Positions 1 through 64,000 of a stretch of DNA of 64,000 nt are shown in pieces. The translations under genes and the position numbers were made by a program. Below the pieces are notes generated by a model. It did not search any database and was not told where the DNA came from. It saw only the letters and a list, made by a program, of their open reading frames with translations. Source of the DNA: Syntrophorhabdaceae bacterium (GTDB lineage Bacteria > Desulfobacterota > Syntrophorhabdia > Syntrophorhabdales > Syntrophorhabdaceae). The stretch lies in NCBI GenBank assembly GCA_036504895.1, contig DASXUJ010000121.1, positions 1-64,000 of the forward strand. Reading direction: 5' to 3'. Every line of letters starts with the position of its first letter. Position 1 is the first letter of the stretch.

Positions 1-2335
1 CCTCCTGGACCGGCACAAGGAGCGTGCCTATAGATTCGGCGTTAGCCCTATTTTCTTGTGGAAACCTGATCTTCACGGCGAACCTCTTGTCGCCGTCGAA
101 CAATTCCGTGGGTTGGCCGCCACGGACCGCCGTTTCTATGATCTCCTGAACATCGGAAATATTGATCCCGAATCTGGCCGTTGCCTTTCTGTCAAAATCG
201 ATGTGGAGATAGGGCTGCCCGGAAACCTGCTCCACCCTCAAGTCCATCGTCCCCTGTATGGAGGACATTATCCGGGCCATGTCTTCTGCGTTTTTCTTCA
301 GAACGTCGAGGTCGTCGCCGTATATCTTTATGGCAAGCTGGGATTTAACCCCTGAAATCAGTTCGTCCACCCTGAGGGCAATAGGTTGAGTGAAATTGAA
401 AGTCATCCCGGGCATGGACCCCTCAAGCCTTTCCCTCATTTTCGCGATAAGCCCGTCCTGTGTTTTTGCGGTCTTCCATTGAGAACGGGGTTTAAGCGTG
501 ATGATAGGGTCGGATATCTCGGGGCCCTGTGGATCGGTGGCAATGCCTCCCGCCCCTATTCTGGAGACCACGGAATCTACCTCGGGGAAGGAAAACAATA
601 CCTTCTGAAACCGTTTCTCTATCTCTACCGATTCCTCGAGAGAGACGCTGGGAAACCTTATGGGCTGGATCACGAGGGAGCCTTCCTGCATGGTGGGCAT
701 GAACTCCCTGCCTATGAACGGCAAAAGACAGAGACTCGCTGCAAGCAGACCACAGGAGATGGCCGTGACTTTCTTCCGGTTAAGGAGGGCCCACTCGAGT
801 ATGGGCCTGAACCTCCTCTTTATTGTAGCAAGGAACTTCGTGTCCTCCTCTTTGCCCGGTTTCAGTATGAAGAGAGAGAATACGGGTACAAATACGAATG
901 AGACGATGAGGGAACTCACAAGAGCCATTACTACCGTGAGGGCCAGGGGAATGAACATCTTCCCCTCCACGTCGGTGAGGGAGAAGAGGGGCAGGAAGAC
1001 GATGGTGATAATGAGTATCCCGAAGAAGACGGGACGCACTACTTCTTTCGATGCTTCCGCTACAATGTGTACGCGGGACTCCCCCTTCCTCTCCGAAAGC
1101 TGGCGGTAGACGTTTTCTACGATAACCACCGCGCCGTCAACGATCATGCCTATGGCTATGGCCAGTCCGCCCAAGGACATAAGGTTCGCGGTAAGGCCCC
1201 ATTGCCTCATAAAGACGAAGGTGCAGAGCACGGTAAGAGGTAATGACAAGGTGACCACGAGGGCTGTCCTCACGCTACCCAGGAATATAAAGAGCACTAT
1301 AACGACGAGAATGGAGCCTTCCGCCAGGGCTTTTGTAATGGTAGAGAGCACGCGTTTTACCAGTTCGGCCCGGTCGTAGTATGGTATGGCCCGGACACCA
1401 TCGGGCAGTGTTTTATTTATCTCTTTGATCTTTTCTTTAACCTTTGCAACCACGTTCATGGAATTGCCGCCCTTCACGAGGAGAACGATTCCCGTCACTG
1501 CATCGTGCCCGTTCTTCACCGCCGCGCCGAGCGTGAGAGCTGGTCCGAGTTTCAACTCGGCAATATCCTTCACGAAAATGGGCGTGCCGCGGGAGGAGGC
1601 TACCACTATGTCGCCTATGTCTTCCAGATTTTTAAGAAGCCCCAGGCCCCTGATGATATACCTTTCGCCGCCCATATTCAGGTAGCTGCCGCTTGCATTT
1701 GCATTATTGCGCGCCACCGCTTCGAAGATCTGCCGAAGGGAGAGATTGTACTTGATAAGCTTTTCGGGGCTCACAATTACATGATATTCCTTGACGTCCC
1801 CGCCGTGGGAATTTACGTCAATCACTCCGGGCACGGTCTTGAGAATCTTCTTCACCACCCAGTCCTGGAGCGTCCTGAGCTCCATCGAACTCTTTCCTCC
1901 CCCTTCGAGGGTATACTGATACACTTCGCCGAGGCCAGTCGAGATGGGGCCGAAGGTCGGCTCCACGCCTTTGGGGAGCTTCTCCCTCACTTCGATCAGA
2001 CGCTCCAAGACAAGTTGTCGGGCGAAATAGATATCGATCTTGTCTTCAAAGACGAGGGTGACCAGGGATAGGCCGTATTTCGATATAGATCTCGTTTCCT
2101 TCAACCCCGTGAGACCGCTCATCTGAAGCTCGATGGGGGCGGTCACAAACTTCTCGGTTTCGAGGGGCGACATGCCCGGTGATTGGGAGATGATCTGGAC
2201 CTGGACATTGGTCACATCGGGAAAGGCGTCAATGGAGATCGTCTTATAGCAGAAAAGGCCCGCCACAACCAAAAAGACGACTCCGAGGAGCACCGGAAGC
2301 CTCTGTTTCAATACGAAGTCGACAATACCCTGCAT
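1..2335 (-). CDS. czcA: CzcA/CusA-family heavy-metal efflux RND pump, C-terminal part cut by window edge
   Basis: Inner-membrane proton-driven RND pump of the heavy-metal efflux family, the trimeric engine of a CzcCBA/CusCBA tripartite exporter. The reverse strand reads MQGIVDFVLKQRLPVLLGVV from an ATG at 2335 and stays open to base 1, about 778 residues of a family normally near 1,030, so the end is missing only because of the window edge. Seen: first TM helix, porter-domain stretch around DAFPDVTNVQVQ, and TM4 with the signature GMIVDGAVVIVEN. In this family that version is typical of CzcA-like divalent-cation (Zn/Co/Ni) pumps rather than Cu/Ag CusA, whose version differs; metal choice is therefore an inference. 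It starts 8 bp after the membrane fusion protein gene and is last in a four-gene operon. Confidence 0.93.
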   Translation of the reverse strand, partial: MQGIVDFVLKQRLPVLLGVVFLVVAGLFCYKTISIDAFPDVTNVQVQIISQSPGMSPLETEKFVTAPIELQMSGLTGLKETRSISKYGLSLVTLVFEDKIDIYFARQLVLERLIEVREKLPKGVEPTFGPISTGLGEVYQYTLEGGGKSSMELRTLQDWVVKKILKTVPGVIDVNSHGGDVKEYHVIVSPEKLIKYNLSLRQIFEAVARNNANASGSYLNMGGERYIIRGLGLLKNLEDIGDIVVASSRGTPIFVKDIAELKLGPALTLGAAVKNGHDAVTGIVLLVKGGNSMNVVAKVKEKIKEINKTLPDGVRAIPYYDRAELVKRVLSTITKALAEGSILVVIVLFIFLGSVRTALVVTLSLPLTVLCTFVFMRQWGLTANLMSLGGLAIAIGMIVDGAVVIVENVYRQLSERKGESRVHIVAEASKEVVRPVFFGILIITIVFLPLFSLTDVEGKMFIPLALTVVMALVSSLIVSFVFVPVFSLFILKPGKEEDTKFLATIKRRFRPILEWALLNRKKVTAISCGLLAASLCLLPFIGREFMPTMQEGSLVIQPIRFPSVSLEESVEIEKRFQKVLFSFPEVDSVVSRIGAGGIATDPQGPEISDPIITLKPRSQWKTAKTQDGLIAKMRERLEGSMPGMTFNFTQPIALRVDELISGVKSQLAIKIYGDDLDVLKKNAEDMARIMSSIQGTMDLRVEQVSGQPYLHIDFDRKATARFGINISDVQEIIETAVRGGQPTELFDGDKRFAVKIRFPQENRANAESIGTLLVPVQE

Positions 2336-2343
2336 GATGCCCC

Positions 2344-3573
2344 CTACTCGACCTTGAGCGATTGTTTCTTATACTCGGACTTGACGGGGAAAGTACCCTT
2401 TACGACGAGCACATCACCCTCGCGTAAGCCAGTTACGGCCTCTACTTTCTTACCCAGGGAGCGTCCCAGGACCACGTTCTTCCTCTTGAATAGACCCTCG
2501 CCGACCTTCACAAAAACATACCGGTCCGACCCATCTACGAGAATGGCCTCCTCGGGTATGGCGATCACCTCACTTGCTGCCGCGCCCGTCTCGGCGTCTA
2601 TGGACACGGCGGCAAACATGCCGGGCTTCAGCGAGCCTTCAGAATTATCTATGGTCACCCGGGCCTTAACCGTTCGCGTCCGTTCCCCCACCACATCACC
2701 AATATACGAAATCTTGCCCCGGAACACCTTATGGGGAAAAGCATTCACCGAGACGTTGACTACGGCGCCCGCCTTGAGCTTTGCCATATCTATTTCATAG
2801 ATATCCACGAGGACCCAGAGCGTCGAGATGTCCGCTACCACAAAAAGCGGCTTCTCGGGACTCACGACTTCCCCCTGTGTTACGGCCTTCTCTATGACGA
2901 CTCCTCCGACGGACGAGACGATGGGGATGAGAGGTCGGTTACCTGCGTCACCGTTTTGCGTTGTTCGGAGCGCACCGACGTCAATACCGAGAAGCCTGAA
3001 CCTTTCTTTTGCGAAGGTCAGGTCCGCTTCAGCCTCGCTCAGGTCCTGGCGGGCCTTCAGCATGTCCTTTTCGGGCGCAACCTTTTGCTCAAAAAGGGCC
3101 TCCTCCCGTTTGAGGTTCTTCCGGGCAAGCTCGTACCTCCCTTTGTTCTTTCTGTATTCGGCCCAGATCTGGTCGAGCTCTACTGTGTCAATGAAGGCGA
3201 GGGGTTGCCCGGCTTTCACCCGGTCCCCCTGGGACACGGTGGTCCGCATGATGCGCCCCGTGACCCTCGAGCTTACCCTGGATGTTTTGTCTGCATTCAA
3301 CTCAATGGCAGCGGTTGCCATGAGCGGCGTGTTGTCCGGTTCCCTTAAGACCTTCGCCACTTCTATGCCTGATGCCCCGAGCTTCTCGGGTGGCAGAGAA
3401 ACAACGTCGGGATCTTTTGCTTCCTGAGCCGTTCCCCTGTTTTTGGTGAGTTCCTCGCGGCCCGGCGAGCCTTTCCATGCAAGGACCGTTATCGCCAATA
3501 CGGACCCCGTGAGAACGCCCGCAAGAATAAGACCGATCATTTTCTTGCGTCCGAACAAAAACTTCATCATCAT
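2344..3573 (-). CDS. Periplasmic membrane fusion protein of metal RND efflux (CzcB/CusB type)
   Basis: Adaptor that links the RND pump to the outer-membrane channel (HlyD/RND-MFP family), about 409 residues. An N-terminal membrane anchor or signal (residues about 8-28) is followed by a beta-barrel/lipoyl half (ATAAIELNADKTSRVSSRV), a coiled-coil hairpin (about 120-180, KNKGRYELARKNLKREEAL), the second lipoyl half and a barrel domain. The start at 3573 is preferred: its ATG overlaps the TGA of the TolC gene by four bases (ATGA), and GGAGGAG lies just upstream; two further ATGs follow directly. A longer reading frame to 3612 only runs into the upstream gene. I see no His-rich metal-binding extension at the N-terminus. 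Confidence 0.93.
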   Translation of the reverse strand: MMMKFLFGRKKMIGLILAGVLTGSVLAITVLAWKGSPGREELTKNRGTAQEAKDPDVVSLPPEKLGASGIEVAKVLREPDNTPLMATAAIELNADKTSRVSSRVTGRIMRTTVSQGDRVKAGQPLAFIDTVELDQIWAEYRKNKGRYELARKNLKREEALFEQKVAPEKDMLKARQDLSEAEADLTFAKERFRLLGIDVGALRTTQNGDAGNRPLIPIVSSVGGVVIEKAVTQGEVVSPEKPLFVVADISTLWVLVDIYEIDMAKLKAGAVVNVSVNAFPHKVFRGKISYIGDVVGERTRTVKARVTIDNSEGSLKPGMFAAVSIDAETGAAASEVIAIPEEAILVDGSDRYVFVKVGEGLFKRKNVVLGRSLGKKVEAVTGLREGDVLVVKGTFPVKSEYKKQSLKVE

Positions 3574-4793
3574 ATATCTCCTCCTGCGGCCCGCTCCATG
3601 GCATAGACCCAAGTCTGAGCCCGTAACACGGTGTCGAGGTAGGCGAACTGCATCTCCAGCGTATCTCTCTGCGCCCCTCGCACCTCGAAAAAACTGATCT
3701 TGCCTTCTTTGAAAGCAAAATTGAGAAGGTTCAGGGTTTCCATTGATTTGCCCATGATCTCCTTTTTAAAGACGGTCAGTTCGTTCAGAGAAGAGACAAG
3801 GTTGTTGTACGCATCTTCTATCTCGCGGTCGAGTCTGTTTTCGAGTCCCGAACGCCTTATCCTTGCCTGCCGGGCCCGCGTCTCAGCCCCTTTCTTCTCC
3901 GCCTGCTTTCTGTCAAAAAGGGGGATCGAGACGGACATGAGGACTCCCCGGTCGTACCTCTCTTCGTCTCTGACCTGAAATCCGCCGAAGGTCACATTGG
4001 GTATAGCCTCTCTTCCGACGAGATCAACTATCCGGTCCGACATCTCCACTTCTCGAGAGGAGGCCTTTAAGTCGGGCCGGACCGCCGCCGCCCGCTCCAT
4101 AAGGAGACGCTTCTCGGGTAGCTGATACGTGTCGGGAGAGAGCGTGCCTTCAACGGAAAATCCGGGGTCGGGTTTCAGCCCCATCGCACCCTGGAGCGAA
4201 AGGAGCGCTTCCCTTACCTCCCTTTCCGCAGACACCAGGTCCCTCCTCGCTTTTCCCAGCTCAATTTCCGCAAGGTTCACTTCCAGTCCCGAGACACTAC
4301 CTGCTCTGTATTTTATGTGGGTAAAGTTCATTAACTCTTCTTGGATGTTCACGACCTTCTTAGTCAACTCCTCTTTTGCCTTTAACGAAAGAGCCTTGGC
4401 AAAGCCCTCCCGCACCTCATAGATCAACAGTCTTTCTCTGTCCCTGATCTGATTGACCACCCTTGAGATATTTTTGTGGGCGATATCCACCCTGATCCCC
4501 CTCTGGCCCGCCACCTCAAACTCCTGAGAGAGGGTAACGCCATAGTTTGTATATTTTCCCGCCCCAACCTCCGAAGGCTTTTCCTTTTTCGAAAGGGTGC
4601 CGCCCACTATGGGGTTGGCGGGAAGGAGGATGCGGGCCTTCTGTAATTGCGCTTTCCCCACTTCCTCCTCATATCTCAGGGCCTGGAGCTCCGAATTGCT
4701 CTTGAGCGCCGTCCCGACTGCCTGGTCCAGGGTAAGGGCGTGGGCCATACCTGTACCAAGCATGGTAAACAACATAAATACAATTAAAAACAT
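3570..4793 (-). CDS. TolC-family outer-membrane efflux protein (CzcC/CusC-like)
   Basis: Outer-membrane channel of the tripartite metal exporter, 407 residues with the start at 4793. That ATG follows AAGGAGG by ten bases and opens directly with a signal peptide (MFLIVFMLFTMLGTGMAHA). The 73 residues readable farther upstream have no signal-like character and were left out. The mature part starts LTLDQAVGTALKSNSELQAL, the usual OEP-repeat opening, and has two long helical repeats with coiled-coil heptads (residues about 100-190 and 290-390). It lies between the zinc-ribbon gene (215 bp upstream) and the fusion protein gene (4-bp overlap), so translation of the two efflux genes is probably coupled. 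Confidence 0.92.
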   Translation of the reverse strand: MFLIVFMLFTMLGTGMAHALTLDQAVGTALKSNSELQALRYEEEVGKAQLQKARILLPANPIVGGTLSKKEKPSEVGAGKYTNYGVTLSQEFEVAGQRGIRVDIAHKNISRVVNQIRDRERLLIYEVREGFAKALSLKAKEELTKKVVNIQEELMNFTHIKYRAGSVSGLEVNLAEIELGKARRDLVSAEREVREALLSLQGAMGLKPDPGFSVEGTLSPDTYQLPEKRLLMERAAAVRPDLKASSREVEMSDRIVDLVGREAIPNVTFGGFQVRDEERYDRGVLMSVSIPLFDRKQAEKKGAETRARQARIRRSGLENRLDREIEDAYNNLVSSLNELTVFKKEIMGKSMETLNLLNFAFKEGKISFFEVRGAQRDTLEMQFAYLDTVLRAQTWVYAMERAAGGDI

Positions 4794-5008
4794 TGGTAGT
4801 GTGCCTCCTTGGCCTTTTTCCTGCGAAGGTCGGGAATAAGCCCATACTATTATTGTGTGGTCAGCCGCGCCTCTGGGCGTTCCGTAAGGCGTACCCGGTT
4901 CCGGAGAGGGCGAACAAAGGGATGAATGATTCATGGAGGGGGAGCGGGCGTTTATGGTTCCCCTCCTATTCCTGACTAATTCCCGCTCTCCGTGTAAGAC
5001 ATAGCCTT

Positions 5009-5275
5009 TCAATCAAAGAAATCGAAGAATGCCTTTCTTCTTTCACCATACCCGAGACAGACTCTCTGGTCCCGACAACAGTCTTTTTCCATACTTCGTG
5101 AAAGACTCTTCTCCTGTTCATTACGAGGCAACGATAAGACCGCCTCCATATTCCGTATGATGGCGCCGAGCGCTCCATTCTCGAGCCAGATACCGCCGCA
5201 TACGGCGCACATGTCGAGGGACTCTCCGTATCTCACACGCTTCGTCAATTCACCGCCACAACCGGGACATACCAA
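5009..5275 (-). CDS. Small TFIIB-type zinc-ribbon protein, first gene of the metal efflux operon
   Basis: An 88-residue protein with an N-terminal zinc ribbon: CPGC at residues 3-6 and CAVC at about 22-25, followed by GGIWLENGAL, the pattern of the zf-TFIIB-like family (the W-L/D-x-G stretch is typical). The C-terminal half is charged and helical and contains one CC pair. The start is TTG at 5275, seven bases after AGGAGG. The nearer ATG is out of frame. With the -10 element at 5307-5312 the predicted 5' leader is only about 25 nt, which supports this start. Function unknown; leading a metal-efflux operon suggests a metal-linked chaperone or regulator, which is inference. Confidence 0.8.
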   Translation of the reverse strand: MVCPGCGGELTKRVRYGESLDMCAVCGGIWLENGALGAIIRNMEAVLSLPRNEQEKSLSRSMEKDCCRDQRVCLGYGERRKAFFDFFD

Positions 5276-5306
5276 GACAACACCTCCTGGATACGTTTGG
5301 ACCCAT

Positions 5307-5361
5307 ATTCTACCATCCGGAAAATGTCCGGATTATTACAGGCAGATTACAATTGTGTAAT
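5307..5361 (-). promoter_or_regulatory. Metal-regulon promoter 1 (zinc-ribbon/efflux operon)
   Basis: Read leftwards: ATTACA (5361-5356), 4-base spacer, TGTAAT (5351-5346), 5-base spacer, TGTAAT (5340-5335), exactly 22 bases, then TAGAAT (5312-5307) as -10. The first pair is an inverted repeat and the second and third half-sites are direct repeats 11 bp apart, as expected for a dimeric OmpR-family activator bound next to the -35 position. There is no good -35 hexamer. The same layout recurs at five other promoters in this window. Confidence 0.8.
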
Positions 5362-5514
5362 CTTTGTAGTGATTGCATTAAACGGAGGGTACGGCGGGGT
5401 GCCTGCCAACCTTATGCTGCACCCGAACCGCACCTCACGGAGGTCCACGATGGATAACCCAATTCCGTGCCTTGAGGATTTCCCTAAGTGCCGTTCAGTC
5501 ATGAAGAACTGATG

Positions 5515-6528
5515 TTATCTGTAATCACCCTCTTGTGTAATTCCCCCAAGGGCCCAGCTTCGCTCCCCGGTCCTTCTCGTAAAGGTCCAGTATTCGAGAA
5601 ACTTCACGGGATCCGAGGGGCTGCCGGAGATGACCTGGTTGCTTGTCTCGTCCACCACGTAGTCAAGAAGACTTGCGAGGAATTTCACGGTAATATTCTC
5701 CACGCCCTGCTCCTGGACCGCATCGACGATCTCAACCTGCCGGACAGCGATATTTTCAAGGCGGTTGATCTGCTTATTTGTTTGATATCTGCTCACGTCT
5801 TCCTGAAAGGTATTGAGCATTTGAGGGGTAAACAGGTATCTCACGCTATCCAAATCCCTTTTTGTCCAAGCGCTCTGGATCTTGAAGAAAGAATCTTCGA
5901 CCATTTCCTTGAACCTGTATTCATTGAACATGGGGTCTGAGCCGCTGATATAACGGAGTCCTGCGGAGACAGGGTCTTCCTGGTTCGGCTGAGGCACATA
6001 ATAGGGTTCAGACGCAGGTTCGCTGCTGAAGCCGTAGGAGTTGGCATATGCTGTTCCTCCGACCCCTGCGGTCGTCATCATCTGCTTTCTTGCCCTGTAG
6101 CGTTTTACTACAAAATAGATGACGCCACCGATAATAACGAGAAGTATGAGTTCACCAAAACCGAATCCGCCGCCTCCGCCGCCACCAAATCCGGAACCGC
6201 CCCCGGCGAAACCGCGGCCGCTAAAAAGCATACTTCCGAGCATGCCGCCCACCAAACCGCCGCCGAGCCCTGAAAGGAAAGTCTTGCCCATGGAAGACTG
6301 TGATGCCGGTGGTTGGACGGGAGGTCTTTGAGGAGGGGCCTGTTGCGGGCGTGACTGGCCAGGGGCCGATCTCTGATAGGAGCCGCCGGAGCTGTATCCC
6401 TGACTCCCGGATGATCTTCCGCTCCCCGCTCGTGCGTGGGCGAGAGATTCCATTCCTAGGGAGAAAAGAAAAAGAAACCCTACAACAATGACCAACCCTT
6501 TAAGGGAATGGTGTAATGACTGTTTCAT
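5515..6528 (-). CDS. Tim44-like-domain membrane protein with Gly/Pro/Ser-rich N-terminus
   Basis: A 337-residue protein. It has a signal-like hydrophobic stretch (residues 11-31), a long low-complexity part rich in Ser/Gly/Pro/Gln (33-80), Gly-rich runs (about 85-125), one transmembrane helix (ELILLVIIGGVIYFVV), and a C-terminal Tim44-like domain (about 200-330, including DSFFKIQSAWTKRDLDSVRYL). Bacterial proteins of this layout are common but poorly characterised; the Tim44 fold belongs to the NTF2-like/cystatin-like group. The ATG at 6528 follows GGAGG by seven bases. It is transcribed alone from metal-regulon promoter 2 with a leader of about 200 nt. The shared control with efflux genes suggests an envelope role under metal stress (inference). 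Confidence 0.85.
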   Translation of the reverse strand: MKQSLHHSLKGLVIVVGFLFLFSLGMESLAHARAGSGRSSGSQGYSSGGSYQRSAPGQSRPQQAPPQRPPVQPPASQSSMGKTFLSGLGGGLVGGMLGSMLFSGRGFAGGGSGFGGGGGGGFGFGELILLVIIGGVIYFVVKRYRARKQMMTTAGVGGTAYANSYGFSSEPASEPYYVPQPNQEDPVSAGLRYISGSDPMFNEYRFKEMVEDSFFKIQSAWTKRDLDSVRYLFTPQMLNTFQEDVSRYQTNKQINRLENIAVRQVEIVDAVQEQGVENITVKFLASLLDYVVDETSNQVISGSPSDPVKFLEYWTFTRRTGERSWALGGITQEGDYR

Positions 6529-6737
6529 GAAAACCTCCAGAGGAAGCCATATTTATACAAATTGTCCGGTCACGTTCTTCTGCATGAACCTTTCTGTCCT
6601 TCGCAATGGTGTTCCTCTCCTGCCGTTCAAACAATCGCGGGACGCGTGGGAGGATCTTATTTCCGACATCCCTTCCGTCGGCTATCACTTCCGGAGGGCG
6701 TCGGGCCTGTGCTGTTCGGAGGTCCGGCCTGTTTACC

Positions 6738-6792
6738 ATTCTACCTGATTAAAGGTTACGAAGTTATTACTGGAACATTACAGTTGTGTAAT
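6738..6792 (-). promoter_or_regulatory. Metal-regulon promoter 2 (Tim44-like gene)
   Basis: Leftward: ATTACA (6792-6787), 4 bases, TGTAAT (6782-6777), 5 bases, AGTAAT (6771-6766), 22 bases, TAGAAT (6743-6738). Same spacing as promoter 1. The predicted transcript starts near 6731 and has about 200 nt before the Tim44-like start codon at 6528. I see no known riboswitch in that leader. Confidence 0.78.
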
Positions 6793-6807
6793 CGGATTGT
6801 TTTGGCC

Positions 6808-8271
6808 CTACGGTTGTGGGAATCTTAATGTGACAGTCGTACCCATGCCCGGTTCGCTTTGCACTATTACCGCACCTCCGTGGAGATCCATGATCGATTT
6901 TACGATAGAAAAGCCGAGTCCCGTGCCTTGAGGATGTTGAGCACGCGCCCGCCCCGTCCTGAAAAATCGATTGAATACCTGAGCGAGGTGTTCGGCTTCG
7001 ATGCCCATTCCCGTGTCGACTATGTCCACCTGGATTGCTCCGTCATCGCCGGTTTGCACGGTTACCGTAATTTTACCTCCCGACGGCGTGTACTGAAACG
7101 CATTTGAGAGGATATTGCTTAAAGCATGTCGAAACAAGGTGGGGTCTACCTCCATTTCTGCATCCCCTGAGGCTGTGACCTCGATGCCCTTCTCTTCCGC
7201 AATAGGGTCAAAGAACTCCAGAAGGGCCTCTATCACCTCACCCACGTGTATTCGGGTTTGTCGCAGCATTGTATCTGGACTTTCCGCGTGGGCCAGGAAA
7301 AGGAGATTTTCTATCATGCGGGAAAGCCGACCATATTCCTCCAGGCTCGATTCAAGAACCTGGCGATACTCATCCGTCGTCCGGGCCTTAAACAGGGTGA
7401 CCTCCGCCTCACCCCTGAGATTATTAATGGGCGTTCTCAACTCATGGGCAAGGTCGGCTGAAAATCGTGACAGGGCCGTAAAAGAATTCTCAAGTCTTTC
7501 AAGCATCCCGTCGAAGGCGTCTGCGAGGACGGCGATCTCGTCGGGCCATTCCCTCGATCCCATCCGGTGATGGAGCCGCCCGGGACCTATGCTTTTGAAT
7601 GCCTTTCTCATGGCCTTCAGAGGACGCAGCCCTTCGTGTGCTATGGAAAATCCAATGAGAGTCGACAAAATCATTCCCGCGAAGAGGACGATGGCCACTT
7701 TTTCCCTGTAATCGGCGATAATCGCATCTTCGTGCGACACATCGAGCGCTATTTGGATAATCTTTTGTCCCCCGACCGGGGTGTTCAGATCGACCCGTGC
7801 GGCCACCAGCAGAAGAGGGCTTTTGTCGAGCCCGACTACCCTCACACCCTCTTCCGGGGGCACGTCGGAGGCGGAAGGGGGCGGGAAAGACGAACACATC
7901 ACAACGCGGCTCATGCCTGGAGCCTCGACTGCCACCGTATTGTCCGTATCGATGATCCTCGCATAGTGCCTGATGTAGGTTAATGCGGAGGCCTGAGCAC
8001 CTCTTTCCACTTCCTCTTTCCATATGTTTATGTTGTGGGGATGTTTTGCCATGAGCATGCGCAAGTTATGAACCTCCGCGGCGAGAAATCGGTTGTCCTC
8101 ACTTGCCATGTCGGTTATCAGTATGCGATCGAGAAAAATGGCCGATGTTGCCAAAAGAGACAGCGTAGCCACGGCATAGAGAATCGTGAGCCTTCTCGTA
8201 ATGGAGAGGGTTTTGAGCGAAGAAAGACTCGCTTTAGAGGTCAGCTTCTTCAGAACGTTCTTCAAGGACAT
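6808..8271 (-). CDS. Heavy-metal-type sensor histidine kinase (CusS/CopS/IrlS-like)
   Basis: Membrane sensor kinase, about 487 residues. TM1 (about 28-50), periplasmic sensor domain (about 50-185), TM2 ([21 protein letters not shown]), HAMP, HisKA with phospho-acceptor His in [16 protein letters not shown], then the ATPase domain with N-box [12 protein letters not shown]1 DTGMGIE and G2 [12 protein letters not shown]. Domain order and size match the IrlS/CusS heavy-metal sensor group. It overlaps the response regulator gene by 38 bp, so the two are co-translated. The ATG at 8271 is chosen; an in-frame GTG lies at 8280, and neither has a strong ribosome site. Neighbouring efflux genes and boxed promoters make a periplasmic metal ion the likely signal. 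Confidence 0.92.
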
Positions 8272-8923
8272 AGCCCACACCCCGGACCGTATGGATCAGT
8301 TTTACTGGAAAGGGGTCGTCCGCCTTTCTTCGCAGCCTCAGGATAGCCACATCCACCACATTGGTATCGCTGTCGAAGTTGATGTCCCAGACCTGCTCTG
8401 ATATGAAGGTCCTGGTTACCACTTCCCCGGCATGTCGGGCGAGAAGCCACAGGATAAGGAACTCCTTCGGCGAAAGATCCAGACGTTTCCCCGCTCGTGT
8501 CACTCTGTGTCTGACAGGGTCGATTTCCATGTCCGCAATGCGTACCGTATCCGACTGTCTGTCGGGACCCCGGCGAAGGATCGTGCGAATGCGGGCGAGC
8601 AATTCCGAGAAGGCAAAGGGTTTTACAAGATAGTCGTCTCCGCCCAGCTCAAGGCCATTGATCCGGTCCTGCAAGGAATCGCGCGCGGTCAGGAACAGCA
8701 CGGGCGTCTGCTTCCCGCTCGCCCGAAGCTCGCGGATGACCGACCAGCCGTCCCGGCCGGGGAGCATGATATCGAGGATAACGATCGCGTAATCACCTGT
8801 CACGGCAAGATGGAGGCCATCTTCTCCGTTCTCGGCCACGTCGACCACGAATCCGTGTTCCGAGAGACCCTTCTTCAAGTACTGGCTGGTCTTCTTCTCA
8901 TCTTCCACGATTAACGCGCGCAT
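8234..8923 (-). CDS. OmpR-family response regulator (CusR/CopR-like)
   Basis: DNA-binding partner of the kinase, 229 residues. The receiver domain has acidic pair ED near residue 7, phospho-Asp in [13 protein letters not shown], and switch Thr/Lys in FLTARDS and [15 protein letters not shown]. It is followed by a winged-helix OmpR effector domain (about 130-222; [21 protein letters not shown], ending RGVGYVLEE). Start at 8923 ([11 protein letters not shown]), where AGGAGA lies 11 bases upstream; ten more upstream residues are possible but unlike the family. It is the only OmpR-type regulator in the window and sits in the middle of the six boxed promoters, so it is the prime candidate for binding ATTACA-N4-TGTAAT. 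No box is correctly placed for its own transcription. Confidence 0.93.
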
Positions 8924-9121
8924 AATCCAATGAATCTCCTGTTTGGGGACCAATGTTACACGATAATAATCCCGGGCGCAACAACAATTATGAATTCGTA
9001 AACAAGCTGTTCAGTCGATTTTGCTGTTCCACGGCCCTTCCTTGAAGACTTTATTCTCGTGGAAAACCCTCTCGCACGATGCCCCTTTTCCATAAAAATG
9101 AGATCCTTGTCCACGGGTATG

Positions 9122-9176
9122 ATTACAGAAATGTAATATTGCGGTAACCGTGAAGAAATCGTCGGTCCGTTATAAT
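9122..9176 (+). promoter_or_regulatory. Metal-regulon promoter 3 (structured leader, small ORF, FlgF-like gene)
   Basis: Rightward: ATTACA (9122-9127), GAAA, TGTAAT (9132-9137), 5 bases, GGTAAC (9143-9148), 22 bases, then a perfect -10 TATAAT (9171-9176). The strongest -10 of the set. It points away from the two-component genes, into a transcript starting near 9183. The 198 bp between it and the regulator start codon (8923) show no other convincing promoter by eye. Confidence 0.8.
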
Positions 9177-9182
9177 TAAACA

Positions 9183-9386
9183 GTGACGCACGAAATATTT
9201 GCCGGTTGGAAGCGCCCCAACCCATATGGGGTGAAAACATGGATTAACGTTTCAGAGACCTCAATCTTCAGGGGGGGTGTGGACAAGGGCAGCCCGGTAG
9301 GTCCTCTCACGGGCCAATAAAAGCCTGCCCCCCCTGAGCAAAATAGCGGGGATCAACGAAAAGCCCCATAAGCCAGGAGAGTCACG
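9183..9386 (+). ncRNA. Highly structured 5' leader RNA, unassigned
   Basis: About 200 nt between promoter 3 and the 54-residue reading frame. Visible pairings: GGTTGG (9204-9209) with CCAACC (9217-9222); a CCCATATGGG palindrome (9221-9230); a 9-bp stem CAGGGGGGG (9269-9277) with CCCCCCCTG (9328-9336), enclosing GCCCG (9292-9296) with CGGGC (9310-9314) and an alternative GGAC (9281-9284) with GTCC (9301-9304). A GGGG/CCCC hairpin follows near 9352-9373. I do not recognise a known riboswitch class. A metal-responsive leader is one possibility, a plain stable leader another. Confidence 0.4.
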
Positions 9387-9551
9387 ATGAAGACCAAAAT
9401 GAACGAACTGCTGTGGACCTTGGAAGCCGGCACCGTTCTACCCGTTTCTACCGGATATGGCAGGAAGGGCGGCCGCACAAGGAAGGCCGAAGAGATGCAA
9501 TCCCACATGAAACAACAAGGGAGGGAACTTGACGGCCCCAGGGAAAAGTGA
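9387..9551 (+). CDS. Small hypothetical basic protein (54 aa)
   Basis: A short reading frame starting MKTKMNELLWTLEAG, with AGGAG six bases before the ATG and a TGA at 9549. It is rich in Lys/Arg/Gln/Glu in its second half (residues about 25-54) and has no membrane segment or cysteine. It sits after the structured leader and 116 bp before the FlgF-like gene, in the same transcript from promoter 3. No recognised family. The well-placed ribosome site and conserved-operon position favour a real gene, but coding is not proven. Confidence 0.5.
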   Translation: MKTKMNELLWTLEAGTVLPVSTGYGRKGGRTRKAEEMQSHMKQQGRELDGPREK

Positions 9552-9667
9552 CCATTCCCGATTCACCTCGCGCCACGTTTCGTAACGAAAACGAAAGGTC
9601 CGGAAATAAGGGGTAAAGTCGGCAGGCAAAGGACGGCTGAAGGGCAATTGGTAAAGATGGAGGATTC

Positions 9668-10402
9668 ATGTCCAAGATTGCATCAGACGCTTTGACAGGG
9701 GCACTAAAAGCCCAAATGAAGAAGATGGATATTGTGACGAACAACCTGGCAAATATGTCAACGCCGGGCTACAAGGCGATGAGAACGGTATTTCATGGTT
9801 TCCTGGCCGATCAAATGCCGCATGCCGGAGGAGACACGGATGAATCCCTTTCTGACTCTGCCGCAAACACCTTTATCGATTTCTCTCAGGCCCCTTTACT
9901 GGAGACAGGTGGAATGCTGAACGTAGCGATAGAAGGGCCGGGACTTTTTGTCGTGTCCACGCCCGGCGGCCCCATGTACACACGAAATGGACAATTCTCC
10001 CTTGACAAAGAGCAGAGACTTGTCACGGGGAGCGGGCACCCGGTGATGGGCCAAGACGGTGCCATAATTGCGAAAGGCAGCACGATAAGGATCGAGACGG
10101 ACGGGTCCATCCTCGCGGACCACGTTCCGGTCGGCAGGCTCCAGGTCGTCGACTTCAAGGACAGGACACAACTCTACGCCGTCGGTGCAGGTCTCTTCTC
10201 ACACGGGACGAAGAAGATCCCGGCGGAGTCGGTGACAAAATACTCGGTAAGACAAGGGTTTATAGAGATTTCGAACGTAATTCTCACCCAGGAGATAATT
10301 GAGCTGATAACCTGCGTCCGCACATATCAAGCATACAAGAAGGTGGACAAATTAATGGACGAGGCGGATGACAGGATGTTTACCATAAGCACTATAAAAT
10401 AA
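9668..10402 (+). CDS. Orphan flagellar basal-body rod/hook protein (FlgF/FlgG-like)
   Basis: 244 residues. The N-terminus carries the flagellar rod motif (about residues 8-36, DIVTNNLANMSTPGYKA), the middle has the FlgE/F/G-type domain (GPGLFVVSTPGGPMYTRNG, residues about 90-115), and the C-terminus has the rod/hook coiled-coil motif (ISNVILTQEIIELITCVRTYQAYKK). These parts assemble the axial rod in the periplasm. GGAGG precedes the ATG by five bases. No other flagellar gene is in the window, and the gene is placed behind a metal-regulon promoter, which is odd: a rod protein is normally in a flagellar operon. It may have been recruited for an envelope function (inference). Confidence 0.88.
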   Translation: MSKIASDALTGALKAQMKKMDIVTNNLANMSTPGYKAMRTVFHGFLADQMPHAGGDTDESLSDSAANTFIDFSQAPLLETGGMLNVAIEGPGLFVVSTPGGPMYTRNGQFSLDKEQRLVTGSGHPVMGQDGAIIAKGSTIRIETDGSILADHVPVGRLQVVDFKDRTQLYAVGAGLFSHGTKKIPAESVTKYSVRQGFIEISNVILTQEIIELITCVRTYQAYKKVDKLMDEADDRMFTISTIK

Positions 10403-10426
10403 TGGTTTTTCTGCTGGAGAAGACAG

Positions 10427-10519
10427 GTGACGATAGATCAGATAGTATCATGGTTTTTTATTGCACTGGTGCTCGCTATGGGCATGGCCGCCTATTTTGT
10501 ATTTTGGAAGGGGAAGTGA
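10427..10519 (+). CDS. Tiny single-pass membrane peptide (30 aa)
   Basis: GTG start at 10427 with GGAGA eight bases upstream; reads VTIDQIVSWFFIALVLAMG and ends FWKGK. A single transmembrane helix of about 20 residues has a short acidic N-tail and a basic C-tail, the charge layout of small bacterial membrane subunits such as the CcoQ type, but there is no sequence identity strong enough to name it. It follows the FlgF-like gene by 24 bp and would be co-transcribed. A 45-codon alternative frame from 10403 lacks a ribosome site and looks non-coding. Confidence 0.45.
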   Translation: MTIDQIVSWFFIALVLAMGMAAYFVFWKGK

Positions 10520-10646
10520 TGCTAGGTGTGGCAACGTAGTAGTTGAGCCTTTCGCCCAGGCAAGGAGACTGAAAGTTCTGCCTCACCAGAGATGAAACCC
10601 TATTGGGATTAACTGATAGTGGAACGCTAAAATCCACCGGAAGGAT

Positions 10647-11258
10647 TCATCCCTTGTTTGGGTTACGGTCAAGAACCGCTATGATATCCTTTTTAACGGT
10701 ATCCATGAGTTTGAATCGGAAACGATGTTTTGCGCTCAAATGAAATAGCATGTCCTTAAAAGTGCTCTGCGTGAATCGGAATTGTTCGTGTTTTTCCCCG
10801 CAGCTTGTTGATCTCCTCGCCAGATATCCTACCAGGTCGCTCCTGTTCGATAAATTATGGATCGGCTCGGAGATAATTATCCTTTGTGCCGAATGCATCA
10901 TTTTGAGAATCAGCGATTCAATGTTCTCCGCAAAATGATACAGGGAACCGGCGATAATGCACAGGTCCGCTGTGGGTAATTCGCTGATCCTCTTCACATC
11001 TGCTAATCGAGCGTCAAAACCTTTTTTTTTCGCATGCCTTACAAATTTTGTATTCATGTCAAAGCCGGTCCAGCGGATCCCCCTCTGCCTGCAGTGCTCG
11101 GCTATGATTATATCTCCGAAGCACAACTCGACGACGTTCCTGCCTTCTATCATGCCGTAAATCTTCTCAAATCGTTGATTGTAGGACCCTTTGTAGAGAA
11201 GGTCCATAATGAGACGGTAAAGGTAGATATTCCTATAGATTATGCTCGTGTGTGGCAT
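10647..11258 (-). CDS. Class I SAM-dependent methyltransferase
   Basis: 203 residues. The Rossmann-type SAM-binding region starts at about residue 35: motif I is NVVELCFGDIIIAEHC (a divergent E/D-x-G-x-G), motif II WTGFDMNTKFV, then a DVKRISELPTADLCII stretch and LYHFAENIESLILKM after it. The substrate cannot be read from sequence. The ATG at 11258 has AGGAGGAG nine bases upstream. It is transcribed from metal-regulon promoter 4, about 90 nt upstream, in the same direction as the radical SAM gene behind it. The motif order resembles lipid or small-molecule methyltransferases of lipopolysaccharide/hopanoid-type clusters, but that is only a hint. Confidence 0.8.
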   Translation of the reverse strand: MPHTSIIYRNIYLYRLIMDLLYKGSYNQRFEKIYGMIEGRNVVELCFGDIIIAEHCRQRGIRWTGFDMNTKFVRHAKKKGFDARLADVKRISELPTADLCIIAGSLYHFAENIESLILKMMHSAQRIIISEPIHNLSNRSDLVGYLARRSTSCGEKHEQFRFTQSTFKDMLFHLSAKHRFRFKLMDTVKKDIIAVLDRNPNKG

Positions 11259-11351
11259 AAGGGTCTCCTCCTGAACATGGACGCTGCCGACAGCAGTTCA
11301 TATATAAGATTCGCGCTTCGAAAGCTATGAGAGGGGCCGGCAACTGCGGAT

Positions 11352-11406
11352 ATGTTACATAATCTCCCCTTACCGGAAAATTAAACCGCTATGACATTTC
11401 TGTAAT
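11352..11406 (-). promoter_or_regulatory. Metal-regulon promoter 4 (methyltransferase)
   Basis: Leftward: ATTACA (11406-11401), GAAA, TGTCAT (11396-11391), 5 bases, TTTAAT (11385-11380), 22 bases, TAACAT (11357-11352). About 60 bp here are recognisably homologous to promoter 5 (12999-13053), including the GTAAGGGGA stretch between box and -10, so one copy arose from the other. Confidence 0.75.
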
Positions 11407-11500
11407 CTCAAGAGGTCATTTTACCCATACACGCCGAGCAGGCGTATCCTTCAAGCAAGTTATGACAAAGAACCTCCGGGAAATGTTTTAAAGGCTACGG

Positions 11501-12907
11501 TTATGACGGTCTTAGCATCCTGGAGAGAACCAATCCGGCCCCATTGACGGTAAGCTTGAACTGTGTCCAGGATCCTATTCTAGCAAGCAGGTTGAGAATC
11601 TTTTTCGGGCGTAGATAGAAGCTCCTGTAGGCCTTTTTCTGCCATTTTATCAATTCATGGGCGGAAACATCCGGGAGGTGATGAACCGGATTAGTATAGA
11701 GTCCGTATCTTGAATAATCCAGCGAATCAATTAAACCTTCGTTACGAAGCTGTTCAAATATTTCACTACCAGGGTATGGTTTCAATATGAAATACTTCGC
11801 AAAGTCGGGGTCCAGCTCAAGTGAAAAATCAAGTGTTCTTTGAATGGTTTTTGGAGTATCCCCGTAGAATCCGATCACAAAAAAGCCCCATGTGGTGAAT
11901 TCAAGATCTTTTGCAAGCTTCATCGCCCTGCGAACCTGATCCTTCGTTATCCCTTTCTTAATTATTTTGAGAATGTCATCATCTCCCGACTCCACCCCAA
12001 ACCCTATGTTATTGATGCTGATTCCTCTAAGGGCGTTCAATATTTCCTCGTCAACCGAATCAGCTCGTATTCCATTCGATGTCTCAAAGTTGAGAGGATA
12101 GTTGCGCTTTTTCAGCGCGTTGCATAATTCGAGAAACCGTTTTTTGTTACTGGAAAGATTGTCGTCTAAGAAATGGGCTTCTCTCGCGCCATATCGGTCC
12201 ACAAATACATCCAACTCCTCCAGAACATTCTTGATCGAGCGCATCCTAAAACGCTGTCCGAGTATTTGTTTCGTGCAACAATACGTACATCGTCCATAGC
12301 ATCCTCTCGATGTTATGATGGGAAGGGCGGGAAGCTTTTGAGCGTCCGGCGGAGAGTACTTCTTGGGATCCTTAACCAAATGAAAGGCTGGAAAGGGGAG
12401 GTTGTCTAAATCTTGTTCAACTTTTCGAGGGGGATTCTTAAATACTATGCCGGCCTTCTTAAAGTATATGCCGTGGACACCCTTCAGGTCACCATTTCGC
12501 TGAAGGGTGTCCACAAGGTCACGCATGGTGTGTTCTCCTTCTCCTATGCATACCGCGTCGATACCCGGCACGGCAACTGAATTGTCCGGATCGATCGTCG
12601 CGTGTACCCCGCCCATCACCGTAAAAATGCCTTTAAATCTGTCTTTTATTGCATTGGCAATCTTGAAGCCTTCCGGGGCTATCGGCGTGACACACGAAAG
12701 ACCGACGACCTGGGGCCCGGATTCTGAGACATGATCGAGCAGAGATGCAATATTCATCCCATCTATATCCATGTCAATATATTCAACATCGTGATGGTCT
12801 CTTTCCAGCATGGCGCATACGTACAGCGCCCCATAGTGGGGATAGGCAGGCCGCATTTTGGTACCGTAAACGGATGCCTGAGAGGGGATGACAATTAGGA
12901 TTTTCAT
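11501..12907 (-). CDS. Cobalamin-binding-domain radical SAM protein
   Basis: 468 residues. N-terminal B12-binding-type domain (about 1-140, with GLSCVTPIAPEG and VMGGVHATIDPD), followed by a radical SAM core with the 4Fe-4S motif CYGRCTYC (CX3CX2C, about residue 208), the GGE-like and substrate region HFLDDNLSS and GFGVESGDDDILKIIKKG, and a C-terminal tail of about 100 residues. The layout matches the BchE/HpnP/HpnJ-like group, which methylates or rearranges unactivated carbons in pigments, hopanoids and other lipids. I do not see the canonical DxHxxG motif of cobalamin ligation, so B12 binding is uncertain. Start ATG at 12907 with GGGGAGGA 12 bases upstream. Transcribed from promoter 5. Confidence 0.88.
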   Translation of the reverse strand: MKILIVIPSQASVYGTKMRPAYPHYGALYVCAMLERDHHDVEYIDMDIDGMNIASLLDHVSESGPQVVGLSCVTPIAPEGFKIANAIKDRFKGIFTVMGGVHATIDPDNSVAVPGIDAVCIGEGEHTMRDLVDTLQRNGDLKGVHGIYFKKAGIVFKNPPRKVEQDLDNLPFPAFHLVKDPKKYSPPDAQKLPALPIITSRGCYGRCTYCCTKQILGQRFRMRSIKNVLEELDVFVDRYGAREAHFLDDNLSSNKKRFLELCNALKKRNYPLNFETSNGIRADSVDEEILNALRGISINNIGFGVESGDDDILKIIKKGITKDQVRRAMKLAKDLEFTTWGFFVIGFYGDTPKTIQRTLDFSLELDPDFAKYFILKPYPGSEIFEQLRNEGLIDSLDYSRYGLYTNPVHHLPDVSAHELIKWQKKAYRSFYLRPKKILNLLARIGSWTQFKLTVNGAGLVLSRMLRPS

Positions 12908-12998
12908 TGCGTACGATCTTCCTCCCCTATATGGGTGTGGCGTAGCGGCTCGTGCATTAATTTGAATTTGGATTGTAGGTCCGCCAAGAGCTTGAGCT

Positions 12999-13053
12999 AT
13001 GTTACTTAACTTCCCCTTACGGGAAGATTAAGCCGACATGACATTTCTGTAAT
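12999..13053 (-). promoter_or_regulatory. Metal-regulon promoter 5 (radical SAM gene)
   Basis: Leftward: ATTACA (13053-13048), GAAA, TGTCAT (13043-13038), 5 bases, CTTAAT (13032-13027), 22 bases, TAACAT (13004-12999). Homologous to promoter 4 over about 60 bp. Divergent from promoter 6, so one 165-bp region holds two boxes facing apart. Confidence 0.75.
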
Positions 13054-13107
13054 ACGATAACGATCCTTTTCCGGCGCTGTGAAAGCAATACGCGCATCTG
13101 CGCATTC

Positions 13108-13162
13108 ATTACAAACCTGTCATACCCCTGTAACCCTCCTGTAATTATCTTCGCTGTATACT
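13108..13162 (+). promoter_or_regulatory. Metal-regulon promoter 6 (ArnT-like genes)
   Basis: Rightward: ATTACA (13108-13113), AACC, TGTCAT (13118-13123), 5 bases, TGTAAC (13129-13134), 22 bases, TATACT (13157-13162). A fourth half-site, TGTAAT (13140-13145), follows in the same 11-bp register, giving three direct repeats. The predicted transcript starts near 13169, eight bases before the first in-frame ATG (13177), which makes the downstream GTG at 13252 the better start. Confidence 0.78.
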
Positions 13163-13251
13163 CTGATTCGCGAAATATGGCCGATCGAACCATTAGAGGA
13201 AGCAATTGTGAGGGGGTTGAGGCAGGTGTTCAGGAGAGGAATCGGCGCACC

Positions 13252-14868
13252 GTGAAAGATGGGTCTTTCGAGTTATCTGATAAATTTAGAGACTTACGCG
13301 CAGTCAGGGGTACATCGCTTAAAATATTGATGCTCATCCTTCTCTCTTACGTTCTGCTCGTTCATAATCTGGGCGGAGTTGCGCTCTGGGACCCCGATGA
13401 ACCGCGCCAGGCTATCGTTGCCCGGGAGATGGTGGAGAGGAACGATTACATACACACCTATCTCAACGGTGAACCCAATCGTTGGAAACCTCCTTTCTAT
13501 TCCTGGATGATTATCCTGGCCTCGAAAGTAACGGGTAATATAGACGAACTTGCATCTAAAGCACCATCGGCAATTGCCGCGGGATTGCTGGTCCTCATAA
13601 CCTTCTTTCTCGGCAGCCATCTGGTTGATACAAGTACAGGATTTCTTTCAGCCATGGTGCTCCTGACAAACTATCAGTTCCTCGGAAACGCGAGAGAATC
13701 CGTCATGGACATGACCTTCGCTTTTTTTATCGGTCTTACCGTATTTCTTAATTATCTCGCCATTAAGAAGGACAACAGATGGCAACTGGTGCTGTCCTTC
13801 ATTCCCGCATCCTTGGCTATTCTCACGAAAGGCCCTGCAGGTTTGTTGATTCCCGCGTGCGTCATTTTCATCTACCTAATGGTCACAAAGAAGGTCAAGA
13901 GATTTACCCTGACTTTTGCATGCGGTTGTTTCTTCTCTCTCAGCCTTGCCATGATCTGGTTTCTCCTGGCAGGGAGAGAATATATAAATGAAATCATTCT
14001 GACCCAGAGCTTTACCCGATACGTGAACGCCTTCGACCATCAGGAAAACCTCTTCTATTATTTCCACAAGCTCTTTTTCAACTTCCTTCCCTGGAGCATA
14101 CTCCTGCCTTTTTCTATTTACCATGCCTTCAGACAAAAGTATTGGCTTCCCCTCATATGGTTCCTCTTCACCTTTCTCTTTTTTGAGATATCCACGAGCA
14201 AGAGGGCTATATATCTTCTTTCCGTCTATCCTGCCTCCGCCCTCTTGTGCGGGTTCTATATCAGGGACAGTTGGTCGCGGCTTGTGAAGGCATCAAAGAC
14301 AAATATGTTTCTAAGAGTGTTCGCATTCCTTCTCGTGACCCTCCCTCTCGGAGCCGTTGTCGCGCTTTTCAATTTGCAGAATGAGACAGTTACGGAATTC
14401 AGGACAAATCCTTCGGTATACGTCTATATAGCTTTGATATTCATGGCAGGAGCGATATTCCTCTATACCCTCGTGAAGAATTGCGAGAAGGGAAGCCTTT
14501 TCCTTCTGTTTGCCTATCTCATCCTCATTGCGATTTCTCATAACTTCTGTTATCTCCCAATTATGGATAAAGCCTTTAAATCTCCGCGGCTCATAACAGA
14601 CAGTATGAAAGACTTTTCAAAGGGCAAAGATGTCTTCCTGTATGGAGATAACTCGGCAGGCCTGATCTTCTATATTGGCAAACCAACCAAACTACTTCAC
14701 CGCGCCGAAGATATCAAAAAATATGCAAAAACCGAGTCGGTCCTCGTCATAACGGAAGATGATGCAAAGTACGTTGCCCCATACTTGGACAAGTTCTACT
14801 ACCCGATAAAGAAAGTCAACTATGAGAGAGAAGCTTATATCTTGTACGTAGGGAAAAGTGGAATATAG
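13252..14868 (+). CDS. ArnT/PMT-family membrane glycosyltransferase (copy 1)
   Basis: Polytopic GT39/GT83-type transferase that moves a sugar from a polyprenyl-phosphate donor onto an envelope acceptor on the periplasmic side; about 538 residues. Seen: TM1, then the conserved acidic loop WDPDEPRQAIVAREMVE with the D-E pair, a loop GEPNRWKPPFYSW (the KPP motif of this family), and about ten further hydrophobic helices ending near residue 450, with a small C-terminal soluble domain. GTG at 13252 has AGGAGAGG upstream; an ATG at 13177 would add 25 residues but lies eight bases from the predicted transcript start. ArnT itself adds aminoarabinose to lipid A; acceptor and sugar here are unknown. 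Confidence 0.85.
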   Translation: MKDGSFELSDKFRDLRAVRGTSLKILMLILLSYVLLVHNLGGVALWDPDEPRQAIVAREMVERNDYIHTYLNGEPNRWKPPFYSWMIILASKVTGNIDELASKAPSAIAAGLLVLITFFLGSHLVDTSTGFLSAMVLLTNYQFLGNARESVMDMTFAFFIGLTVFLNYLAIKKDNRWQLVLSFIPASLAILTKGPAGLLIPACVIFIYLMVTKKVKRFTLTFACGCFFSLSLAMIWFLLAGREYINEIILTQSFTRYVNAFDHQENLFYYFHKLFFNFLPWSILLPFSIYHAFRQKYWLPLIWFLFTFLFFEISTSKRAIYLLSVYPASALLCGFYIRDSWSRLVKASKTNMFLRVFAFLLVTLPLGAVVALFNLQNETVTEFRTNPSVYVYIALIFMAGAIFLYTLVKNCEKGSLFLLFAYLILIAISHNFCYLPIMDKAFKSPRLITDSMKDFSKGKDVFLYGDNSAGLIFYIGKPTKLLHRAEDIKKYAKTESVLVITEDDAKYVAPYLDKFYYPIKKVNYEREAYILYVGKSGI

Positions 14869-14989
14869 TGCAGCCTTTGAAGCCAAGCGAAGAATCCTTT
14901 GTTTGGACGAAAAGACATAAGTTTGCTCAATAACATGGGCACGGGTTGAATGATCTGCCCCAAATAGCCCACAGCGAACCAGGAGCGCA

Positions 14990-16684
14990 ATGAGCACACG
15001 CAAAAATCCTTTTTATGTACGATACAGAAAAGACATTCTTCACCTTCTCGTCATCGTCTTTCTTTCCTCTGTCTTCCTCTTTTGTGCCCTGGGTGATTAC
15101 TCGTTGAAGGAGCCGGATGAAGGCAGGTATGCGGAAATACCGAGGGAGATGGTTGAAACGGGCGATTACATCGTTCCTCATCTCAATTATGTGAGGTATT
15201 TTGAAAAACCTCCCCTCCTTTATTGGGCAGTGGCCATTTCGTATAAACTGTTCGGTATCAATGAATGGTCGTTCAGGTCCGTTAATGCCGCTTTTGCGTT
15301 CTTCATGGTCCTTTTCCTCTATGTCTTTGGCCGAAAGTGGTTCGGCGGAAGGGCTGCTTTGCTGTCATGCCTGATCCTTGTGTCTTCTTTCGGTTTTTTT
15401 TCCATGGCACGTATTGTGACGACAGATATGTGTTTCAGCTTCCTGCTTTTCGCATCTCTCCTTTGTTTTTACGATTTTTACCGTGACAAAAAAGCGTTCT
15501 CCCTTTATCTGTTCTACGGGCTGGCGGGATTGGCTACTCTGGCAAAAGGGCCGGCAGCCGTCGTCCTTCTCGGCGGAGCCATCCTGGTCTTCCTCTTTAC
15601 TGAAAAAAGGCTCAGCTTTCTGAAAGAACTTAAATGGTTGAGAGGCTCAGCAATTTACGCGTGCATCGTCCTGCCCTGGATAATAGCCATCTCTTTGAGG
15701 GATCGAGAATTTCTTCATTTCTTCTTTATTGACCAGCATATTCTCAGATTTGCCACCACCCAGCATAAGAGGTCGGGGCCCCTTTATTATTTCTTGCCCG
15801 TGCTCTTCGGGGGCATGTTCCCCTGGTCCTTCTTCCTCCCCAGGGGAATAGTCACCCTCTGGCGCAAGAAAGAACTGAGGCTGTTTATCATCTGGAGCGC
15901 TCTCGTATTTGGTCTCTTCAGCATTTCCGGGTCAAAACTGCCCCCCTACATACTACCTATCTTCCCCGCACTGTCACTAGTGCTGGGCGTTTTCTTTGAT
16001 GAAAACCGCCACAGGTATGCGCGCTGGGCCGGGGAGATTGCGCTCTACATGGTGGTCTTCGCGGTATTCTCCCTTCTGGGTTTCCTACGACTCTATCCGC
16101 CGTTTCTTGCGTGGGTCGCCTCTCTCGCACCGAATGCACCGGCCCTGGCGCAAGAGCTGAAATGCTTCTGTCTGGGCGTTTCCTTTGTGTCGTGCGTGGT
16201 TTTGTGCATGTCCTTCTTTAGGACCTTTCGTCGCTACGGTGCAATCTTCCTGATCCTTCTCAGTTTTTCCTTTTCTTTCTTCTCGGTGCTTATGGGATTC
16301 GGTCTCCATACGCTGGACAAATTGAAAACGGCAAAGGAGTTGGCCCTGGCCGTCAATCAGAGTAAGGGAACCTTTGATCATCTCGTCGGTTATGACGTCT
16401 ATGAACAGACCCTTCCCTTTTATACCAAGTCGAGGTTAATCCTTGCCAACTTTACGGGAGAGCTTAAAATGGGCTCCATGCGTGATGGCGCGAAAGAGTA
16501 TTTCATTACGGAGGAGGAGTTTTTCCGACTCCTTTCGTCGGACAAAAAAGTGCTTTTTGTTACAAAGGAAAATAAAATAGATCGACTGCGAGAAATGGTT
16601 CCCCGTAAGATTGAAGCAATACGGTGTCAGAACGACCGATGCCTGTATGGAAATTGGGCCACCGCTGAAAATGACTTTCAGTGA
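14990..16684 (+). CDS. ArnT/PMT-family membrane glycosyltransferase (copy 2)
   Basis: 564-residue paralogue of the preceding gene: TM1, acidic loop LKEPDEGRYAEIPREMVET, loop YFEKPPLLYW, then multiple membrane helices and a C-terminal soluble part (about 460-560). AGGAG lies six bases before the ATG. It follows copy 1 by 121 bp without an obvious promoter or terminator, so both are probably in one transcript from promoter 6. The two share the family motifs but are clearly diverged, so they probably act on different steps rather than being a recent duplication. In Enterobacteria arnT is driven by the PmrA response regulator; the parallel with an OmpR-family box here is striking (inference). Confidence 0.9.
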   Translation: MSTRKNPFYVRYRKDILHLLVIVFLSSVFLFCALGDYSLKEPDEGRYAEIPREMVETGDYIVPHLNYVRYFEKPPLLYWAVAISYKLFGINEWSFRSVNAAFAFFMVLFLYVFGRKWFGGRAALLSCLILVSSFGFFSMARIVTTDMCFSFLLFASLLCFYDFYRDKKAFSLYLFYGLAGLATLAKGPAAVVLLGGAILVFLFTEKRLSFLKELKWLRGSAIYACIVLPWIIAISLRDREFLHFFFIDQHILRFATTQHKRSGPLYYFLPVLFGGMFPWSFFLPRGIVTLWRKKELRLFIIWSALVFGLFSISGSKLPPYILPIFPALSLVLGVFFDENRHRYARWAGEIALYMVVFAVFSLLGFLRLYPPFLAWVASLAPNAPALAQELKCFCLGVSFVSCVVLCMSFFRTFRRYGAIFLILLSFSFSFFSVLMGFGLHTLDKLKTAKELALAVNQSKGTFDHLVGYDVYEQTLPFYTKSRLILANFTGELKMGSMRDGAKEYFITEEEFFRLLSSDKKVLFVTKENKIDRLREMVPRKIEAIRCQNDRCLYGNWATAENDFQ

Positions 16685-17040
16685 GCTTGAGCGATCAATG
16701 TGAGCCTAGCGGTGCAACACCGCCGCCATTTCTTTTTCTTGCGCGGGTAGGTGAAACCATCGCCGGGCACCAACCGAAAGGGGCCAAATTCCATCTTGAT
16801 AGGGTAAACACGAAGGGTTTATAGACAAGTGCCAAAGAGCCATAGTACAAGGGAGGGCTCTTCGAGAAATGGTTTCCGTTTCATTGTGGGAACGGCCGAG
16901 TTCTGTAGGTAACGGCAGCCGTGAGTGCCACCGACTCCGTGAGTTGCAACGCGCCCTGGCCATCCTTGAATCCGACAGCTAACCCCGCAGTCATGGCCCC
17001 TCCCTTTTTGTTCGGGTCCGCCAGGATATTGATAGACAGA
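16685..17040 (+). other. Intergenic stretch between convergent genes
   Basis: About 356 bp between the second glycosyltransferase (rightward) and the cation exporter (leftward). A short leftward reading frame (17108-16881, 75 codons, containing DPNKKGGAMTAGLAVGF) overlaps the exporter's 3' end by 68 bp and has protein-like composition, but no ribosome site and no recognisable family, so it is not called. I see no strong terminator here. Confidence 0.4.
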
Positions 17041-17973
17041 TTATTGGTTACTGCCGGCTTTGTGAGGCACGAAACACGTTTCGTCGGTAAGGTCGCATTC
17101 GCTTTCACATGGCTCGATGTGAATGATCACGTCGAGATTGCTGATTTCCCGGGTCATTGTTATTTCAAGTTGGTCCGCCAGTTTATGTGCTTCATCGATG
17201 CTCTCTTTCCTGCAGATAAGGAGATGGAAATCGGTGTATTTCCTGCTCCCTGCGATGCGGCCTCTCATTTTATGATAACCCGCGTAAGGGAACGGCAGTG
17301 CATCGATGATCTCCTGCAATTTCTTCTCTGTCTCCCGAGGTATACTCGCGTCCATAAGACCGCCGATACCGTCACGAAAGATCTTTAGGGCAGAGAAAAT
17401 AATAAGAAAGGCTATGATCACGGAGAAGAGCAGATCGAAATAGGTTCTGCCCGTATAGTAGGTGACAATGATTGCCACAATGGCTGCGGAGTTGGAATAG
17501 AGGTCGCTGGCATAGTGAAGCGCATCTGCCTTCAGGGCGCTTGAGTCGGTCCTTTCGCCCACCTTGCGGAGCACCGTCGAGATCAGTGCGCTGAAGAGAA
17601 GGGAAAGGATCATTACCCCGAGGTCGAAATTCGAATAGACAATGGCGGTCTTGTGGAGAAACTTGTGGATAGCCGTATAGAGGATCAGGCCTCCAGTGAA
17701 GATGATCACCAGCGATTGTATGGTGGCCGCTATGTTCTCGGTCTTTGCATGCCCGTACTGATGCCCGTAATCAGGTGGTTCTGCCGCTTTCCGTATGGCA
17801 AAGAGATTCATTCCCGACATGAAAATATCCAGCAAACTGTCGAGACTTGAGGATACGACCGCCAAGGACCCGGAAGCCAGCCCTGCCGCAAACTTGCTCG
17901 ATGCGAGAACAAAAGCGGATACTATTGCAAACAAGGACGCTTTGTATTTAATGTCCATGGTTATTTTCTGCAT
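17041..17973 (-). CDS. CDF-family divalent metal cation exporter
   Basis: Inner-membrane proton antiporter for Zn/Fe/Co/Mn-type ions (cation diffusion facilitator), 310 residues. Six TM helices in the first 210 residues; metal site A is formed by SSLDSLLD in TM2 and DALHYASD (HxxxD) in TM5, matching the family's DxxxD/HxxxD pattern; the C-terminal cytoplasmic ferredoxin-like domain (about 215-295) holds DFHLLICRKESIDEAHKLAD and HIEPCESECD. The tail has three Cys residues. It is leftward and alone, with no copy of the metal-regulon box found upstream. Start at 17973; MDIKYKAS five codons in is equally possible, as neither has a clear ribosome site. Confidence 0.93.
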   Translation of the reverse strand: MQKITMDIKYKASLFAIVSAFVLASSKFAAGLASGSLAVVSSSLDSLLDIFMSGMNLFAIRKAAEPPDYGHQYGHAKTENIAATIQSLVIIFTGGLILYTAIHKFLHKTAIVYSNFDLGVMILSLLFSALISTVLRKVGERTDSSALKADALHYASDLYSNSAAIVAIIVTYYTGRTYFDLLFSVIIAFLIIFSALKIFRDGIGGLMDASIPRETEKKLQEIIDALPFPYAGYHKMRGRIAGSRKYTDFHLLICRKESIDEAHKLADQLEITMTREISNLDVIIHIEPCESECDLTDETCFVPHKAGSNQ

Positions 17974-18212
17974 TAGCTACGGGGATACGCTATATGGCGT
18001 TCATCCTGTATGAAATACGATAGTATGTAATGATGGCAAAAGCAAGAGCCCACGGCGACCCGAGAGATCCATTTTGCTCCCTTTAGGGGAACACCGGTGT
18101 TGTTGCTTAGGTTGCTTTTCCTTCAATGGCGCTTCGGATCGACTTGATTCACATGATGGTTTTGGCAAGGAAGAACGCGTGCAGCAACTTTCCGACGTCT
18201 CTACTCAAATCT

Positions 18213-18243
18213 TTGACAAATGAATTTACAGATGTGTTACAAT
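18213..18243 (+). promoter_or_regulatory. Tentative promoter of the RHH-PilZ gene
   Basis: TTGACA (18213-18218) and TACAAT (18238-18243) with a 19-base spacer (18 if TTACAA is used). The spacing is a little wide. If active, transcription starts near 18250, which excludes an ATG at 18220 and favours the start at 18271. Confidence 0.4.
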
Positions 18244-18270
18244 GTATCACTGTATATAAACGGCTCTCAA

Positions 18271-18756
18271 ATGACTAAGACGATCACCATATGCTTCCGG
18301 ACCAGCGATCATTTACGCGAAGCGCTGAAGAAGATTTCAAGGGAAGAAAAAAGAACTCTCTCGTCGACCATTGAGAACATCCTCTACACTTACATAGAAG
18401 GGAAGAAAGATTTTAAACGGGTGGAAGGGGAAAAACGCCGGTATCCCAGAAAGAGCGTTTCAGTCCCCGCCCTCTTGAGCTTTAACAAAGAAACATCTGC
18501 CGGCATAATACTCGATATTTCTCTCGGCGGGTTACAGGTTTTGATTCCCGCGGATTATCAATTTGAAATGAAGGTAGACGAAGAAAACGCGGGGATCTCC
18601 ATTGTCTTCACCTTGCCCGAGATCAAAAAACCCCTGGACGTGCGCTGCGCCCCTGAACATATCGTTCGTTCCAGTGGCGAGACGATAATGGGCATGTCAT
18701 TTGTAGATGCCAACTTTGACAGCTACCGGACCATACAGAATTACCTGATCAATTAA
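18271..18756 (+). CDS. RHH-like N-terminus fused to a PilZ domain
   Basis: 161 residues. The first 45 (MTKTITICFRTSDHLREALK and following) look like a ribbon-helix-helix DNA-binding unit: a short strand, then two helices with a Ser-x-x-I-E-N-I-L pattern. The rest is a PilZ domain with the c-di-GMP motif KRRYPRK (RxxxR) near residue 55 and DISLGGLQV (D-x-S-x-x-G) near 90. PilZ domains bind c-di-GMP; an RHH-PilZ protein could be a c-di-GMP-dependent transcription factor, which is inference from architecture. A c-di-GMP-type riboswitch starts 120 bp downstream, so two c-di-GMP-linked devices lie side by side. Confidence 0.8.
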   Translation: MTKTITICFRTSDHLREALKKISREEKRTLSSTIENILYTYIEGKKDFKRVEGEKRRYPRKSVSVPALLSFNKETSAGIILDISLGGLQVLIPADYQFEMKVDEENAGISIVFTLPEIKKPLDVRCAPEHIVRSSGETIMGMSFVDANFDSYRTIQNYLIN

Positions 18757-18803
18757 CCGCTATGAGAATAGCCCAATAATCTCGATTTATTGAAAAAAAA
18801 TAT

Positions 18804-18832
18804 TTGACAATTAAGTTATTGTATTACATAAT
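18804..18832 (+). promoter_or_regulatory. Sigma70-type promoter of the riboswitch transcript
   Basis: TTGACA (18804-18809), 17-base spacer, CATAAT (18827-18832). It sits in an AT-rich stretch and would start RNA near 18839, about 45 nt before the aptamer core. Confidence 0.7.
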
Positions 18833-18879
18833 AAGACAAGAAATATTTTTTGTAATACAGACATTCTATATTCTAAACA

Positions 18880-18952
18880 CTTGAAAAGGCCAAACCACCG
18901 GTGACGGTGGGACGGAAAGCCAACGGGTCTCAAAGAAGATAGCCGAGCCGCC
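18880..18952 (+). promoter_or_regulatory. GEMM-I cyclic di-GMP riboswitch aptamer
   Basis: Core starts AAGGCCAAACC, then P2 CCACCG-GTGA-CGGTGG with a GNRA tetraloop (18895-18910), the conserved GGGACGGAAAGCC joining region, and P3 with GGGTCT and the downstream GATAGCCGAGCC. This matches the GEMM-I consensus as I recall it, and the C-G pair replacing the Vc2 G21-C46 pair (18890 with 18915) is a compensatory change. The base equivalent to G20 is G (18889), as in c-di-GMP-type rather than cGAMP-type members, so c-di-GMP is the expected ligand. Confidence 0.9.
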
Positions 18953-18991
18953 AGGGATGATTGGGAGGTCACAATTGGCGGCTGTTGTTTT
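18946..18991 (+). terminator. Intrinsic terminator acting as riboswitch expression platform
   Basis: AGCCGCCA (18946-18953) pairs with TGGCGGCT (18976-18983), followed by GTTGTTTT. The 5' arm is the 3' end of the aptamer, so ligand-stabilised aptamer and terminator compete for the same bases. That arrangement predicts transcription is turned on by ligand, unless P1 does not use these bases. Confidence 0.75.
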
Positions 18992-19025
18992 AACGTCAGG
19001 GCAATCAAGACAAGCCAATCAAAGT

Positions 19026-19334
19026 ATGGTCCCTTTGAATTCAGCTATTCGACCATACCGGAAAGAAAATATACTCCTTAAAGATGGAATAAAGCAGTCC
19101 GGCTTCAAACTTGATCTTATAGAGAGACGCCTCCCTGACGAAAGACTTCAAAACAGTCTCACAATTGACAGAAAAGATGTTCATTTTGATGAGGACCGAC
19201 AGCTTGTCGGACAATCGGGCCCGACAAAGGATGACATTGAACACATCAAAGGCGTTTTCATAAATAAATACGAGCAGACACAAGTCGCGTGTCGGACCTA
19301 CCGAAACAGAACGATCTTCACCGTGACAATTTAA
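19026..19334 (+). CDS. Possible small hypothetical protein downstream of the riboswitch
   Basis: A 102-codon frame (MVPLNSAIRPYRKENILL at the start, ending RNRTIFTVTI). It has no ribosome site, no signal peptide, no membrane helix and no family I recognise; the composition is charged but protein-like. It is listed because it is the first frame of reasonable size after the c-di-GMP riboswitch. The real target could instead be the kinase gene at 19776. Confidence 0.3.
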   Translation: MVPLNSAIRPYRKENILLKDGIKQSGFKLDLIERRLPDERLQNSLTIDRKDVHFDEDRQLVGQSGPTKDDIEHIKGVFINKYEQTQVACRTYRNRTIFTVTI

Positions 19335-19775
19335 TGTTTCCCGCAGAGGGATAAGTAATCGGGATATCATTCTCATTCTCCCGGGACCGACCGGTTCTCG
19401 TGGCGAATAGGCTAAACACCCAATACTCGCCATATTCATCACCTATCTATCCTGCAAAAGGTATATGCCCGATCTGCCGAATCATTCGGAAGGGAATGGG
19501 GGAATTTCGTCTCTTCCGCGCATAAAGATGCCCCCCATCCGAGGCAGGTGGACGAGGGGCAGCCCGAAAAGTTACAACTACATGGGGGTTTCGCCGGGCA
19601 ACCACAATATAATGCTTCTTTCAAAATATGCAACTAAAGCGGACAACTATTGCAGGGACAATCTCCATAAATGAGGACCGAAAGCGATTATATTGAAATT
19701 GATCTATATTTTCGAATCATCGAATGATATGATCGAAATATCAGGATAATCTCTACAGTCTAATGCAGGAGGTCC
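19335..19775 (+). other. Non-coding stretch upstream of hybrid kinase
   Basis: About 440 bp without a supported gene. It contains palindromic GC-rich pieces, e.g. CCCCCCAT (19531-19538) able to pair with ATGGGGG near 19582-19588, and a GTGGACGAGGGGCAGCCCG string (19549-19567) resembling one in the leader at 9278-9296. An AT-rich part near 19690-19760 probably holds the kinase promoter, but I cannot pick one hexamer pair. Confidence 0.35.
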
Positions 19776-22274
19776 ATGGCTGATCGACGCTCGAAACCTA
19801 AAAGTAAAACCCTCCGCACCCATTCCAAGAATGGCCGAAGATTGCGAAATAGAGCTGTGGGTCAGCCACCGGCACATAATGATCTTCGAACTCTAATTTA
19901 CTCCATGTCCCTTGCAGTTCAGATTTGTGAACTTGAGTGCGATGAGGAGGGGCAGCCTCTCGATGTGGTCATACTCGAGACCAATCCTGCGTACGAAATA
20001 CATTCCGGTATATCTCCGGATCAAATAATCGGCCGGCGAATAAAAGAGTTACTCCCCATTGTTGAGCATGCGTGGCTTGACCGATACGCGGAACTCGTCC
20101 GCACGAAGGCGCCCGTTACCTTCGAGGAATATAATGCCTCTCTTGGGCGGTGGTTCGAAGTACACGCAAGTTCAATGGGCGGCAACCGGTTTGCGGCCAT
20201 ATTCAGAGATATCACCGAGCATAAAAAAATGAAAGCCATTATTCAGGAGGAGAAGGACCGGCTGTCTGCCCTGATCGGCAGCATTCAGGATGAAGTCTGG
20301 TTCGCGGATATTGAAAAAAAGTTTACTTTAGCCAATCCATCGGCCCTACGTGAATTTGGCCTTGACGGAAGCAACAAGATAGATATAGCAAAGTTTGCCG
20401 AGAGCCTGGAGGTCTATCGCCCCGACGGCACCCCACGCCCTGTGAATGAAGCTCCGCCTCTTCGCGCACTTCAGGGTGAAGTAGTGAGGAACCAGGAGGA
20501 GTTGGTCCGAACGCCCGGAAGCGGGGAGCTCCGCCGTCGCGAGGTGAGCTCCTTTCCAATGAGAGATTCCAGGGACGCCATTATCGGATCGGTATCGGTG
20601 GTGCGCGATATAACCGACCGCAAGCACGCAGAGGATGTACTGCGTGCCAACGAGCAAAAGCTACGGATGTTTTACGAGTCCGGAATAATGGGGATGTTTT
20701 CGTGGGACATGGACGGAAGAATTATCGATGTAAATGACCGTTACCTTGAGATAATCGGCTACACCAGAGAAGATTTTATTGCAGAACCGTTTAAAGGGGC
20801 GGAAATGACCCCGCCGGAATATCGGCCGCTGGACCAGCGGGCCTTGGAGGAGCTCAAGTCGATCGGGATCGGTACCCCTTATGAGAAGGAATTCATCCGC
20901 AAGGACGGGAGCAGAGTTTCGGTTCTGATAGGGGCTGCGGCCGTAAATCTGGATCGGACCCAAGGAGTGGCGTTCGTTCTGGACATCACCACACGCAAAC
21001 AGGCCGAGGAGGCCCTTCAAAAAGCACACGATTCCCTCGAGCTTCGTGTACAGGAACGGACTGCAGAGTTGAGTCATGCCTATGAGACACTTCAGAATGA
21101 GATTATGGAACACAAGAAGGCGGAAGAACATCTCCGGCAGGCTCAGAAGATGGAGGCGATCGGCACATTTGCCGGGGGCATCGCCCATGATTTTAATAAC
21201 ATTCTCGCCGCAATCCTGGGTTTTACGGAGATGGCGGCAGAAGATTCTTCCGACCGCCCGGAGGTACAAAGAAGCCTTCAGCATGTTCTCAGATCTACAC
21301 TGAGAGCGAGAGAGCTCGTAAAGCAGATCCTCTCTTTCAGTCGAAAAGCCGAACACGAAAGGAGCCATATGTCAGTCTCTCCCGTGGTCAAAGAGACGCT
21401 GAGGCTTCTGAGGGCATTTATTCCGACCAGCATCAAGATCATTCCGAACATCAGGGTCACCTCCGACACGGTGCTTGCCTCCCCGGTGGAGGTGCAGCAG
21501 ATACTTATGAACCTCGGCGCCAACGCGGCCCTCGCCATGGAGAAGAGCGGAGATATACTGGAGATTGGCCTGTCCGAGACTGTATTCCGGCCGGACTGCC
21601 CGGACATGCCGCAGGACCTGGTCCCGGGAGAGTATCTCGAATTGAGCGTGAGAGACGAGGGGAGTGGCATGAGCCCCAATGTGAGGGAAAGGGTTTTCGA
21701 GCCCTTCTTCACCACGAGGGAGGCGGGCAAAGGCACAGGCATGGGCCTGTCCGTAGTATACGGGATTGTGAAGGGACTCAATGGCGCGATCACCATTGAA
21801 AGCGAGCTTGGGGTCGGTTCGACATTCCGGGTATTCCTCCCTAAGATTAAGGCCGAAATCAAGGATGAAGGCGTGGTCGCGGACGGAATCCTAAGGGGAA
21901 AAGAAAGAATCCTCTTTGTCGACGATGAAGAGATGCTCGTGGAGTGGGGTAAGGCATTGCTCGAAAGACTCGGCTACACGGTAGCCGCCGCGACTGACAG
22001 CAGGGAGGCCCTTAAGACCTTTGCCTCCATTCCATTCCAAATCGATCTCGTCATCACCGATCACACTATGCCGGGAATGACCGGTATAGAGCTATCCAAA
22101 ATGCTCCTGGAGGTAAGGCCGGACATCCCCATTATCCTCTGCACCGGCCACAATAACGGGAGTTCCCCGGATATCGCAAGGGAGACGGGTATCAAAGAAT
22201 ACCTCCTGAAGCCCCTTTCGAGACAGGAACTGGCGCAGGCGGTCCGGCGCGTTCTGGATGGAAACAAAGGCTGA
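19776..22274 (+). CDS. Hybrid sensor histidine kinase: three PAS domains, kinase core, receiver
   Basis: 832 residues, no membrane helix, so a soluble cytoplasmic sensor. PAS domains at about 40-155, 160-285 and 290-410 (the last ends VAFVLDITTRKQAEEAL), a coiled coil (about 415-455), dimerisation/phospho-acceptor region with GGIAHDFNNILAAILGF, ATPase domain with NLGANAALAM, DEGSGM and GTGMGLSVVYGIVKG, then a receiver domain (about 710-825) with DDEEM, phospho-Asp in DLVITDHTMPGMTG and Lys in YLLKPLSRQEL. AGGAGGT lies four bases before the ATG. Its cognate regulator is not adjacent. Signal unknown; proximity to c-di-GMP elements is suggestive only. Confidence 0.93.
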   Translation: MADRRSKPKSKTLRTHSKNGRRLRNRAVGQPPAHNDLRTLIYSMSLAVQICELECDEEGQPLDVVILETNPAYEIHSGISPDQIIGRRIKELLPIVEHAWLDRYAELVRTKAPVTFEEYNASLGRWFEVHASSMGGNRFAAIFRDITEHKKMKAIIQEEKDRLSALIGSIQDEVWFADIEKKFTLANPSALREFGLDGSNKIDIAKFAESLEVYRPDGTPRPVNEAPPLRALQGEVVRNQEELVRTPGSGELRRREVSSFPMRDSRDAIIGSVSVVRDITDRKHAEDVLRANEQKLRMFYESGIMGMFSWDMDGRIIDVNDRYLEIIGYTREDFIAEPFKGAEMTPPEYRPLDQRALEELKSIGIGTPYEKEFIRKDGSRVSVLIGAAAVNLDRTQGVAFVLDITTRKQAEEALQKAHDSLELRVQERTAELSHAYETLQNEIMEHKKAEEHLRQAQKMEAIGTFAGGIAHDFNNILAAILGFTEMAAEDSSDRPEVQRSLQHVLRSTLRARELVKQILSFSRKAEHERSHMSVSPVVKETLRLLRAFIPTSIKIIPNIRVTSDTVLASPVEVQQILMNLGANAALAMEKSGDILEIGLSETVFRPDCPDMPQDLVPGEYLELSVRDEGSGMSPNVRERVFEPFFTTREAGKGTGMGLSVVYGIVKGLNGAITIESELGVGSTFRVFLPKIKAEIKDEGVVADGILRGKERILFVDDEEMLVEWGKALLERLGYTVAAATDSREALKTFASIPFQIDLVITDHTMPGMTGIELSKMLLEVRPDIPIILCTGHNNGSSPDIARETGIKEYLLKPLSRQELAQAVRRVLDGNKG

Positions 22275-22281
22275 TGGTTGA

Positions 22282-22310
22282 GAAGGGGGGTCAAAATTTG
22301 ACCCCCCTTC
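22282..22310 (-). terminator. Perfect 14-bp hairpin between convergent genes
   Basis: GAAGGGGGGTCAAA and its exact complement, separated by one base. It starts immediately after the TAG (22313-22311) of the UGA-containing lipoprotein frame and eight bases after the kinase stop, so it can serve both directions. There is no U-run. Its position directly behind the TAG supports that TAG, not the internal TGA, as the true gene end. Confidence 0.65.
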
Positions 22311-22541
22311 CTAATTCGTCCGCACCCAGCCTTTCTTCGCGAGACAACGACCTGTCTCCTCCCCGAGGGTCGCCGGTCAGGTGCCGGGAATACCCTTTGC
22401 GGCAAGCATCTTCCTCGCCGTGGCCTCGCATGTCTGTCTGTCCTTCTCGAACGCGTCCCCACCCTTGGCGGGGTGCCTGTACGTGGCTGCGCAGCCTCCA
22501 GATAAAACCAGAAGAAGGATTAAGAGTATTGTCGGTTTCAT
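22311..22541 (-). CDS. Small lipoprotein with in-frame TGA, candidate selenoprotein
   Basis: Starts ATG at 22541, 13 bp after the stop of the upstream gene. Reads MKPTILLILLLVLSGGC, a signal peptide with lipobox LSGGC (lipidated Cys17), then YRHPAKGGDAFEKDRQTC and onward to KGIPGT at residue 54. Codon 55 is TGA (22379-22377). The frame continues open for 21 codons to a TAG, encoding GEETGRCLAKKGWVRTN at the end, which resembles the Cys-Leu-x-x-Lys-Gly-Trp ending I recall for small lipoproteins of this type. A hairpin with GGUC in its loop follows the TGA at a SECIS-like distance. Either Sec is inserted at residue 55 (76-residue product), or the gene has a nonsense mutation and makes 54 residues. 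Undecided. Confidence 0.55.
22341..22358 (-). promoter_or_regulatory. SECIS-like hairpin after the in-frame TGA
   Basis: In the mRNA, GAGACA pairs with UGUCUC around the loop GGUCGU. The loop begins 24 nt after the UGA. Bacterial SECIS elements place an apical loop with an early G about 16-37 nt downstream of UGA, and the E. coli fdhF element presents GGUC in its loop. The match is by eye and only one 6-bp stem is certain. Confidence 0.45.
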
Positions 22542-22554
22542 CCCACCCGCCGAT

Positions 22555-22875
22555 CTAGTGGATCTTTATGGGAAACACGAGGTTGATGCCCGCGGATGGA
22601 GGAGGCACGTAGACGACAGGCGGTGGAGCGTAGACAACGGGTGGTGGAGGGTAATAGACCGCGCCCGGGCGGTAATACCCGTGTCCGTGGGGATAACGCC
22701 CGTAATGGTGCCCGTGGCTATAACCTTTCTGGTACGGCCCATGCCCACCACCGTGGGAACCTTTGCTCAGTACCGGCGTGGTGGACATAATTAAGGCTAC
22801 AAAGCCAAATATGAGTGCTGCCGCAATTTTGCCCATTGCCGAACACCGTCCGGCGCGCCCGTTCATGATCTTCAT
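22555..22875 (-). CDS. Small secreted His/Gly/Tyr/Pro-rich protein
   Basis: 106 residues: signal peptide (about 1-38, IAAALIFGFVALIMSTTPVL), a His/Gly/Tyr-rich stretch (SHGGGHGPYQKGYSHGHHYG region, about 39-68), a Pro/Val/Tyr repeat part (PPPPVVYAPPPVVYVPPP), and a conserved-looking end INLVFPIKIH. The histidines could bind metal ions, but no motif is decisive. The ATG at 22875 follows AGGAGG by five bases. Proteins of this composition are frequent in Desulfobacterota and of unknown role. The UGA-containing lipoprotein gene lies directly behind it, probably in the same transcript. Confidence 0.75.
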   Translation of the reverse strand: MKIMNGRAGRCSAMGKIAAALIFGFVALIMSTTPVLSKGSHGGGHGPYQKGYSHGHHYGRYPHGHGYYRPGAVYYPPPPVVYAPPPVVYVPPPSAGINLVFPIKIH

Positions 22876-22940
22876 CTCATCCTCCTGTATCCTGTAAGCG
22901 TTTTCAAAGAATAGAGTGGCTCACGCTGTTCCATGCTCCG

Positions 22941-23420
22941 TCATTTCTTCTTTGCCTTCGGTTGACCGGGAGCCTTGAACAGATTGTCGGCACTCTTCTT
23001 CTGCTCTTCAGCCAGACTCGCGTAGAGGGCTTCGAAGACGGAGATGAACTTCTTGAGACCCGCCGCCTGTGCGTCGGTGACTTCACTGTACGATTTGAGG
23101 TCTTCCACCGCATTCATGGTCTTTAACTTCTCGACCCTCGCTTTCATGAGGGTGTCCATGGTTTTCGCGTTCTCCCGCATCACCTGGGAGACCTTGCTCC
23201 ACAGCCCTTCCTGCGCTTCCGTGATTTTCAGCTTGGAATGGAGGTCTTTGATCGCTGCCTCCGCCCGGTCGACTTCGGAGAGCTTCGCTGCCTCCCCGGC
23301 GGGGTTCTTGGCGGCCGAGATCGAAGGGCTTGCGATCAGAAGTGCGGCGGCGATACAAAACACCGCTGCCGCATAACAAATTATAGGGGAATGGGTAACG
23401 GGAAAAGCAATACGTTTCAT
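22941..23420 (-). CDS. Spy/CpxP-like (LTXXQ-type) periplasmic protein
   Basis: 159 residues. Signal peptide (MKRIAFPVTHSP, hydrophobic part to about residue 34), then an all-helical body with the Spy-like stretch DLHSKLKITEAQEGLWSKV and a second helix ending SLAEEQKKSADNLF. Spy-type proteins are periplasmic chaperones of envelope stress. Start at 23420, where AAGGAG lies nine bases upstream; a longer frame to 23675 adds 85 residues with no domain. Lys-rich C-terminus (PKAKKK). It precedes the His-rich gene by 65 bp on the same strand; shared transcription is likely. Confidence 0.82.
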   Translation of the reverse strand: MKRIAFPVTHSPIICYAAAVFCIAAALLIASPSISAAKNPAGEAAKLSEVDRAEAAIKDLHSKLKITEAQEGLWSKVSQVMRENAKTMDTLMKARVEKLKTMNAVEDLKSYSEVTDAQAAGLKKFISVFEALYASLAEEQKKSADNLFKAPGQPKAKKK

Positions 23421-24584
23421 GGTCCGGCTCCTTGTTATTTTCGTCTGTGCCGCCCGAAATCGAGGGGGCGGCGCTATCTCAACTCCACGGGACGGTGGTT
23501 CGCCATTCGGCAGATAAGATCTCTCTCCCTCCTGCTTAAAAGCAACTTTGATGCCAGGAGTAAAGATAAGGCAGGGATTCGCGGTCCCTGAAGCATCGGG
23601 GAGCGGTAAAGTGCGCCATGGGTGCCTATCTCTTTGATTCTTAAGGGTTTTAGTGCCGAGATATGCTCGCGGCAAGGCAAAAGCGCAGCCCCGGTGATAG
23701 TCTATTCTCCCCGACAGTTGCGGGTGGTGAAGGACTTTCCCTACATCGGCACAGGCGATGCCTGTATGTTATTTCCTTCAATGCAGATTGGGACGCTGAA
23801 TTTTCTCGCCCTGCTCTCTATGCCGCGCCCGTCACGGTCGGAAGATATGCTCATGCACGAAAGAATCGATGAAACCTCAAAACCTCTCATTCCCGGGGAG
23901 GGAAAGGTGTGGAGGAACACGGGTCGTGTGTATGGTTTTTCCTACACACAACGCCCGCTCGTCGCTATGGGGAGGTTCCCGGTCCGGGGGAACAGTTATT
24001 TTCGTCGGGTCGTGCCGGCGGCGGGCGGGGCGTTGGGCGTGAGGCAGACTTTCCCCGACGGACTCCGCGACGCTACGGGCAGGGCTCATGGCGCCCTCCG
24101 CCCCTGTTCGGGCTTGTAAGTTGAGGAATGCCTGTCTTCAAAGGCACTTGCCGGTCCTGAGGACTGCCCGTTGCGACGGGACTGGACCTCCTTTCCCGCC
24201 CATCATAACCTGTGCGACGGGACACCGGATTATCCGAACCGGCTTACCCGGCCGGGATCCAAATCGCCCGGGACAGTCCGGATCGAACTGCAGCGACCGT
24301 CCGGCATCATAAATGCAATGTCTTCACCGGAAGGTTTTGCGCCCCAATGACGGAAATGACCGTTAAAACAGTCCGGGACCGTTTCGGAAACAAGCCGATC
24401 AGTAAAGCGCACATTCATCGCGGCAGGAGCATCGGGAGGCGCCGTGCAATAACACCCGGGAGCAGGCGCACGGGCGCATGGAAAGGTGAAGCACGGCTCG
24501 ATCGCGGAAGCGGAATAAACGTAGAGACACTGAATGACCGACCGGATTCATTCCGGCGGGCAGCGAGAGGGAGAGGTAATAAAG
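23421..24584. other. 1.2-kb stretch with no supported gene
   Basis: Between the Spy-like gene and the zinc-ribbon/BON gene, which diverge. Several open frames exist (e.g. rightward 23622-24119) but none has a ribosome site with family-like sequence, signal peptide or domain, and the composition (many Arg/Pro/Gly codons in several frames at once) is what high-G+C non-coding DNA gives. Promoters of both flanking genes must lie here; I cannot place them with confidence. It may also be a decayed gene. Confidence 0.4.
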
Positions 24585-25634
24585 ATGGAGCAGAAGCCGG
24601 AGGAAGGCTCAACCAAAAACTTGCTGATCTCCGGCAATGATGAGCCAAAGAGACCACCACCCATATGTCCACAATGTGGGACCTGGAACCCTCCCGGCGC
24701 CGAATTCTGCAAGAAAGACGGGGTCAAGCTGCCGGAACGGGGGAGGCACGCGAAGGTCTCCCATTCTTCTCAGCCCCACCCTCAACCGGCGAAGAACGCA
24801 ATCAGTACGGCAAGACCGGGGTCAAGGGCAGACGGGATCATTACGCCGCGTGTATATGAGCCGCCGGGAGGCACGGAAAACCTTACAGACCCGATGGATA
24901 TTGAGAAAGACCGGGCAAAAGACGGCAAAGAATATACCGCGCAAGGGAAAGCGGCGAACTCCCAAGTCCCGAAGAGCCGCCGGTTCCTCATTGCCGTCTG
25001 TATTCTCCTCGTTGCCGTCGCGGGCGGCGGTTTTTACTGGTACCTGTTCGTCAGGGAGCGCGCCGCGATGCAGCATAACCTTGAGAGGAGGACATATTTC
25101 GACAATGAAATCGCCACGACCGCTCCGCCCCCCGGCCCATCGCAACAGATGACGCCCTCCGCCACGCAACCCGTCAGTCCGCCGGACGTTTCCCTGGGGC
25201 CCGAAACAGGGAACACCATGGGTCCCGGGAAGGCAATTGACAGAGAGATGAAATCCGAAGGCGCCCCGGCCGTTTCACGGAAGGCACGCAGGAGCAGGGA
25301 GCGTAGAACGGGCGAAGGGGTCAGGGACGAAGCCGTAAAGAAGCGGGCTTTCACGGCAGCACCGGCCTATAGCCGGCCAAAAAACACGGGTAACGACATA
25401 CAGGCAAGACCGAAAGAACAGGCGCCCGACAGGGCGAAGATCGAAAGGGATATCAATCGGTTGCTGCGCGACTCGGGAGTCGGCGGCATAACCGCGGAGG
25501 TAAGTGAAAGCATGACCGCAACCCTCAAGGGAAAGGTGCTGCGGAACGAAGACAGGCGCAAGGCCCTTTCGGTGGCAAAAGGCTTCAATGAAGTGAAGAG
25601 CGTCAAAGACGTGATCTTTGTCATCGGGCCGTGA
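24585..25634 (+). CDS. Membrane-anchored zinc-ribbon protein with C-terminal BON domain
   Basis: 349 residues from the ATG at 24585 (GGGAGAGG nine bases upstream; 17 more residues from 24534 are possible but unsupported). N-terminal zinc ribbon CPQCGTWNPPGAEFCKKDG (about 27-45; the final cysteine pair is CKKDG rather than CxxC), linker, one TM helix (FLIAVCILLVAVAGGGFYWY, about 135-155), a Pro/Lys-rich low-complexity linker, and a C-terminal BON domain (about 285-349, TATLKGKVLRNEDRRKAL and VKSVKDVIFVI). BON domains bind membranes or phospholipid in the periplasm. Leads a three-gene run with the next two genes (23 and 9 bp gaps). Confidence 0.8.
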   Translation: MEQKPEEGSTKNLLISGNDEPKRPPPICPQCGTWNPPGAEFCKKDGVKLPERGRHAKVSHSSQPHPQPAKNAISTARPGSRADGIITPRVYEPPGGTENLTDPMDIEKDRAKDGKEYTAQGKAANSQVPKSRRFLIAVCILLVAVAGGGFYWYLFVRERAAMQHNLERRTYFDNEIATTAPPPGPSQQMTPSATQPVSPPDVSLGPETGNTMGPGKAIDREMKSEGAPAVSRKARRSRERRTGEGVRDEAVKKRAFTAAPAYSRPKNTGNDIQARPKEQAPDRAKIERDINRLLRDSGVGGITAEVSESMTATLKGKVLRNEDRRKALSVAKGFNEVKSVKDVIFVIGP

Positions 25635-25657
25635 CAGAGCGGGGCAAAGGGGGCTGA

Positions 25658-26152
25658 TTGAAGACAAAACTTTTAAGAAGCACGATGTGGCTTGCAGCGG
25701 TCTTCGCGGCTGCAGCCATCTTCGGTTGTGCGGAAGTCCAGACCGAGTGGGATAAGTTTCAGAGAGGGACACCTGTAAGAAAAACGGGATATTTGGGGCA
25801 AAAAGATAGGATCACGTTCTCCCCGCCCCTTATTCAGCCCGGCACCGTCGCCCGGGGGGAAAAGCTCTCATATCAGATATCCTATACCCTTCACTCGCCG
25901 GACGAAAGCAAAGAGTTTCTCGTAGTCGAAGAGATTACCCTTTCGGGTTCGCACCTGCACATGGAGTTGTCCCGGAAGATCGTGAAGAAGCGCCAGGGGA
26001 ATCATGTCATGAAGATTGAATTTAACCTGCCCCCGGACCTCTGGCCCGGCCCCTACGAGATCATGAGCACTGTGAGGATCGGGGAGCTGGAGAAACAGCA
26101 GTCGGGCCGTTTTACATTGGAACAGAGAGAAATGCCTTTAAGAGAACAGTAG
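25658..26152 (+). CDS. Hypothetical lipoprotein
   Basis: 164 residues from a TTG at 25658, giving a classical lipoprotein signal with a basic N-terminus (KTKLLR), a hydrophobic core and lipobox AIFGC (Cys24). The mature part looks like a beta-sandwich (SYQISYTLHSPDESKEFLVV, PGPYEIMSTVRIGELEKQQSG). An ATG nine codons in would lose the basic residues, so TTG is preferred. Ends nine bases before the next gene. No named family recognised; the operon with two zinc-ribbon membrane proteins suggests an envelope role. Confidence 0.7.
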   Translation: MKTKLLRSTMWLAAVFAAAAIFGCAEVQTEWDKFQRGTPVRKTGYLGQKDRITFSPPLIQPGTVARGEKLSYQISYTLHSPDESKEFLVVEEITLSGSHLHMELSRKIVKKRQGNHVMKIEFNLPPDLWPGPYEIMSTVRIGELEKQQSGRFTLEQREMPLREQ

Positions 26153-26161
26153 GAGGGGGTT

Positions 26162-26716
26162 GTGCCCTGCGCAGAGTGTGGCGGCGAAAACGGACAGGAC
26201 TACCAATTCTGCATTCATTGCGGAATCCCGCTGCGGGCAGCGTCTCCGGACCCAAGGGTTCAGCGAAAGCCGCTCACCCCTGTTCCAGGGTCCGTGGAAC
26301 GGGAGCACGTAATCGCTCTAATCTCGGTTGCGGCGACCGCTGCATTCTTTGCCGTGGTCTTTCTTATAACCGGTAGAGATGTCCGGACTATTCCCGGGTT
26401 ACTACTTTTTTTCCTCCCCCTCATTCTGGGAGAGCTTGTATTTTTGCTCAAAGCCGGGAAGCCCGTGTCACGGATAAAGAAATTCCATGCCTGGCTTACA
26501 GGGAAGAAGAAGGCGACCCACGCCTGTAGAAGACGCCTTCTCCACAGGTGGTTCTTGAGGCCCCTTCTCTTCTGCCCGGCAAAGATCATGCAGTGGACGG
26601 AAGGCATAGAAGACCCCTTCCTTCGCGCCGGCGTGACGATCAGTGCTTCGCTCTACGCCATCGGCTCTCTGACCCACTTCACCGTAAGCATCATCATCGC
26701 CATTGCATTCCGTTAA
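26162..26716 (+). CDS. Zinc-ribbon membrane protein
   Basis: 184 residues from a GTG at 26162 after AGGAGGGGG. N-terminal zinc ribbon CAECGGENGQDYQFCIHCG (about 3-21, a full CxxC...CxxC), a linker, two close TM helices (ALISVAATAAFFAVVFLI and LLLFFLPLILGELVFLL, about 50-105), a basic cytoplasmic segment (about 110-145) and a third hydrophobic stretch near the C-terminus (SASLYAIGSLTHFTVSIIIA). Function unknown. It shares the ribbon-plus-membrane layout with the first gene of this run. Confidence 0.7.
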   Translation: MPCAECGGENGQDYQFCIHCGIPLRAASPDPRVQRKPLTPVPGSVEREHVIALISVAATAAFFAVVFLITGRDVRTIPGLLLFFLPLILGELVFLLKAGKPVSRIKKFHAWLTGKKKATHACRRRLLHRWFLRPLLFCPAKIMQWTEGIEDPFLRAGVTISASLYAIGSLTHFTVSIIIAIAFR

Positions 26717-26875
26717 TGAAGATGGCGATGCCCGGAGTGTCCGGAGCCTCCGATCGCCGCCAGCGGTATCTGCAGCGAGTCGACTTGACAACCTGGAGAT
26801 CGGTACAATAGAATGACCTGCAATGTGCTCAATCCTTCCAGATACTTCACGCTTTCCTGACCGCTTTCGCGTGAA

Positions 26876-28336
26876 ATGCGGCAGAGCCCCATGAGACCGA
26901 CCATTCTTGCGCGCATGGTCATCGGGTATCTCGCCGTCTTCATTCCGGTTGCGGCGTTGAGCCTGTACGCTTTTTCGCACCTTACCCTTTTCCGCAGCGC
27001 CACTGACGAAATCCTCCGAATAGACCATCGGATCAGGGACCTTGGCGAGATTCTGTCGGATTCCGTACTTGCCCAGACACGGTATGAAAAGAAGTACGTC
27101 ATTACCCGGGACAAAGAGCTTCATGACCGGTTTGTGCTCCTCGAAAAGGAAGTGAGCACGTGGATCGATGAGGGGATATCCATAGCGGATACACCACGGA
27201 AGAAGGAAGCCCTGATCAGGATAAAAGATTACTACCACGGGTACAAGACCGCATTCTACGAAGAAGCGGCGAGCGCCGGGAAGAGAGGGCCTTATCCTCG
27301 GGCGACGGGCAAAGAGAAGAAAGGATTGGCGATTGACGGGATCTTGGGGGAGCTCAGAAACCTGAAACGCTTCACGGAGCAGGATACCAGGGAGAGAATG
27401 AAACTGCTCGGCGAGTCCGGGGCGAGAGTCAACAAAATCGCCCTGGTGATGGGTGGGCTGTGTATCCTCTCCGGGATCGCGATCTCCGTGCTGATTACCC
27501 GGAGCATCACCAGACCCCTTTCCTGCATGAGAGAAAAAACGAGACAGGTTGCCGGAGGGGATTTCGGTCCCCCTCTCAACCTGTCGTCTCCCCCTGAGAT
27601 GAGAGAGCTGGCGGAGGATTTTAACCTTATGTGCAACAAGCTATACGAAACGGACAAGATTAAGAACGACTTCTTCTCCCTCATGGCTCACGAGCTGCGT
27701 ATGCCGCTCGCTTCCATTAAGGAGGGGACCAGCCTTCTGCTTAAGGGCATAGGGGAGGAATTTCGGGAGAAAAGAAGGGAAGTGCTCACCATCATCGCGG
27801 AGGAGAGCAACCATCTGATCGATCTGGTCAATTCCCTGCTGGACCTGTCGAGAATGGAGGCCGGGATGATGACCCTGGACCTGCAGCCGGCGGAAATGGA
27901 ACCCTTGGTCCGCAAAGCTGCGTCAGCCCTGGAGCCTCTGGCCATGGGGAAGAACGTGGACATTCACATAGGGATGCCCGCGGATTTGCCCCGTATTACG
28001 GTGGACATCAAGAGAATCGGGCAGGTCCTTCGAAACCTCATCGGCAATGCGGTGAAATTTACGCCGGTGGGAGGGAATATCACGGTCTCGGCTCAATCCG
28101 TAGAAGGAGGCCTGATGGTCTCGGTGGCCGACACGGGTCCCGGCATAGCCGAAGAAGACTTGAGCACCATATTCGATAAATTTCAACAGGCTGCCGTGAC
28201 GAAGTATAATAAGATCAAGGGGACAGGGATGGGCTTAGCCATTGTCAAACATATCATAAACGCTCATGGAGGTAAGGTTTGGGCAGAGAGCGAATCAGGG
28301 CGCGGGAGTACCTTTATTTTCTTGTTGCCTGCATAA
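26876..28336 (+). CDS. Sensor histidine kinase of GlrK/QseE-like cassette
   Basis: 486 residues: TM1 (ARMVIGYLAVFIPVAALSLY), periplasmic helical sensor part (about 40-185), TM2 (IALVMGGLCILSGIAISVLI), HAMP (about 215-265), HisKA with FSLMAHELRMPLASIKEG (the usual Thr-Pro is Met-Pro), and ATPase domain with NLIGNAVKFTP, DTGPGIAEEDL and GTGMGLAIVKHI. The next two genes (TPR lipoprotein, sigma54-activating regulator) reproduce the glrK-qseG-glrR order of Enterobacteria, where the system senses envelope state. ATG at 26876, or 26891 five codons later. Confidence 0.92.
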   Translation: MRQSPMRPTILARMVIGYLAVFIPVAALSLYAFSHLTLFRSATDEILRIDHRIRDLGEILSDSVLAQTRYEKKYVITRDKELHDRFVLLEKEVSTWIDEGISIADTPRKKEALIRIKDYYHGYKTAFYEEAASAGKRGPYPRATGKEKKGLAIDGILGELRNLKRFTEQDTRERMKLLGESGARVNKIALVMGGLCILSGIAISVLITRSITRPLSCMREKTRQVAGGDFGPPLNLSSPPEMRELAEDFNLMCNKLYETDKIKNDFFSLMAHELRMPLASIKEGTSLLLKGIGEEFREKRREVLTIIAEESNHLIDLVNSLLDLSRMEAGMMTLDLQPAEMEPLVRKAASALEPLAMGKNVDIHIGMPADLPRITVDIKRIGQVLRNLIGNAVKFTPVGGNITVSAQSVEGGLMVSVADTGPGIAEEDLSTIFDKFQQAAVTKYNKIKGTGMGLAIVKHIINAHGGKVWAESESGRGSTFIFLLPA

Positions 28337-28767
28337 TCTTCTTATCTCCCGCCGGTTGCACCACCCTGAAAGAGATCGGGGCCAGGAGGACGGCAGATCA
28401 TTATCTTGCCGCGGCAGAGAGGCTCCTGGAGCAGGGAGATTATGAGGGAGCGATAAAAGAAGACCAGAAGGCTTTGTCCTTGTCTCCCACTGCCCCTCCC
28501 GGAGATCAGGCAATGTTTCATGAGGGGCTCGTGTATGCCCATTACGGGTATCGCAGGAAAGACAACCAGAAATCGATCGACTGCTTCAGAAGGCTGACGA
28601 AGGTTTTTCCCGAGAGTCCCCTTGCCGGACAGGCCAGGATATGGATAGGAATACTCCAGGAGAACGAGAGAGTGAAGAGGGATAATCAGGAGCTGGCGAG
28701 GGCCATCCGGAAATCGAAGCAGGTGGACATAGAAGTGGACGAAAAGAAGAGGGAGTTTTCAAGGTGA
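28279..28767 (+). CDS. QseG-like TPR lipoprotein between kinase and regulator
   Basis: 162 residues from a TTG at 28279, overlapping the kinase end by 58 bp. Signal peptide with lipobox SPAGC (Cys27), then a TPR-like helical part (ADHYLAAAERLLEQGDYEGA and PTAPPGDQAMFHEGLVYAHY, about 40-125) and a charged coiled-coil tail. In the E. coli GlrK-QseG-GlrR system the outer-membrane lipoprotein QseG binds and modulates the kinase; position and architecture suggest the same role. No ATG lies early enough to keep the signal peptide, so TTG is the probable start. Confidence 0.75.
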   Translation: MGRERIRAREYLYFLVACIIFLSPAGCTTLKEIGARRTADHYLAAAERLLEQGDYEGAIKEDQKALSLSPTAPPGDQAMFHEGLVYAHYGYRRKDNQKSIDCFRRLTKVFPESPLAGQARIWIGILQENERVKRDNQELARAIRKSKQVDIEVDEKKREFSR

Positions 28768-30146
28768 CCGCCCGGTCCTTCAAAAGAATATTGGTGGTCG
28801 ATGATGACGGCAATTTCCTCAAGCTCATCAGGATGAGGCTCGAGCTGGCAGGCTATGAGGTGGCCTGCGCGCTCGACGAAGACGAAGGGGTACGCCTGGC
28901 GAGGGTTGAGACCTTCGATGTCTCCATAGTTGACCTCAAGCTCGTCCATAGTGACGGCATCTCTCTGATGGAGAAGCTGCACGCGATCAATCCTTACGTT
29001 CCCATTATCATTCTTACCGCCCACGGCAGCGTAGAAAGCGCGGTAGAGGCTATAAAGAAGGGGGCCTTCAACTTCCTCAACAAGCCTTTCGACCCCGAGG
29101 AGCTGCTCCTGCAGATAGAAAAGGCAATGGAAAACCGGAGGCTCATCTCAGACGTGAGGAGGCTCGAAGGGCTTCTGAAAGAGAAATATGATTTCAAGAA
29201 CCTCGTCGCACGAAGCGAAAAGATGCAGAGGGTCCTGGACCTGGTATCCCGTATCGCGGGAACCGACTCGACCGTCTATATCTCGGGAGAGAGCGGCACC
29301 GGCAAGGAAGTGATCGCAAAGGCGATCCACCTTGCCAGCGAAAGAAGAGACAAGCCCTTCGTGGCGGTGAATTGCGCCGCCATCCCGGAAGCGCTCATGG
29401 AAAGCGAGCTTTTCGGTTATGAAAAAGGGGCGTTCACGGACGCCAGGAAGAGCTATGATGGGCTATTCGCCCGGTCCCATGAGGGAACCTTCTTTCTCGA
29501 CGAGATCGGGGACATGCCCCTCTCTTTGCAGGCAAAGCTCCTGAGGGCACTCCAGGAGAAGCAATTCTATCCCCTGGGCAGCGCCAAATCGGTGGAAGTC
29601 GATGTGCGGGTGATCGTGGCTACCAACAAGGACCTGGAGGTGGAAATAAAAAACGGCTTCTTCCGTGAGGACCTTTTCTACAGGATTCACGTCGTGCCTA
29701 TCGAGCTTCCTCCCTTGAGGGAAAGAAAAGAAGACGTGCCCCTTCTGGCGGAGCATTTTTTGAAAGAAACAAGTCGGAGGATGAAAAAGGACATAAAAGG
29801 CATCTCCATTACGGCCATGCAGAGGCTCATGCTCTATGACTGGCCGGGAAACGTGCGGGAGCTGGAGAACACCATCGAGTGCGCGGTAGCTCTGACGCGA
29901 GACGACGTTATCGGTGAAGAGATAGTCCTCCCCGCAAAAGTTCTGGGCCGGGAGCCGCTGAAACCTCTCAAAGAGGCGGTGGATGAATTCAAGAAAGGAT
30001 ACGTCGTGCGGCTCCTTCAATTGACTAAAGGCAATGTGACCAAGGCAGCGGACCTGGCAGGCAAATACAGGGCCGATTTTCACAATCTTATCAAGAAACA
30101 CAAGCTCAAGCCGAAAGATTTCATGGAATCCGATAAAAAGAAATAA
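28764..30146 (+). CDS. NtrC-family sigma54-dependent response regulator (GlrR-like)
   Basis: 460 residues: receiver domain with phospho-Asp in SIVDLKLVHSDG and Lys in NFLNKPFDPEEL; AAA+ domain with Walker A GESGTGKE, Walker B GTFFLDEIGD, and the sigma54-contact loop reading GAFTDA rather than GAFTGA; short C-terminal Fis-type helix-turn-helix (GNVTKAADLAGKYRADFHNL). GTG start at 28764 overlaps the lipoprotein stop (GTGA). GAFTDA is a variant I recall in other family members, so it does not prove loss of function. The perfect sigma54 promoter 170 bp downstream is its most likely target. Confidence 0.93.
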   Translation: MTARSFKRILVVDDDGNFLKLIRMRLELAGYEVACALDEDEGVRLARVETFDVSIVDLKLVHSDGISLMEKLHAINPYVPIIILTAHGSVESAVEAIKKGAFNFLNKPFDPEELLLQIEKAMENRRLISDVRRLEGLLKEKYDFKNLVARSEKMQRVLDLVSRIAGTDSTVYISGESGTGKEVIAKAIHLASERRDKPFVAVNCAAIPEALMESELFGYEKGAFTDARKSYDGLFARSHEGTFFLDEIGDMPLSLQAKLLRALQEKQFYPLGSAKSVEVDVRVIVATNKDLEVEIKNGFFREDLFYRIHVVPIELPPLRERKEDVPLLAEHFLKETSRRMKKDIKGISITAMQRLMLYDWPGNVRELENTIECAVALTRDDVIGEEIVLPAKVLGREPLKPLKEAVDEFKKGYVVRLLQLTKGNVTKAADLAGKYRADFHNLIKKHKLKPKDFMESDKKK

Positions 30147-30312
30147 AACCGCTCCCCTCTTAAGCTTCCCGGATGGGCCACCGAGGTTCCGCAAAGAAAT
30201 TATCTCCTGTATGAAAAGCCATATAGAAGGACCTCTTTAGCGGAGCGGGGCTCCATTCGATTGATCTTTCCCTTCCTTTAATATCAGATCATTAGCGCGA
30301 GAGATGCGCTTC

Positions 30313-30327
30313 TGGCACATGATTTGC
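30313..30327 (+). promoter_or_regulatory. Sigma54 (-24/-12) promoter
   Basis: TGGCAC (30313-30318), 5 bases, TTGC (30324-30327): an exact -24/-12 element. It lies 36 bases before the ATG at 30363 and directly behind a sigma54-activator gene. Upstream 30147-30312 is AT-richer and may hold activator sites; I could not define a repeat there. Confidence 0.85.
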
Positions 30328-30362
30328 GTCCTCACTTCGAGAGATTACGCAAGGAGGAAATT

Positions 30363-31073
30363 ATGGATCGTCTTAACAGCAGAACACCCCTGAATGAACA
30401 AATTGAAGGGCTCCGGCGAATCGTAGCGGATTTAAACATCTATTTCGAAAGAGTCATGAAAGGGTTGGAGGAATTCAAGAAGGCAGGTCCCGGTGAAACG
30501 ACGGACCAGGACTACATCGCGGAGTATGTGCGGAGGATGCTCACCGACGCCGGGACGGAGGGACGCTCGGAAAACCCCCCTCACGGGAGTGGCCGGACGG
30601 AGGCCGTGCATCTCGAACCCCTCAATGCCAACCGCCTGATCGAGGATGTGGTGCCGGTCCTGCAGAGGATCGTAAGAAGAAGGGCAAGGCTCCGGGTCGA
30701 ATCGGCGGACCGGGAATTGCGGATCATGGTAAACCGGGAGAAGATGAGTCAGGTCATCGCAAGTATCGTGGCATACGGGACGGAGATCATAAAGAAGGGG
30801 GGCACCATAACGATTCTGGCCAAATTGTTGCCTCTGAAAAGCGATGTTCCGGGTAAAGGCGGATGCGCCCTTCTCTCCGTCACGTCGAACGATGTTGCGG
30901 CCGGCGGACCGAGCCCGGAATCGAAACGCAGGACCATATCCAAAGAGAGCGCCCGCCGCGCGTTTGCCGCCATTCGCTCGATTATAGTAGCCCATAATGG
31001 CTCGATTTCAGTGACGAGACTGCCGGGTAAGGCACAATTCAATATCTATTTGCCTATCCTCCGCGGGGTGTAG
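30363..31073 (+). CDS. Degenerate histidine-kinase-like protein under sigma54 control
   Basis: 236 residues, soluble. N-terminal helical stretch (about 1-55), linker, then a region like the ATPase part of histidine kinases (NANRLIEDVVPVLQRIVRRR, VNREKMSQVIASIVAYGTEI, IVAHNGSISVTRLPGKAQFNIYLPI at the end), but the N-box, DxGxG and GTGLGL-type motifs are not recognisable. ATP binding is therefore doubtful; it may be an anti-kinase or protein-binding paralogue. GGAGG lies just before the ATG at 30363. The only promoter seen is the sigma54 element, so expression probably depends on the upstream regulator. Confidence 0.65.
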   Translation: MDRLNSRTPLNEQIEGLRRIVADLNIYFERVMKGLEEFKKAGPGETTDQDYIAEYVRRMLTDAGTEGRSENPPHGSGRTEAVHLEPLNANRLIEDVVPVLQRIVRRRARLRVESADRELRIMVNREKMSQVIASIVAYGTEIIKKGGTITILAKLLPLKSDVPGKGGCALLSVTSNDVAAGGPSPESKRRTISKESARRAFAAIRSIIVAHNGSISVTRLPGKAQFNIYLPILRGV

Positions 31074-31488
31074 GCCGTGGGTATTGAGCCGGTTCAAGGA
31101 GAATAGGAAGATACGGAGGATTTCGAAAGGGGACGGCCGACCACGATTCTCCGACTGGAGACAGTGTGAGCAGGGCAGCCGGGACCCGCAGGAAAGAAAC
31201 GGGCCCACTTGCACGGGCTCCTCAAGAAGGTTGGCTTTCGACCGAGCGCGCCCCAACAAGAAAGGGTGTATGGCTTTTCATACGACGTTAATTCGATGTG
31301 CCTTCAAAGACATACCTTCCCGGCTGCTTCGTTCGAAACACCAGATGTAGGTAAATCCATACACCTTGGAGAGGGTCTCTTTCCTGTAACCTTATCATTA
31401 CGGTAAGTTAGGATGTCGGCACGGTTTTTGTACCTACCCGGACAAGTCTGCCGGGAAGGAGGTGTGAGTCGACAGGGTTTAAAGTTTC
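31074..31488 (+). other. Stretch without a supported gene
   Basis: About 415 bp. Short frames are present in all directions, with no ribosome site or family-like sequence. GGGACCCG and CGGGCCC pieces near 31179-31205 could pair. It probably contains the promoter of the glycine-zipper remnant. Confidence 0.35.
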
Positions 31489-31737
31489 ATGGCACTGATG
31501 GTGCAGTCCTGATGGAGACCGGGTGTGCCCATATGTCCAACTCTCAGCAGCGTGCGCTAAGCGGTGGGGCTATCGGGGCAGACTTCGGGGCGGTGTTGAC
31601 CGGCCTCGCGGGCGGGCCCCGTCTCCTCGGGACTGCACTCGGGGCCGGACTCGGAACCTTGGGCTTACTTGATCTACGATGACGCGAAGGAAAGGCGTGA
31701 ACGACCGGCTGACCTTAGAGAAATGAACTGTGTGTGA
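31489..31737 (+). pseudogene. Glycine-zipper lipoprotein, frame-broken
   Basis: The middle part reads CAHMSNSQQRALSGGAIGA and continues as a Gly/Ala zipper, typical of small 'glycine zipper' outer-membrane lipoproteins. Two breaks: the signal peptide start (ATG at 31489, MALMVQS) is in another frame than the lipobox-like METGC, and after GTLG an extra T near 31666-31668 shifts the end; removing it restores YLIYDDAKERRERPAD to a TGA at 31735. Either a decayed gene or sequence errors. The second break is a single-base indel in a TT run. Confidence 0.6.
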
Positions 31738-31758
31738 AAAACTGAAAGGAGGTATGCA

Positions 31759-32661
31759 ATGAAAACAATCAGAAGAACACTTATCGTCGCAGTTGCACTC
31801 GTTATTATCAGCGGGAGCTTCGCATGTGCGTCCGCCCGGGAATGGGTGTGGGACGACCCCTATTTGGTCGCCACAAATGTTACGCGTATCGTCGCGGGAG
31901 ATGAATTGTACGGAATCGATCAGGCGGGAAATATTTCCCCTCTCCCTTTATCACTCGCTGAACCGGGTGTAGCCGCTACCGCCGGACCGGTGTCGCAAGT
32001 CCTCGACATCGGCGTCGGGCCGGGGGATACCGTGTTTGCAGTCATGGGTGGCCTGGTCGCGACCTGGAGCGCGCCATCGGTCTTCACTGCCCTCGTCCAG
32101 CAGCCGAAGGTCCCCGAATCTCCGGGCTCCTATAAACAGATCGCCGTAGGAAGCAACGGATATATCTACGTCCTGTTCCAGAAACAGACGGGCGCACAGT
32201 GCATTCTTAGAGGGCGGGAGTTGAGCGAGGAGTTGACGGTCCGTTTTGAGCCGAGAACCCTTGACCTCAATAGCAGAGGGAATTGGATACTCTGCAAGCT
32301 GAGACTCCCGGACGGCTATTCGGAAAAGGATATCGACCCCGATTCCGTTGAGATCACGAGGATCCAGGCGCCGGTCCCCGGGGGCGCTCCCATAGATATC
32401 AGCGTGAGTATACTCCGTGCACCGGATTCCCGAGCGCGCGCGAGCACCAGGCAACTTGACCTGCGATTCCTGCGCTACGACAAGGGAAACCCCGACAATC
32501 CCCAGTCGCTCAATGCGGTGCTTACAGGCATTCTTCCCGCCCCCGCCTTAAAAAAGATCACCTATCCGGTGACGGCAACCGTCCTTCTCCAACTGAAGAC
32601 AACAGGCGAGTGGTTTGAGGGGACCGGCACTCTCAATGTGACGGTCCATAAAGCAAAATAA
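31759..32661 (+). CDS. Hypothetical exported protein
   Basis: 300 residues. Signal peptide (MKTIRRTLIVAVALVIISGS, cleavage near ASA), then a beta-rich N-terminal half with propeller-like repeats (ATNVTRIVAGDELYGIDQAG, VLDIGVGPGDTVFAV, QIAVGSNGYIYVLF) and a C-terminal half like a surface-protein beta domain (LDLNSRGNWILCKLRLPDG, typical of domains that follow 'cohesin/thrombospondin-like' units). AAAGGAGG lies seven bases before the ATG. A strong hairpin follows the stop. Function unknown. Confidence 0.75.
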   Translation: MKTIRRTLIVAVALVIISGSFACASAREWVWDDPYLVATNVTRIVAGDELYGIDQAGNISPLPLSLAEPGVAATAGPVSQVLDIGVGPGDTVFAVMGGLVATWSAPSVFTALVQQPKVPESPGSYKQIAVGSNGYIYVLFQKQTGAQCILRGRELSEELTVRFEPRTLDLNSRGNWILCKLRLPDGYSEKDIDPDSVEITRIQAPVPGGAPIDISVSILRAPDSRARASTRQLDLRFLRYDKGNPDNPQSLNAVLTGILPAPALKKITYPVTATVLLQLKTTGEWFEGTGTLNVTVHKAK

Positions 32662-32674
32662 CCGGGCACCACAA

Positions 32675-32719
32675 GAAGAAGGACGGGACCGTATACCCCG
32701 TACGGCCCCGTCCTTCTTC
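32675..32719 (+). terminator. Terminator-like hairpin after exported protein gene
   Basis: GAAGAAGGACGGG (32675-32687) pairs with CCCGTCCTTCTTC (32707-32719); inside, CCGTA pairs with TACGG. No long U-run follows. The remaining 250 bp to the next gene (32720-32970) show nothing clear. Confidence 0.65.
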
Positions 32720-32970
32720 AAATGTTCCCGTAGCCGTACCGTTCGCCTTCGTGCACTTATCGGAAAACATTGGGACCTATATAGGGGGCGTTGGTTCGAA
32801 GTGAACTTTTTAGAACCGGCTGGCGTATTGCGAGTGGCTGATCTTCCCATTATGTGGTATGTTCACTTTGGACCGAAGTCCCCTATGGCGTCTTTCTTTT
32901 GGATAAGGAAGCATCGGCAATATGCACTCTGCCCGTACTTTGCTGGGATGCATCAAGGTATGAATAGGTT

Positions 32971-34125
32971 ATGTTTATGATAGAAGGGAAGGAACTGTTT
33001 TACGAGATCGGGCCCATCAGGCCGCCCAGTGAAGCCTACAGCCTCCTGGTGCGATTTACCCGGAACTGCCCCTGGAACAAGTGTACATTCTGTAACCTTT
33101 ACAAGAAGACGAGATTTCAAAAGAGAACAATTGACGAAATCAAGCAGGACATCGACACAATAAAGAGCATCCATGACCACATCAAGGAAATGTCGGGCGG
33201 GAATGGCTGCACTACCCGATCTCTCGCGGAAGAGATATGCATGAACCCCTCCTTCAATGAATGCTACAAAAGCGTTGCCGTCTGGATGTATTTCGGCGGA
33301 AAGAACGTCTTTATTCAGGACGCCCATTCCCTTGCCATGAATCCGGAGGCCTTTCTGGAATGTCTCACATACCTGAAGGAGACATTTCCCGGCATCGAGC
33401 GGATAACCTGCTACGCCCGGGCACGGACCATCGCGGAGAGGTTGTCCGTTGAAGACCTCATAAAAATGAGGAGTGACGGGCTTACAAGGCTGCACGTCGG
33501 CTTTGAATCAGGAAGCGACAGGGTGCTCGCCTTCATGAAGAAGGGCGTCACAAAGGCCCAGCAGATCGAATGCGGACAGAAGGTGAAGGCGTCGGGAATT
33601 GAACTCTCCGAGTATATCGTTCTCGGATTGGGCGGAAAAACATGGTCGGAGGAACACGCGAAGGAGAGCGCCGATGCCATCAATCGCATCGATCCCGACT
33701 ATATCCGCATGAGAACCCTGACAATCAACAGACGGATGCCCCTCTATGAAAAGATTCAAAGCGGTGATTTTCCGGTCCCCGACCCGGAGGACCTGCTCCA
33801 CGAGGAACGTCTCTTCATAGAAAACCTGAACAATATTTCGAGCACCGTAAAGAGCGACCATATGCTGAACCTTCTTGAAGAAGTGGACGGCCGCCTGCCC
33901 GGGGACAAGGAGAAGATCCTCTCCGTGATCGATCGTTACTTCGAGCTGAGTGATGAAGAAAGACTGGTTTTTCAGTTCGGCAGGAGATCAGGGACCTTTC
34001 GGAGCACTGATGACCTTCGCGATATCGCTGTCTTCGATCGCATAAAGAAGAGGATGAAGGAGATGAATTCAAGGACGCCGGGTAAGGTCGAGAAGATTCT
34101 CTCCATCCTCCATGAAGACACATAG
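32971..34125 (+). CDS. Radical SAM protein (Elp3/HemN-like group)
   Basis: 384 residues. The 4Fe-4S motif is CPWNKCTFC (CX4CX2C, about residues 28-36), unusual compared with the classic CX3CX2C spacing but shared by a family of short radical SAM proteins. Further: CYARARTIAERLSVEDLIKM, GFESGSDRVLAFMKKGVTK (SAM-binding GxE-like strand), and LGLGGKTWSEEHAKESADAI. The C-terminal 100 residues are helical. Substrate unknown. No clear ribosome site at the ATG at 32971; an ATG two codons later is possible. It stands alone. Confidence 0.85.
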   Translation: MFMIEGKELFYEIGPIRPPSEAYSLLVRFTRNCPWNKCTFCNLYKKTRFQKRTIDEIKQDIDTIKSIHDHIKEMSGGNGCTTRSLAEEICMNPSFNECYKSVAVWMYFGGKNVFIQDAHSLAMNPEAFLECLTYLKETFPGIERITCYARARTIAERLSVEDLIKMRSDGLTRLHVGFESGSDRVLAFMKKGVTKAQQIECGQKVKASGIELSEYIVLGLGGKTWSEEHAKESADAINRIDPDYIRMRTLTINRRMPLYEKIQSGDFPVPDPEDLLHEERLFIENLNNISSTVKSDHMLNLLEEVDGRLPGDKEKILSVIDRYFELSDEERLVFQFGRRSGTFRSTDDLRDIAVFDRIKKRMKEMNSRTPGKVEKILSILHEDT

Positions 34126-34223
34126 ACTAAAGGCATGACGCGCTGCCGGTCTGCCGAACTCCCGGTTAAACCGGCCGATGAGGGTTCGCCCTAGGCGGTG
34201 ATCCTATTGTTTCACCATCTGCA

Positions 34224-34649
34224 TCAGGTTCCCGGCCGCCTTTCCGAATGATGGAGGTCCATAAATTCCGTTGCAGCTGCCTGGACATCGGCAGGGAACT
34301 CCGTGATTTCCTGTAGCTGACGGATCTCGATAATCTCGTTGTCCGAAGCAGGGCATCGGATGGCCCATTCGATCGCTTCTTCTCTTGAATTCACCTCGAT
34401 GATCCAGTAGCCTCCGAGAGTCTCTTTCGCGTCTGCAAAAGGACCCATGGCCACCGTTGGTTTACCGTGAGAGAATGTGACACGGGCGCCCGTTGAAGGG
34501 GGATGGAGACCGTCGAGCGACACGAGTATTCCGGCATCATGGAGTAATTTATTATATTCCATCATCGCTTCAACGGCCCCGGCGTCAGGCATGAAACCAG
34601 GAGCGGCGCTCTCATACCCCTTCGGGATCATCAACATCATAAATCTCAT
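34224..34649 (-). CDS. YciI/DGPF-domain protein
   Basis: 141 residues of the YciI-like (DGPF) dimeric alpha/beta-barrel family: MRFMMLMIPKGYESAAPGFM at the start, LLHDAGILVSLDGLHPPSTG, VAMGPFADAKETLGGYWIIE (the family's D-G-P-F position reads M-G-P-F-A-D), and EEAIEWAIRCP. Members are small enzymes or binding proteins, often near sigma factors, mostly uncharacterised. The start at 34649 has GGAGG seven bases upstream. Same strand as the VOC protein gene, separated by a cluster of hairpins. Confidence 0.88.
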   Translation of the reverse strand: MRFMMLMIPKGYESAAPGFMPDAGAVEAMMEYNKLLHDAGILVSLDGLHPPSTGARVTFSHGKPTVAMGPFADAKETLGGYWIIEVNSREEAIEWAIRCPASDNEIIEIRQLQEITEFPADVQAAATEFMDLHHSERRPGT

Positions 34650-34675
34650 CGAAGAACCTCCCAAAGTTCTATTAT

Positions 34676-34797
34676 GGGGGCTCACGTCGCCCCCTCGGCG
34701 AACAAAGTCCGCCGAGCCTCCCCTCGCTTAAGGCGCCTACTGTTGGTCTCGCCCGCTGTGCGGGCTATACCACGCGGGGTGGTCTTGGCACCCCGCG
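34676..34797. repeat. Cluster of four consecutive hairpins between two genes
   Basis: Stems: GGGGGC/GCCCCC (34676-34694), CTCGGCG/CGCCGAG (34694-34716), GCCCGC/GCGGGC (34751-34765) and CGCGGGGTG/CACCCCGCG (34773-34797). Four GC stems in 122 bp, filling the gap between the VOC gene and the YciI gene. Possibly a REP/BIME-like element or a structured intercistronic RNA; no transposase is near. Confidence 0.6.
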
Positions 34798-34799
34798 AC

Positions 34800-35162
34800 T
34801 CACATGGCCTCTTTCGCCTGCCAGAGCCCGAAGGCCGCACCGGTCAGATCTACCACCACACTGAACCACCCCATGTCCGGTATCTCCGTGACATCGTGGG
34901 CAATAGTCGCTCCCAGAGAGACCGCTTTCTTTGTGGATTCTTTGACATCATCGACCAGGATGTAGGGAAACCAGATATCAGGAGCCCCCGGCATGGGGTT
35001 CACCATCATTCCTCCACCCGTGCCTTCACCGACATCGACCATTATATAGCCTTCCATCTCCGGAAATTCCTGCAACTTCCAGTCGAACATGGAGGCGTAG
35101 AACTTCTTTGACTTATCCACGTCCTTCGTATGCAGTTCGATGTGCACAAACGGGTTTCCCAT
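34800..35162 (-). CDS. VOC (glyoxalase/bleomycin-resistance-like) family protein
   Basis: 120 residues, one VOC unit pair: MGNPFVHIELHTKDVDKSKK at the start, FYASMFDWKLQEFPEMEGY, a Gly/Met-rich metal-binding region (VDVGEGTGGGMMVNPMPG) and DMGWFSVVVDLTGAAFGLW near the end. Proteins of this layout are metal-dependent enzymes or binding proteins; the exact reaction cannot be told. Start at 35162 after AGGAGG; the longer frame to 35207 is not supported. With the YciI gene it forms a pair often seen near each other. Confidence 0.88.
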   Translation of the reverse strand: MGNPFVHIELHTKDVDKSKKFYASMFDWKLQEFPEMEGYIMVDVGEGTGGGMMVNPMPGAPDIWFPYILVDDVKESTKKAVSLGATIAHDVTEIPDMGWFSVVVDLTGAAFGLWQAKEAM

Positions 35163-35425
35163 GCCGCGCCTCCTCAGGATATTCTGTTTCCGCTCCAGTC
35201 TCTTCACCGGATTCTGATCGGAAGCTAAGACTGTCGATCCCCAATGTCAATTGTGCCCGGAGCTGCGTTTCGAGCGCCCTACGCCGTATTGTACAGGCCT
35301 CTCCCGGGCAGCAAAGGCGAAAGAGGCACACGGGCCGGTCGGGTCGGGCCGGACCAAAGGCAAGATAGTACTGAAAGCGAGGGATCAAAAGACCTTCTAT
35401 CCGGATGTTCCCGGTCCCTGCCCGC

Positions 35426-37345
35426 CTACAGTTTCTGCCATTGATAATCTCTCGTGACAGGTTTCTTCTTCTTTACGAGGGTCCCCCAGTTATCATGAAT
35501 TTGGACTACGGCGGTCTTCATTGCAGTGATGAAGCTATTCCAATATGCCTCGTAGGTGGTATTGTGCACGAGGTAGGGGGTGAGAATGCAGGAGCGAAGG
35601 ACAAAGACGCTTCCCGTTCTGTTCCATTCATCTCTTCCCATGCCCAGCTTGTCGAGAAAAGAAACGGGGGTATCGCCATATTCCTCCCTTGTCAGGTCGG
35701 TTTTGGAGGTGATGAATTCGTTCGTGTACACGGGACCCGATTTATAGGAGCACTTCTCATAAATCGCCTGGTTCAGGTTATTCATCTCTTCGAGACTCGG
35801 ATTTCCTTTTTCATGGACTGCATAGTCGACGATGTTGATGTCCGGAGCGGCGAGGGCTATGATCTCAAATTCCCTGTGGTCGACCGTAAAGGCGCCATGG
35901 GATTCGAGGGAGCGATAAAACCGATAGGCGCCTTCGATACTGTGCCCGATAATGCGTCCGTAGCCCTTGATATTGAGAGGGACGACCCGGTGGGCCATCC
36001 AGACGGCAGCCACCGCCGCACCCGCTTTCGAGCCCTCCATGATATAGCTTCCCAGGAGCATAGGGTTGGCGTCATCTTTTTCGAAGACGTAGGCGGCGAA
36101 ATAGGAGATGATCTCTATCACGCGGCGGTCCCTGGCCACGATTGCACCCGCTGCATAGGGGACATACCCGAGCTTATGGGGATCGACCGTTATGGAGTCC
36201 GCCTCGCTCATCGCCTTGAAGGCTTCATAGACACTCACATTGAGCCATTCGGTATCGTGGTGCAGCACGCCCTGCCGGGCCTGTTGCCTGCCGACCTCCG
36301 CATACTCCATGAACCGCATTTCCTCATCGAGGAAAAGGGAACGGGCATAGCCCCCATAGGCCGCATCGATGTGGAGATAGAACGATACCCCCTGGTTCTC
36401 ATACCTGTCCCTCAACCTCACGATTTCATGGACCTCATCCACCGCGCCCTCTTCCGTGGTGCCTACCACGGCGACCACCGCGAGAATTGGTATTTTTTGC
36501 GCGATAAGGGAATCGATCTGACTCTTCAGGGCTTTTATGTCCATACGGTAGGTCGGTCCCACGGGAATAGAGATAAGGTTCTCCTGCCCTATGCCCAGGA
36601 TGTCGGCAGCCTTTGTCCAGGAGTAGTGTTTTGATTGGGGAACGAGTATCTTGCCCGGCGCCTTTCCTTTCATGCCCACGCCGCGCACGCATCGTTGCCG
36701 CACTTCCTCAAATAGACCCGATGCCTTGACCACATCGATCAAATCGAGGACCCGGGCGGTGGGAAGGTTGGATAGCTGCCAGTCATCGAGACCCGCCACA
36801 AGCTCGGGTTTCACCGCCTTGACCGCGGCAGGTATCGATTTCAGATTGCGTGCCATCCAAAGCCCCTCGTAATTCGCCACGGTCCCGCCTGACGTGATGT
36901 GGCCCCAGGATTTTTGAGGATCGAAGCCCATGAGCCCCGCCAGCTGCCGTCCCACCTCTATCTCCAGGGCAGTCGTCGCCGGGGAGGCTTCAAAGGCACA
37001 GTTATTCGGATTATAAAGAAGGGTCAGCATAAAACCGAGGTTGGCCGCCATGAGGGTATCGCTTGCCATGTGGCCCAGGTAGCGGGGAGAAAACCATGGC
37101 ACGGATGAGAGCTGCAGGTTTCCCGCCAGTTCGATGAGGGCTTCCCGGGTCCTCTGCCGGGTGGCGAGGAAATCGTCTCCCTCTTGTTCCTGGGCAGTCA
37201 CGATGAGCAAATCTTCCGGGTGGAAATAACGGCGCCACTCCGCATAATCGTCCATGAGGAAATTGAGCATTTCCTTGAAAAAGACATAATTTTCCGATTT
37301 CGGCCCCAGAAACAGGGCATTCACGTTTATCCGCTCATCATCCAT
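35426..37345 (-). CDS. Group II PLP-dependent decarboxylase, tyrosine-decarboxylase-like
   Basis: 639 residues, close in length and motif order to the bacterial tyrosine decarboxylase of Enterococcus. Seen: NVNALFLGPKSENYVFF at the start, SVPWFSPRYLGHMASDTLMA, EASPATTALEIEVG, WGHITSGGTVANYEGLW, PLP region HIDAAYGGYARSL and the PLP-lysine in SITVDPHKLGYVPYAAGA. Such enzymes release CO2 from aromatic or acidic amino acids using a Schiff base on that lysine. Tyrosine as substrate is inferred from overall similarity; glutamate or aspartate remain possible. No adjacent antiporter, which in lactic bacteria accompanies the enzyme. ATG at 37345 with weak GAGGGG. Confidence 0.85.
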   Translation of the reverse strand: MDDERINVNALFLGPKSENYVFFKEMLNFLMDDYAEWRRYFHPEDLLIVTAQEQEGDDFLATRQRTREALIELAGNLQLSSVPWFSPRYLGHMASDTLMAANLGFMLTLLYNPNNCAFEASPATTALEIEVGRQLAGLMGFDPQKSWGHITSGGTVANYEGLWMARNLKSIPAAVKAVKPELVAGLDDWQLSNLPTARVLDLIDVVKASGLFEEVRQRCVRGVGMKGKAPGKILVPQSKHYSWTKAADILGIGQENLISIPVGPTYRMDIKALKSQIDSLIAQKIPILAVVAVVGTTEEGAVDEVHEIVRLRDRYENQGVSFYLHIDAAYGGYARSLFLDEEMRFMEYAEVGRQQARQGVLHHDTEWLNVSVYEAFKAMSEADSITVDPHKLGYVPYAAGAIVARDRRVIEIISYFAAYVFEKDDANPMLLGSYIMEGSKAGAAVAAVWMAHRVVPLNIKGYGRIIGHSIEGAYRFYRSLESHGAFTVDHREFEIIALAAPDINIVDYAVHEKGNPSLEEMNNLNQAIYEKCSYKSGPVYTNEFITSKTDLTREEYGDTPVSFLDKLGMGRDEWNRTGSVFVLRSCILTPYLVHNTTYEAYWNSFITAMKTAVVQIHDNWGTLVKKKKPVTRDYQWQKL

Positions 37346-37531
37346 AATGTGTCACCCCTCAAGCATTCGATTCCTGTTCTTCTATCATATCTCGGTGTCT
37401 GCTTTCACTAAAGAAAGGGGTCGGTCCTTTGCCGCGGCAATGGAACACCGGGAAACAACCCTTTCGAAAATTGATGAAGTTTTTCCGTCCATGGCATAGA
37501 CTAATGAATGATTTTAGTCGGAATTTAATTT

Positions 37532-37762
37532 ATGGAAAAACAAAACCCCCACGACCCCCTTCACGGCATTACCCTTGAGGCGATGCTTACCACGCTGGTG
37601 GAATATTACGGGTGGAGCGAAATGGGCAGGATCATCAATATCCGGTGCTTCACCCATGATCCAAGTATCAAATCGAGCCTCACCTTTCTGAGGAGAACGC
37701 CTTGGGCCAGAAAGAAAGTCGAAGATTTATATCTGAGGCATAAGAAGAAAACTTCCTCTTAG
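37532..37762 (+). CDS. VF530 family (DUF2132) small DNA-binding-like protein
   Basis: 76 residues, [20 protein letters not shown] at the start, then [20 protein letters not shown] and [20 protein letters not shown]: an almost full match to the VF530 consensus as I know it. The structure known for Vibrio VF530 resembles DNA-binding folds; the function is not settled. AT-rich upstream (TTTAGTCGGAATTTAATTT) with no strong ribosome site. Stands alone. Confidence 0.88.
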
Positions 37763-38123
37763 GCCGCCCGCCTTGTTGCCCCCCGTAATCGCCGTATACT
37801 ACCTGGAAACAATCCGGCATACCCCAAAGGATGGATTTTGTTTCCTGCACTCAGCGACCAGTTCCGAATCCGCGACAGGCAAAGGCTTTTTGGCGCCCGG
37901 CACCGGTCTTGTGTCGCGGTGATCCCCCTGTCCCCTTGACAGTACCGGTGCCTCTGCTTTACGTAACAGTAGCGTTACAGGTTCTTGATACTCTCGCAAC
38001 ACCGTGGGTTCTTCACCCTTCAAAAGAGGGGACATTTAATGAATGAAGATCCACATTCTCTTGGAGGGCCAATCCGGGGCAGCGGTCATGAGATGAAGCA
38101 GGTAAAAAAAGAAGGAGGTTCAT
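37763..38123 (+). other. Upstream region of the MscS gene, no gene seen
   Basis: About 360 bp. Contains an imperfect inverted repeat GTAAC-N6-GTTAC near 37964-37979 and GC-rich pieces around 37895-37925. The half-sites resemble the metal-regulon box but spacing differs and no matching -10 follows, so it is not counted. Confidence 0.35.
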
Positions 38124-38963
38124 ATGGGCGAATGGATGGCGAGTTTTGACAAGTTTGCCACCTTTTATCTTATACCGGTCGGATGGAAGGTCCTTGGCGC
38201 AATTGTCCTGTGGATCATCGGCAGTTGGGCGATCAAGCTGATCGGAAATCTGTCGGGAAGAGGAATGAGGGCCCAGAAGCTGGACCCGACCCTTATTAAG
38301 TACTTCGAGGCCACGATCCGGGTCATATTACGGATCGTTCTCGTTATCGCCATCCTCGCCATATTCGGCATCCAGACTACTTCCTTCGTAGCCCTCCTCG
38401 CTGCGGCGGGTGTTGCCATCGGCATGGCGTGGGGCGGTCTCCTGGCCAACTTTGCAGCCGGAGCATTTTTGATCATTCTCAGGCCCTTTAAGGTCGGCGA
38501 CATGATCACCGGTGCGGGGGTTACGGGTGATGTGAAGGAGATAGGCCTATTTGCCACAACCATAGACACCGTGGATAACCTGCGCATTATCATCGGCAAC
38601 AACAAACTCCTTGGCGACAACATCGTCAACTATACGACCAATCCTTATCGACGGGTGGATCTCAAAGCCCAGCTTGCACACGGGGTAGACCCTTTCGAGG
38701 CAGCGGCAACTTTGCGGGAGCGGCTAAAACAGATCCCCAACGTAATTGCCGACCCTGCGCCCCACGTCGAAATCGTGGAGTTCAACCTCGCCGGCACGGT
38801 CCTCTCGGTCAGGCCCTTCTGTCATAACGCCAATTATTGGCAGGTCTTTTTCGATACCAACAAAGCGATCGCAGAAGTGGGCGCGGCCGCGGGGTATCCT
38901 CCTCCATGGACAAAACAGGTGATCTTTCACAAGCCCCTTGATCCGCAACCTGATCCGCAATAG
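38124..38963 (+). CDS. MscS-family small-conductance mechanosensitive channel
   Basis: 279 residues, similar in length to E. coli MscS (286). Three TM helices: VGWKVLGAIVLWIIGSWAIK, RVILRIVLVIAILAIFGI, and the pore-lining TM3 with AAAGVAIGMAWGGLLANFAAG, then the beta domain with RPFKVGDMITG, GDVKEIGLFATTI and IIGNNKLLGDNIVNYT, and the C-terminal alpha/beta domain ending PWTKQVIFHKPLDP. It opens under membrane tension to release solutes on hypo-osmotic shock. AAGGAGG lies six bases before the ATG. Confidence 0.95.
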   Translation: MGEWMASFDKFATFYLIPVGWKVLGAIVLWIIGSWAIKLIGNLSGRGMRAQKLDPTLIKYFEATIRVILRIVLVIAILAIFGIQTTSFVALLAAAGVAIGMAWGGLLANFAAGAFLIILRPFKVGDMITGAGVTGDVKEIGLFATTIDTVDNLRIIIGNNKLLGDNIVNYTTNPYRRVDLKAQLAHGVDPFEAAATLRERLKQIPNVIADPAPHVEIVEFNLAGTVLSVRPFCHNANYWQVFFDTNKAIAEVGAAAGYPPPWTKQVIFHKPLDPQPDPQ

Positions 38964-39260
38964 GAGGGCAAGAAGGGCGGGCGGATATGCCCCATCCATG
39001 GGGAGTGCGCCCGTCTGCTGCCTTGAGAACGGAGAGGAGGGGCGTGGATTGGATAGTCTCCCCGTCCCATAGATAATGTCGCCCAAAAGAATCTCTCTGC
39101 ACCTACAGGACTACCGATAAAATTGAAGTAAAGCTATAAATGAAAAGACCCCCGCCCGCAACTCCGTACTGGAATAGGAACAGGCTTTATGGTAGGTTAA
39201 GCAGGTTTATCGTGTCATTCAGTATTGGGGAAAGTCTATAGATCCCCGGGGGAGTTAGTG

Positions 39261-40538
39261 GTGCATTACGCGTGGGTCGTGGCTTTTACCGGTACCCTCG
39301 TTCTTATTCTGTCCCACGGTTTCGGAAGGATGTCTTATTCCGTCATACTCGGGAATATGAAGGAGGGGCTTGGCCTGTCCTATACTCAGATAGGGCTCAT
39401 AGGGACCGGCAACTTCATCGGCTATCTCTGCCTTGCAGTGATAGGCGGCTTTCTTGCGCCGCGGTTTGGTGCGAGGCGGGTCCTCTTCCTCTCTCTTCTC
39501 ATTCTCGGAATAAGTCTTTTTCTTACCGGCCTCTCCGATTCTTTCGCCTTTGCTTTTTTCACGAGACTGATCGCCGGGATGGGCAACGCCGGAAGCTATA
39601 TTCCCATGATGGCTCTGCCTGCAGCCTGGTTTGCCGCAAAAAAACGGGGTCTTGCCACGGGAATCGTCACCCTTGGGACCGGAACGGGCCTCTTCATCAC
39701 GGGCCTGATCCTCCCTCAATTCATCGTGCGGTACGGAAGCGACGGGTGGAGATATGCGTGGTGCCTTCTGGGGGCTTTTGTATTTGCAGGATCTTTTGTC
39801 TGTTACGGACTGCTCAGAGATAAGCCCGAAGAGAAAGGGCTCACCCTGTGCGGCGGGGGCGAGGAGGCGAAGATCGCCGCCGGGTCTACCCTCTTTTCGG
39901 TATGGAACGACGTGGTGAGGGAAAGGGAGATATGGAAACTGGGACTGGTCTATTTTATGTACGGTTTTTCTTACATCATCTATCTCACCTTTATTATCGC
40001 CTTTCTCACCGGGGAAGCAGGTCTGAGCGCGCAGGCGGCGGGAGGGATATTTGCAGTACTCGGCCTCTGTTCCATATTCTGCGGGATCGGCTGGGGCGGT
40101 TTATCCGACCTGATCGGACGGCGTCTCGCAGCGCTCTTCGCCTATCTCGTCCTTGCCTCGTCGAGTATTATACTTCTTTTATCCACTACCTTTTACGGTT
40201 ATTATCTCTCCGCCATCCTCTTCGGGCTTACCGCCTTTTCAATTCCTGTCATTATGGCGGCGGCAGTCGGCGATGTCCTCGGGGGAAGGCTCGCACCGGC
40301 GGGCCTCGGTCTCATCACACTTTTTTTCGGACTGGGTCAGGCCCTGGGCCCGGCAGTTGCCGGCTGGCTTAAGGATACGACCGGCGCCTTCACCTACGCC
40401 TTCATCTTCTCGGCATCGGTCGCAACTTTCGGAGCCTTTTCCTCTCTCATGCTCAAAAAAAGGGAGCCGAAGATCTCCGGCGCGATGAGCAGGGAGGAAG
40501 AGGAAGACCTTCGGGCTGCTTCCGGGGGAAGAAGGTGA
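39261..40538 (+). CDS. MFS transporter, YbfB/OFA-like
   Basis: About 425 residues, twelve TM helices. Start GTG at 39261 (GGGGGAG six bases upstream); a TTG at 39225 is possible. Seen: SHGFGRMSYSVILGNMKEGL, the MFS loop RFGARRVLFLSLL between TM2 and TM3, GMGNAGSYIPMMALPAAWFA, GLATGIVTLGTGTGLFITGL, second-half loop GGLSDLIGRRLAALFAYLV. The layout fits the YbfB/YjiJ or oxalate/formate-like groups, whose substrates are mostly unknown; I cannot name one. No neighbour suggests a pathway. Confidence 0.88.
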   Translation: MHYAWVVAFTGTLVLILSHGFGRMSYSVILGNMKEGLGLSYTQIGLIGTGNFIGYLCLAVIGGFLAPRFGARRVLFLSLLILGISLFLTGLSDSFAFAFFTRLIAGMGNAGSYIPMMALPAAWFAAKKRGLATGIVTLGTGTGLFITGLILPQFIVRYGSDGWRYAWCLLGAFVFAGSFVCYGLLRDKPEEKGLTLCGGGEEAKIAAGSTLFSVWNDVVREREIWKLGLVYFMYGFSYIIYLTFIIAFLTGEAGLSAQAAGGIFAVLGLCSIFCGIGWGGLSDLIGRRLAALFAYLVLASSSIILLLSTTFYGYYLSAILFGLTAFSIPVIMAAAVGDVLGGRLAPAGLGLITLFFGLGQALGPAVAGWLKDTTGAFTYAFIFSASVATFGAFSSLMLKKREPKISGAMSREEEEDLRAASGGRR

Positions 40539-40825
40539 AGGGCAGAAGGCAACCCGGCGCCTGCCGTCAAGTGACCCGCTACCCAGCAGGGCTTATGGTC
40601 GCCGGCTGCGAGAGAATCCCGGACACACTGAACAAGATCGGGGCGGCTCATAATGAATCTCCCCATTCGGGAAAAGAAGCATCCATTGAAAGCGCGGGCG
40701 GCCGCAATCCTTGACATGCCGGTGTCGGTCTGAAATAATAGCGACAGACCGCAAATTTTACGCGATTATGGGCCGGACGGCTATAATTCGCCCGGATCAT
40801 GGTATATTATAATTAAAAACGGGAA

Positions 40826-42418
40826 ATGGCATCCATGCGTCCTACAAATCCACTGGTAGATTCAACCCTCACGGACCTTTATCAGCTTACCATGGCATAC
40901 AGCTACTGGAAGGCAGGCAAAATGGACGACGAGGCGGTCTTTGACCTCTTTTTCAGACAAAACCCCTTCGGAGGCGAGTTTACCGTCTTTGCAGGTCTTG
41001 AAGAGGTAATCAATTTCGTCGCTTCCTTCGGATTTAATGATCAGCAGATCGACTATTTAAAAAACGGTCCTCTAAGGGGATGCGATGAGGAATTTTTCGA
41101 ATGGCTGAGGGCTCTCGACTGCTCGAAGGTCCGGATATATTCGCTGCAGGAGGGGACTCTCTGTTTTCCCGCCGAACCGCTCATAAGGGTCGAGGGACCG
41201 CTGGCAGTGGCCCAACTGCTCGAAACGACGATCCTCAACCTCATCAACTACCCGAGCCTCGAAACTACCCAGGCCGCACGGTTCAGATTGCTGGCGGGGT
41301 TCGACAAAAAACTGATAGAATTCGGGCTGAGGCGGGCCCAGGGTCCCGACGGGGGTGTATCGGCGTCACGATACAGTTACATCGGCGGCTTCGATGCCAC
41401 AAGTAATGTAAAAGCAGGGGAGCTTTTCGGCATCCCTGTCATGGGCACCCATGCCCATTCCTTCGTTCAGGCTTTTCAGGGCATTCATGAGCTCGCATTG
41501 ACCACCATAGTGGATAAAGACGGCAAGGAAAGAGAGTTCGTGGGCCGCGTGCGGGAGATCAGAAATAGTCTCGGATATAATGATACGAACGAAGGGGAGT
41601 TGGCGGCGTTCATCTCCTATGCCCAGGCTTTTCCCGCAAGATTTCTCGCTCTCGTCGACACTTATGACACCCGCAGGTCAGGCGTGCCTAATTTCATCTG
41701 TGTGGCCTCCGCTCTCAAGGAATTCGGGTATGAGCCTATTGGAGTGAGGATCGACTCCGAGGACCTCGCCTATGTATCAAAAGAGACGCGGAAGATGTTC
41801 CTTCAGGCAGCGCTCCGTCGAAATCAGGATTTTTCGGGGCTTACCATCACTGCGAGCAATGATATCAATGAATCGGCCATGACCCAGATGCAAAGACAGG
41901 GCCACGAGATCGATACCTTCGGGATCGGCACGAATCAGGTTACCTGCGAGGCGCAGCCTGCGTTGGGATGTGTCTATAAGCTCGTGATGATCGGTGAAAA
42001 TCCGAGGATAAAGCTTTCGAAAGGCAAGGTCACCATTCCCGGGCGGAAGGAGGTCTATCGCCTTATCGGCGCGGACAATACACCTCTGCTCGACGTAATC
42101 ATCAAAGTGGGAGATGAGGAGCCGGCCCCGGGAAAGAAATTTTTCTGCCGCCATCCCTTCGAGGAATCGAAAAGGGCCTATGTGGTGCCGACCGAGGTCC
42201 GCCCCCTGCACGATCTCTACTGGGACGGCGCCGTCGCACGGGAGCCCTCGAATATTCACGATACCCGTAATTACGTGATCACCCAGTTAAAAGAGTTCAG
42301 ACCGGACCATCTGAGGCCGGTCAACCCCACGCCCTTCAAGATCTCGGTCTCCGACGAGCTTTACAGTTTTATCCACGGGCTCTGGATGCAGGAAGCCCCG
42401 ATCGCGACATTGAGCTGA
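40826..42418 (+). CDS. pncB: Nicotinate phosphoribosyltransferase
   Basis: 530 residues. Makes nicotinate mononucleotide from nicotinate and PRPP with ATP, the salvage entry to NAD. Seen: TDLYQLTMAYSYWKAGKMDD at the start, FDLFFRQNPFGGEFTVFAGL, the phosphoribosyl region ASRYSYIGGFDATSNVKAGE, GTHAHSFVQAF, LVDTYDT, VRIDSEDLAYVSKETR and DTFGIGTNQVTCEAQPALG. The length and the motif GTHAHSF match the long NAPRT type also found in eukaryotes. ATG at 40826; MRPTNP three codons later is possible. Monocistronic. Confidence 0.94.
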   Translation: MASMRPTNPLVDSTLTDLYQLTMAYSYWKAGKMDDEAVFDLFFRQNPFGGEFTVFAGLEEVINFVASFGFNDQQIDYLKNGPLRGCDEEFFEWLRALDCSKVRIYSLQEGTLCFPAEPLIRVEGPLAVAQLLETTILNLINYPSLETTQAARFRLLAGFDKKLIEFGLRRAQGPDGGVSASRYSYIGGFDATSNVKAGELFGIPVMGTHAHSFVQAFQGIHELALTTIVDKDGKEREFVGRVREIRNSLGYNDTNEGELAAFISYAQAFPARFLALVDTYDTRRSGVPNFICVASALKEFGYEPIGVRIDSEDLAYVSKETRKMFLQAALRRNQDFSGLTITASNDINESAMTQMQRQGHEIDTFGIGTNQVTCEAQPALGCVYKLVMIGENPRIKLSKGKVTIPGRKEVYRLIGADNTPLLDVIIKVGDEEPAPGKKFFCRHPFEESKRAYVVPTEVRPLHDLYWDGAVAREPSNIHDTRNYVITQLKEFRPDHLRPVNPTPFKISVSDELYSFIHGLWMQEAPIATLS

Positions 42419-42477
42419 TCTCCTTATCTAACTTGCCGGTATTTAATGCTTTTATTGCATACTGTGACGGAAAACAC

Positions 42478-42506
42478 TTGACATCCATGCCCGATGGCGA
42501 TTAATT
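42478..42506 (+). promoter_or_regulatory. Sigma70-type promoter of NlpC/P60 gene
   Basis: TTGACA (42478-42483), 17 bases, TTAATT (42501-42506). The -35 is perfect, the -10 weak. The predicted RNA start is only a few bases before the ATG at 42519, so the transcript may be nearly leaderless. Confidence 0.5.
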
Positions 42507-42518
42507 AAAAGTCTACGT

Positions 42519-43106
42519 ATGAAGAGCTCGATCCTCATAGCGGCCGTGTGCGCCTTCGTCCTTACAGGAACAGTGAGCTACGCCAACATTTATGGGTATC
42601 AGGATGAGCGGGGCATCTTTCACTTTACCAATGTGGCCCCCGTGAACAAGAAATACCGCACCGTCGTCTATACGGGAACGCAGTACAAGGGCTCCCTCAT
42701 GGCCCCCCGCCCCGCTCAGCTTATGAGCGGGGACCGGAAAGAGCTGATCGGGGTCGCGAAGACGTACCTGGGGACGCCTTATAAGCTGGGAGGCAACTTT
42801 TCGACAGGCATCGATTGCTCCGGTTTCGTGAAGCAGGTCTTTTCCGCTTTCTCCGTCTCTTTGCCGAGGACCGCGCGGCAGCAATACCACGAAGGGACCA
42901 GGGTCGATAAGGATGACCTTCTCGCCGGGGACCTGGTTTTCTTCCGCAGCGAGAAGAGCGCCGACCCGGCGCATGTGGGAATATTCATCGATCAGGACCG
43001 GTTCATTCACGCCACCACCCGTAACGGAGGCGGCGTGAGAATAGATTCCCTCGCCGATAATTACTACCGGCGCACCTTCATGGGCGCGTCGCGACTCCTG
43101 CAATAA
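42519..43106 (+). CDS. Exported NlpC/P60 peptidase with DUF4124-like N-terminus
   Basis: 195 residues: signal peptide (MKSSILIAAVCAFVLTGTVS), a short DUF4124-type segment (NIYGYQDERGIFHFTNVAP, residues about 24-42) and an NlpC/P60 domain (about 75-190). Catalytic Cys in GIDCSGFVKQVF, His in ADPAHVGIFID, third polar residue in FIHATT. These enzymes cut peptidoglycan stem peptides in the periplasm. No ribosome site is obvious. Stands between pncB and the PhzF gene, all rightward, but with its own promoter. Confidence 0.92.
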   Translation: MKSSILIAAVCAFVLTGTVSYANIYGYQDERGIFHFTNVAPVNKKYRTVVYTGTQYKGSLMAPRPAQLMSGDRKELIGVAKTYLGTPYKLGGNFSTGIDCSGFVKQVFSAFSVSLPRTARQQYHEGTRVDKDDLLAGDLVFFRSEKSADPAHVGIFIDQDRFIHATTRNGGGVRIDSLADNYYRRTFMGASRLLQ

Positions 43107-43163
43107 GGGTCCGCCATGATCCGTCCTGTCGACGGAGCTTTCGGAAGTCCCGGAGGACGAACG

Positions 43164-43949
43164 ATGAAAATTGATTTTTTTCAGGTAGATGCCTTTACAC
43201 GACAAGTTTTTGGAGGCAACCCCGCAGCGGTCTGTATTCTGGACTCATGGTGTGAGGATGGCCTCCTCCAGCACATCGCATCGGAGCATAACCTTTCAGA
43301 AACTGCCTTTCTCGTGCCCATCTCTAAGGGGCGATACGGTCTCAGGTGGTTTACCCCGGCCATGGAAGTCGATCTGTGCGGCCACGCCACCCTTGCGAGT
43401 GCGTTCGTAGTTTTTTCTTTTCTCGAAAGCGCCCTCTCTTCCGTCTATTTTGAAACCGCGAGCGGTAGTCTTACAGTAGTCAGGGCGGGGGATTTGTTCT
43501 CCATGGACTTCCCCTCGCGGCCGCCTGCTTCGGCAAAAGGGGTCCCCCTTTTATGCGAAGCCCTGGGAGCAGCCCCTGACGAAGTGTGGAAGGCGCGCGA
43601 CTTTATGGCCGTCTTCAGCGAGGAATCGATAATAAGGAAGATGAAGCCTGATTTCAGCCGTCTTGGCGAGATTACCGATACCCTCGGCATTATCGTGACC
43701 GCACCGGGAGAAAGGTGTGATTTCGTCTCCCGGTTCTTCGCTCCGAAGGTAGGAGTGAATGAAGACCCCGTTACGGGCTCCGCCCACAGCACCCTGATTC
43801 CTTATTGGGGGCAACGTTTTAATAAGAAGGACCTCCATGCCCTGCAGCTCTCCGCCAGGGGAGGAGAGCTTTTCTGCGAGAACCGGGGCGAACGGGTGGG
43901 CATAGCGGGTCATGCGGTGCTGTACGCGAAGGGGCATATTTTTCTGTAA
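43164..43949 (+). CDS. PhzF-family isomerase/epimerase-fold protein
   Basis: 261 residues with the two-lobed diaminopimelate-epimerase-like fold: VDAFTRQVFGGNPAAVCIL, NLSETAFLVP with the catalytic Glu, WFTPAMEVDLCGHATLASAF, and second lobe VGVNEDPVTGSAHSTLIPYW, ending ARGGELFCENRGERVGIAG. PhzF isomerises a phenazine precursor; most homologues have no known substrate. Start at 43164 (MKIDFFQ) with GGAGG seven bases upstream. A degraded second copy of its last 30 codons lies at 46749, after the repeat-protein gene. Confidence 0.93.
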   Translation: MKIDFFQVDAFTRQVFGGNPAAVCILDSWCEDGLLQHIASEHNLSETAFLVPISKGRYGLRWFTPAMEVDLCGHATLASAFVVFSFLESALSSVYFETASGSLTVVRAGDLFSMDFPSRPPASAKGVPLLCEALGAAPDEVWKARDFMAVFSEESIIRKMKPDFSRLGEITDTLGIIVTAPGERCDFVSRFFAPKVGVNEDPVTGSAHSTLIPYWGQRFNKKDLHALQLSARGGELFCENRGERVGIAGHAVLYAKGHIFL

Positions 43950-44260
43950 TCGGTTTGATCTTGCCCCATGGTTTGCCCCGCCTGAGCCTACATAAATTTC
44001 GGTACACCAAGCCGCAAGGGCGGCAGGCCTCACGATCAGAGAAGGCCTGCCGGGGTGAGGGCAATTTCGTATATTCTAAGACAATCAGGCGCGATTGGAA
44101 CAGTTCCGTCAGCTTAAATCCCCTCTGTCTCAATTTTATGTTGACATATTCGGGCGCCATGGGATATCACTTCAAAAAGATGTACTGAACCGGACTTCTC
44201 ATCATCAACTAAGCCATGCATCGAAGGGGCCGTTCCGCCGGTCCTGAGGAGAGAATAACT
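43950..44260 (+). other. Intergenic stretch with hairpin
   Basis: About 310 bp. GGCAGGCCT (44022-44030) pairs with AGGCCTGCC (44043-44051), a 9-bp stem with a 12-base loop, 72 bases after the PhzF stop and possibly its terminator, without a U-run. TTGACA at 44142-44147 may be the -35 of the next gene; the -10 is unclear. Confidence 0.45.
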
Positions 44261-46724
44261 ATGAACGATTATAGGCCGCGGGATATGTCTGCTCATCTTT
44301 TACCTGTCCACGAAGAAAAAGGTATTACCTCGAAACGGTGGAGAGGGTTTCTCCTGCCCTGCTGCCTCGTTATGCTTTTTCTCACTGCCCAGGTCTTTCT
44401 TTTCCCGGACACCTGCCGGTCGGCCTCTTCCCTTAGGGCATTAAATCATCTCGTGGTCGATGCGGAATACAGCAAAGCCCTCGACAAAATTATCACAGTC
44501 TCGAGCACGCCCTCCAACCAACTCCATGTAATAGACCCTGTATCGGGAGAAGATAGGGCCGTCAACCTTTCCTATATCCCGACATGTGTAAGCGTGGGGC
44601 CTGACGGGATCTATGCGGCAGTAGGGCATAACGGCAAATTATCATATGTTGACCTGAATAACCTTATCGTGATCACAACATATGAAGTCTCAACAGATGT
44701 CTTTGATGTGGTGCTCGCGGGCAACGGGTATGCGTACGCCTTTCCACGGTCCGAATCGTTGGGGCGGATTCGCTGCATCAACCTCCAGACAAGGCAGGAA
44801 ACGTTGCACACCAGTTCATATGTTTATGATAACATGTCGGCGAGACTCCACCCCGATGGCACAAGTATATACGGGGCCGAGTCGAGTTATTATCTACGAA
44901 AATTTGACATTTCGGCGGGAACTGCGGCTTATCTCTATATGTTGTACTCCACCGATAATCCTATAAATGGGAACCTTTGGATCTCGGAAGATGGCTTAAG
45001 AATATTTGCGGCAAGTGGAGCTGTGTTTCGGTCATCCCTTTCCAGAAGCGAAGATATGATCCCCAACGGAAAACTTTTCAGTGGTGCGGTCTCCCTTGGC
45101 CATCTTGCCCACTCCGCGGCTGCCAACAAGGTCGCCTCTATTCTCAAAAACGTCTCTTATCCGGCCGCCGTATATGACACATCCGTCTGGATTCATCAAT
45201 ATAACCCCCTTGAATATTCCGCCACCATAAGTCTTCCATCATTCCCCTCGGGCAGTGCCTCATATGCTTCCCACGGAAGATTCATTTTTTTTAATTCCAC
45301 TGGAAGCCGCCTGTTTGCCATTGTTCAGGCGGATGCCGCATCGGGACTCCTCTATGATAATGGAGTAGCCACGATTGACCTTGACGGGGGAAGCAAGCTT
45401 TCCTACACTATAACCGCCTCGGCGGCGGCGGGCGGCAGCATAAAGCCCGAGCGGTGCGGTACCGGTGTCTGCCTTTGGCTCAGCCACTTTCACCATCACC
45501 GCGCCGCCGAATTACCGGACGGAGATTCGGGTCGACGGCTCATACGTGGCAACCGGGTACAACTCCACTTCCACCTATACGTTTCAGACCGTGACGGCGA
45601 ACCACACGATCGCGGCTACCTTCGTGCCCAATTTTCTCAATGTCACCGCCTCGGCGGGGACGGGGGGCAGCATAAGTCCCTCCGGGGTGACTCCGGTAAG
45701 CTCCCGCCAATCGCTTACGTTTGCCATCACCCCTGATCCCGGCTATGGCGTAAAGGACGTGCTGGTGGATCGGGCATCGGTGGGCAAAATAACGTCCTAC
45801 ACATTCAGCGATATATCATTTAGCCACACCATCTCGGTTACTTTCGGACCCACGGTGGCCGTGGGCCCCTATTACCCCCTCACCCCCGGCGCCTCATGGG
45901 CCTACCAGACGGATGACGGACATACGACCACGATGACCATCCTGAAAAACGCTATTTCTGTAAATGGGATACGGGCAGCTCAGGCGCAGTATCCGGGCGG
46001 TTATAAGGAGTATTATACGAATGACGCCTCGGGTATTCGCCTTCACGGTCAGTTTTCGCCCAGGGCCTATCAGAATCATCCCGGTACCTTTACCATGTCT
46101 CCGCCCATAGTCCTCGCGCCGGGTACGGCTATTGTGGGTGAGGCTACCCATTCTCAGGGCATTATCACGCTCACCGTTCCGGGCGTTGGCCGTGGGTATG
46201 CAAATTACAGCGCCGACTATACAGTTGAAGGATTTGAATCCATCACGGTCCCTGCCGGTACCTTCGATGCCCTCAAGCTCTCCTTTAGCTTCACCATATC
46301 CGGCTCAGGATCGAGTTCGACGCAAACGGGAACCCTTCATCTTGTCGATGGCATCGGTCAGGTAAGGCAATCGGTCACCGATTCAGGCGGGACCGGCACC
46401 AAATTCCCATTGACGATCGCCCCCAAAGGCTCGCTGACCCTCACGTACAACGTCACCTTCAATTGCGTCAACGATCCTGCGAGAAGCACGGCGAGGGACC
46501 CGAACCACTATGATTACAGGTTTACCGCCGCAGTCGACCGAACCGCGATAGACGGGGATATCGACAGCCACACCTTCGACGACGTCTGCCCCAGGACGGT
46601 GTCCCCTCCCTCCGTCACCGATCCTTACCCTGATGGGACCATTAACGACCGGGGGTGCGGTAAGGTGAAAGCTGATGGCACCTTTGGGGGCGACGTGCTC
46701 ACCGACATCGTGGCTCCAAGATAG
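44261..46724 (+). pseudogene. Exported YVTN-propeller / Listeria-type B-repeat protein, one frame break
   Basis: Starts ATG at 44261 after GAGGAGAG, with a long signal region (RGFLLPCCLVMLFLTAQVFL). Residues to about 395 form a YVTN-like beta-propeller (LHVIDPVSGEDRAV, YAAVGHNGKLSYVDLNNL). Then repeats of the bacterial InlB_B type (ITASAAAGGSIKP; later VTASAGTGGSISPSGVTPV), then a C-terminal domain (PLTPGASWAYQTDDG). The frame breaks inside the first repeat: at CCC (45446-45448) one base too many; dropping one C continues as PSGAVPVSAFGSATFTITAP to the TGA at 46724. Intact it would be about 820 residues. Sequencing error or real inactivation cannot be told apart here. Confidence 0.75.
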
Positions 46725-46748
46725 AATAGTCCTCCCGACCCCGCTGCC

Positions 46749-46856
46749 ATGCGGGCCTTTCGGCTTGGATTGAAAGCTTTGTGCGAAGACCGGGACGAAG
46801 GAGTGCGTATAGCGGGCAGTAGGGTTCTTCAGGCGAAGGGGGGAATCCGTTTATAA
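46749..46856 (+). pseudogene. Remnant of a phzF 3' end
   Basis: Thirty-five codons ending CEDRDEGVRIAGSRVLQAKG plus GIRL and TAA. They align with the last residues of the intact PhzF at 43164-43949 (CENRGERVGIAGHAVLYAKG plus HIFL), roughly 70% at DNA level by eye. No ribosome site and no remaining N-terminal part. The intact and truncated copies flank the repeat-protein gene. Confidence 0.7.
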
Positions 46857-46888
46857 GTTCGGATTCTTCCTGTTGCGCGGCACGGTCT

Positions 46889-47110
46889 CTATTTTCGCCT
46901 GAGCCTCTTGTAGACCTCACGTGCGCCGAAGCCTACCAGTGCCGCTGTTCCCACCACAAGAGGGATGGCGAAGACGGTAACCGCGGTGGCCACACGGAAT
47001 ACTTTCGCTGCCGTCGCGAGTCCGGGCGGGGCTTTGCCGAACAAGGTGCTGTCTGAGGGGCGTTCGGAGGCCGGACGATCAGGATCTTCGTGATTGTTAA
47101 GCTCTGTCAT
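46889..47110 (-). CDS. Small hypothetical membrane protein
   Basis: 73 residues from the ATG at 47110: an acidic, Pro/Ser-rich N-terminal half (NHEDPDRPASERPSDS) and one TM helix (FRVATAVTVFAIPLVVGTAA, about 40-62), then a basic tail KRLRRK. A longer frame to 47164 adds 18 residues without support. No ribosome site is clear. Positive-inside rule puts the tail in the cytoplasm. Unknown function. Confidence 0.55.
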   Translation of the reverse strand: MTELNNHEDPDRPASERPSDSTLFGKAPPGLATAAKVFRVATAVTVFAIPLVVGTAALVGFGAREVYKRLRRK

Positions 47111-47279
47111 ATCTATAGTGTAATACCTGATGTGCCTGCCGGCAATCAGAAGGGACTGAAACAATTTTTTGAGTATCCATTCTCTTGTGTTGTTGACATT
47201 TTTCGGCCTCTCCTGACCGTTGCTTCACTCTCAAGGGGGTACCTTTCGGCGCCCTCCTGTCTTATGGTATACTTGTCGG

Positions 47280-48392
47280 ATGAAAACATTTACACGAATC
47301 TTGTTTCTTATGGTATGCATGGTCTCCATCCTCATGCCTCTGTCCGGCCATAGCGCCGGAAAAGAGCAAAGGGTGGCTATGTTCCGGGCGGACCCCCAAA
47401 GGATCGGCGCCCATGTCTCGGGGAGCGCTCCTCATCTCACGGAACTGCAATGGAAGTTCAAGACCGAAGGAAAGATCGTCTCGTCCCCGGTCGTGAGTGA
47501 AGGGTTTACCTATTTCGGCAGCTTCGATGGCAATCTCTATGCGGTCGACTCAAAGACGGGCCATGAGAAATGGCGTTTTAAAACCGGCAACCGCGTCGCA
47601 TCTTCAGGGGCGGTGTCGGGAGGCGTCCTCTATTTCGGAAGCCTCGACGGGAACCTCTATGCCGTCGATGCCCTCACGGGCCGTGAAAGATGGCGGTTTG
47701 CCACGGGTGACTGGGTAGGCTCCTCTCCTCTGGTTGCGGACGAGACCGCCTATTTCGGCAGCCGGAACGGCCACCTCTATGCGGTCGATGCCCTGACAGG
47801 ACAGGAGAAGTGGAGGTTCAAGGCCTCGGGTGAAGTCTATTCCTCGCCCTCAACGGTGAAAGGAACCATCTTTTTCGGGAGCAGAGGCGGCTATTTCTAC
47901 GCCCTCGATGCCCGTTCAGGAAAAGAGAAATGGCGCTTCAAGACGGAGTGGAAGGTCTATTCCTCCCCTGCGATCGTGAACGGCATCGTCTATTTCGGGA
48001 GCACCGATTGCCATCTTTATGCCCTTGACATGGAGACCGGCAGACAGATCTGGAGGTTCAAGACAGGGAGCAAGGTCTACTCATCTCCTGCAGTAGCGGG
48101 AGGTACGGTCTATGTGAGCAGCACGGACGGAAATCTCTACGCCCTGGATCAGAGGAGCGGACAACAGAAGTGGGCTTTCGCCACAAAAAAGAAGATCTAT
48201 TCCTCCCCCGCAGTATCACATGGAATGGTCTACGTGGGAAGTCAGGATGGAAACCTTTACGGCCTCGACACGGAAACAGGGGGAGAAAAATGGAGATTTG
48301 CCCCCGGCGCGTCGATCGCTTCGTCACCCTTTATCCAGGATGGCACGGTTTATTTCGGATGTTTTGACGGGAATCTTTACGCATTGAAATAA
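47280..48392 (+). CDS. Exported PQQ-like beta-propeller repeat protein
   Basis: 370 residues. Signal peptide (MKTFTRILFLMVCMVSILMP), then about seven to eight 40-residue repeats of PQQ-enzyme type, each with a pattern like YFGSFDGNLYAVDSKTGHEK followed by WRFKTG, making an eight-bladed propeller without an enzymatic extension. Such proteins act as scaffolds (e.g. BamB-like) or redox partners; no PQQ ligands can be claimed. The repeats are also very similar in DNA, so recombination between blades is likely. TATACT eleven bases before the ATG may be the -10, making the message nearly leaderless. Confidence 0.85.
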   Translation: MKTFTRILFLMVCMVSILMPLSGHSAGKEQRVAMFRADPQRIGAHVSGSAPHLTELQWKFKTEGKIVSSPVVSEGFTYFGSFDGNLYAVDSKTGHEKWRFKTGNRVASSGAVSGGVLYFGSLDGNLYAVDALTGRERWRFATGDWVGSSPLVADETAYFGSRNGHLYAVDALTGQEKWRFKASGEVYSSPSTVKGTIFFGSRGGYFYALDARSGKEKWRFKTEWKVYSSPAIVNGIVYFGSTDCHLYALDMETGRQIWRFKTGSKVYSSPAVAGGTVYVSSTDGNLYALDQRSGQQKWAFATKKKIYSSPAVSHGMVYVGSQDGNLYGLDTETGGEKWRFAPGASIASSPFIQDGTVYFGCFDGNLYALK

Positions 48393-48433
48393 CGCTTCCG
48401 GCCTTTTACTTCTTTCCTGAATTCAGAAAACTG

Positions 48434-48463
48434 TTGACGACCCGGCCGGAATTCCGGTATTAT
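48434..48463 (+). promoter_or_regulatory. Promoter of the ilvB leader transcript
   Basis: TTGACG (48434-48439), 18 bases, TATTAT (48458-48463). Places the RNA start near 48470, about 50 nt before the leader peptide. Confidence 0.65.
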
Positions 48464-48520
48464 TTTGAGAGTTCAAAAAAGGATATTATTTTGAGAAGAC
48501 ACATCAGCGCAAGCCTGAAT

Positions 48521-48598
48521 ATGATCGCGGAACAGACGGTTCGTCTCGCCGTCGTTGTAGAAACCATATCCCGGTGTGCGCCGATGGGTGTCCGATGA
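48521..48598 (+). CDS. ilvB leader peptide (attenuator)
   Basis: A 25-codon frame reading MIAEQTVRLAVVVETISRC and on to a TGA at 48596. It has five Val, one Leu and two Ile codons, including three Val in a row, as in branched-chain amino-acid attenuators. It precedes an intrinsic terminator and the acetolactate synthase gene. The base run GCGCCGA (48578-48584), near the end of the frame, can pair with TCGGCGC (48630-48636) inside the terminator stem, giving the antiterminator expected of ribosome-stalling attenuation. The ribosome site is weak. Confidence 0.75.
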   Translation: MIAEQTVRLAVVVETISRCAPMGVR

Positions 48599-48621
48599 CA
48601 TTCATCTGAAAAGGGTCTTAA

Positions 48622-48655
48622 AGCCCCTGTCGGCGCAAGTCGGCAGGGGCTTTTT
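48622..48655 (+). terminator. Attenuator terminator of ilvB
   Basis: AGCCCCTG with a short TCG extension (48622-48632) pairs with the complementary CGGCAGGGGCT (48641-48651), followed by a T-run (TTTTT, then ATTT). Overlaps the antiterminator partner TCGGCGC. The ilvB start codon lies 28 bases after it. Confidence 0.88.
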
Positions 48656-48678
48656 ATTTCGCCGGAAAGGAGAGGGAG

Positions 48679-50415
48679 ATGAGAATGAAGGGAGCTGAGA
48701 TTATCGTGAAATCTTTGGAGAGGCACGGAATAGATATTGTGGCGGGCATACCGGGCGGATCGAACCTTCCCGTCTACGACGCTTTGCATGGGAGCGGCAT
48801 CCGTCATATCTTGGCTCGCCACGAGCAGGGCGCCGGGTTTATCGCACAGGGGATCGCGCGCTCCACGGGGCGCGCCGCGGTCTGCCTCGCCACCTCGGGT
48901 CCGGGAGTCATGAACCTGCTTACCGCAATAGCCGATGCAAAGCTCGATTCAGTCCCCCTTGTGGCGATAACGGGACAGGTGCCGAGCACCATGATCGGTA
49001 CCGACGCATTCCAGGAGGTGGACACCTATGGGATGACCCTCAACATTACAAAACATAATTTCATGGTGAAGAGCGCCCGGGAATTGCTCCACGTGATACC
49101 CAGGGCATTTAAAATAGCGGAAAGCGGAAGAAAAGGCCCCGTGGTGGTGGACGTGCCCAAAGACGTGCAGACTGGAGAGGTCCAATTCAGCGAATGGCCC
49201 ATGGCGGCGGAAGGCCGGGAAGAGGCCGCACCCGCTGACCCGGAGAAGATAGAGAAGATAGCCCGCATGATCCAGGCCGCCAAAAGACCGCTCATTTATG
49301 CGGGTGGGGGCATCATACACGGAGATGCGGGACCGGCGCTGCTCGCCCTGGCGAGAAAGAGCTCCATTCCGGTGACCCTGACCCTTATGGGGCTCGGCGC
49401 CTTTCCTCCTCATGATCCCCTTTATATCGGCATGCTCGGGATGCACGGCGCCCCTTACACGAATTACGTCCTCGATGAGGCGGACCTGATCCTCGCCTTC
49501 GGGGTCCGTTTCGACGACAGGGCCATTGGGAGGGTCGCGGAGTTCTGCCCCCGGGCAACCATCGTCCATGTGGATATCGATAATTCGGAGATCGACAAAA
49601 TCAAAAGGTCCAATCTTTCCCTCGCCGCCGACGTGAGGGAGGTAATAGAACAGCTCCTGCCGCTGGTCGAGCCCGCCCAAAGGACGTCGTGGATTGCACG
49701 GGTCCATCAATTAAAGAAGAGCCATCCCTTCGTCTCCCCCCGGTCTTCCGATCCCCTCCACCCGGTCAATCTCCTGCGCCGGTTGAGCGCCATGGCCGAG
49801 TCGAACGCGATTATCGCGACCGACGTGGGACAACATCAGATGTGGGTCGCCCAGGTCTATCCGTTTCATCAGCCGAGGACGCTCCTCACTTCAGGGGGCC
49901 TTGGCACCATGGGTTTCGGACTTCCCGCGGCAATAGGGGCGGCCCTCGCCCACCCCGACCGGCAGGTGATCTGCGTGAGCGGCGACGGCTCGATTCAAAT
50001 GAACATACAGGAGCTTGCGACGCTGGCGGACCTGGGACTCAATGTCACGGTACTCATCATGAATAACCAGCACCTAGGCCTCGTGCGGCAGCAGCAGGAA
50101 TTGTTCTTTGAGGGAAACTATATCGCGTCCAGATTTGAGCGGAAACTCGATTTTGCGGCCATAGGAAGAGAATTCGGCATAGAGAGCGTGAATCTCTCCG
50201 GCCTTGAAGACCCCATGAGCGCCTTGGAGCGGATGCTTTCAATGCGGGGGCCGTGCCTTATCGACGCGCCCACCCATTTCGCGGAAAACGTCTTTCCCAT
50301 GGTGCCGCCGGGGGCAGCCAACAGGGATATGATAGGCCCGGGTACGAGGTCACCGGCGAAAGACGCTCCGGCTCGTAAAGAGAGGGAAAAGAGAAACATG
50401 ACGAAGGGGCGGTAA
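48679..50415 (+). CDS. ilvB: Acetolactate synthase large (catalytic) subunit
   Basis: 578 residues. TPP-dependent enzyme that joins two pyruvates to acetolactate (valine/leucine) or pyruvate and 2-oxobutyrate (isoleucine). Seen: GIPGGSNLPVYDAL, catalytic Glu in HEQGAGFIAQG, ATSGPGVMNLLTAIADAKLD, FAD/central domain GVRFDDRAIGRV, and C-terminal TPP-Mg site GDGSIQMNIQELATL with NNQHLGLVRQQQELFF. No ilvN-type regulatory subunit follows; the next gene is convergent, so the small subunit must lie elsewhere. AAAGGAGAGGG stands before the ATG. Control by the leader-peptide attenuator just upstream. Confidence 0.95.
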   Translation: MRMKGAEIIVKSLERHGIDIVAGIPGGSNLPVYDALHGSGIRHILARHEQGAGFIAQGIARSTGRAAVCLATSGPGVMNLLTAIADAKLDSVPLVAITGQVPSTMIGTDAFQEVDTYGMTLNITKHNFMVKSARELLHVIPRAFKIAESGRKGPVVVDVPKDVQTGEVQFSEWPMAAEGREEAAPADPEKIEKIARMIQAAKRPLIYAGGGIIHGDAGPALLALARKSSIPVTLTLMGLGAFPPHDPLYIGMLGMHGAPYTNYVLDEADLILAFGVRFDDRAIGRVAEFCPRATIVHVDIDNSEIDKIKRSNLSLAADVREVIEQLLPLVEPAQRTSWIARVHQLKKSHPFVSPRSSDPLHPVNLLRRLSAMAESNAIIATDVGQHQMWVAQVYPFHQPRTLLTSGGLGTMGFGLPAAIGAALAHPDRQVICVSGDGSIQMNIQELATLADLGLNVTVLIMNNQHLGLVRQQQELFFEGNYIASRFERKLDFAAIGREFGIESVNLSGLEDPMSALERMLSMRGPCLIDAPTHFAENVFPMVPPGAANRDMIGPGTRSPAKDAPARKEREKRNMTKGR

Positions 50416-50436
50416 TCCGCCCCCTCACGAAGGTCT

Positions 50437-50994
50437 TTATTTTGCGATCTCTCCGATAGGCAACACCGTGCGGCCATGGGTCTCGTTGAGCACTTCGGCC
50501 ATGGCGAGATAAAATGCGGAAAAGCCGCAGATTATGCCCTCCCATCCTGCGATTACGCCCACCGTGGCGTTGCCGGTCCAGTCCCTGATCGCCAGGAGCC
50601 AGAAGAGCACCGTGAGACTCAGGAAGACGAACTGGATTACCCGGTTCTTGCCGAATGTTCCGAACCACATGAAGAATGTGAAAAGGCCCCACACGAAAAG
50701 ATACCAGCCCATGAAGGCCTCGGAAGTCCCGGGAAGGCCCTTGAATACGATGATAAAGACGAGGGTTAGCCAGAAAAGGCCGTAAGAGGTAAACGCGGTA
50801 GTTCCGAAAGTATTTCCTTTCTTATATTCCAGGATGCCGGCGATAATCTGGGCGAGGCCCCCGTAAAAGATCCCCATGGCGAGGATCATGGTGCCGATAG
50901 GGAAAAATCCGGCGTTATGAATGTTAAGGAGCATGGTGGTCATCCCGAACCCTGCCAGTCCGAGGGGTGCGGGGTTTGCAAGTTTCTCTTCCAT
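50437..50994 (-). CDS. satP: Acetate/succinate uptake transporter (GPR1/FUN34/SatP family)
   Basis: 185 residues, six TM helices. N-terminal family motif NPAPLGLAGFGMTTMLLNIH, then FYGGLAQIIAGILEYKKGNTFG, FTSYGLFWLTLVFI, and a last helix region FSAFYLAMAEVLNE. SatP-type channels/transporters carry acetate and related monocarboxylates. Convergent with ilvB and separated by 21 bp. A role in acetate cycling of a syntrophic or fermenting cell is a guess. No strong ribosome site besides GGGAGGTATCG before the ATG. Confidence 0.92.
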   Translation of the reverse strand: MEEKLANPAPLGLAGFGMTTMLLNIHNAGFFPIGTMILAMGIFYGGLAQIIAGILEYKKGNTFGTTAFTSYGLFWLTLVFIIVFKGLPGTSEAFMGWYLFVWGLFTFFMWFGTFGKNRVIQFVFLSLTVLFWLLAIRDWTGNATVGVIAGWEGIICGFSAFYLAMAEVLNETHGRTVLPIGEIAK

Positions 50995-51184
50995 TACACG
51001 ATACCTCCCTTAAAATTGAGTGATTGTACCCCTTAGGCGGATCATCCCGCACCGGCTCGATGGAGGCCCCATGCCGTCATTTGCGCCGGGTGACCGGTCT
51101 GTCCATGTTAAATTGTGTAGAGGGGTCGTGGATGGATTATACTACGCTTGTGCAAAATAGTACATAGATTAATACGATGAAAGT

Positions 51185-51225
51185 ATGGGGGGGATGACGG
51201 TGGCATACCGTCATCCCCCCCATAG
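51185..51225 (-). terminator. 18-bp hairpin after HesB-like selenoprotein gene
   Basis: TATGGGGGGGATGACGGT and its exact complement around a GGCAT loop. It begins 25 bases past the TAG of the HesB-like gene. No U-run, but a very stable stem. Confidence 0.7.
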
Positions 51226-51249
51226 TAGATGAAAATGTTCAGACTGATC

Positions 51250-51564
51250 CTAGCAGCTGCAGGACCCGCAAGACTTGTTTTCTTCTGTAAGTTTTGAGCT
51301 GATCTTGAATCCACCACCCTCGGGGGTGCTGACGAAATCGACCGTGACCGGATTTACTTCTTCAAAGAGCTGTTTATTGATGATGAATGTATTTCCGTCT
51401 TCCTTGAATACTTCGTCGTCTTCTTTAGGCCCGTCCAGGGCCATTCCCAATGAGGGGCCCGATCACCCACCTCCAGCCATCAGAATCCTGATGGCGCTGT
51501 CAAGGTTCCTTTCCTTCAGGAAAGCCTTGATCATTTCACTCGCCTTCTCGGTTACCTGAAACAT
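51250..51564 (-). CDS. HesB/IscA-like selenoprotein with UGA at codon 34
   Basis: Reads MFQVTEKASEMIKAFLKERN from an ATG at 51564 (AAGGAG seven bases upstream), then ILMAGGG, a TGA (51465-51463), and SGPSLGMALDGPKEDDEVFK without a break to a TAG at 51250, 104 residues in total. The pattern GG-U-SGPSLGMALD is that of the known HesB-like selenoprotein family of anaerobes (Cys in other homologues), so TGA as selenocysteine is well founded. Ends KSCGSCSC, a Cys cluster as in the family. IscA-type proteins handle Fe-S clusters. A hairpin GGCCC-TGGAC-GGGCC with its loop 25 nt after the TGA may be the SECIS. Ordinary gene calling would truncate it to 51450 or miss it. Confidence 0.88.
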
Positions 51565-51830
51565 ATCCCGCTCCTTTTCGTAAATTTACCACCCCTTCAA
51601 AAGAATGGCAGTCATATAATAATAACCATTAATTGGCCGTTGTCAATCGTTTCTCTCTGTCGGAGGAGGCAGAAAGGGCCGGAGCGTCTCCGGACGAGCA
51701 TCTGCGCTTCTCCGGGCGAGAGTGGTCGATTAAAGGGTCTGGATGAAGATTACTCTTTCTCAATTGGGCAAAAATAGCTTATAATGATGTAGAGAGGGGC
51801 GGAACCGCTCCATTTTGCGTTATAGGGGAA

Positions 51831-54072
51831 GTGAAAGGCAAGGGGCCGAAAAAGCCCGACCTTCTTCCCACGGGAGAACAAGATCAGTCAGGACAACAAA
51901 AACACCGTCACACCGCCTCGCAGGGGGTCATGTGAGACCAATCCCAGGGAGACCGAAATCGCCCTGAGGGAATCGGAGGAGAACTTCGCGGCCCTCCTCA
52001 ATGCGACCACGGACATGGCCTTCCTTATCGATACGAATGGGACCATTCTCGCTGCCAATGAAAATACCGCCAAGGTCTACGGGACTACCATGGAGCGCCT
52101 CCTCGGCTCCTGTGTCTACGATTTCATACCCGCCAAGCCCGCCCGGCGGAGCATGGACCAGGCCTATAAGGCAGCCCATTCAATGTCCGCGGTGAGGTTT
52201 CAGGGGATGTTGAGGGGCAGGGTCTTCGATAATACCATCTATCCCGTCTTCGACGAGAAAGGAGCCGTCAAGAGACTTGCCATATACGGCAGGGATATCA
52301 CGGAAGCCAAGAAAACCGAGGATGCCCTGCGGATAACGGAGGAGAAATACCGCAATATATTTGAGAATGCGACGGAGGGTATTTTTCAGATATCCCTCGG
52401 GGGACGCTTTATAAGCGCCAATCCGTCTCTTTCACGCATCCACGGGTACAGCTCCCCGGAAGAGCTGATCACTTCCGTAAAAAGCGTGGCGAGGCTTTTC
52501 CTCCATCAGGAGGAGCTCCGGCTGCTGACCCAATTCGTCAACAGGGAAGGACGGATCTCCAATTTCGAGACCCGGACCTTTCACAAGGATGGGAGCATTC
52601 AATGGATATCGATCAATGCGAGGGTCGTTCGAGGTCCGGGCGGAAAAAGGCTCTACTACGAAGGCACCATGCAGGATATCACCGAGCGTAAGCAGGCTGA
52701 GGAGAATCTCGCCGAGAGCGAGGAGAGGTACCGCACGGCGATCGAATCCTCCAATGACGGAGTGGCCATCATACGGGCAGATACGCACCTTTATGTGAAC
52801 AGAAGGTTCGTGGAGATGTTCGGCTATGACCGCGCTGACGAGGTGATCGGAAAGTCTATCACCATCGTCGTCCATCCGGAGGATGCGGCCATGGTGGCAG
52901 AGGTAAATATGCGCAGGCAGAGGGGCATAGCCCCCCTTTCCCGTTATGAATTCCGGGGGATCACCCGGAGCGGAAAGGTGATATATATCGAAGTGTCGGC
53001 AACCGACACCACCTACCGCGGCACGCCGGTGAACCTCGTCTATCTCAGGGATATTACGGAAAGGAAATTGACCGAACAGGCGCTCCGCCAGTCCCACCTC
53101 GAGCTGGAAAGACTGAACCGGGCGAAGACAAAGGCCGTGAACCATATCTCTCACGAGCTCAAGACCCCGCTGGCCGTAGTCCAGGGCAATATCAGGATCC
53201 TCAAGAAGAAATTTTCGGGCACTCCCATGGGCGACGCAGTGCGGGCAAATATCGAGATCCTGGAGCGGAACCTCGAGAGACTATTCAGTATCTCCAAACA
53301 GACGGACGCGATTTTCCGGGTTTCTCAGGAGCTCGAAGCAGGAGTCCTGTTGGGCGATCTCGACCGATTATGGCAGCGCATGGAAGATTTCAGGGATATT
53401 CCCCCCGATGTCCTGGGTCACTGGGGGCAGGTCAAAAAATGGATGAGCCAGTACATGTCGGGAAGCACCCTCGCATTCCAGTCGATAGACGTCTATCCTT
53501 TCATCAGCTCCCTGGTCGAAAAAATAAAAATTAAAGCGAGTCACAGGAATATCAGGTATGTGGTGGAGGGAGAAAACGACCTCTATGTCTTTATGCCCCC
53601 CGATGTCATGAGTAACGTGCTCGAGGGCCTGCTCAAGAACGCCATAGAGAACACCCCTGACGGGGGACTCATAAGGGTGGGCGCGGAGCAGAAGGATGAG
53701 GCCATTGCCATCCATGTGACCGACTACGGCATCGGCATCGCGAAAGAGAACATGCAGTATCTCTTCGACGGTCTTTTCGATACCCGGGAGTCCGACCTCT
53801 ACACCTCGAAGCAACCTTACGATTTCGGCGCGGGCGGCAAAGGGTTCGACCTCCTTCGCATCAAGATGTACGGCAAACGGTTCGGCTTTGACGTGTCGGT
53901 TCAAAGTTACAAGTGCGAGCATATTCCCCGCGACGGGGACCTCTGCCCCGGCGATGTCTCGCGCTGCAGTTTCTGCGAAACCGCCGAAGACTGCACGGAG
54001 AGTGGGGGCACGATCTTTACCGTCACCTTTCCCCTTGAGGCCAAGAGGGCGAACGAGGTGTGGACCGGCTGA
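51831..54072 (+). CDS. PAS-domain sensor histidine kinase, N-terminal frame break
   Basis: From 51925 onward the frame encodes three PAS domains (about 10-130, 135-255, 260-380 counting from ETEIALRESEENFAALLNAT), each ending in the typical DITERK-like pattern, then a kinase core with phospho-acceptor NHISHELKTPLAVVQGNIRI and an ATPase domain (GLLKNAIENTPDGG, DYGIGIAKENM), plus a late insertion with several Cys (CEHIPRDGDLCPGDVSRC), possibly metal or redox sensing. No start codon exists upstream in this frame. A GTG at 51831 opens MKGKGPKKPDLLPTGEQDQS in the neighbouring frame, and one G too many in the GGGGG run (51923-51927) separates them. The TATAAT at 51780 fits a promoter. Cytoplasmic; regulator not adjacent. 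Confidence 0.85.
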
Positions 54073-54147
54073 CACGCCTCATCCTTAAGGGAAACCCCGA
54101 ATTTTTTTATTTCCCTTACTGTTGAAAAGGTGGTACAATCTCATTCT

Positions 54148-54555
54148 ATGAGGACAGGAGAGGCTGACGCAGCCGCGGATGTGAAATTAAGGGTTTCCGT
54201 GGGTCGACAGCACGGAATGCAGCTCGTGGACTTGTTTGTCGACCACACGCCCGGGGTCGGAGATATTCGCATCGTGCCGAGCGGTAACGGACCCATCACC
54301 ATGTCCGACCATCTGAAGCTGATCCTCACGCCCTTCGACTGTATCTCGTGCCAATCCCCGCATGTCACCAGCAGCACAGGCTGGACATTACGCCAATGGT
54401 TTTTGAAATTTGCGGGAAGGAAGGTATTTGTCTGCAGCGACTGCGGCTCCACCCAGGTGGTCAAGGTCCGAAGGTGTGAATGGGAGACCATCATCACCAC
54501 GATTACAATCGGACTCCTTCTTTTCGCTGTTTCCATCCATTGGGCCCTCCGTTAG
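54148..54555 (+). CDS. Hypothetical zinc-ribbon membrane protein
   Basis: 135 residues from the ATG at 54148 (a GTG at 54130 would add six). Beta-rich N-terminal half (DVKLRVSVGRQHGMQLVDLF), then two CxxC motifs, FDCISCQSPHV and VCSDCGSTQVV (about 72-100), and a C-terminal TM helix (IITTITIGLLLFAVSIHWAL). The ribbon could bind zinc. Family unknown. No clear ribosome site; TACAAT at 54134-54139 is -10-like, so a near-leaderless message is possible. Confidence 0.6.
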   Translation: MRTGEADAAADVKLRVSVGRQHGMQLVDLFVDHTPGVGDIRIVPSGNGPITMSDHLKLILTPFDCISCQSPHVTSSTGWTLRQWFLKFAGRKVFVCSDCGSTQVVKVRRCEWETIITTITIGLLLFAVSIHWALR

Positions 54556-54603
54556 CCGTTCCCTTACCTTTTTCGCCACAATAATCAGGAGGTCCGAGTA
54601 CGT

Positions 54604-55791
54604 ATGAGTTATCTGATTTCCACGGCTCTTCTTACATGTTGCGCCCTTGTCGCCTTTATGGCGTCTGCAGCCGTTTCCTATGGCGGGGATAAGGCTCCTG
54701 TGATAATCGGGGCGTTCTATAATGTCACGGGAGGCATGGGTTCGATCGACGGTCCCGGGATGGAAGGCGCGAAACTGGCCGCCAAGATCGCAAATGCACG
54801 GGGAGGCATTCTCGGAGGCCGCAAAGTGGAGATTATGGCCTTCGACACAAAGACCGATCTCAAACTTGCCTCCTCTTCAGCGGCAACTGCCTCCAGGGCC
54901 GCCATGACCGCTGCCGTGGGTTACGGCGACTCCGACTTCGTACTGGCCGCCGCGCCTCATTTTCAGGCAAGGGGCATACCCTTCGTCACATCCGGTGCGA
55001 CCGATCCGACCCTGCCCGGCCGGATCGGGAGCAGGCTTTTTCTTGCTGCCTTCGGGGATGACGACCAGGCTTCCGCTGTTGCAGAATATGGATACCAACG
55101 ACTGAAGGCGCGGCGGATCGTGCTCTGGACGGACAGGAGCACCGATTTTACCAGGACCCTCTCCCGCTTCTTTAAAGAGCGCTTTATCCTGCTGGGCGGG
55201 AAAATCGTGGAAGAAATCTCTTTCACGTCGGGGGACGGTAAATTCAAGGACCTCGCATTAAAACTCAAAAGTCTGCATCCCAAGGCGGACGGACTCTTCG
55301 CGGCAAGCTTACCCGGAGACGCCGGAACGATTATCAGGCAGGTAAGGGAAGCAGGCCTCAGCCTTCCCATCCTGAGTGGAGACGGATTCGACACGGAGTT
55401 CGCCGTCTCGGTTCCGGGCCCGAAGCTCGCCAATCAGGTTTTCTTCTCAACCCACATGTACCGCGGAGACAGAAGCCGACGAACGCAGGATTTCATACAG
55501 TCCTACCGGAGTGAATACAATAAGGAGCCCGAAAGTGCCTTTGCCGCTCTTGGGTTCGATGCAGTAGGCCTGGTTATAGATGCAATAAGCCGGGCGGATT
55601 CGACTGAAACCCGCCTCGTGGCGGAAGCCCTCGCCAACACCTATGGATATGAAGGCGTTACCGGCACCATCTCTTACGTACGCAGGCCGGGGATACCGGC
55701 GAAAGACGTCTCGATCCTCGAGATAAAAAATGGGGTGTACGAGCTTGCGGATGTGTGGAAACCTCTCTACCGCTCGACCTCTTTGCCGTAA
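54604..55791 (+). CDS. Periplasmic solute-binding protein, branched-chain amino-acid (LivJ) type
   Basis: 395 residues: signal peptide (LISTALLTCCALVAFMASAA), then a type I periplasmic-binding fold with VIIGAFYNVTGGMGSIDGPG, AAKIANARGGILGGRKVEIM, ARGIPFVTSGATDPTLPGRI, VLWTDRSTDFTRTLSRFF, HPKADGLFAASLPGDAGTII. Binds amino acids, amides or aromatic acids for an ABC importer. No ABC permease or ATPase genes follow, so it works with a distant transporter or as a sensor. AGGAGG is 11 bases before the ATG. Confidence 0.9.
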   Translation: MSYLISTALLTCCALVAFMASAAVSYGGDKAPVIIGAFYNVTGGMGSIDGPGMEGAKLAAKIANARGGILGGRKVEIMAFDTKTDLKLASSSAATASRAAMTAAVGYGDSDFVLAAAPHFQARGIPFVTSGATDPTLPGRIGSRLFLAAFGDDDQASAVAEYGYQRLKARRIVLWTDRSTDFTRTLSRFFKERFILLGGKIVEEISFTSGDGKFKDLALKLKSLHPKADGLFAASLPGDAGTIIRQVREAGLSLPILSGDGFDTEFAVSVPGPKLANQVFFSTHMYRGDRSRRTQDFIQSYRSEYNKEPESAFAALGFDAVGLVIDAISRADSTETRLVAEALANTYGYEGVTGTISYVRRPGIPAKDVSILEIKNGVYELADVWKPLYRSTSLP

Positions 55792-55840
55792 ACACGCCGA
55801 TCCCGCCGCGGGGCCGTAAAAACTTTATCGGGAGGGACTT

Positions 55841-56122
55841 ATGGGAATGAACGAAGTCGAAGGAAAGGATAAAGAGCGGATCACCCTCTACACCCTGACC
55901 ACATGCGTATGGTGCAAGAAGACTAAACAATTTTTTCAGGACCTCGGCATCGGCTACCGTTATACGGACGTTGATCTTCTCGAAGGAGAGGAGCGCGATG
56001 CCGTCATGGAGGAGGTGAAACGTTGGAACCCCGACTGCTCCTTTCCCTCGATTGTAATCGATAAATCAACATGCATCGTCGGATTCAACGAGGCCAGGAT
56101 CAGGGAAGCTTTAGGACGGTAG
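55841..56122 (+). CDS. Glutaredoxin-like protein (CVWC)
   Basis: 93 residues with a thioredoxin fold: ITLYTLTTCVWCKKTKQFF, active site CVWC at about residues 22-25, SFPSIVIDKSTCIVGFNEAR with the cis-Pro. GGGAGGGACTT precedes the ATG. Followed three bases later by a ferredoxin-thioredoxin-reductase-type gene, and probably reduced by it. In anaerobes this pair forms a ferredoxin-driven thiol-reduction route (inference from the neighbourhood). Confidence 0.9.
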   Translation: MGMNEVEGKDKERITLYTLTTCVWCKKTKQFFQDLGIGYRYTDVDLLEGEERDAVMEEVKRWNPDCSFPSIVIDKSTCIVGFNEARIREALGR

Positions 56123-56124
56123 GT

Positions 56125-56643
56125 GTGGCCGAGTGCATTGATCCGAAAGAAATCGATATCCTTTACCGGGAATTGGCTGCCGACGCGGCAGCATCGGGTT
56201 CCCACCTGAACCCGGACAAGGAGTTCGCCCGGGAACTTCTCCGGGGACTGATCGCGAATGAGAAAAGATACGGCTACCGGTCCTGCCCCTGCAGGCTTGC
56301 CTCGGGGAATAAAGAGGAAGACCTCGATATTATCTGCCCCTGCGACTACAGGGACGCGGATGTGGGAGAGTGCGGCACGTGCTTCTGCGCCCTTTATGTC
56401 TCGGAGGCGGTAAGCAACGGAACAGGCGCCCCCTGCTCGATTCCCGAGAGGAGGCCGGCGCAAAGGAAGGGGCCGGCGCATGGCAAAGGACCTTCCGGTT
56501 ATGAGATGTGCGGGTCTCGCGCCTATCCCGTGTGGAGATGCAGGGTGTGTGGCTACTTATGCGCCCGTGAAGCGCCCCCGGAGAGATGTCCCATCTGCAA
56601 AGCTCGGGAAGACCGTTTCGAGAAGTTCCTTCAGTTCCCATGA
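56125..56643 (+). CDS. Ferredoxin-thioredoxin reductase catalytic chain fused to rubredoxin-like domain
   Basis: 172 residues from a GTG at 56125; upstream in-frame codons overlap the glutaredoxin gene. The FTR catalytic part (about 1-110) has CPCRLASG, ICPCDYRDADVG and ECGTCFCALYVS, the Cys pattern that holds the 4Fe-4S cluster and the redox disulphide. The C-terminal 45 residues (VWRCRVCGYLCAREAPPERC, then PICKAREDRFEKF) form a rubredoxin-type domain with two CxxC knuckles. Such fusions are reported in methanogens and anaerobic bacteria and reduce a glutaredoxin/thioredoxin partner. Its stop overlaps the next gene's ATG. Confidence 0.92.
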   Translation: MAECIDPKEIDILYRELAADAAASGSHLNPDKEFARELLRGLIANEKRYGYRSCPCRLASGNKEEDLDIICPCDYRDADVGECGTCFCALYVSEAVSNGTGAPCSIPERRPAQRKGPAHGKGPSGYEMCGSRAYPVWRCRVCGYLCAREAPPERCPICKAREDRFEKFLQFP

Positions 56644-57935
56644 ATCTGAAGTACGATTTGGATGATGTCCCGCCCCGGCTTCACCTCCTGCTCTTCGGGC
56701 TGCAGTGGCTCGCGGTATCGATACCGGGGATCGTAATCCTCGGGAAGATCGTAGCCGGTCTCCATTTCCTCAATATGGCGGATCAGGTCATTTACCTTCA
56801 AAAGCTCTGTTTTGTCACGGGCCTCGCCCTCTTCTCTCAGCTTTTGTGGGGCCACAGGCTCCCTTTGATCGCCGGTCCCTCGACGGTGCTGGTGATCGGG
56901 GTAATCGCGAGCGCCGCCTCGGGTCTCGACGCGGTATACGGCTCTCTGGCTGCGGGAGGGACCCTCCTTTTTCTGGTAAGCCTCGCCGGTGTCTTCGGCC
57001 GCATCCGCAAGCTTTTCACCACCAGGGTGGTGGCCTGTCTCCTCCTCCTCATTGCCCTCACCCTCACTCCCACAATAATCCGCCTTCTCACCGCACCGGT
57101 TGAGGGCGCTTCGATCCCGGCAAATCTTTCTTTCGCCGCCGGTGTGGTGCTCCTCATGCTCGTTCTGTACCGCCGCCTCACCGGAGTATGGAAAGCTACC
57201 CTCGTGGTCTGGGCAATGGCGGGGGCAAGCGTCGCCCACTTTGTTCTCTTCCCCCATAGCGGCAGAGCGGTTGAGACAAGCTCTGCCCCCCTGCTCTCTC
57301 TGTTCTTTCACCGTCTTACCGCCACGATTTCCTTTGAGCCTGGCGTCCTCGTCTCCTTCCTCTTCTGTTTTTTTGCCCTATCGGTCAATGACGTCAGCTC
57401 GATTGAGTCAGTCTCGGCCATTCTCAAAATAAAGGACCCGCGAAAGAGGCTCGACCGCGGACTCGCCGTCACGGGCGCCGCAAATATCGCTTCCGGTGTT
57501 CTGGGCGTGGTGGGACCGGTCAACTTTTCGCTCAGTCCCGGGGTAATAATGGCGAGCGGCTGCGCCTCCAGGTTCGCCCTCATTCCCGCCGCCGCCGGGC
57601 TGGTTCTCCTTTCTTTCTCGCCCTATGTGGTAGCCTTGATGGGCTCGATTTCCCCGGTGGTGATTGGCGCCATGCTCATCTATATTCTCTGTTATCAGGT
57701 CGCCGCCGGGCTAATCGCCGCATTCGGCTCCGAAGAGACCTTTACGCTGGAGTCGGGCCTCGCCCTCGGCCTTCCGCTGCTTCTCGGTACGATATTTTCC
57801 TTCATGCCCCCGGACGCGGTGCATGCCTTTCCTCCCATCCTCCGACCTCTTGCGGGAAATGGATTCGTAATAGGCACCATCACCAGTCTGGCGATGGAAC
57901 ACCTTGTATTTCCAAGGGGTTCTCGCTCTTCATAA
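56640..57935 (+). CDS. NCS2-family nucleobase/ascorbate-type permease
   Basis: 431 residues, about 12-14 hydrophobic segments. Seen: PRLHLLLFGLQWLAVSIPGI, GHRLPLIAGPSTVLVIGVIA, SVNDVSSIESVSAILKIKDP, LGVVGPVNFSLSPGVIMASG (the family's signature-like stretch) and AFPPILRPLAGNGFVIGTIT. NCS2 members carry uracil, xanthine or urate with H+ or Na+. Start at 56640 overlaps the FTR stop by four bases (ATGA), so it is translationally coupled to the redox genes, an unusual partner. Substrate unknown. Confidence 0.9.
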   Translation: MNLKYDLDDVPPRLHLLLFGLQWLAVSIPGIVILGKIVAGLHFLNMADQVIYLQKLCFVTGLALFSQLLWGHRLPLIAGPSTVLVIGVIASAASGLDAVYGSLAAGGTLLFLVSLAGVFGRIRKLFTTRVVACLLLLIALTLTPTIIRLLTAPVEGASIPANLSFAAGVVLLMLVLYRRLTGVWKATLVVWAMAGASVAHFVLFPHSGRAVETSSAPLLSLFFHRLTATISFEPGVLVSFLFCFFALSVNDVSSIESVSAILKIKDPRKRLDRGLAVTGAANIASGVLGVVGPVNFSLSPGVIMASGCASRFALIPAAAGLVLLSFSPYVVALMGSISPVVIGAMLIYILCYQVAAGLIAAFGSEETFTLESGLALGLPLLLGTIFSFMPPDAVHAFPPILRPLAGNGFVIGTITSLAMEHLVFPRGSRSS

Positions 57936-58019
57936 AATAGATTATTGCAGAGGCCTCGAAAGTGAGGTAGAATCTTACCGGTTCTTTAGCATCATACGCC
58001 GCACCACAACCGGGGCACC

Positions 58020-58301
58020 ATGAGCGAAATTAAGACAGTCGATGAATTGATAACAGCGAAGAATTTAACCGAGGAAGAAATGGAGCTGTTCGCCGACCTG
58101 ATCCGCGAGGCCCGGGAACGGGAGATCAAGTCCGTCGAGCTCTCCCGGAAAACGAAAGATAACCTCCGCAGGCTTTCGGTCGGTCTCGATACTATCGTTG
58201 AAAGGACTACCGAATTGAGCCGGGCCATGGATCGGCTCCTCGATCAGATGGAGACGCTCTATATCAAGTCCATACCTGACGCCAAATTTTATCGCGAGTG
58301 A
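58020..58301 (+). CDS. Small hypothetical coiled-coil protein
   Basis: 93 residues, almost entirely helical and highly charged (TEEEMELFADLIREAREREI, then TELSRAMDRLLDQMETLYIK), with heptad spacing for a coiled coil at about 15-85. No cysteine, no membrane helix. It could be a small structural or regulatory dimer. No ribosome site of note before the ATG. No family recognised. Confidence 0.6.
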   Translation: MSEIKTVDELITAKNLTEEEMELFADLIREAREREIKSVELSRKTKDNLRRLSVGLDTIVERTTELSRAMDRLLDQMETLYIKSIPDAKFYRE

Positions 58302-58342
58302 CCCGCCTGAAAGCCCCACATCCCGGTGCTCTTTCCCGTCCT

Positions 58343-58600
58343 TTATTGCCGGTGCTTTATGGCGAGAACAAGGGCCGCGCACAGGAGGAGGAAGGTAACA
58401 CCGTTCGCCGCGATAATAGGTAAAGAGCCGATACCGATCCCGTAAAGGAGCCACATAAACACCCCTGAACATTGGAGACTTATCATAAGGAGAGAGATAT
58501 CCCCGGATGATCTCGATCGCCGGATCTTGACCACTTGGGGGAGGAATGCCACGGTCGTTAAGGCCCCTGCCGTCAGTCCGATGATAGTGATATAATCCAT
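58343..58600 (-). CDS. SemiSWEET (PQ-loop/MtN3) sugar transporter
   Basis: 85 residues, three TM helices: YITIIGLTAGALTTVAFLPQ with the PQ motif, DISLLMISLQCSGVFMWLLY, and LPIIAANGVTFLLLCAALVL. Bacterial SemiSWEETs are half-size SWEETs that dimerise to move sugars. Start at 58600 (MDYITII); a GTG at 58618 would add six residues. Length and motifs are typical. Leftward and alone. Confidence 0.93.
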   Translation of the reverse strand: MDYITIIGLTAGALTTVAFLPQVVKIRRSRSSGDISLLMISLQCSGVFMWLLYGIGIGSLPIIAANGVTFLLLCAALVLAIKHRQ

Positions 58601-58703
58601 CACCAGGACACGCTCCACCTTAACGCGTTAAGTGCGGTCTTGCCACGTTGCTATATTTAAGCAGGCCCCGATAAGGCATCAGAGCCTGCCCTTGTATGTT
58701 GCC

Positions 58704-58904
58704 TCAGACTTTTTGTACGTTCGCGGCATGCGGCCCCTTGGGACCGTCGACAACGTCGAAACTTACTGCCTGGCCTTCGGTCAGGGACTTAAAACCGCTT
58801 CCCTGAATCGCAGAATAATGGACAAACACATCGCCGCCTTCCTCATTGGTGATGAAACCGAACCCCTTGGACTCGTTGAACCATTTAACAGTCCCTTTTG
58901 CCAT
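58704..58904 (-). CDS. Cold-shock-domain protein
   Basis: 66 residues with a complete [23 protein letters not shown] carrying RNP1 (KGFGFI) and DVFVHYSAI carrying RNP2, ending [10 protein letters not shown]. Single-stranded RNA/DNA chaperone. AAAGGAGGG lies eight bases before the ATG at 58904. The upstream 58905-59126 has about 200 bp that may hold a structured leader, as in many csp genes; nothing further can be said from sequence. Confidence 0.96.
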
Positions 58905-59126
58905 CGAGTACACCCTCCTTTAAGAATTAACAAAAAGTGAGATCGGAACTGTCATGAAGAGACTACAAAGCCTTGAAAACTTTGTGGCTTACAATAACAT
59001 GGCTTCCGAAACCCCAAATTTATTCTGGCATAGAAATATGGAAAGGTCAACATTTATTGAAGCCGGAATGAGGCTTTGAAAATTTTTCTTCACCCCTGCC
59101 GGTTGCCCGTCCAGTGGACCTTTTCT

Positions 59127-59486
59127 TCAGCTTGCCAGCTTAATACCTTCAGGCTTTATTCGGTTCATTCCGTCGACATAAACTTTTCGCGGCTCGAAAG
59201 CGGAAAGCTCGCTTTCGCCATAGGTTCCATAGGTCACGATAATAACTATATCGCCTTTTCGCCCTTTATGTGCCGCTGCCCCGTTAATGCATATCACGCC
59301 CGAATTGGGATCACCCTTTATTGCATATGTGCTAAAACGCTCTCCGTTCGTCACATTGTAAATATCCACCTGCTCATAGGGAATGATATTCGCCTTTTCC
59401 ATCAGGGTGCTGTCTATAGTGATGCTGCCCTCGTAGTCCAGGTTGCTCTCCGTTACTGTTGCCCGATGGATTTTGGACTTCATCAT
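59127..59486 (-). CDS. panD: Aspartate 1-decarboxylase proenzyme
   Basis: About 119 residues. Makes beta-alanine from aspartate for pantothenate. The self-processing site is GSITID (cleavage between Gly and Ser near residue 20, Ser forming the pyruvoyl group), with the catalytic [12 protein letters not shown] region and substrate-site INGAAAH. ATG at 59486 has GGAG six bases upstream; the next codon is also ATG, and a longer frame starts at 59498. It is the last gene of panB-panC-panD, with a 14-bp gap. Confidence 0.95.
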
Positions 59487-59500
59487 CCTTCTCTCCATTT

Positions 59501-60346
59501 TTAAGCCTCCATCAAAATTGTGTTGTCTATTAATCTTGTTTTGCCCACACGGCAGGCAATGGCGAGAACCGCTTTGCCCTTGATCGTATCGACCGCCTCA
59601 AGCGTGTCGGCATCGGAGATACTCACGTACTCCACACTCAATCCCCCTTTTGAACCCAACATCCCGGTCACTTCCGTTACAATCGCTGCGCTGTTACGCT
59701 CCCCCTCTTTGAAAAGCTCCTGGGCCCTTCTGATCGACGCCGAAATAAGAAGCGCTTCCTCCCGTTCTTCGGGACTCAAATATGTATTTCTCGAACTCAT
59801 GGCGAGCCCGTCATTCTCCCTCACTGTGGGATGAGGGACTATGGTGAGGTCCATATTAAGGTCTCTCACCATCTTCTCGATGACCTTAAGCTGCTGGTAA
59901 TCCTTCTGTCCAAAGACGGCGAAATGGGGTTTGACCATGTTGAACAGTTTTGCCACCACCGTGGCGACTCCAAGAAAATGGCCTGACCTCGTCTTTCCGC
60001 AGAGGTAATCCTCAAGCCCCTTCACCTCCACAAAGGTCGAATACCCTTCGGGATACACATCGGCGGCTTCGGGATAAAAGATAATATCCGTCTTCTCTTT
60101 CTCGAGAAGCAACCCATCACGGTCGAAATCCCTCGGGTACCTGCTCAGATCCTCCGTCGGGCCAAACTGGATGGGATTGACGAAAACACTGACCACCACG
60201 ATATCGGCCAATTCCCTCGCCTTTCTGACCAGGGCGAGATGCCCCTCATGAAGATAACCCATAGTAGGGACAAAGCCGATACGCTTGTCTTTCCTCAGCT
60301 CTTCAGCCAAAGACTGCATCTGTCTGACTGTTCGTATTATTTGCAT
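59501..60346 (-). CDS. panC: Pantothenate synthetase
   Basis: 281 residues. Joins pantoate and beta-alanine using ATP. HIGH-type motif in [72 protein letters not shown] and the KMSKS-like [12 protein letters not shown]. Start at 60346 (MQIIRT), one base after the panB stop, so translation is coupled; eight extra residues to 60370 overlap panB. Confidence 0.96.
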
Positions 60347-60347
60347 G

Positions 60348-61142
60348 TTAATGATAGGAGAGGGCGTCATCCGGAAATACCCCGCCTCTCACCTCTTCTA
60401 TGTATGCCTTGATTGCCCGGTCCATATCCCCTCGCATGTTCGCGTAGCTCTTCACGAACTTGGGCCGTCCCCCTTTGAGCAGACCGAGGAGGTCGTGGAT
60501 TACAAGGACCTGCCCGTCGCAGTCGGGACCTGCCCCTATGCCTATGGTAGGTATGGAGAGCATCCCGGTGATCTCCATGGCGAGCTGTCTCGGGACGCAT
60601 TCGAGGACCACGGCAAAAGCGCCCGCTTCTTCCACGGCCTTTGCATCCTCTATCAGCCTGTCGGCTTCGTCTCCCTTTCCCTGAACCTTATATGAACCCA
60701 TTCTGTTTATTGATTGGGGAGTAAGGCCGATATGACCCATGACAGGTATCTCTATATCTACGAGAGCCCGGATCACCTCCTTCATTTTGGTACCGCCTTC
60801 GAGCTTGACGGCCCCGGCAAGGCTCTCTTTCATCATACGGCCCGCGTTCCTTCTGGCTTGTTCAATACTCTCGTGGTACGACATGAAGGGCATGTCGATA
60901 ATTACGAGTGCCCTCTCCACGGCTTTTGCCACGGCCTTGGTATGGTGAATCATCTCCTCGATTGTAACGGGGAGGGTGTTCGGGTATCCGAGCATGACCT
61001 GCACGGAATCACCCACCAGGATGGAATCGATTCCCGCCTCATCCACAATGGAAGCAGTAACATAGTCATAGGCGGTAAGCATGGTAAGCTTCGCCCCGCC
61101 CTTTCGACCTTTGAAAATAGGCACGGTCACCCTCTCACCCAC
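60348..61142 (-). CDS. panB: 3-methyl-2-oxobutanoate hydroxymethyltransferase
   Basis: 264 residues, TIM barrel. Makes ketopantoate from 2-oxoisovalerate and methylene-tetrahydrofolate. Motifs: TMLTAYDYVTASIVDEAGID, LVGDSVQVMLGYPNTLPVT, MPFMSYHESIEQA, GHIGLTPQSINRMG, FAVVLECVPRQLAMEITG, GIGAGPDCDGQVLV. GTG start at 61142 overlaps the stop of the upstream leader frame, so leader translation can feed panB translation. First gene of the panBCD operon. Confidence 0.96.
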   Translation of the reverse strand: MGERVTVPIFKGRKGGAKLTMLTAYDYVTASIVDEAGIDSILVGDSVQVMLGYPNTLPVTIEEMIHHTKAVAKAVERALVIIDMPFMSYHESIEQARRNAGRMMKESLAGAVKLEGGTKMKEVIRALVDIEIPVMGHIGLTPQSINRMGSYKVQGKGDEADRLIEDAKAVEEAGAFAVVLECVPRQLAMEITGMLSIPTIGIGAGPDCDGQVLVIHDLLGLLKGGRPKFVKSYANMRGDMDRAIKAYIEEVRGGVFPDDALSYH

Positions 61143-61206
61143 GATTGACCCCCAAAATAAAAAAACCTTCCGAACGCGGTTCAGAAGGTATAGATAAATT
61201 ACTCAT
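61135..61206 (-). CDS. Leader peptide overlapping panB start
   Basis: A 23-codon frame reading MSNLSIPSEPRSEGFFILG and ending VNRG; its TGA (61137-61135) lies inside the first codons of panB, whose GTG is at 61142. The ribosome site GGGAGGAG is strong, stronger than that of panB. Codons 7-14 form an intrinsic terminator hairpin, so a ribosome translating the leader melts the terminator and arrives at panB. It has no run of one amino acid, so the signal it senses is unclear. Confidence 0.6.
   Translation of the reverse strand: MSNLSIPSEPRSEGFFILGVNRG
61155..61189 (-). terminator. Terminator inside the panB leader frame
   Basis: ACCTTC-T-GAAC, loop CGC, GTTC-G-GAAGGT (61189-61165), about 11 bp, then seven T residues and ATTTT. 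It lies only 23 bases before panB, with no room for a promoter after it, so panBCD transcripts must read through it. Confidence 0.85.
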
Positions 61207-61256
61207 CAGCTCTCCTCCCGTCTCGGTCTTATAAGATCCAAGCGGCTATCTGCAAA

Positions 61257-61284
61257 AGTATATGCTATTTTCAGGTGAAGTCAA
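61257..61284 (-). promoter_or_regulatory. Promoter of panBCD leader transcript
   Basis: Leftward TTGACT (61284-61279), 16 bases, TATACT (61262-61257). RNA would start near 61250, giving a 108-nt leader that contains the leader peptide and the terminator. Confidence 0.65.
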
Positions 61285-61314
61285 CTATTATTTTTTCACC
61301 TTTTTTTGCGTCTT

Positions 61315-61968
61315 TCAATCGTACCATTTGGCAAAAGCGCTTAATCTTTCCCTTGGCGTGGCGAACCCGTTCAGCGGGTTATCAGGATCCGGGCGGCCGA
61401 GGGCCATGCCGATCACCACATCTTTACTTTCGGGGATGTCGAGATGTTCCCTGATCTCATCTTCATAGGCGCTGATGAGACCGATGGGACAGGTCCCGAG
61501 GCCCGCTTCGAAGGCAATGAGGGTGAGATACCCCAATACGATCCCGATATCCACAAGCCTCGCCTTTGAGAATGCATTATCCAGGCAGAGGATGAGGGCC
61601 ACCGGCGCACCGTAGAAATTACAGCTTCCCTCATTTACGAACCGGTCGAAAGGCAGGCCCATCTTTTCAAGGCAAGGGTTCATGAGCTGAAAAGATTCGA
61701 CCCCCCTTTTGCTGAATTCGGCCGATAAAGGCTTCACGTTTCCCGGGCTGCACGAGATCTGCTTCTCCCGGTATGCCTTGATGAGCCTCCGCGAGAGACG
61801 CTCTCTCTCCTCGCCCATTACCACATAAAACTCCCAGGGCTGGAGGTTGATGGCGGAGGGGGCATTCAGGGCAAGGCCGAGGACCTCCTCCACCTGGGCC
61901 CGCGGCAAAGGGTCCGCTTTAAAAGCCCGCACACTGTGACGGCTCCGAACAGCCTCAAACACGTCCAT
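61315..61968 (-). CDS. Nitroreductase-family FMN protein
   Basis: 217 residues: MDVFEAVRSRHSVRAFKADP with the FMN-binding R-S-R-R/H-S-x-R motif, NAPSAINLQPWEFYVVMGEE, insertion region, YGAPVALILCLDN, GIVLGYLTLIAFEAGLGTCP with the glycine-rich end, and ALGRPDPDNPLNGFATPRE. Flavin reductases of quinones, nitro compounds or enones; a specific substrate cannot be given. Start at 61968 after AGGAGG; nine extra residues upstream are unlikely. Confidence 0.92.
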   Translation of the reverse strand: MDVFEAVRSRHSVRAFKADPLPRAQVEEVLGLALNAPSAINLQPWEFYVVMGEERERLSRRLIKAYREKQISCSPGNVKPLSAEFSKRGVESFQLMNPCLEKMGLPFDRFVNEGSCNFYGAPVALILCLDNAFSKARLVDIGIVLGYLTLIAFEAGLGTCPIGLISAYEDEIREHLDIPESKDVVIGMALGRPDPDNPLNGFATPRERLSAFAKWYD

Positions 61969-62120
61969 CCCATCCTCCTGTCGTTTACAATACAATACCG
62001 TGCAAGAGAAGCCGTGTCAAGGGAGGGTAAAGGGGCGGTTATTCGCGTGGGGCCTTTGTTCCGTCGTCTCTGGAGGCGGGTGAAAAGAGGGTTGAATATG
62101 TGTTATTTTTGATGCAATCA

Positions 62121-62182
62121 CAGCTTCCCTTGCCCATGCCCGGAAGCGCCTGTAGGGTTCCCGGCATGGGCAAGGGAAGCTG
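62121..62182. repeat. 20-bp perfect inverted repeat
   Basis: CAGCTTCCCTTGCCCATGCC (62121-62140) and its exact complement (62163-62182), 22-base loop, with further imperfect pairing inside. It lies 52 bases past the stop of the exported protein gene, on the same strand as the nitroreductase. It may be a terminator (no U-run) or a small inverted-repeat element. The rest of 61996-62234 shows nothing else. Confidence 0.7.
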
Positions 62183-62234
62183 TTTCGTCAATTCATGTTC
62201 CGGAGGGCATATCCGGGGCGGGGCTATCGCCGTT

Positions 62235-62807
62235 CTACGGAAGAGCGGGGCACAATCCTGGATGGGCGTTGCAAAAGGCGTCGCACTGATCGTGAATCGC
62301 GTTGACTTCAGCATTCATAGCGGAACCGGTTACAGGAACTGCAACCATCGTGGACTCCGTCCTCCCGGCGGCGTTAATATGGGTTTGAAAGCCTACTGCC
62401 GAAGCGGGCCCCGGAACTATTTTTCCTCCATTGTTAACCCTCTGGAAGGCAATCGCCTTTACGGCCCCATGGGTCCTGAGATTGCCGGCCGTCAAAGTGC
62501 AGATGAACTCTCCCCCGGTATTCGCCTGGGACATGGCGGCGCGGGTCACCGCATTCGGTGCCGAAAGAGCCCTGTCGCAGCCGCAAAACCCGCCGGTGTC
62601 GTCATAAAACGCAAATTCCAGCACCTGGGGCTGATTTGTGGGATTAATAAATGTCATCACCGTATCCGTTGTGAGGATTGGGTTAATGGGTCCCGCAAAA
62701 CTGTCTACAAGAGCCCATTCACCGATCAGATAAGTATCTGCGGCCAGCGCGCCTAAAGGCGTGACAAGGGCCATTACCATCAAAACTATCATACATCCTT
62801 TTTTCAT
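62235..62807 (-). CDS. Hypothetical exported protein, Cys-containing
   Basis: 190 residues. Signal peptide (MKKGCMIVLMVMALVTPLGA), mature domain with beta character (TDTVMTFINPTNQPQVLEFA, GAVKAIAFQRVNNGGKIVPG), a Cys trio FCGCDRAL and FICTLTAG, and a C-terminal Cys-rich end (DQCDAFCNAHPGLCPALP). The seven mature Cys residues could form disulphides. GGAGGTGTAAC precedes the ATG. No family recognised. It follows the repeat-protein gene on the same strand, so they may be co-expressed. Confidence 0.72.
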   Translation of the reverse strand: MKKGCMIVLMVMALVTPLGALAADTYLIGEWALVDSFAGPINPILTTDTVMTFINPTNQPQVLEFAFYDDTGGFCGCDRALSAPNAVTRAAMSQANTGGEFICTLTAGNLRTHGAVKAIAFQRVNNGGKIVPGPASAVGFQTHINAAGRTESTMVAVPVTGSAMNAEVNAIHDQCDAFCNAHPGLCPALP

Positions 62808-62900
62808 GTTACACCTCCATTTCTAATGCATTCTGTTTCCGGATATGCCCTCCGCGCACGGCGAGTATGGATATACCCGCCCCTGCGTTTTTCTTGATTA

Positions 62901-64000
62901 TCACGGTCCCGCAAAAGCTGCCGAGACCGTTCTTGCCCTGCTCATGACCACCGTACAGGTAGGGCTTGTGCCGCTGCAGCCCGATCCGCTCCAACCGGTA
63001 AACGTGGAACCGACGGCAGGGACGGCGCTGAGAGTCACGGACATGTTATGGAGCAACGCGGCCTGGCACGCAGCCCCGCAGTCTATTCCGGCAGGACTGC
63101 TTGTGACGGTCCCGGCGCCTTTCTTCTTCTCCTTCTTCACGATTTTGAGCGTATAGGGACCGACGAAGGAAGCGCTCACCGTCTTCGCCCTGTCCATGGT
63201 AATACTGCATGTGGCTCCTGCGCCGGAGCATCCGTTGCTCCAGCCCGCAAAAACCGAACCCGGCACAGGAGTGGCGGAGAGGGTTACCATCGTATTGAGA
63301 GGGTATAAACCCCGGCACGCGGCCCCGCAGTCTATTCCGGCAGGACTTCCTGTCACGGTCCCATCCCCGTCATTGATCCTTTTCCTGGATACATGCAGAA
63401 TTCGAGGCCCGGTAAAAGAGGCGGTCACCGTCTTCGCCCGATCCATCGTGATGCTGCATGTAGGGCCTGTACCGGAGCATGCGCCGCTCAGGCCTGAGAC
63501 GCTCCAATCGGTGAATATCGAATTTTCAGAAGGCGCCGCAGTCAGGGTCACAGGGGTGCCGGGATAATACATTTTGCCGCAGGTGGCCCCGCAGTCGATC
63601 ATCCCGTCTCCGGACGTGATGGTTCCGGCACCGGAGGAGGCCGCCTTTCTCGCGATATTCAATTTTAGCTTTTTACCATTCACGGGATAGAAAACCGCCT
63701 GCACGGCGGTATCGGCGCTCATGACCACTTTACATGGGGTTGCCGCGCCCACGCACCCTCCCGTCCAGTACGCAAACGCAGAGCCCGTTGCCGGTGCGGG
63801 GGTAAGGGTCACCTGAACTCCCGGCAGAAAACGGGCGGAGCATTGAGCGCCACAGTTTATGCCCGAGGGAGAGCTCGTGACCGTGCCTGAACCGGGCCCT
63901 GCCAAAGAAACGGCAAGAAGCCGCCCCAGCGTGAATTCGGCCGTAACCGATTTGGCGCTATCCATGGTCACGGTACACGGGCCGGTACCGCTGCATCCCG
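62901..64000 (-). CDS. Secreted tandem-repeat protein (InlB_B-like, Cys-rich), start beyond window
   Basis: At least 366 residues, open to the right edge. Four to five tandem repeats of 70-80 residues, each with a core like GTVTSSPAGIDCGAACQA, VTLSAVPAVGSTFTGWSG and CSGTSPTCTVVMSRARTVSA ending in F-x-GP. Each repeat has conserved Cys pairs (DCGAxC and C...C), unlike the Cys-free repeats of the 44-46 kb gene. Extracellular or surface role is likely. The frame ends TGA-TAA at 62906-62901; one base more would join a further VIIKKNAGAGISILAVRGG segment, so a frame break in the last repeat is possible. Confidence 0.8.
   Translation of the reverse strand, partial: GCSGTGPCTVTMDSAKSVTAEFTLGRLLAVSLAGPGSGTVTSSPSGINCGAQCSARFLPGVQVTLTPAPATGSAFAYWTGGCVGAATPCKVVMSADTAVQAVFYPVNGKKLKLNIARKAASSGAGTITSGDGMIDCGATCGKMYYPGTPVTLTAAPSENSIFTDWSVSGLSGACSGTGPTCSITMDRAKTVTASFTGPRILHVSRKRINDGDGTVTGSPAGIDCGAACRGLYPLNTMVTLSATPVPGSVFAGWSNGCSGAGATCSITMDRAKTVSASFVGPYTLKIVKKEKKKGAGTVTSSPAGIDCGAACQAALLHNMSVTLSAVPAVGSTFTGWSGSGCSGTSPTCTVVMSRARTVSAAFAGP

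Follow-up and report, generated by a model that had tools for sequence, protein, structure and literature searches.

The question raised by this locus is whether a TGA codon that interrupts a small lipoprotein gene is read as selenocysteine (Sec) or merely ends the protein. The gene lies in a 64,000-nucleotide stretch of DNA from a Syntrophorhabdaceae bacterium (the window), and a sequence-only reading had proposed it as a candidate new selenoprotein. The locus very likely holds a working selenoprotein gene from a family not yet catalogued, here called the selenolipoprotein, for which there are no protein, RNA or selenium data. Incorporation of Sec at codon 55 is likewise very likely, as a prediction from sequence comparison. 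This interpretation rests on the conserved UGA, Sec/Cys exchange, constraint on a downstream hairpin, coding constraint past the UGA and the presence of Sec machinery. Coordinates are collected in Table 1.

Table 1. Features at and around the selenolipoprotein locus, in positions of the window
Feature	Position	Strand	Basis
Selenolipoprotein gene, 76 codons plus TAG	22311..22541	minus	translation; 12 other UGA homologues; profile match
In-frame TGA, predicted selenocysteine, codon 55	22377..22379	minus	column is TGA in 13 genes, TGC in syntenic orthologue L009
bSECIS-like hairpin GAGACAG-GUCG-UUGUCUC, 7 bp, GUCG loop	22341..22358	minus	comparative pairing, synonymous shuffle, absence in Cys forms
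Perfect GC-rich palindromic hairpin, 14 bp	22281..22311		fold -25.9 kcal/mol, z = -5.2
His/Tyr/Pro-rich exported protein, 106 aa	22555..22875	minus	ORF list; junction sequence
HesB-like selenoprotein gene, MAGGGUSGPSLG, known family	51247..51564	minus	translation with TGA read as U

Translated over its full length, the gene reads MKPTILLILLLVLSGGCAATYRHPAKGGDAFEKDRQTCEATARKMLAAKGIPGT, the TGA, PATLGEETGRCLAKKGWVRTN and a closing TAG (22313-22311). The sequence-only reading, which left the strand unstated, had described a lipobox frame with TGA at codon 55, continuing for 21 more codons to a TAG that abuts a perfect hairpin, and all of this held on translation and folding. The complete product matches the family profile over residues 1 to 76 with one TGA included (2.3e-32), and carries the lipobox Cys17, Sec55 and the conserved Cys38 and Cys66. 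A mechanical ORF call at this gene returned a 54-aa ORF, and standard gene calling would cut the selenolipoprotein short at the UGA in the same way.

A six-frame search, of 60 relatives at first and then of 46 genomes of the order, found UGA homologues, and the family counts 13 distinct UGA genes (the window gene, L002-L008, L011, L012, L018, L021 and L049/L060), each with a single in-frame TGA, always in the same alignment column. The homologues show 41 to 61% identity, and one of them, L021 (G000:C48), is a paralogue within the source genome. All 13 come from one order, Syntrophorhabdus included. A scan of GTDB species genomes (84,980 species) returned these same UGA genes from Syntrophorhabdus sp. 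PtaB.Bin027, from a MAG labelled Syntrophus SW.3.55 and from several unclassified deltaproteobacterial MAGs, and a wider search of 395 genomes of the phylum turned up no UGA form beyond the order. The recurrence of the same TGA in independently assembled genomes makes a sequencing error untenable, the opposite of the different codon in re-sequenced DNA that would have refuted the proposal. Most UGA genes are near synonymous saturation (pS about 0.7 to 0.9), and pN/pS 3' of the UGA is below 1 in all listed gene pairs but one, where it equals 1.0. KGW and a Cys are conserved downstream of the UGA, within the family signature DF[EK]xDRxxCE...TU...RCLxxKGW.

The Sec column is occupied by exactly aligned TGC (Cys) in L009/L096, the orthologue from genus g5 in genome G017, which is flanked by the same neighbors as its UGA counterparts (tRNA-dihydrouridine synthase, a 317-aa lipoprotein, LepA and a HemW-like protein). 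In this syntenic orthologue the SECIS-type hairpin is lost along with the UGA, a swap that amounts to a clean natural experiment. The alignment of homologues, proposed beforehand as a check, thus shows UGA in 12 other genes and Cys in a syntenic orthologue, and supports the candidate selenoprotein. Exact alignment of Cys at the Sec column is confined to this one close orthologue. In L010, which belongs to the genus of UGA gene L018, a TGT lies one alignment column off the Sec position. Among more distant Cys forms the loop ahead of helix 2 is shorter, and the Nitrospirota relative L056 has no Cys at the Sec position. The family tree contains at least three Sec/Cys label changes, with many weak branches owing to the short sequences. 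Within the order, paralogous lipoproteins that contain Cys (the L013-L028 and L030/L035 groups) are clearly homologous to the selenolipoprotein, sharing the lipobox, D(R/K)xxC and the C(L/M)xxKGW frame, but they have Cys for Sec, no SECIS hairpin, and a loop that is six residues shorter or richer in Cys (CATCEDVKRC).

The source genome holds a third paralogue, L030 (4192-4428 in G000:C17). Its Sec site is rich in Cys (TCEKDSAVCATCEDVKRC), and it lacks a SECIS hairpin.

The hairpin of the window starts 18 nt after the UGA. Its GAGACA/UGUCUC stem and the six-base loop GGUCGU, starting 24 nt after the UGA, are as the earlier reading had described them; counting the inner G.U pair, the loop is GUCG, 25 nt from the UGA. 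Across the 12 aligned UGA genes the family hairpin comprises this stem, an inner A-U or G.U pair, and a GUCG, GGCG or GGCU loop. Stems are 5 to 8 bp, the loop-to-UGA spacing is 25 or 22 nt in 10 of the 12, and pairing in L002 and L018 requires a register shift. The family hairpin fits the published bSECIS model in loop size, G position, stem length and 22- to 25-nt spacing (PMC13188914). The minimum free energy quoted for bSECIS models is -7.5 kcal/mol or lower (PMC13188914); the isolated hairpin reaches -7.3 kcal/mol in the window, just short of this value, and -2.8 to -9.4 kcal/mol across the family.

Taken from one sequence, the SECIS-like hairpin claimed earlier is weak, and it rises far above chance only by interspecies comparison. 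The free fold of 61 nt of the window (-18.2 kcal/mol) has the hairpin in its centroid and is not unusual (z = +1.0), and the best hairpin anywhere in the bSECIS range of each gene gives mostly weak p values (0.01 to 0.5). Because free-fold energy is uninformative for a single sequence, we relied on comparative and synonymous-shuffle tests. In contrast to the per-gene search, the position-specific test across genes is decisive. Hairpin cells are paired at 92.9% over the 12 UGA genes, against at most 58% with the partner strand slid, and all seven pairs are present in 9 of the 12, against 0.09 expected under synonymous-codon shuffling (chance of 0 to 1.3% per gene). The nominal p value of this shuffle, 3e-18, is inflated by the relatedness of the genes. 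The hairpin encodes (E/G)-T-(G/R)-(R/L)-C-L in most UGA genes, and the stem Leu codon is CTC in all 12, versus 2 of 18 Cys forms (p = 1e-6). Changes in the hairpin among the 12 UGA genes are one-sided only, with no compensatory two-sided changes; in the absence of covariation, support for the structure comes from the codon constraint and from its loss in Cys forms. No hairpin of the SECIS type was found in the Cys genes L009 and L010. A covariance model scores UGA forms at 65 to 72 bits and Cys forms at 17 bits or less, and on the source genome it gives the two UGA paralogues 65 to 68 bits and everything else at most 18; L060 was not used in training, though it closely resembles L006, which was. 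Conservation of the hairpin nucleotides exceeds what the protein sequence calls for. In a free full-length fold the window hairpin competes with an alternative pairing that uses bases right after the UGA, bases that a ribosome with the UGA in its A site would be expected to cover.

That the organism makes selenocysteine had been inferred from a known selenoprotein family member at 51250-51564. This gene was confirmed as HesB-like, and the inference is supported by the presence of selA, selB, selC and selD in the genome. The source genome encodes selA (E = 1.8e-171), selB, a tRNA-Sec with anticodon TCA (UCA in the Sec-tRNA) and two selD genes, L109 (G000:C108) and L110 (G000:C96), one with UGA in VRGAGUASKIGPGDL and the other without an in-frame stop. 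TGA also ends the neighboring gene at 19776-22274 and terminates four UGA family members. UGA therefore serves as an ordinary stop too; it is not reassigned, and the genetic code is unchanged.

The TAG of the selenolipoprotein gene abuts the 14-bp palindromic hairpin, which lies between two convergent genes and is likely a bidirectional terminator lacking an obvious T run; a terminator scan requiring a T run did not call it. On the other side, the stop of the gene for the 106-aa protein is 13 nt ahead of the selenolipoprotein start. The two may be operon partners, an arrangement seen at this locus only, and the 106-aa protein has no Pfam match. An LTXXQ (CpxP/Spy-like) protein gene is located on the minus strand at about 22941-23363, ahead of the gene for the 106-aa protein, and these two genes could form an envelope-stress cluster. 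Elsewhere in the window, a c-di-GMP-I-GGC riboswitch aptamer (18880-18956, plus strand, 63.4 bits, above the gathering score) sits in the gap ahead of 19776-22274, a histidine kinase/receiver gene, and an Rfam scan of the window returned nothing else.

Cys17 is nearly invariant across the family, and LPAM_1 is matched in 6 of 13 members. The window protein, with its slightly non-canonical lipobox LSGGC, is not matched. AlphaFold2 predicts two helices (residues 28-49 and 56-69) and no beta sheet, with a mean pLDDT of 81 and about 90 over most of the mature region. Sequence and fold searches of the PDB gave nothing significant, and the predicted structure is not a thioredoxin fold. Cys38 and Cys66 are both invariant in the family and would face each other in an antiparallel hairpin turning at residues 50 to 55, suggesting a structural disulfide. 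Two members have an extra Cys nearby, as CU in L002 and CxxU in L012. No common operon context with the window gene or its paralogue was found, the order Dus, 317-aa lipoprotein, LepA being conserved in one genus, and so gene context says little on function. Inferred from the model and from chemistry only, the selenolipoprotein is likely an envelope-anchored redox or thiol/metal-reactive protein on the periplasmic side.

In L018 (around 1480-1660 in G037:C112) no recognizable signal peptide is present in any upstream frame; this gene may be decaying, or its start may be misplaced.

Several other explanations must be weighed. The UGA could be a nonsense mutation, or the gene a decaying pseudogene, in which case the lipoprotein would stop at codon 54 and the rest would be untranslated. 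The small size and unknown function of the gene, the 54-aa ORF returned by mechanical calling and the lost signal peptide of L018 speak for this view, which the sequence-only reading had set out as the competing one. It fails on the identical UGA in 13 genes, most of them near synonymous saturation, on the coding constraint and KGW/Cys conservation past the UGA, and on the lack of a hairpin in the orthologue with a Cys codon; we reject it as all but excluded. Decoding of the UGA as something other than Sec, through a code in which UGA is Trp or Gly, natural readthrough or a regulated pair of truncated and long isoforms, would likewise produce constraint after the UGA if readthrough were conserved, and plain readthrough might in principle be promoted by a hairpin. 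Other genes of the same genomes, however, terminate at UGA, the one substitute residue seen in the close syntenic orthologue is Cys, and the four Sec genes occur together with a suitably spaced SECIS-type G-U loop, leaving such decoding very improbable.

The remaining alternative accepts a genuine selenoprotein and holds that its family has already been described under another name. Several catalogued selenoproteins are indeed small hypothetical proteins (DG, DF, DW and GOS_B). However, Pfam and the 18950 NCBIfam models, the kind that supplies their NF accessions, gave no convincing match to the selenolipoprotein family, and NF049953, NF041197 and NF049942, the NCBIfam models of deep-Sep families, are not among its matches. 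No comparable lipoprotein appears in Table 1 of PMC13188914, a 2026 catalogue that counts 119 families and subfamilies of prokaryotic selenoproteins, and no Sec lipoprotein was found in the open-access literature searched (supplementary tables were outside the search). The earlier statement that no selenoprotein of this small-lipoprotein type is described held within these sources. A previously described family is thus unlikely, if still possible and not fully excluded, and the selenolipoprotein is very likely a new, uncatalogued selenoprotein family.

The selenolipoprotein resembles HesB-like, SelD and other catalogued selenoproteins (PMC13188914) in its UGA with an immediate downstream bSECIS, its Cys homologues and its dependence on selA/B/C/D, but has no sequence relation to them. 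Most characterized selenoproteins have a thioredoxin-like fold, whereas this one is small, exported and predicted to be a two-helix hairpin. The deep-Sep families DG, DW and DF (PMC12013277) and the Sargasso/GOS families are likewise short, uncharacterized, computational finds with Cys homologues, and mostly from Sec-rich bacteria, as is the selenolipoprotein; unlike these small families, it has the Sec motif TU(P/T) followed by a Cys 10 to 11 residues on.

In the mechanism that we propose, the mRNA of the locus would encode a small lipoprotein precursor in a strictly anaerobic syntroph, and at codon 55 SelB, brought in by the GAGACA-R-GUCG-U-UGUCUC hairpin, would deliver Sec-tRNA(UCA) so that the UGA is read as selenocysteine. 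The chain would then be exported and lipidated on Cys17. The mature protein of about 60 residues is inferred to fold into a hairpin of two antiparallel helices, which a Cys38-Cys66 disulfide probably links. Sec55 would occupy the N terminus of helix 2, a position that may stabilize a reactive selenolate lying open on the surface of the membrane. With its hairpin so short and strongly constrained, the gene allows a direct reporter test of Sec insertion, and a single Sec in so small a protein eases study of its chemistry. The family adds one small, exported, lipid-anchored member to the roughly 119 prokaryotic selenoprotein families and subfamilies. A bolder reading, which could as readily prove wrong as right, is that it represents an order-restricted family of membrane-anchored mini-proteins that lack a thioredoxin fold and carry one reactive selenolate at the N terminus of a helix. 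If so, it would be a new architecture for extracytoplasmic selenium chemistry in strict anaerobes, for instance thiol redox in the envelope or the capture of metals or metalloids.
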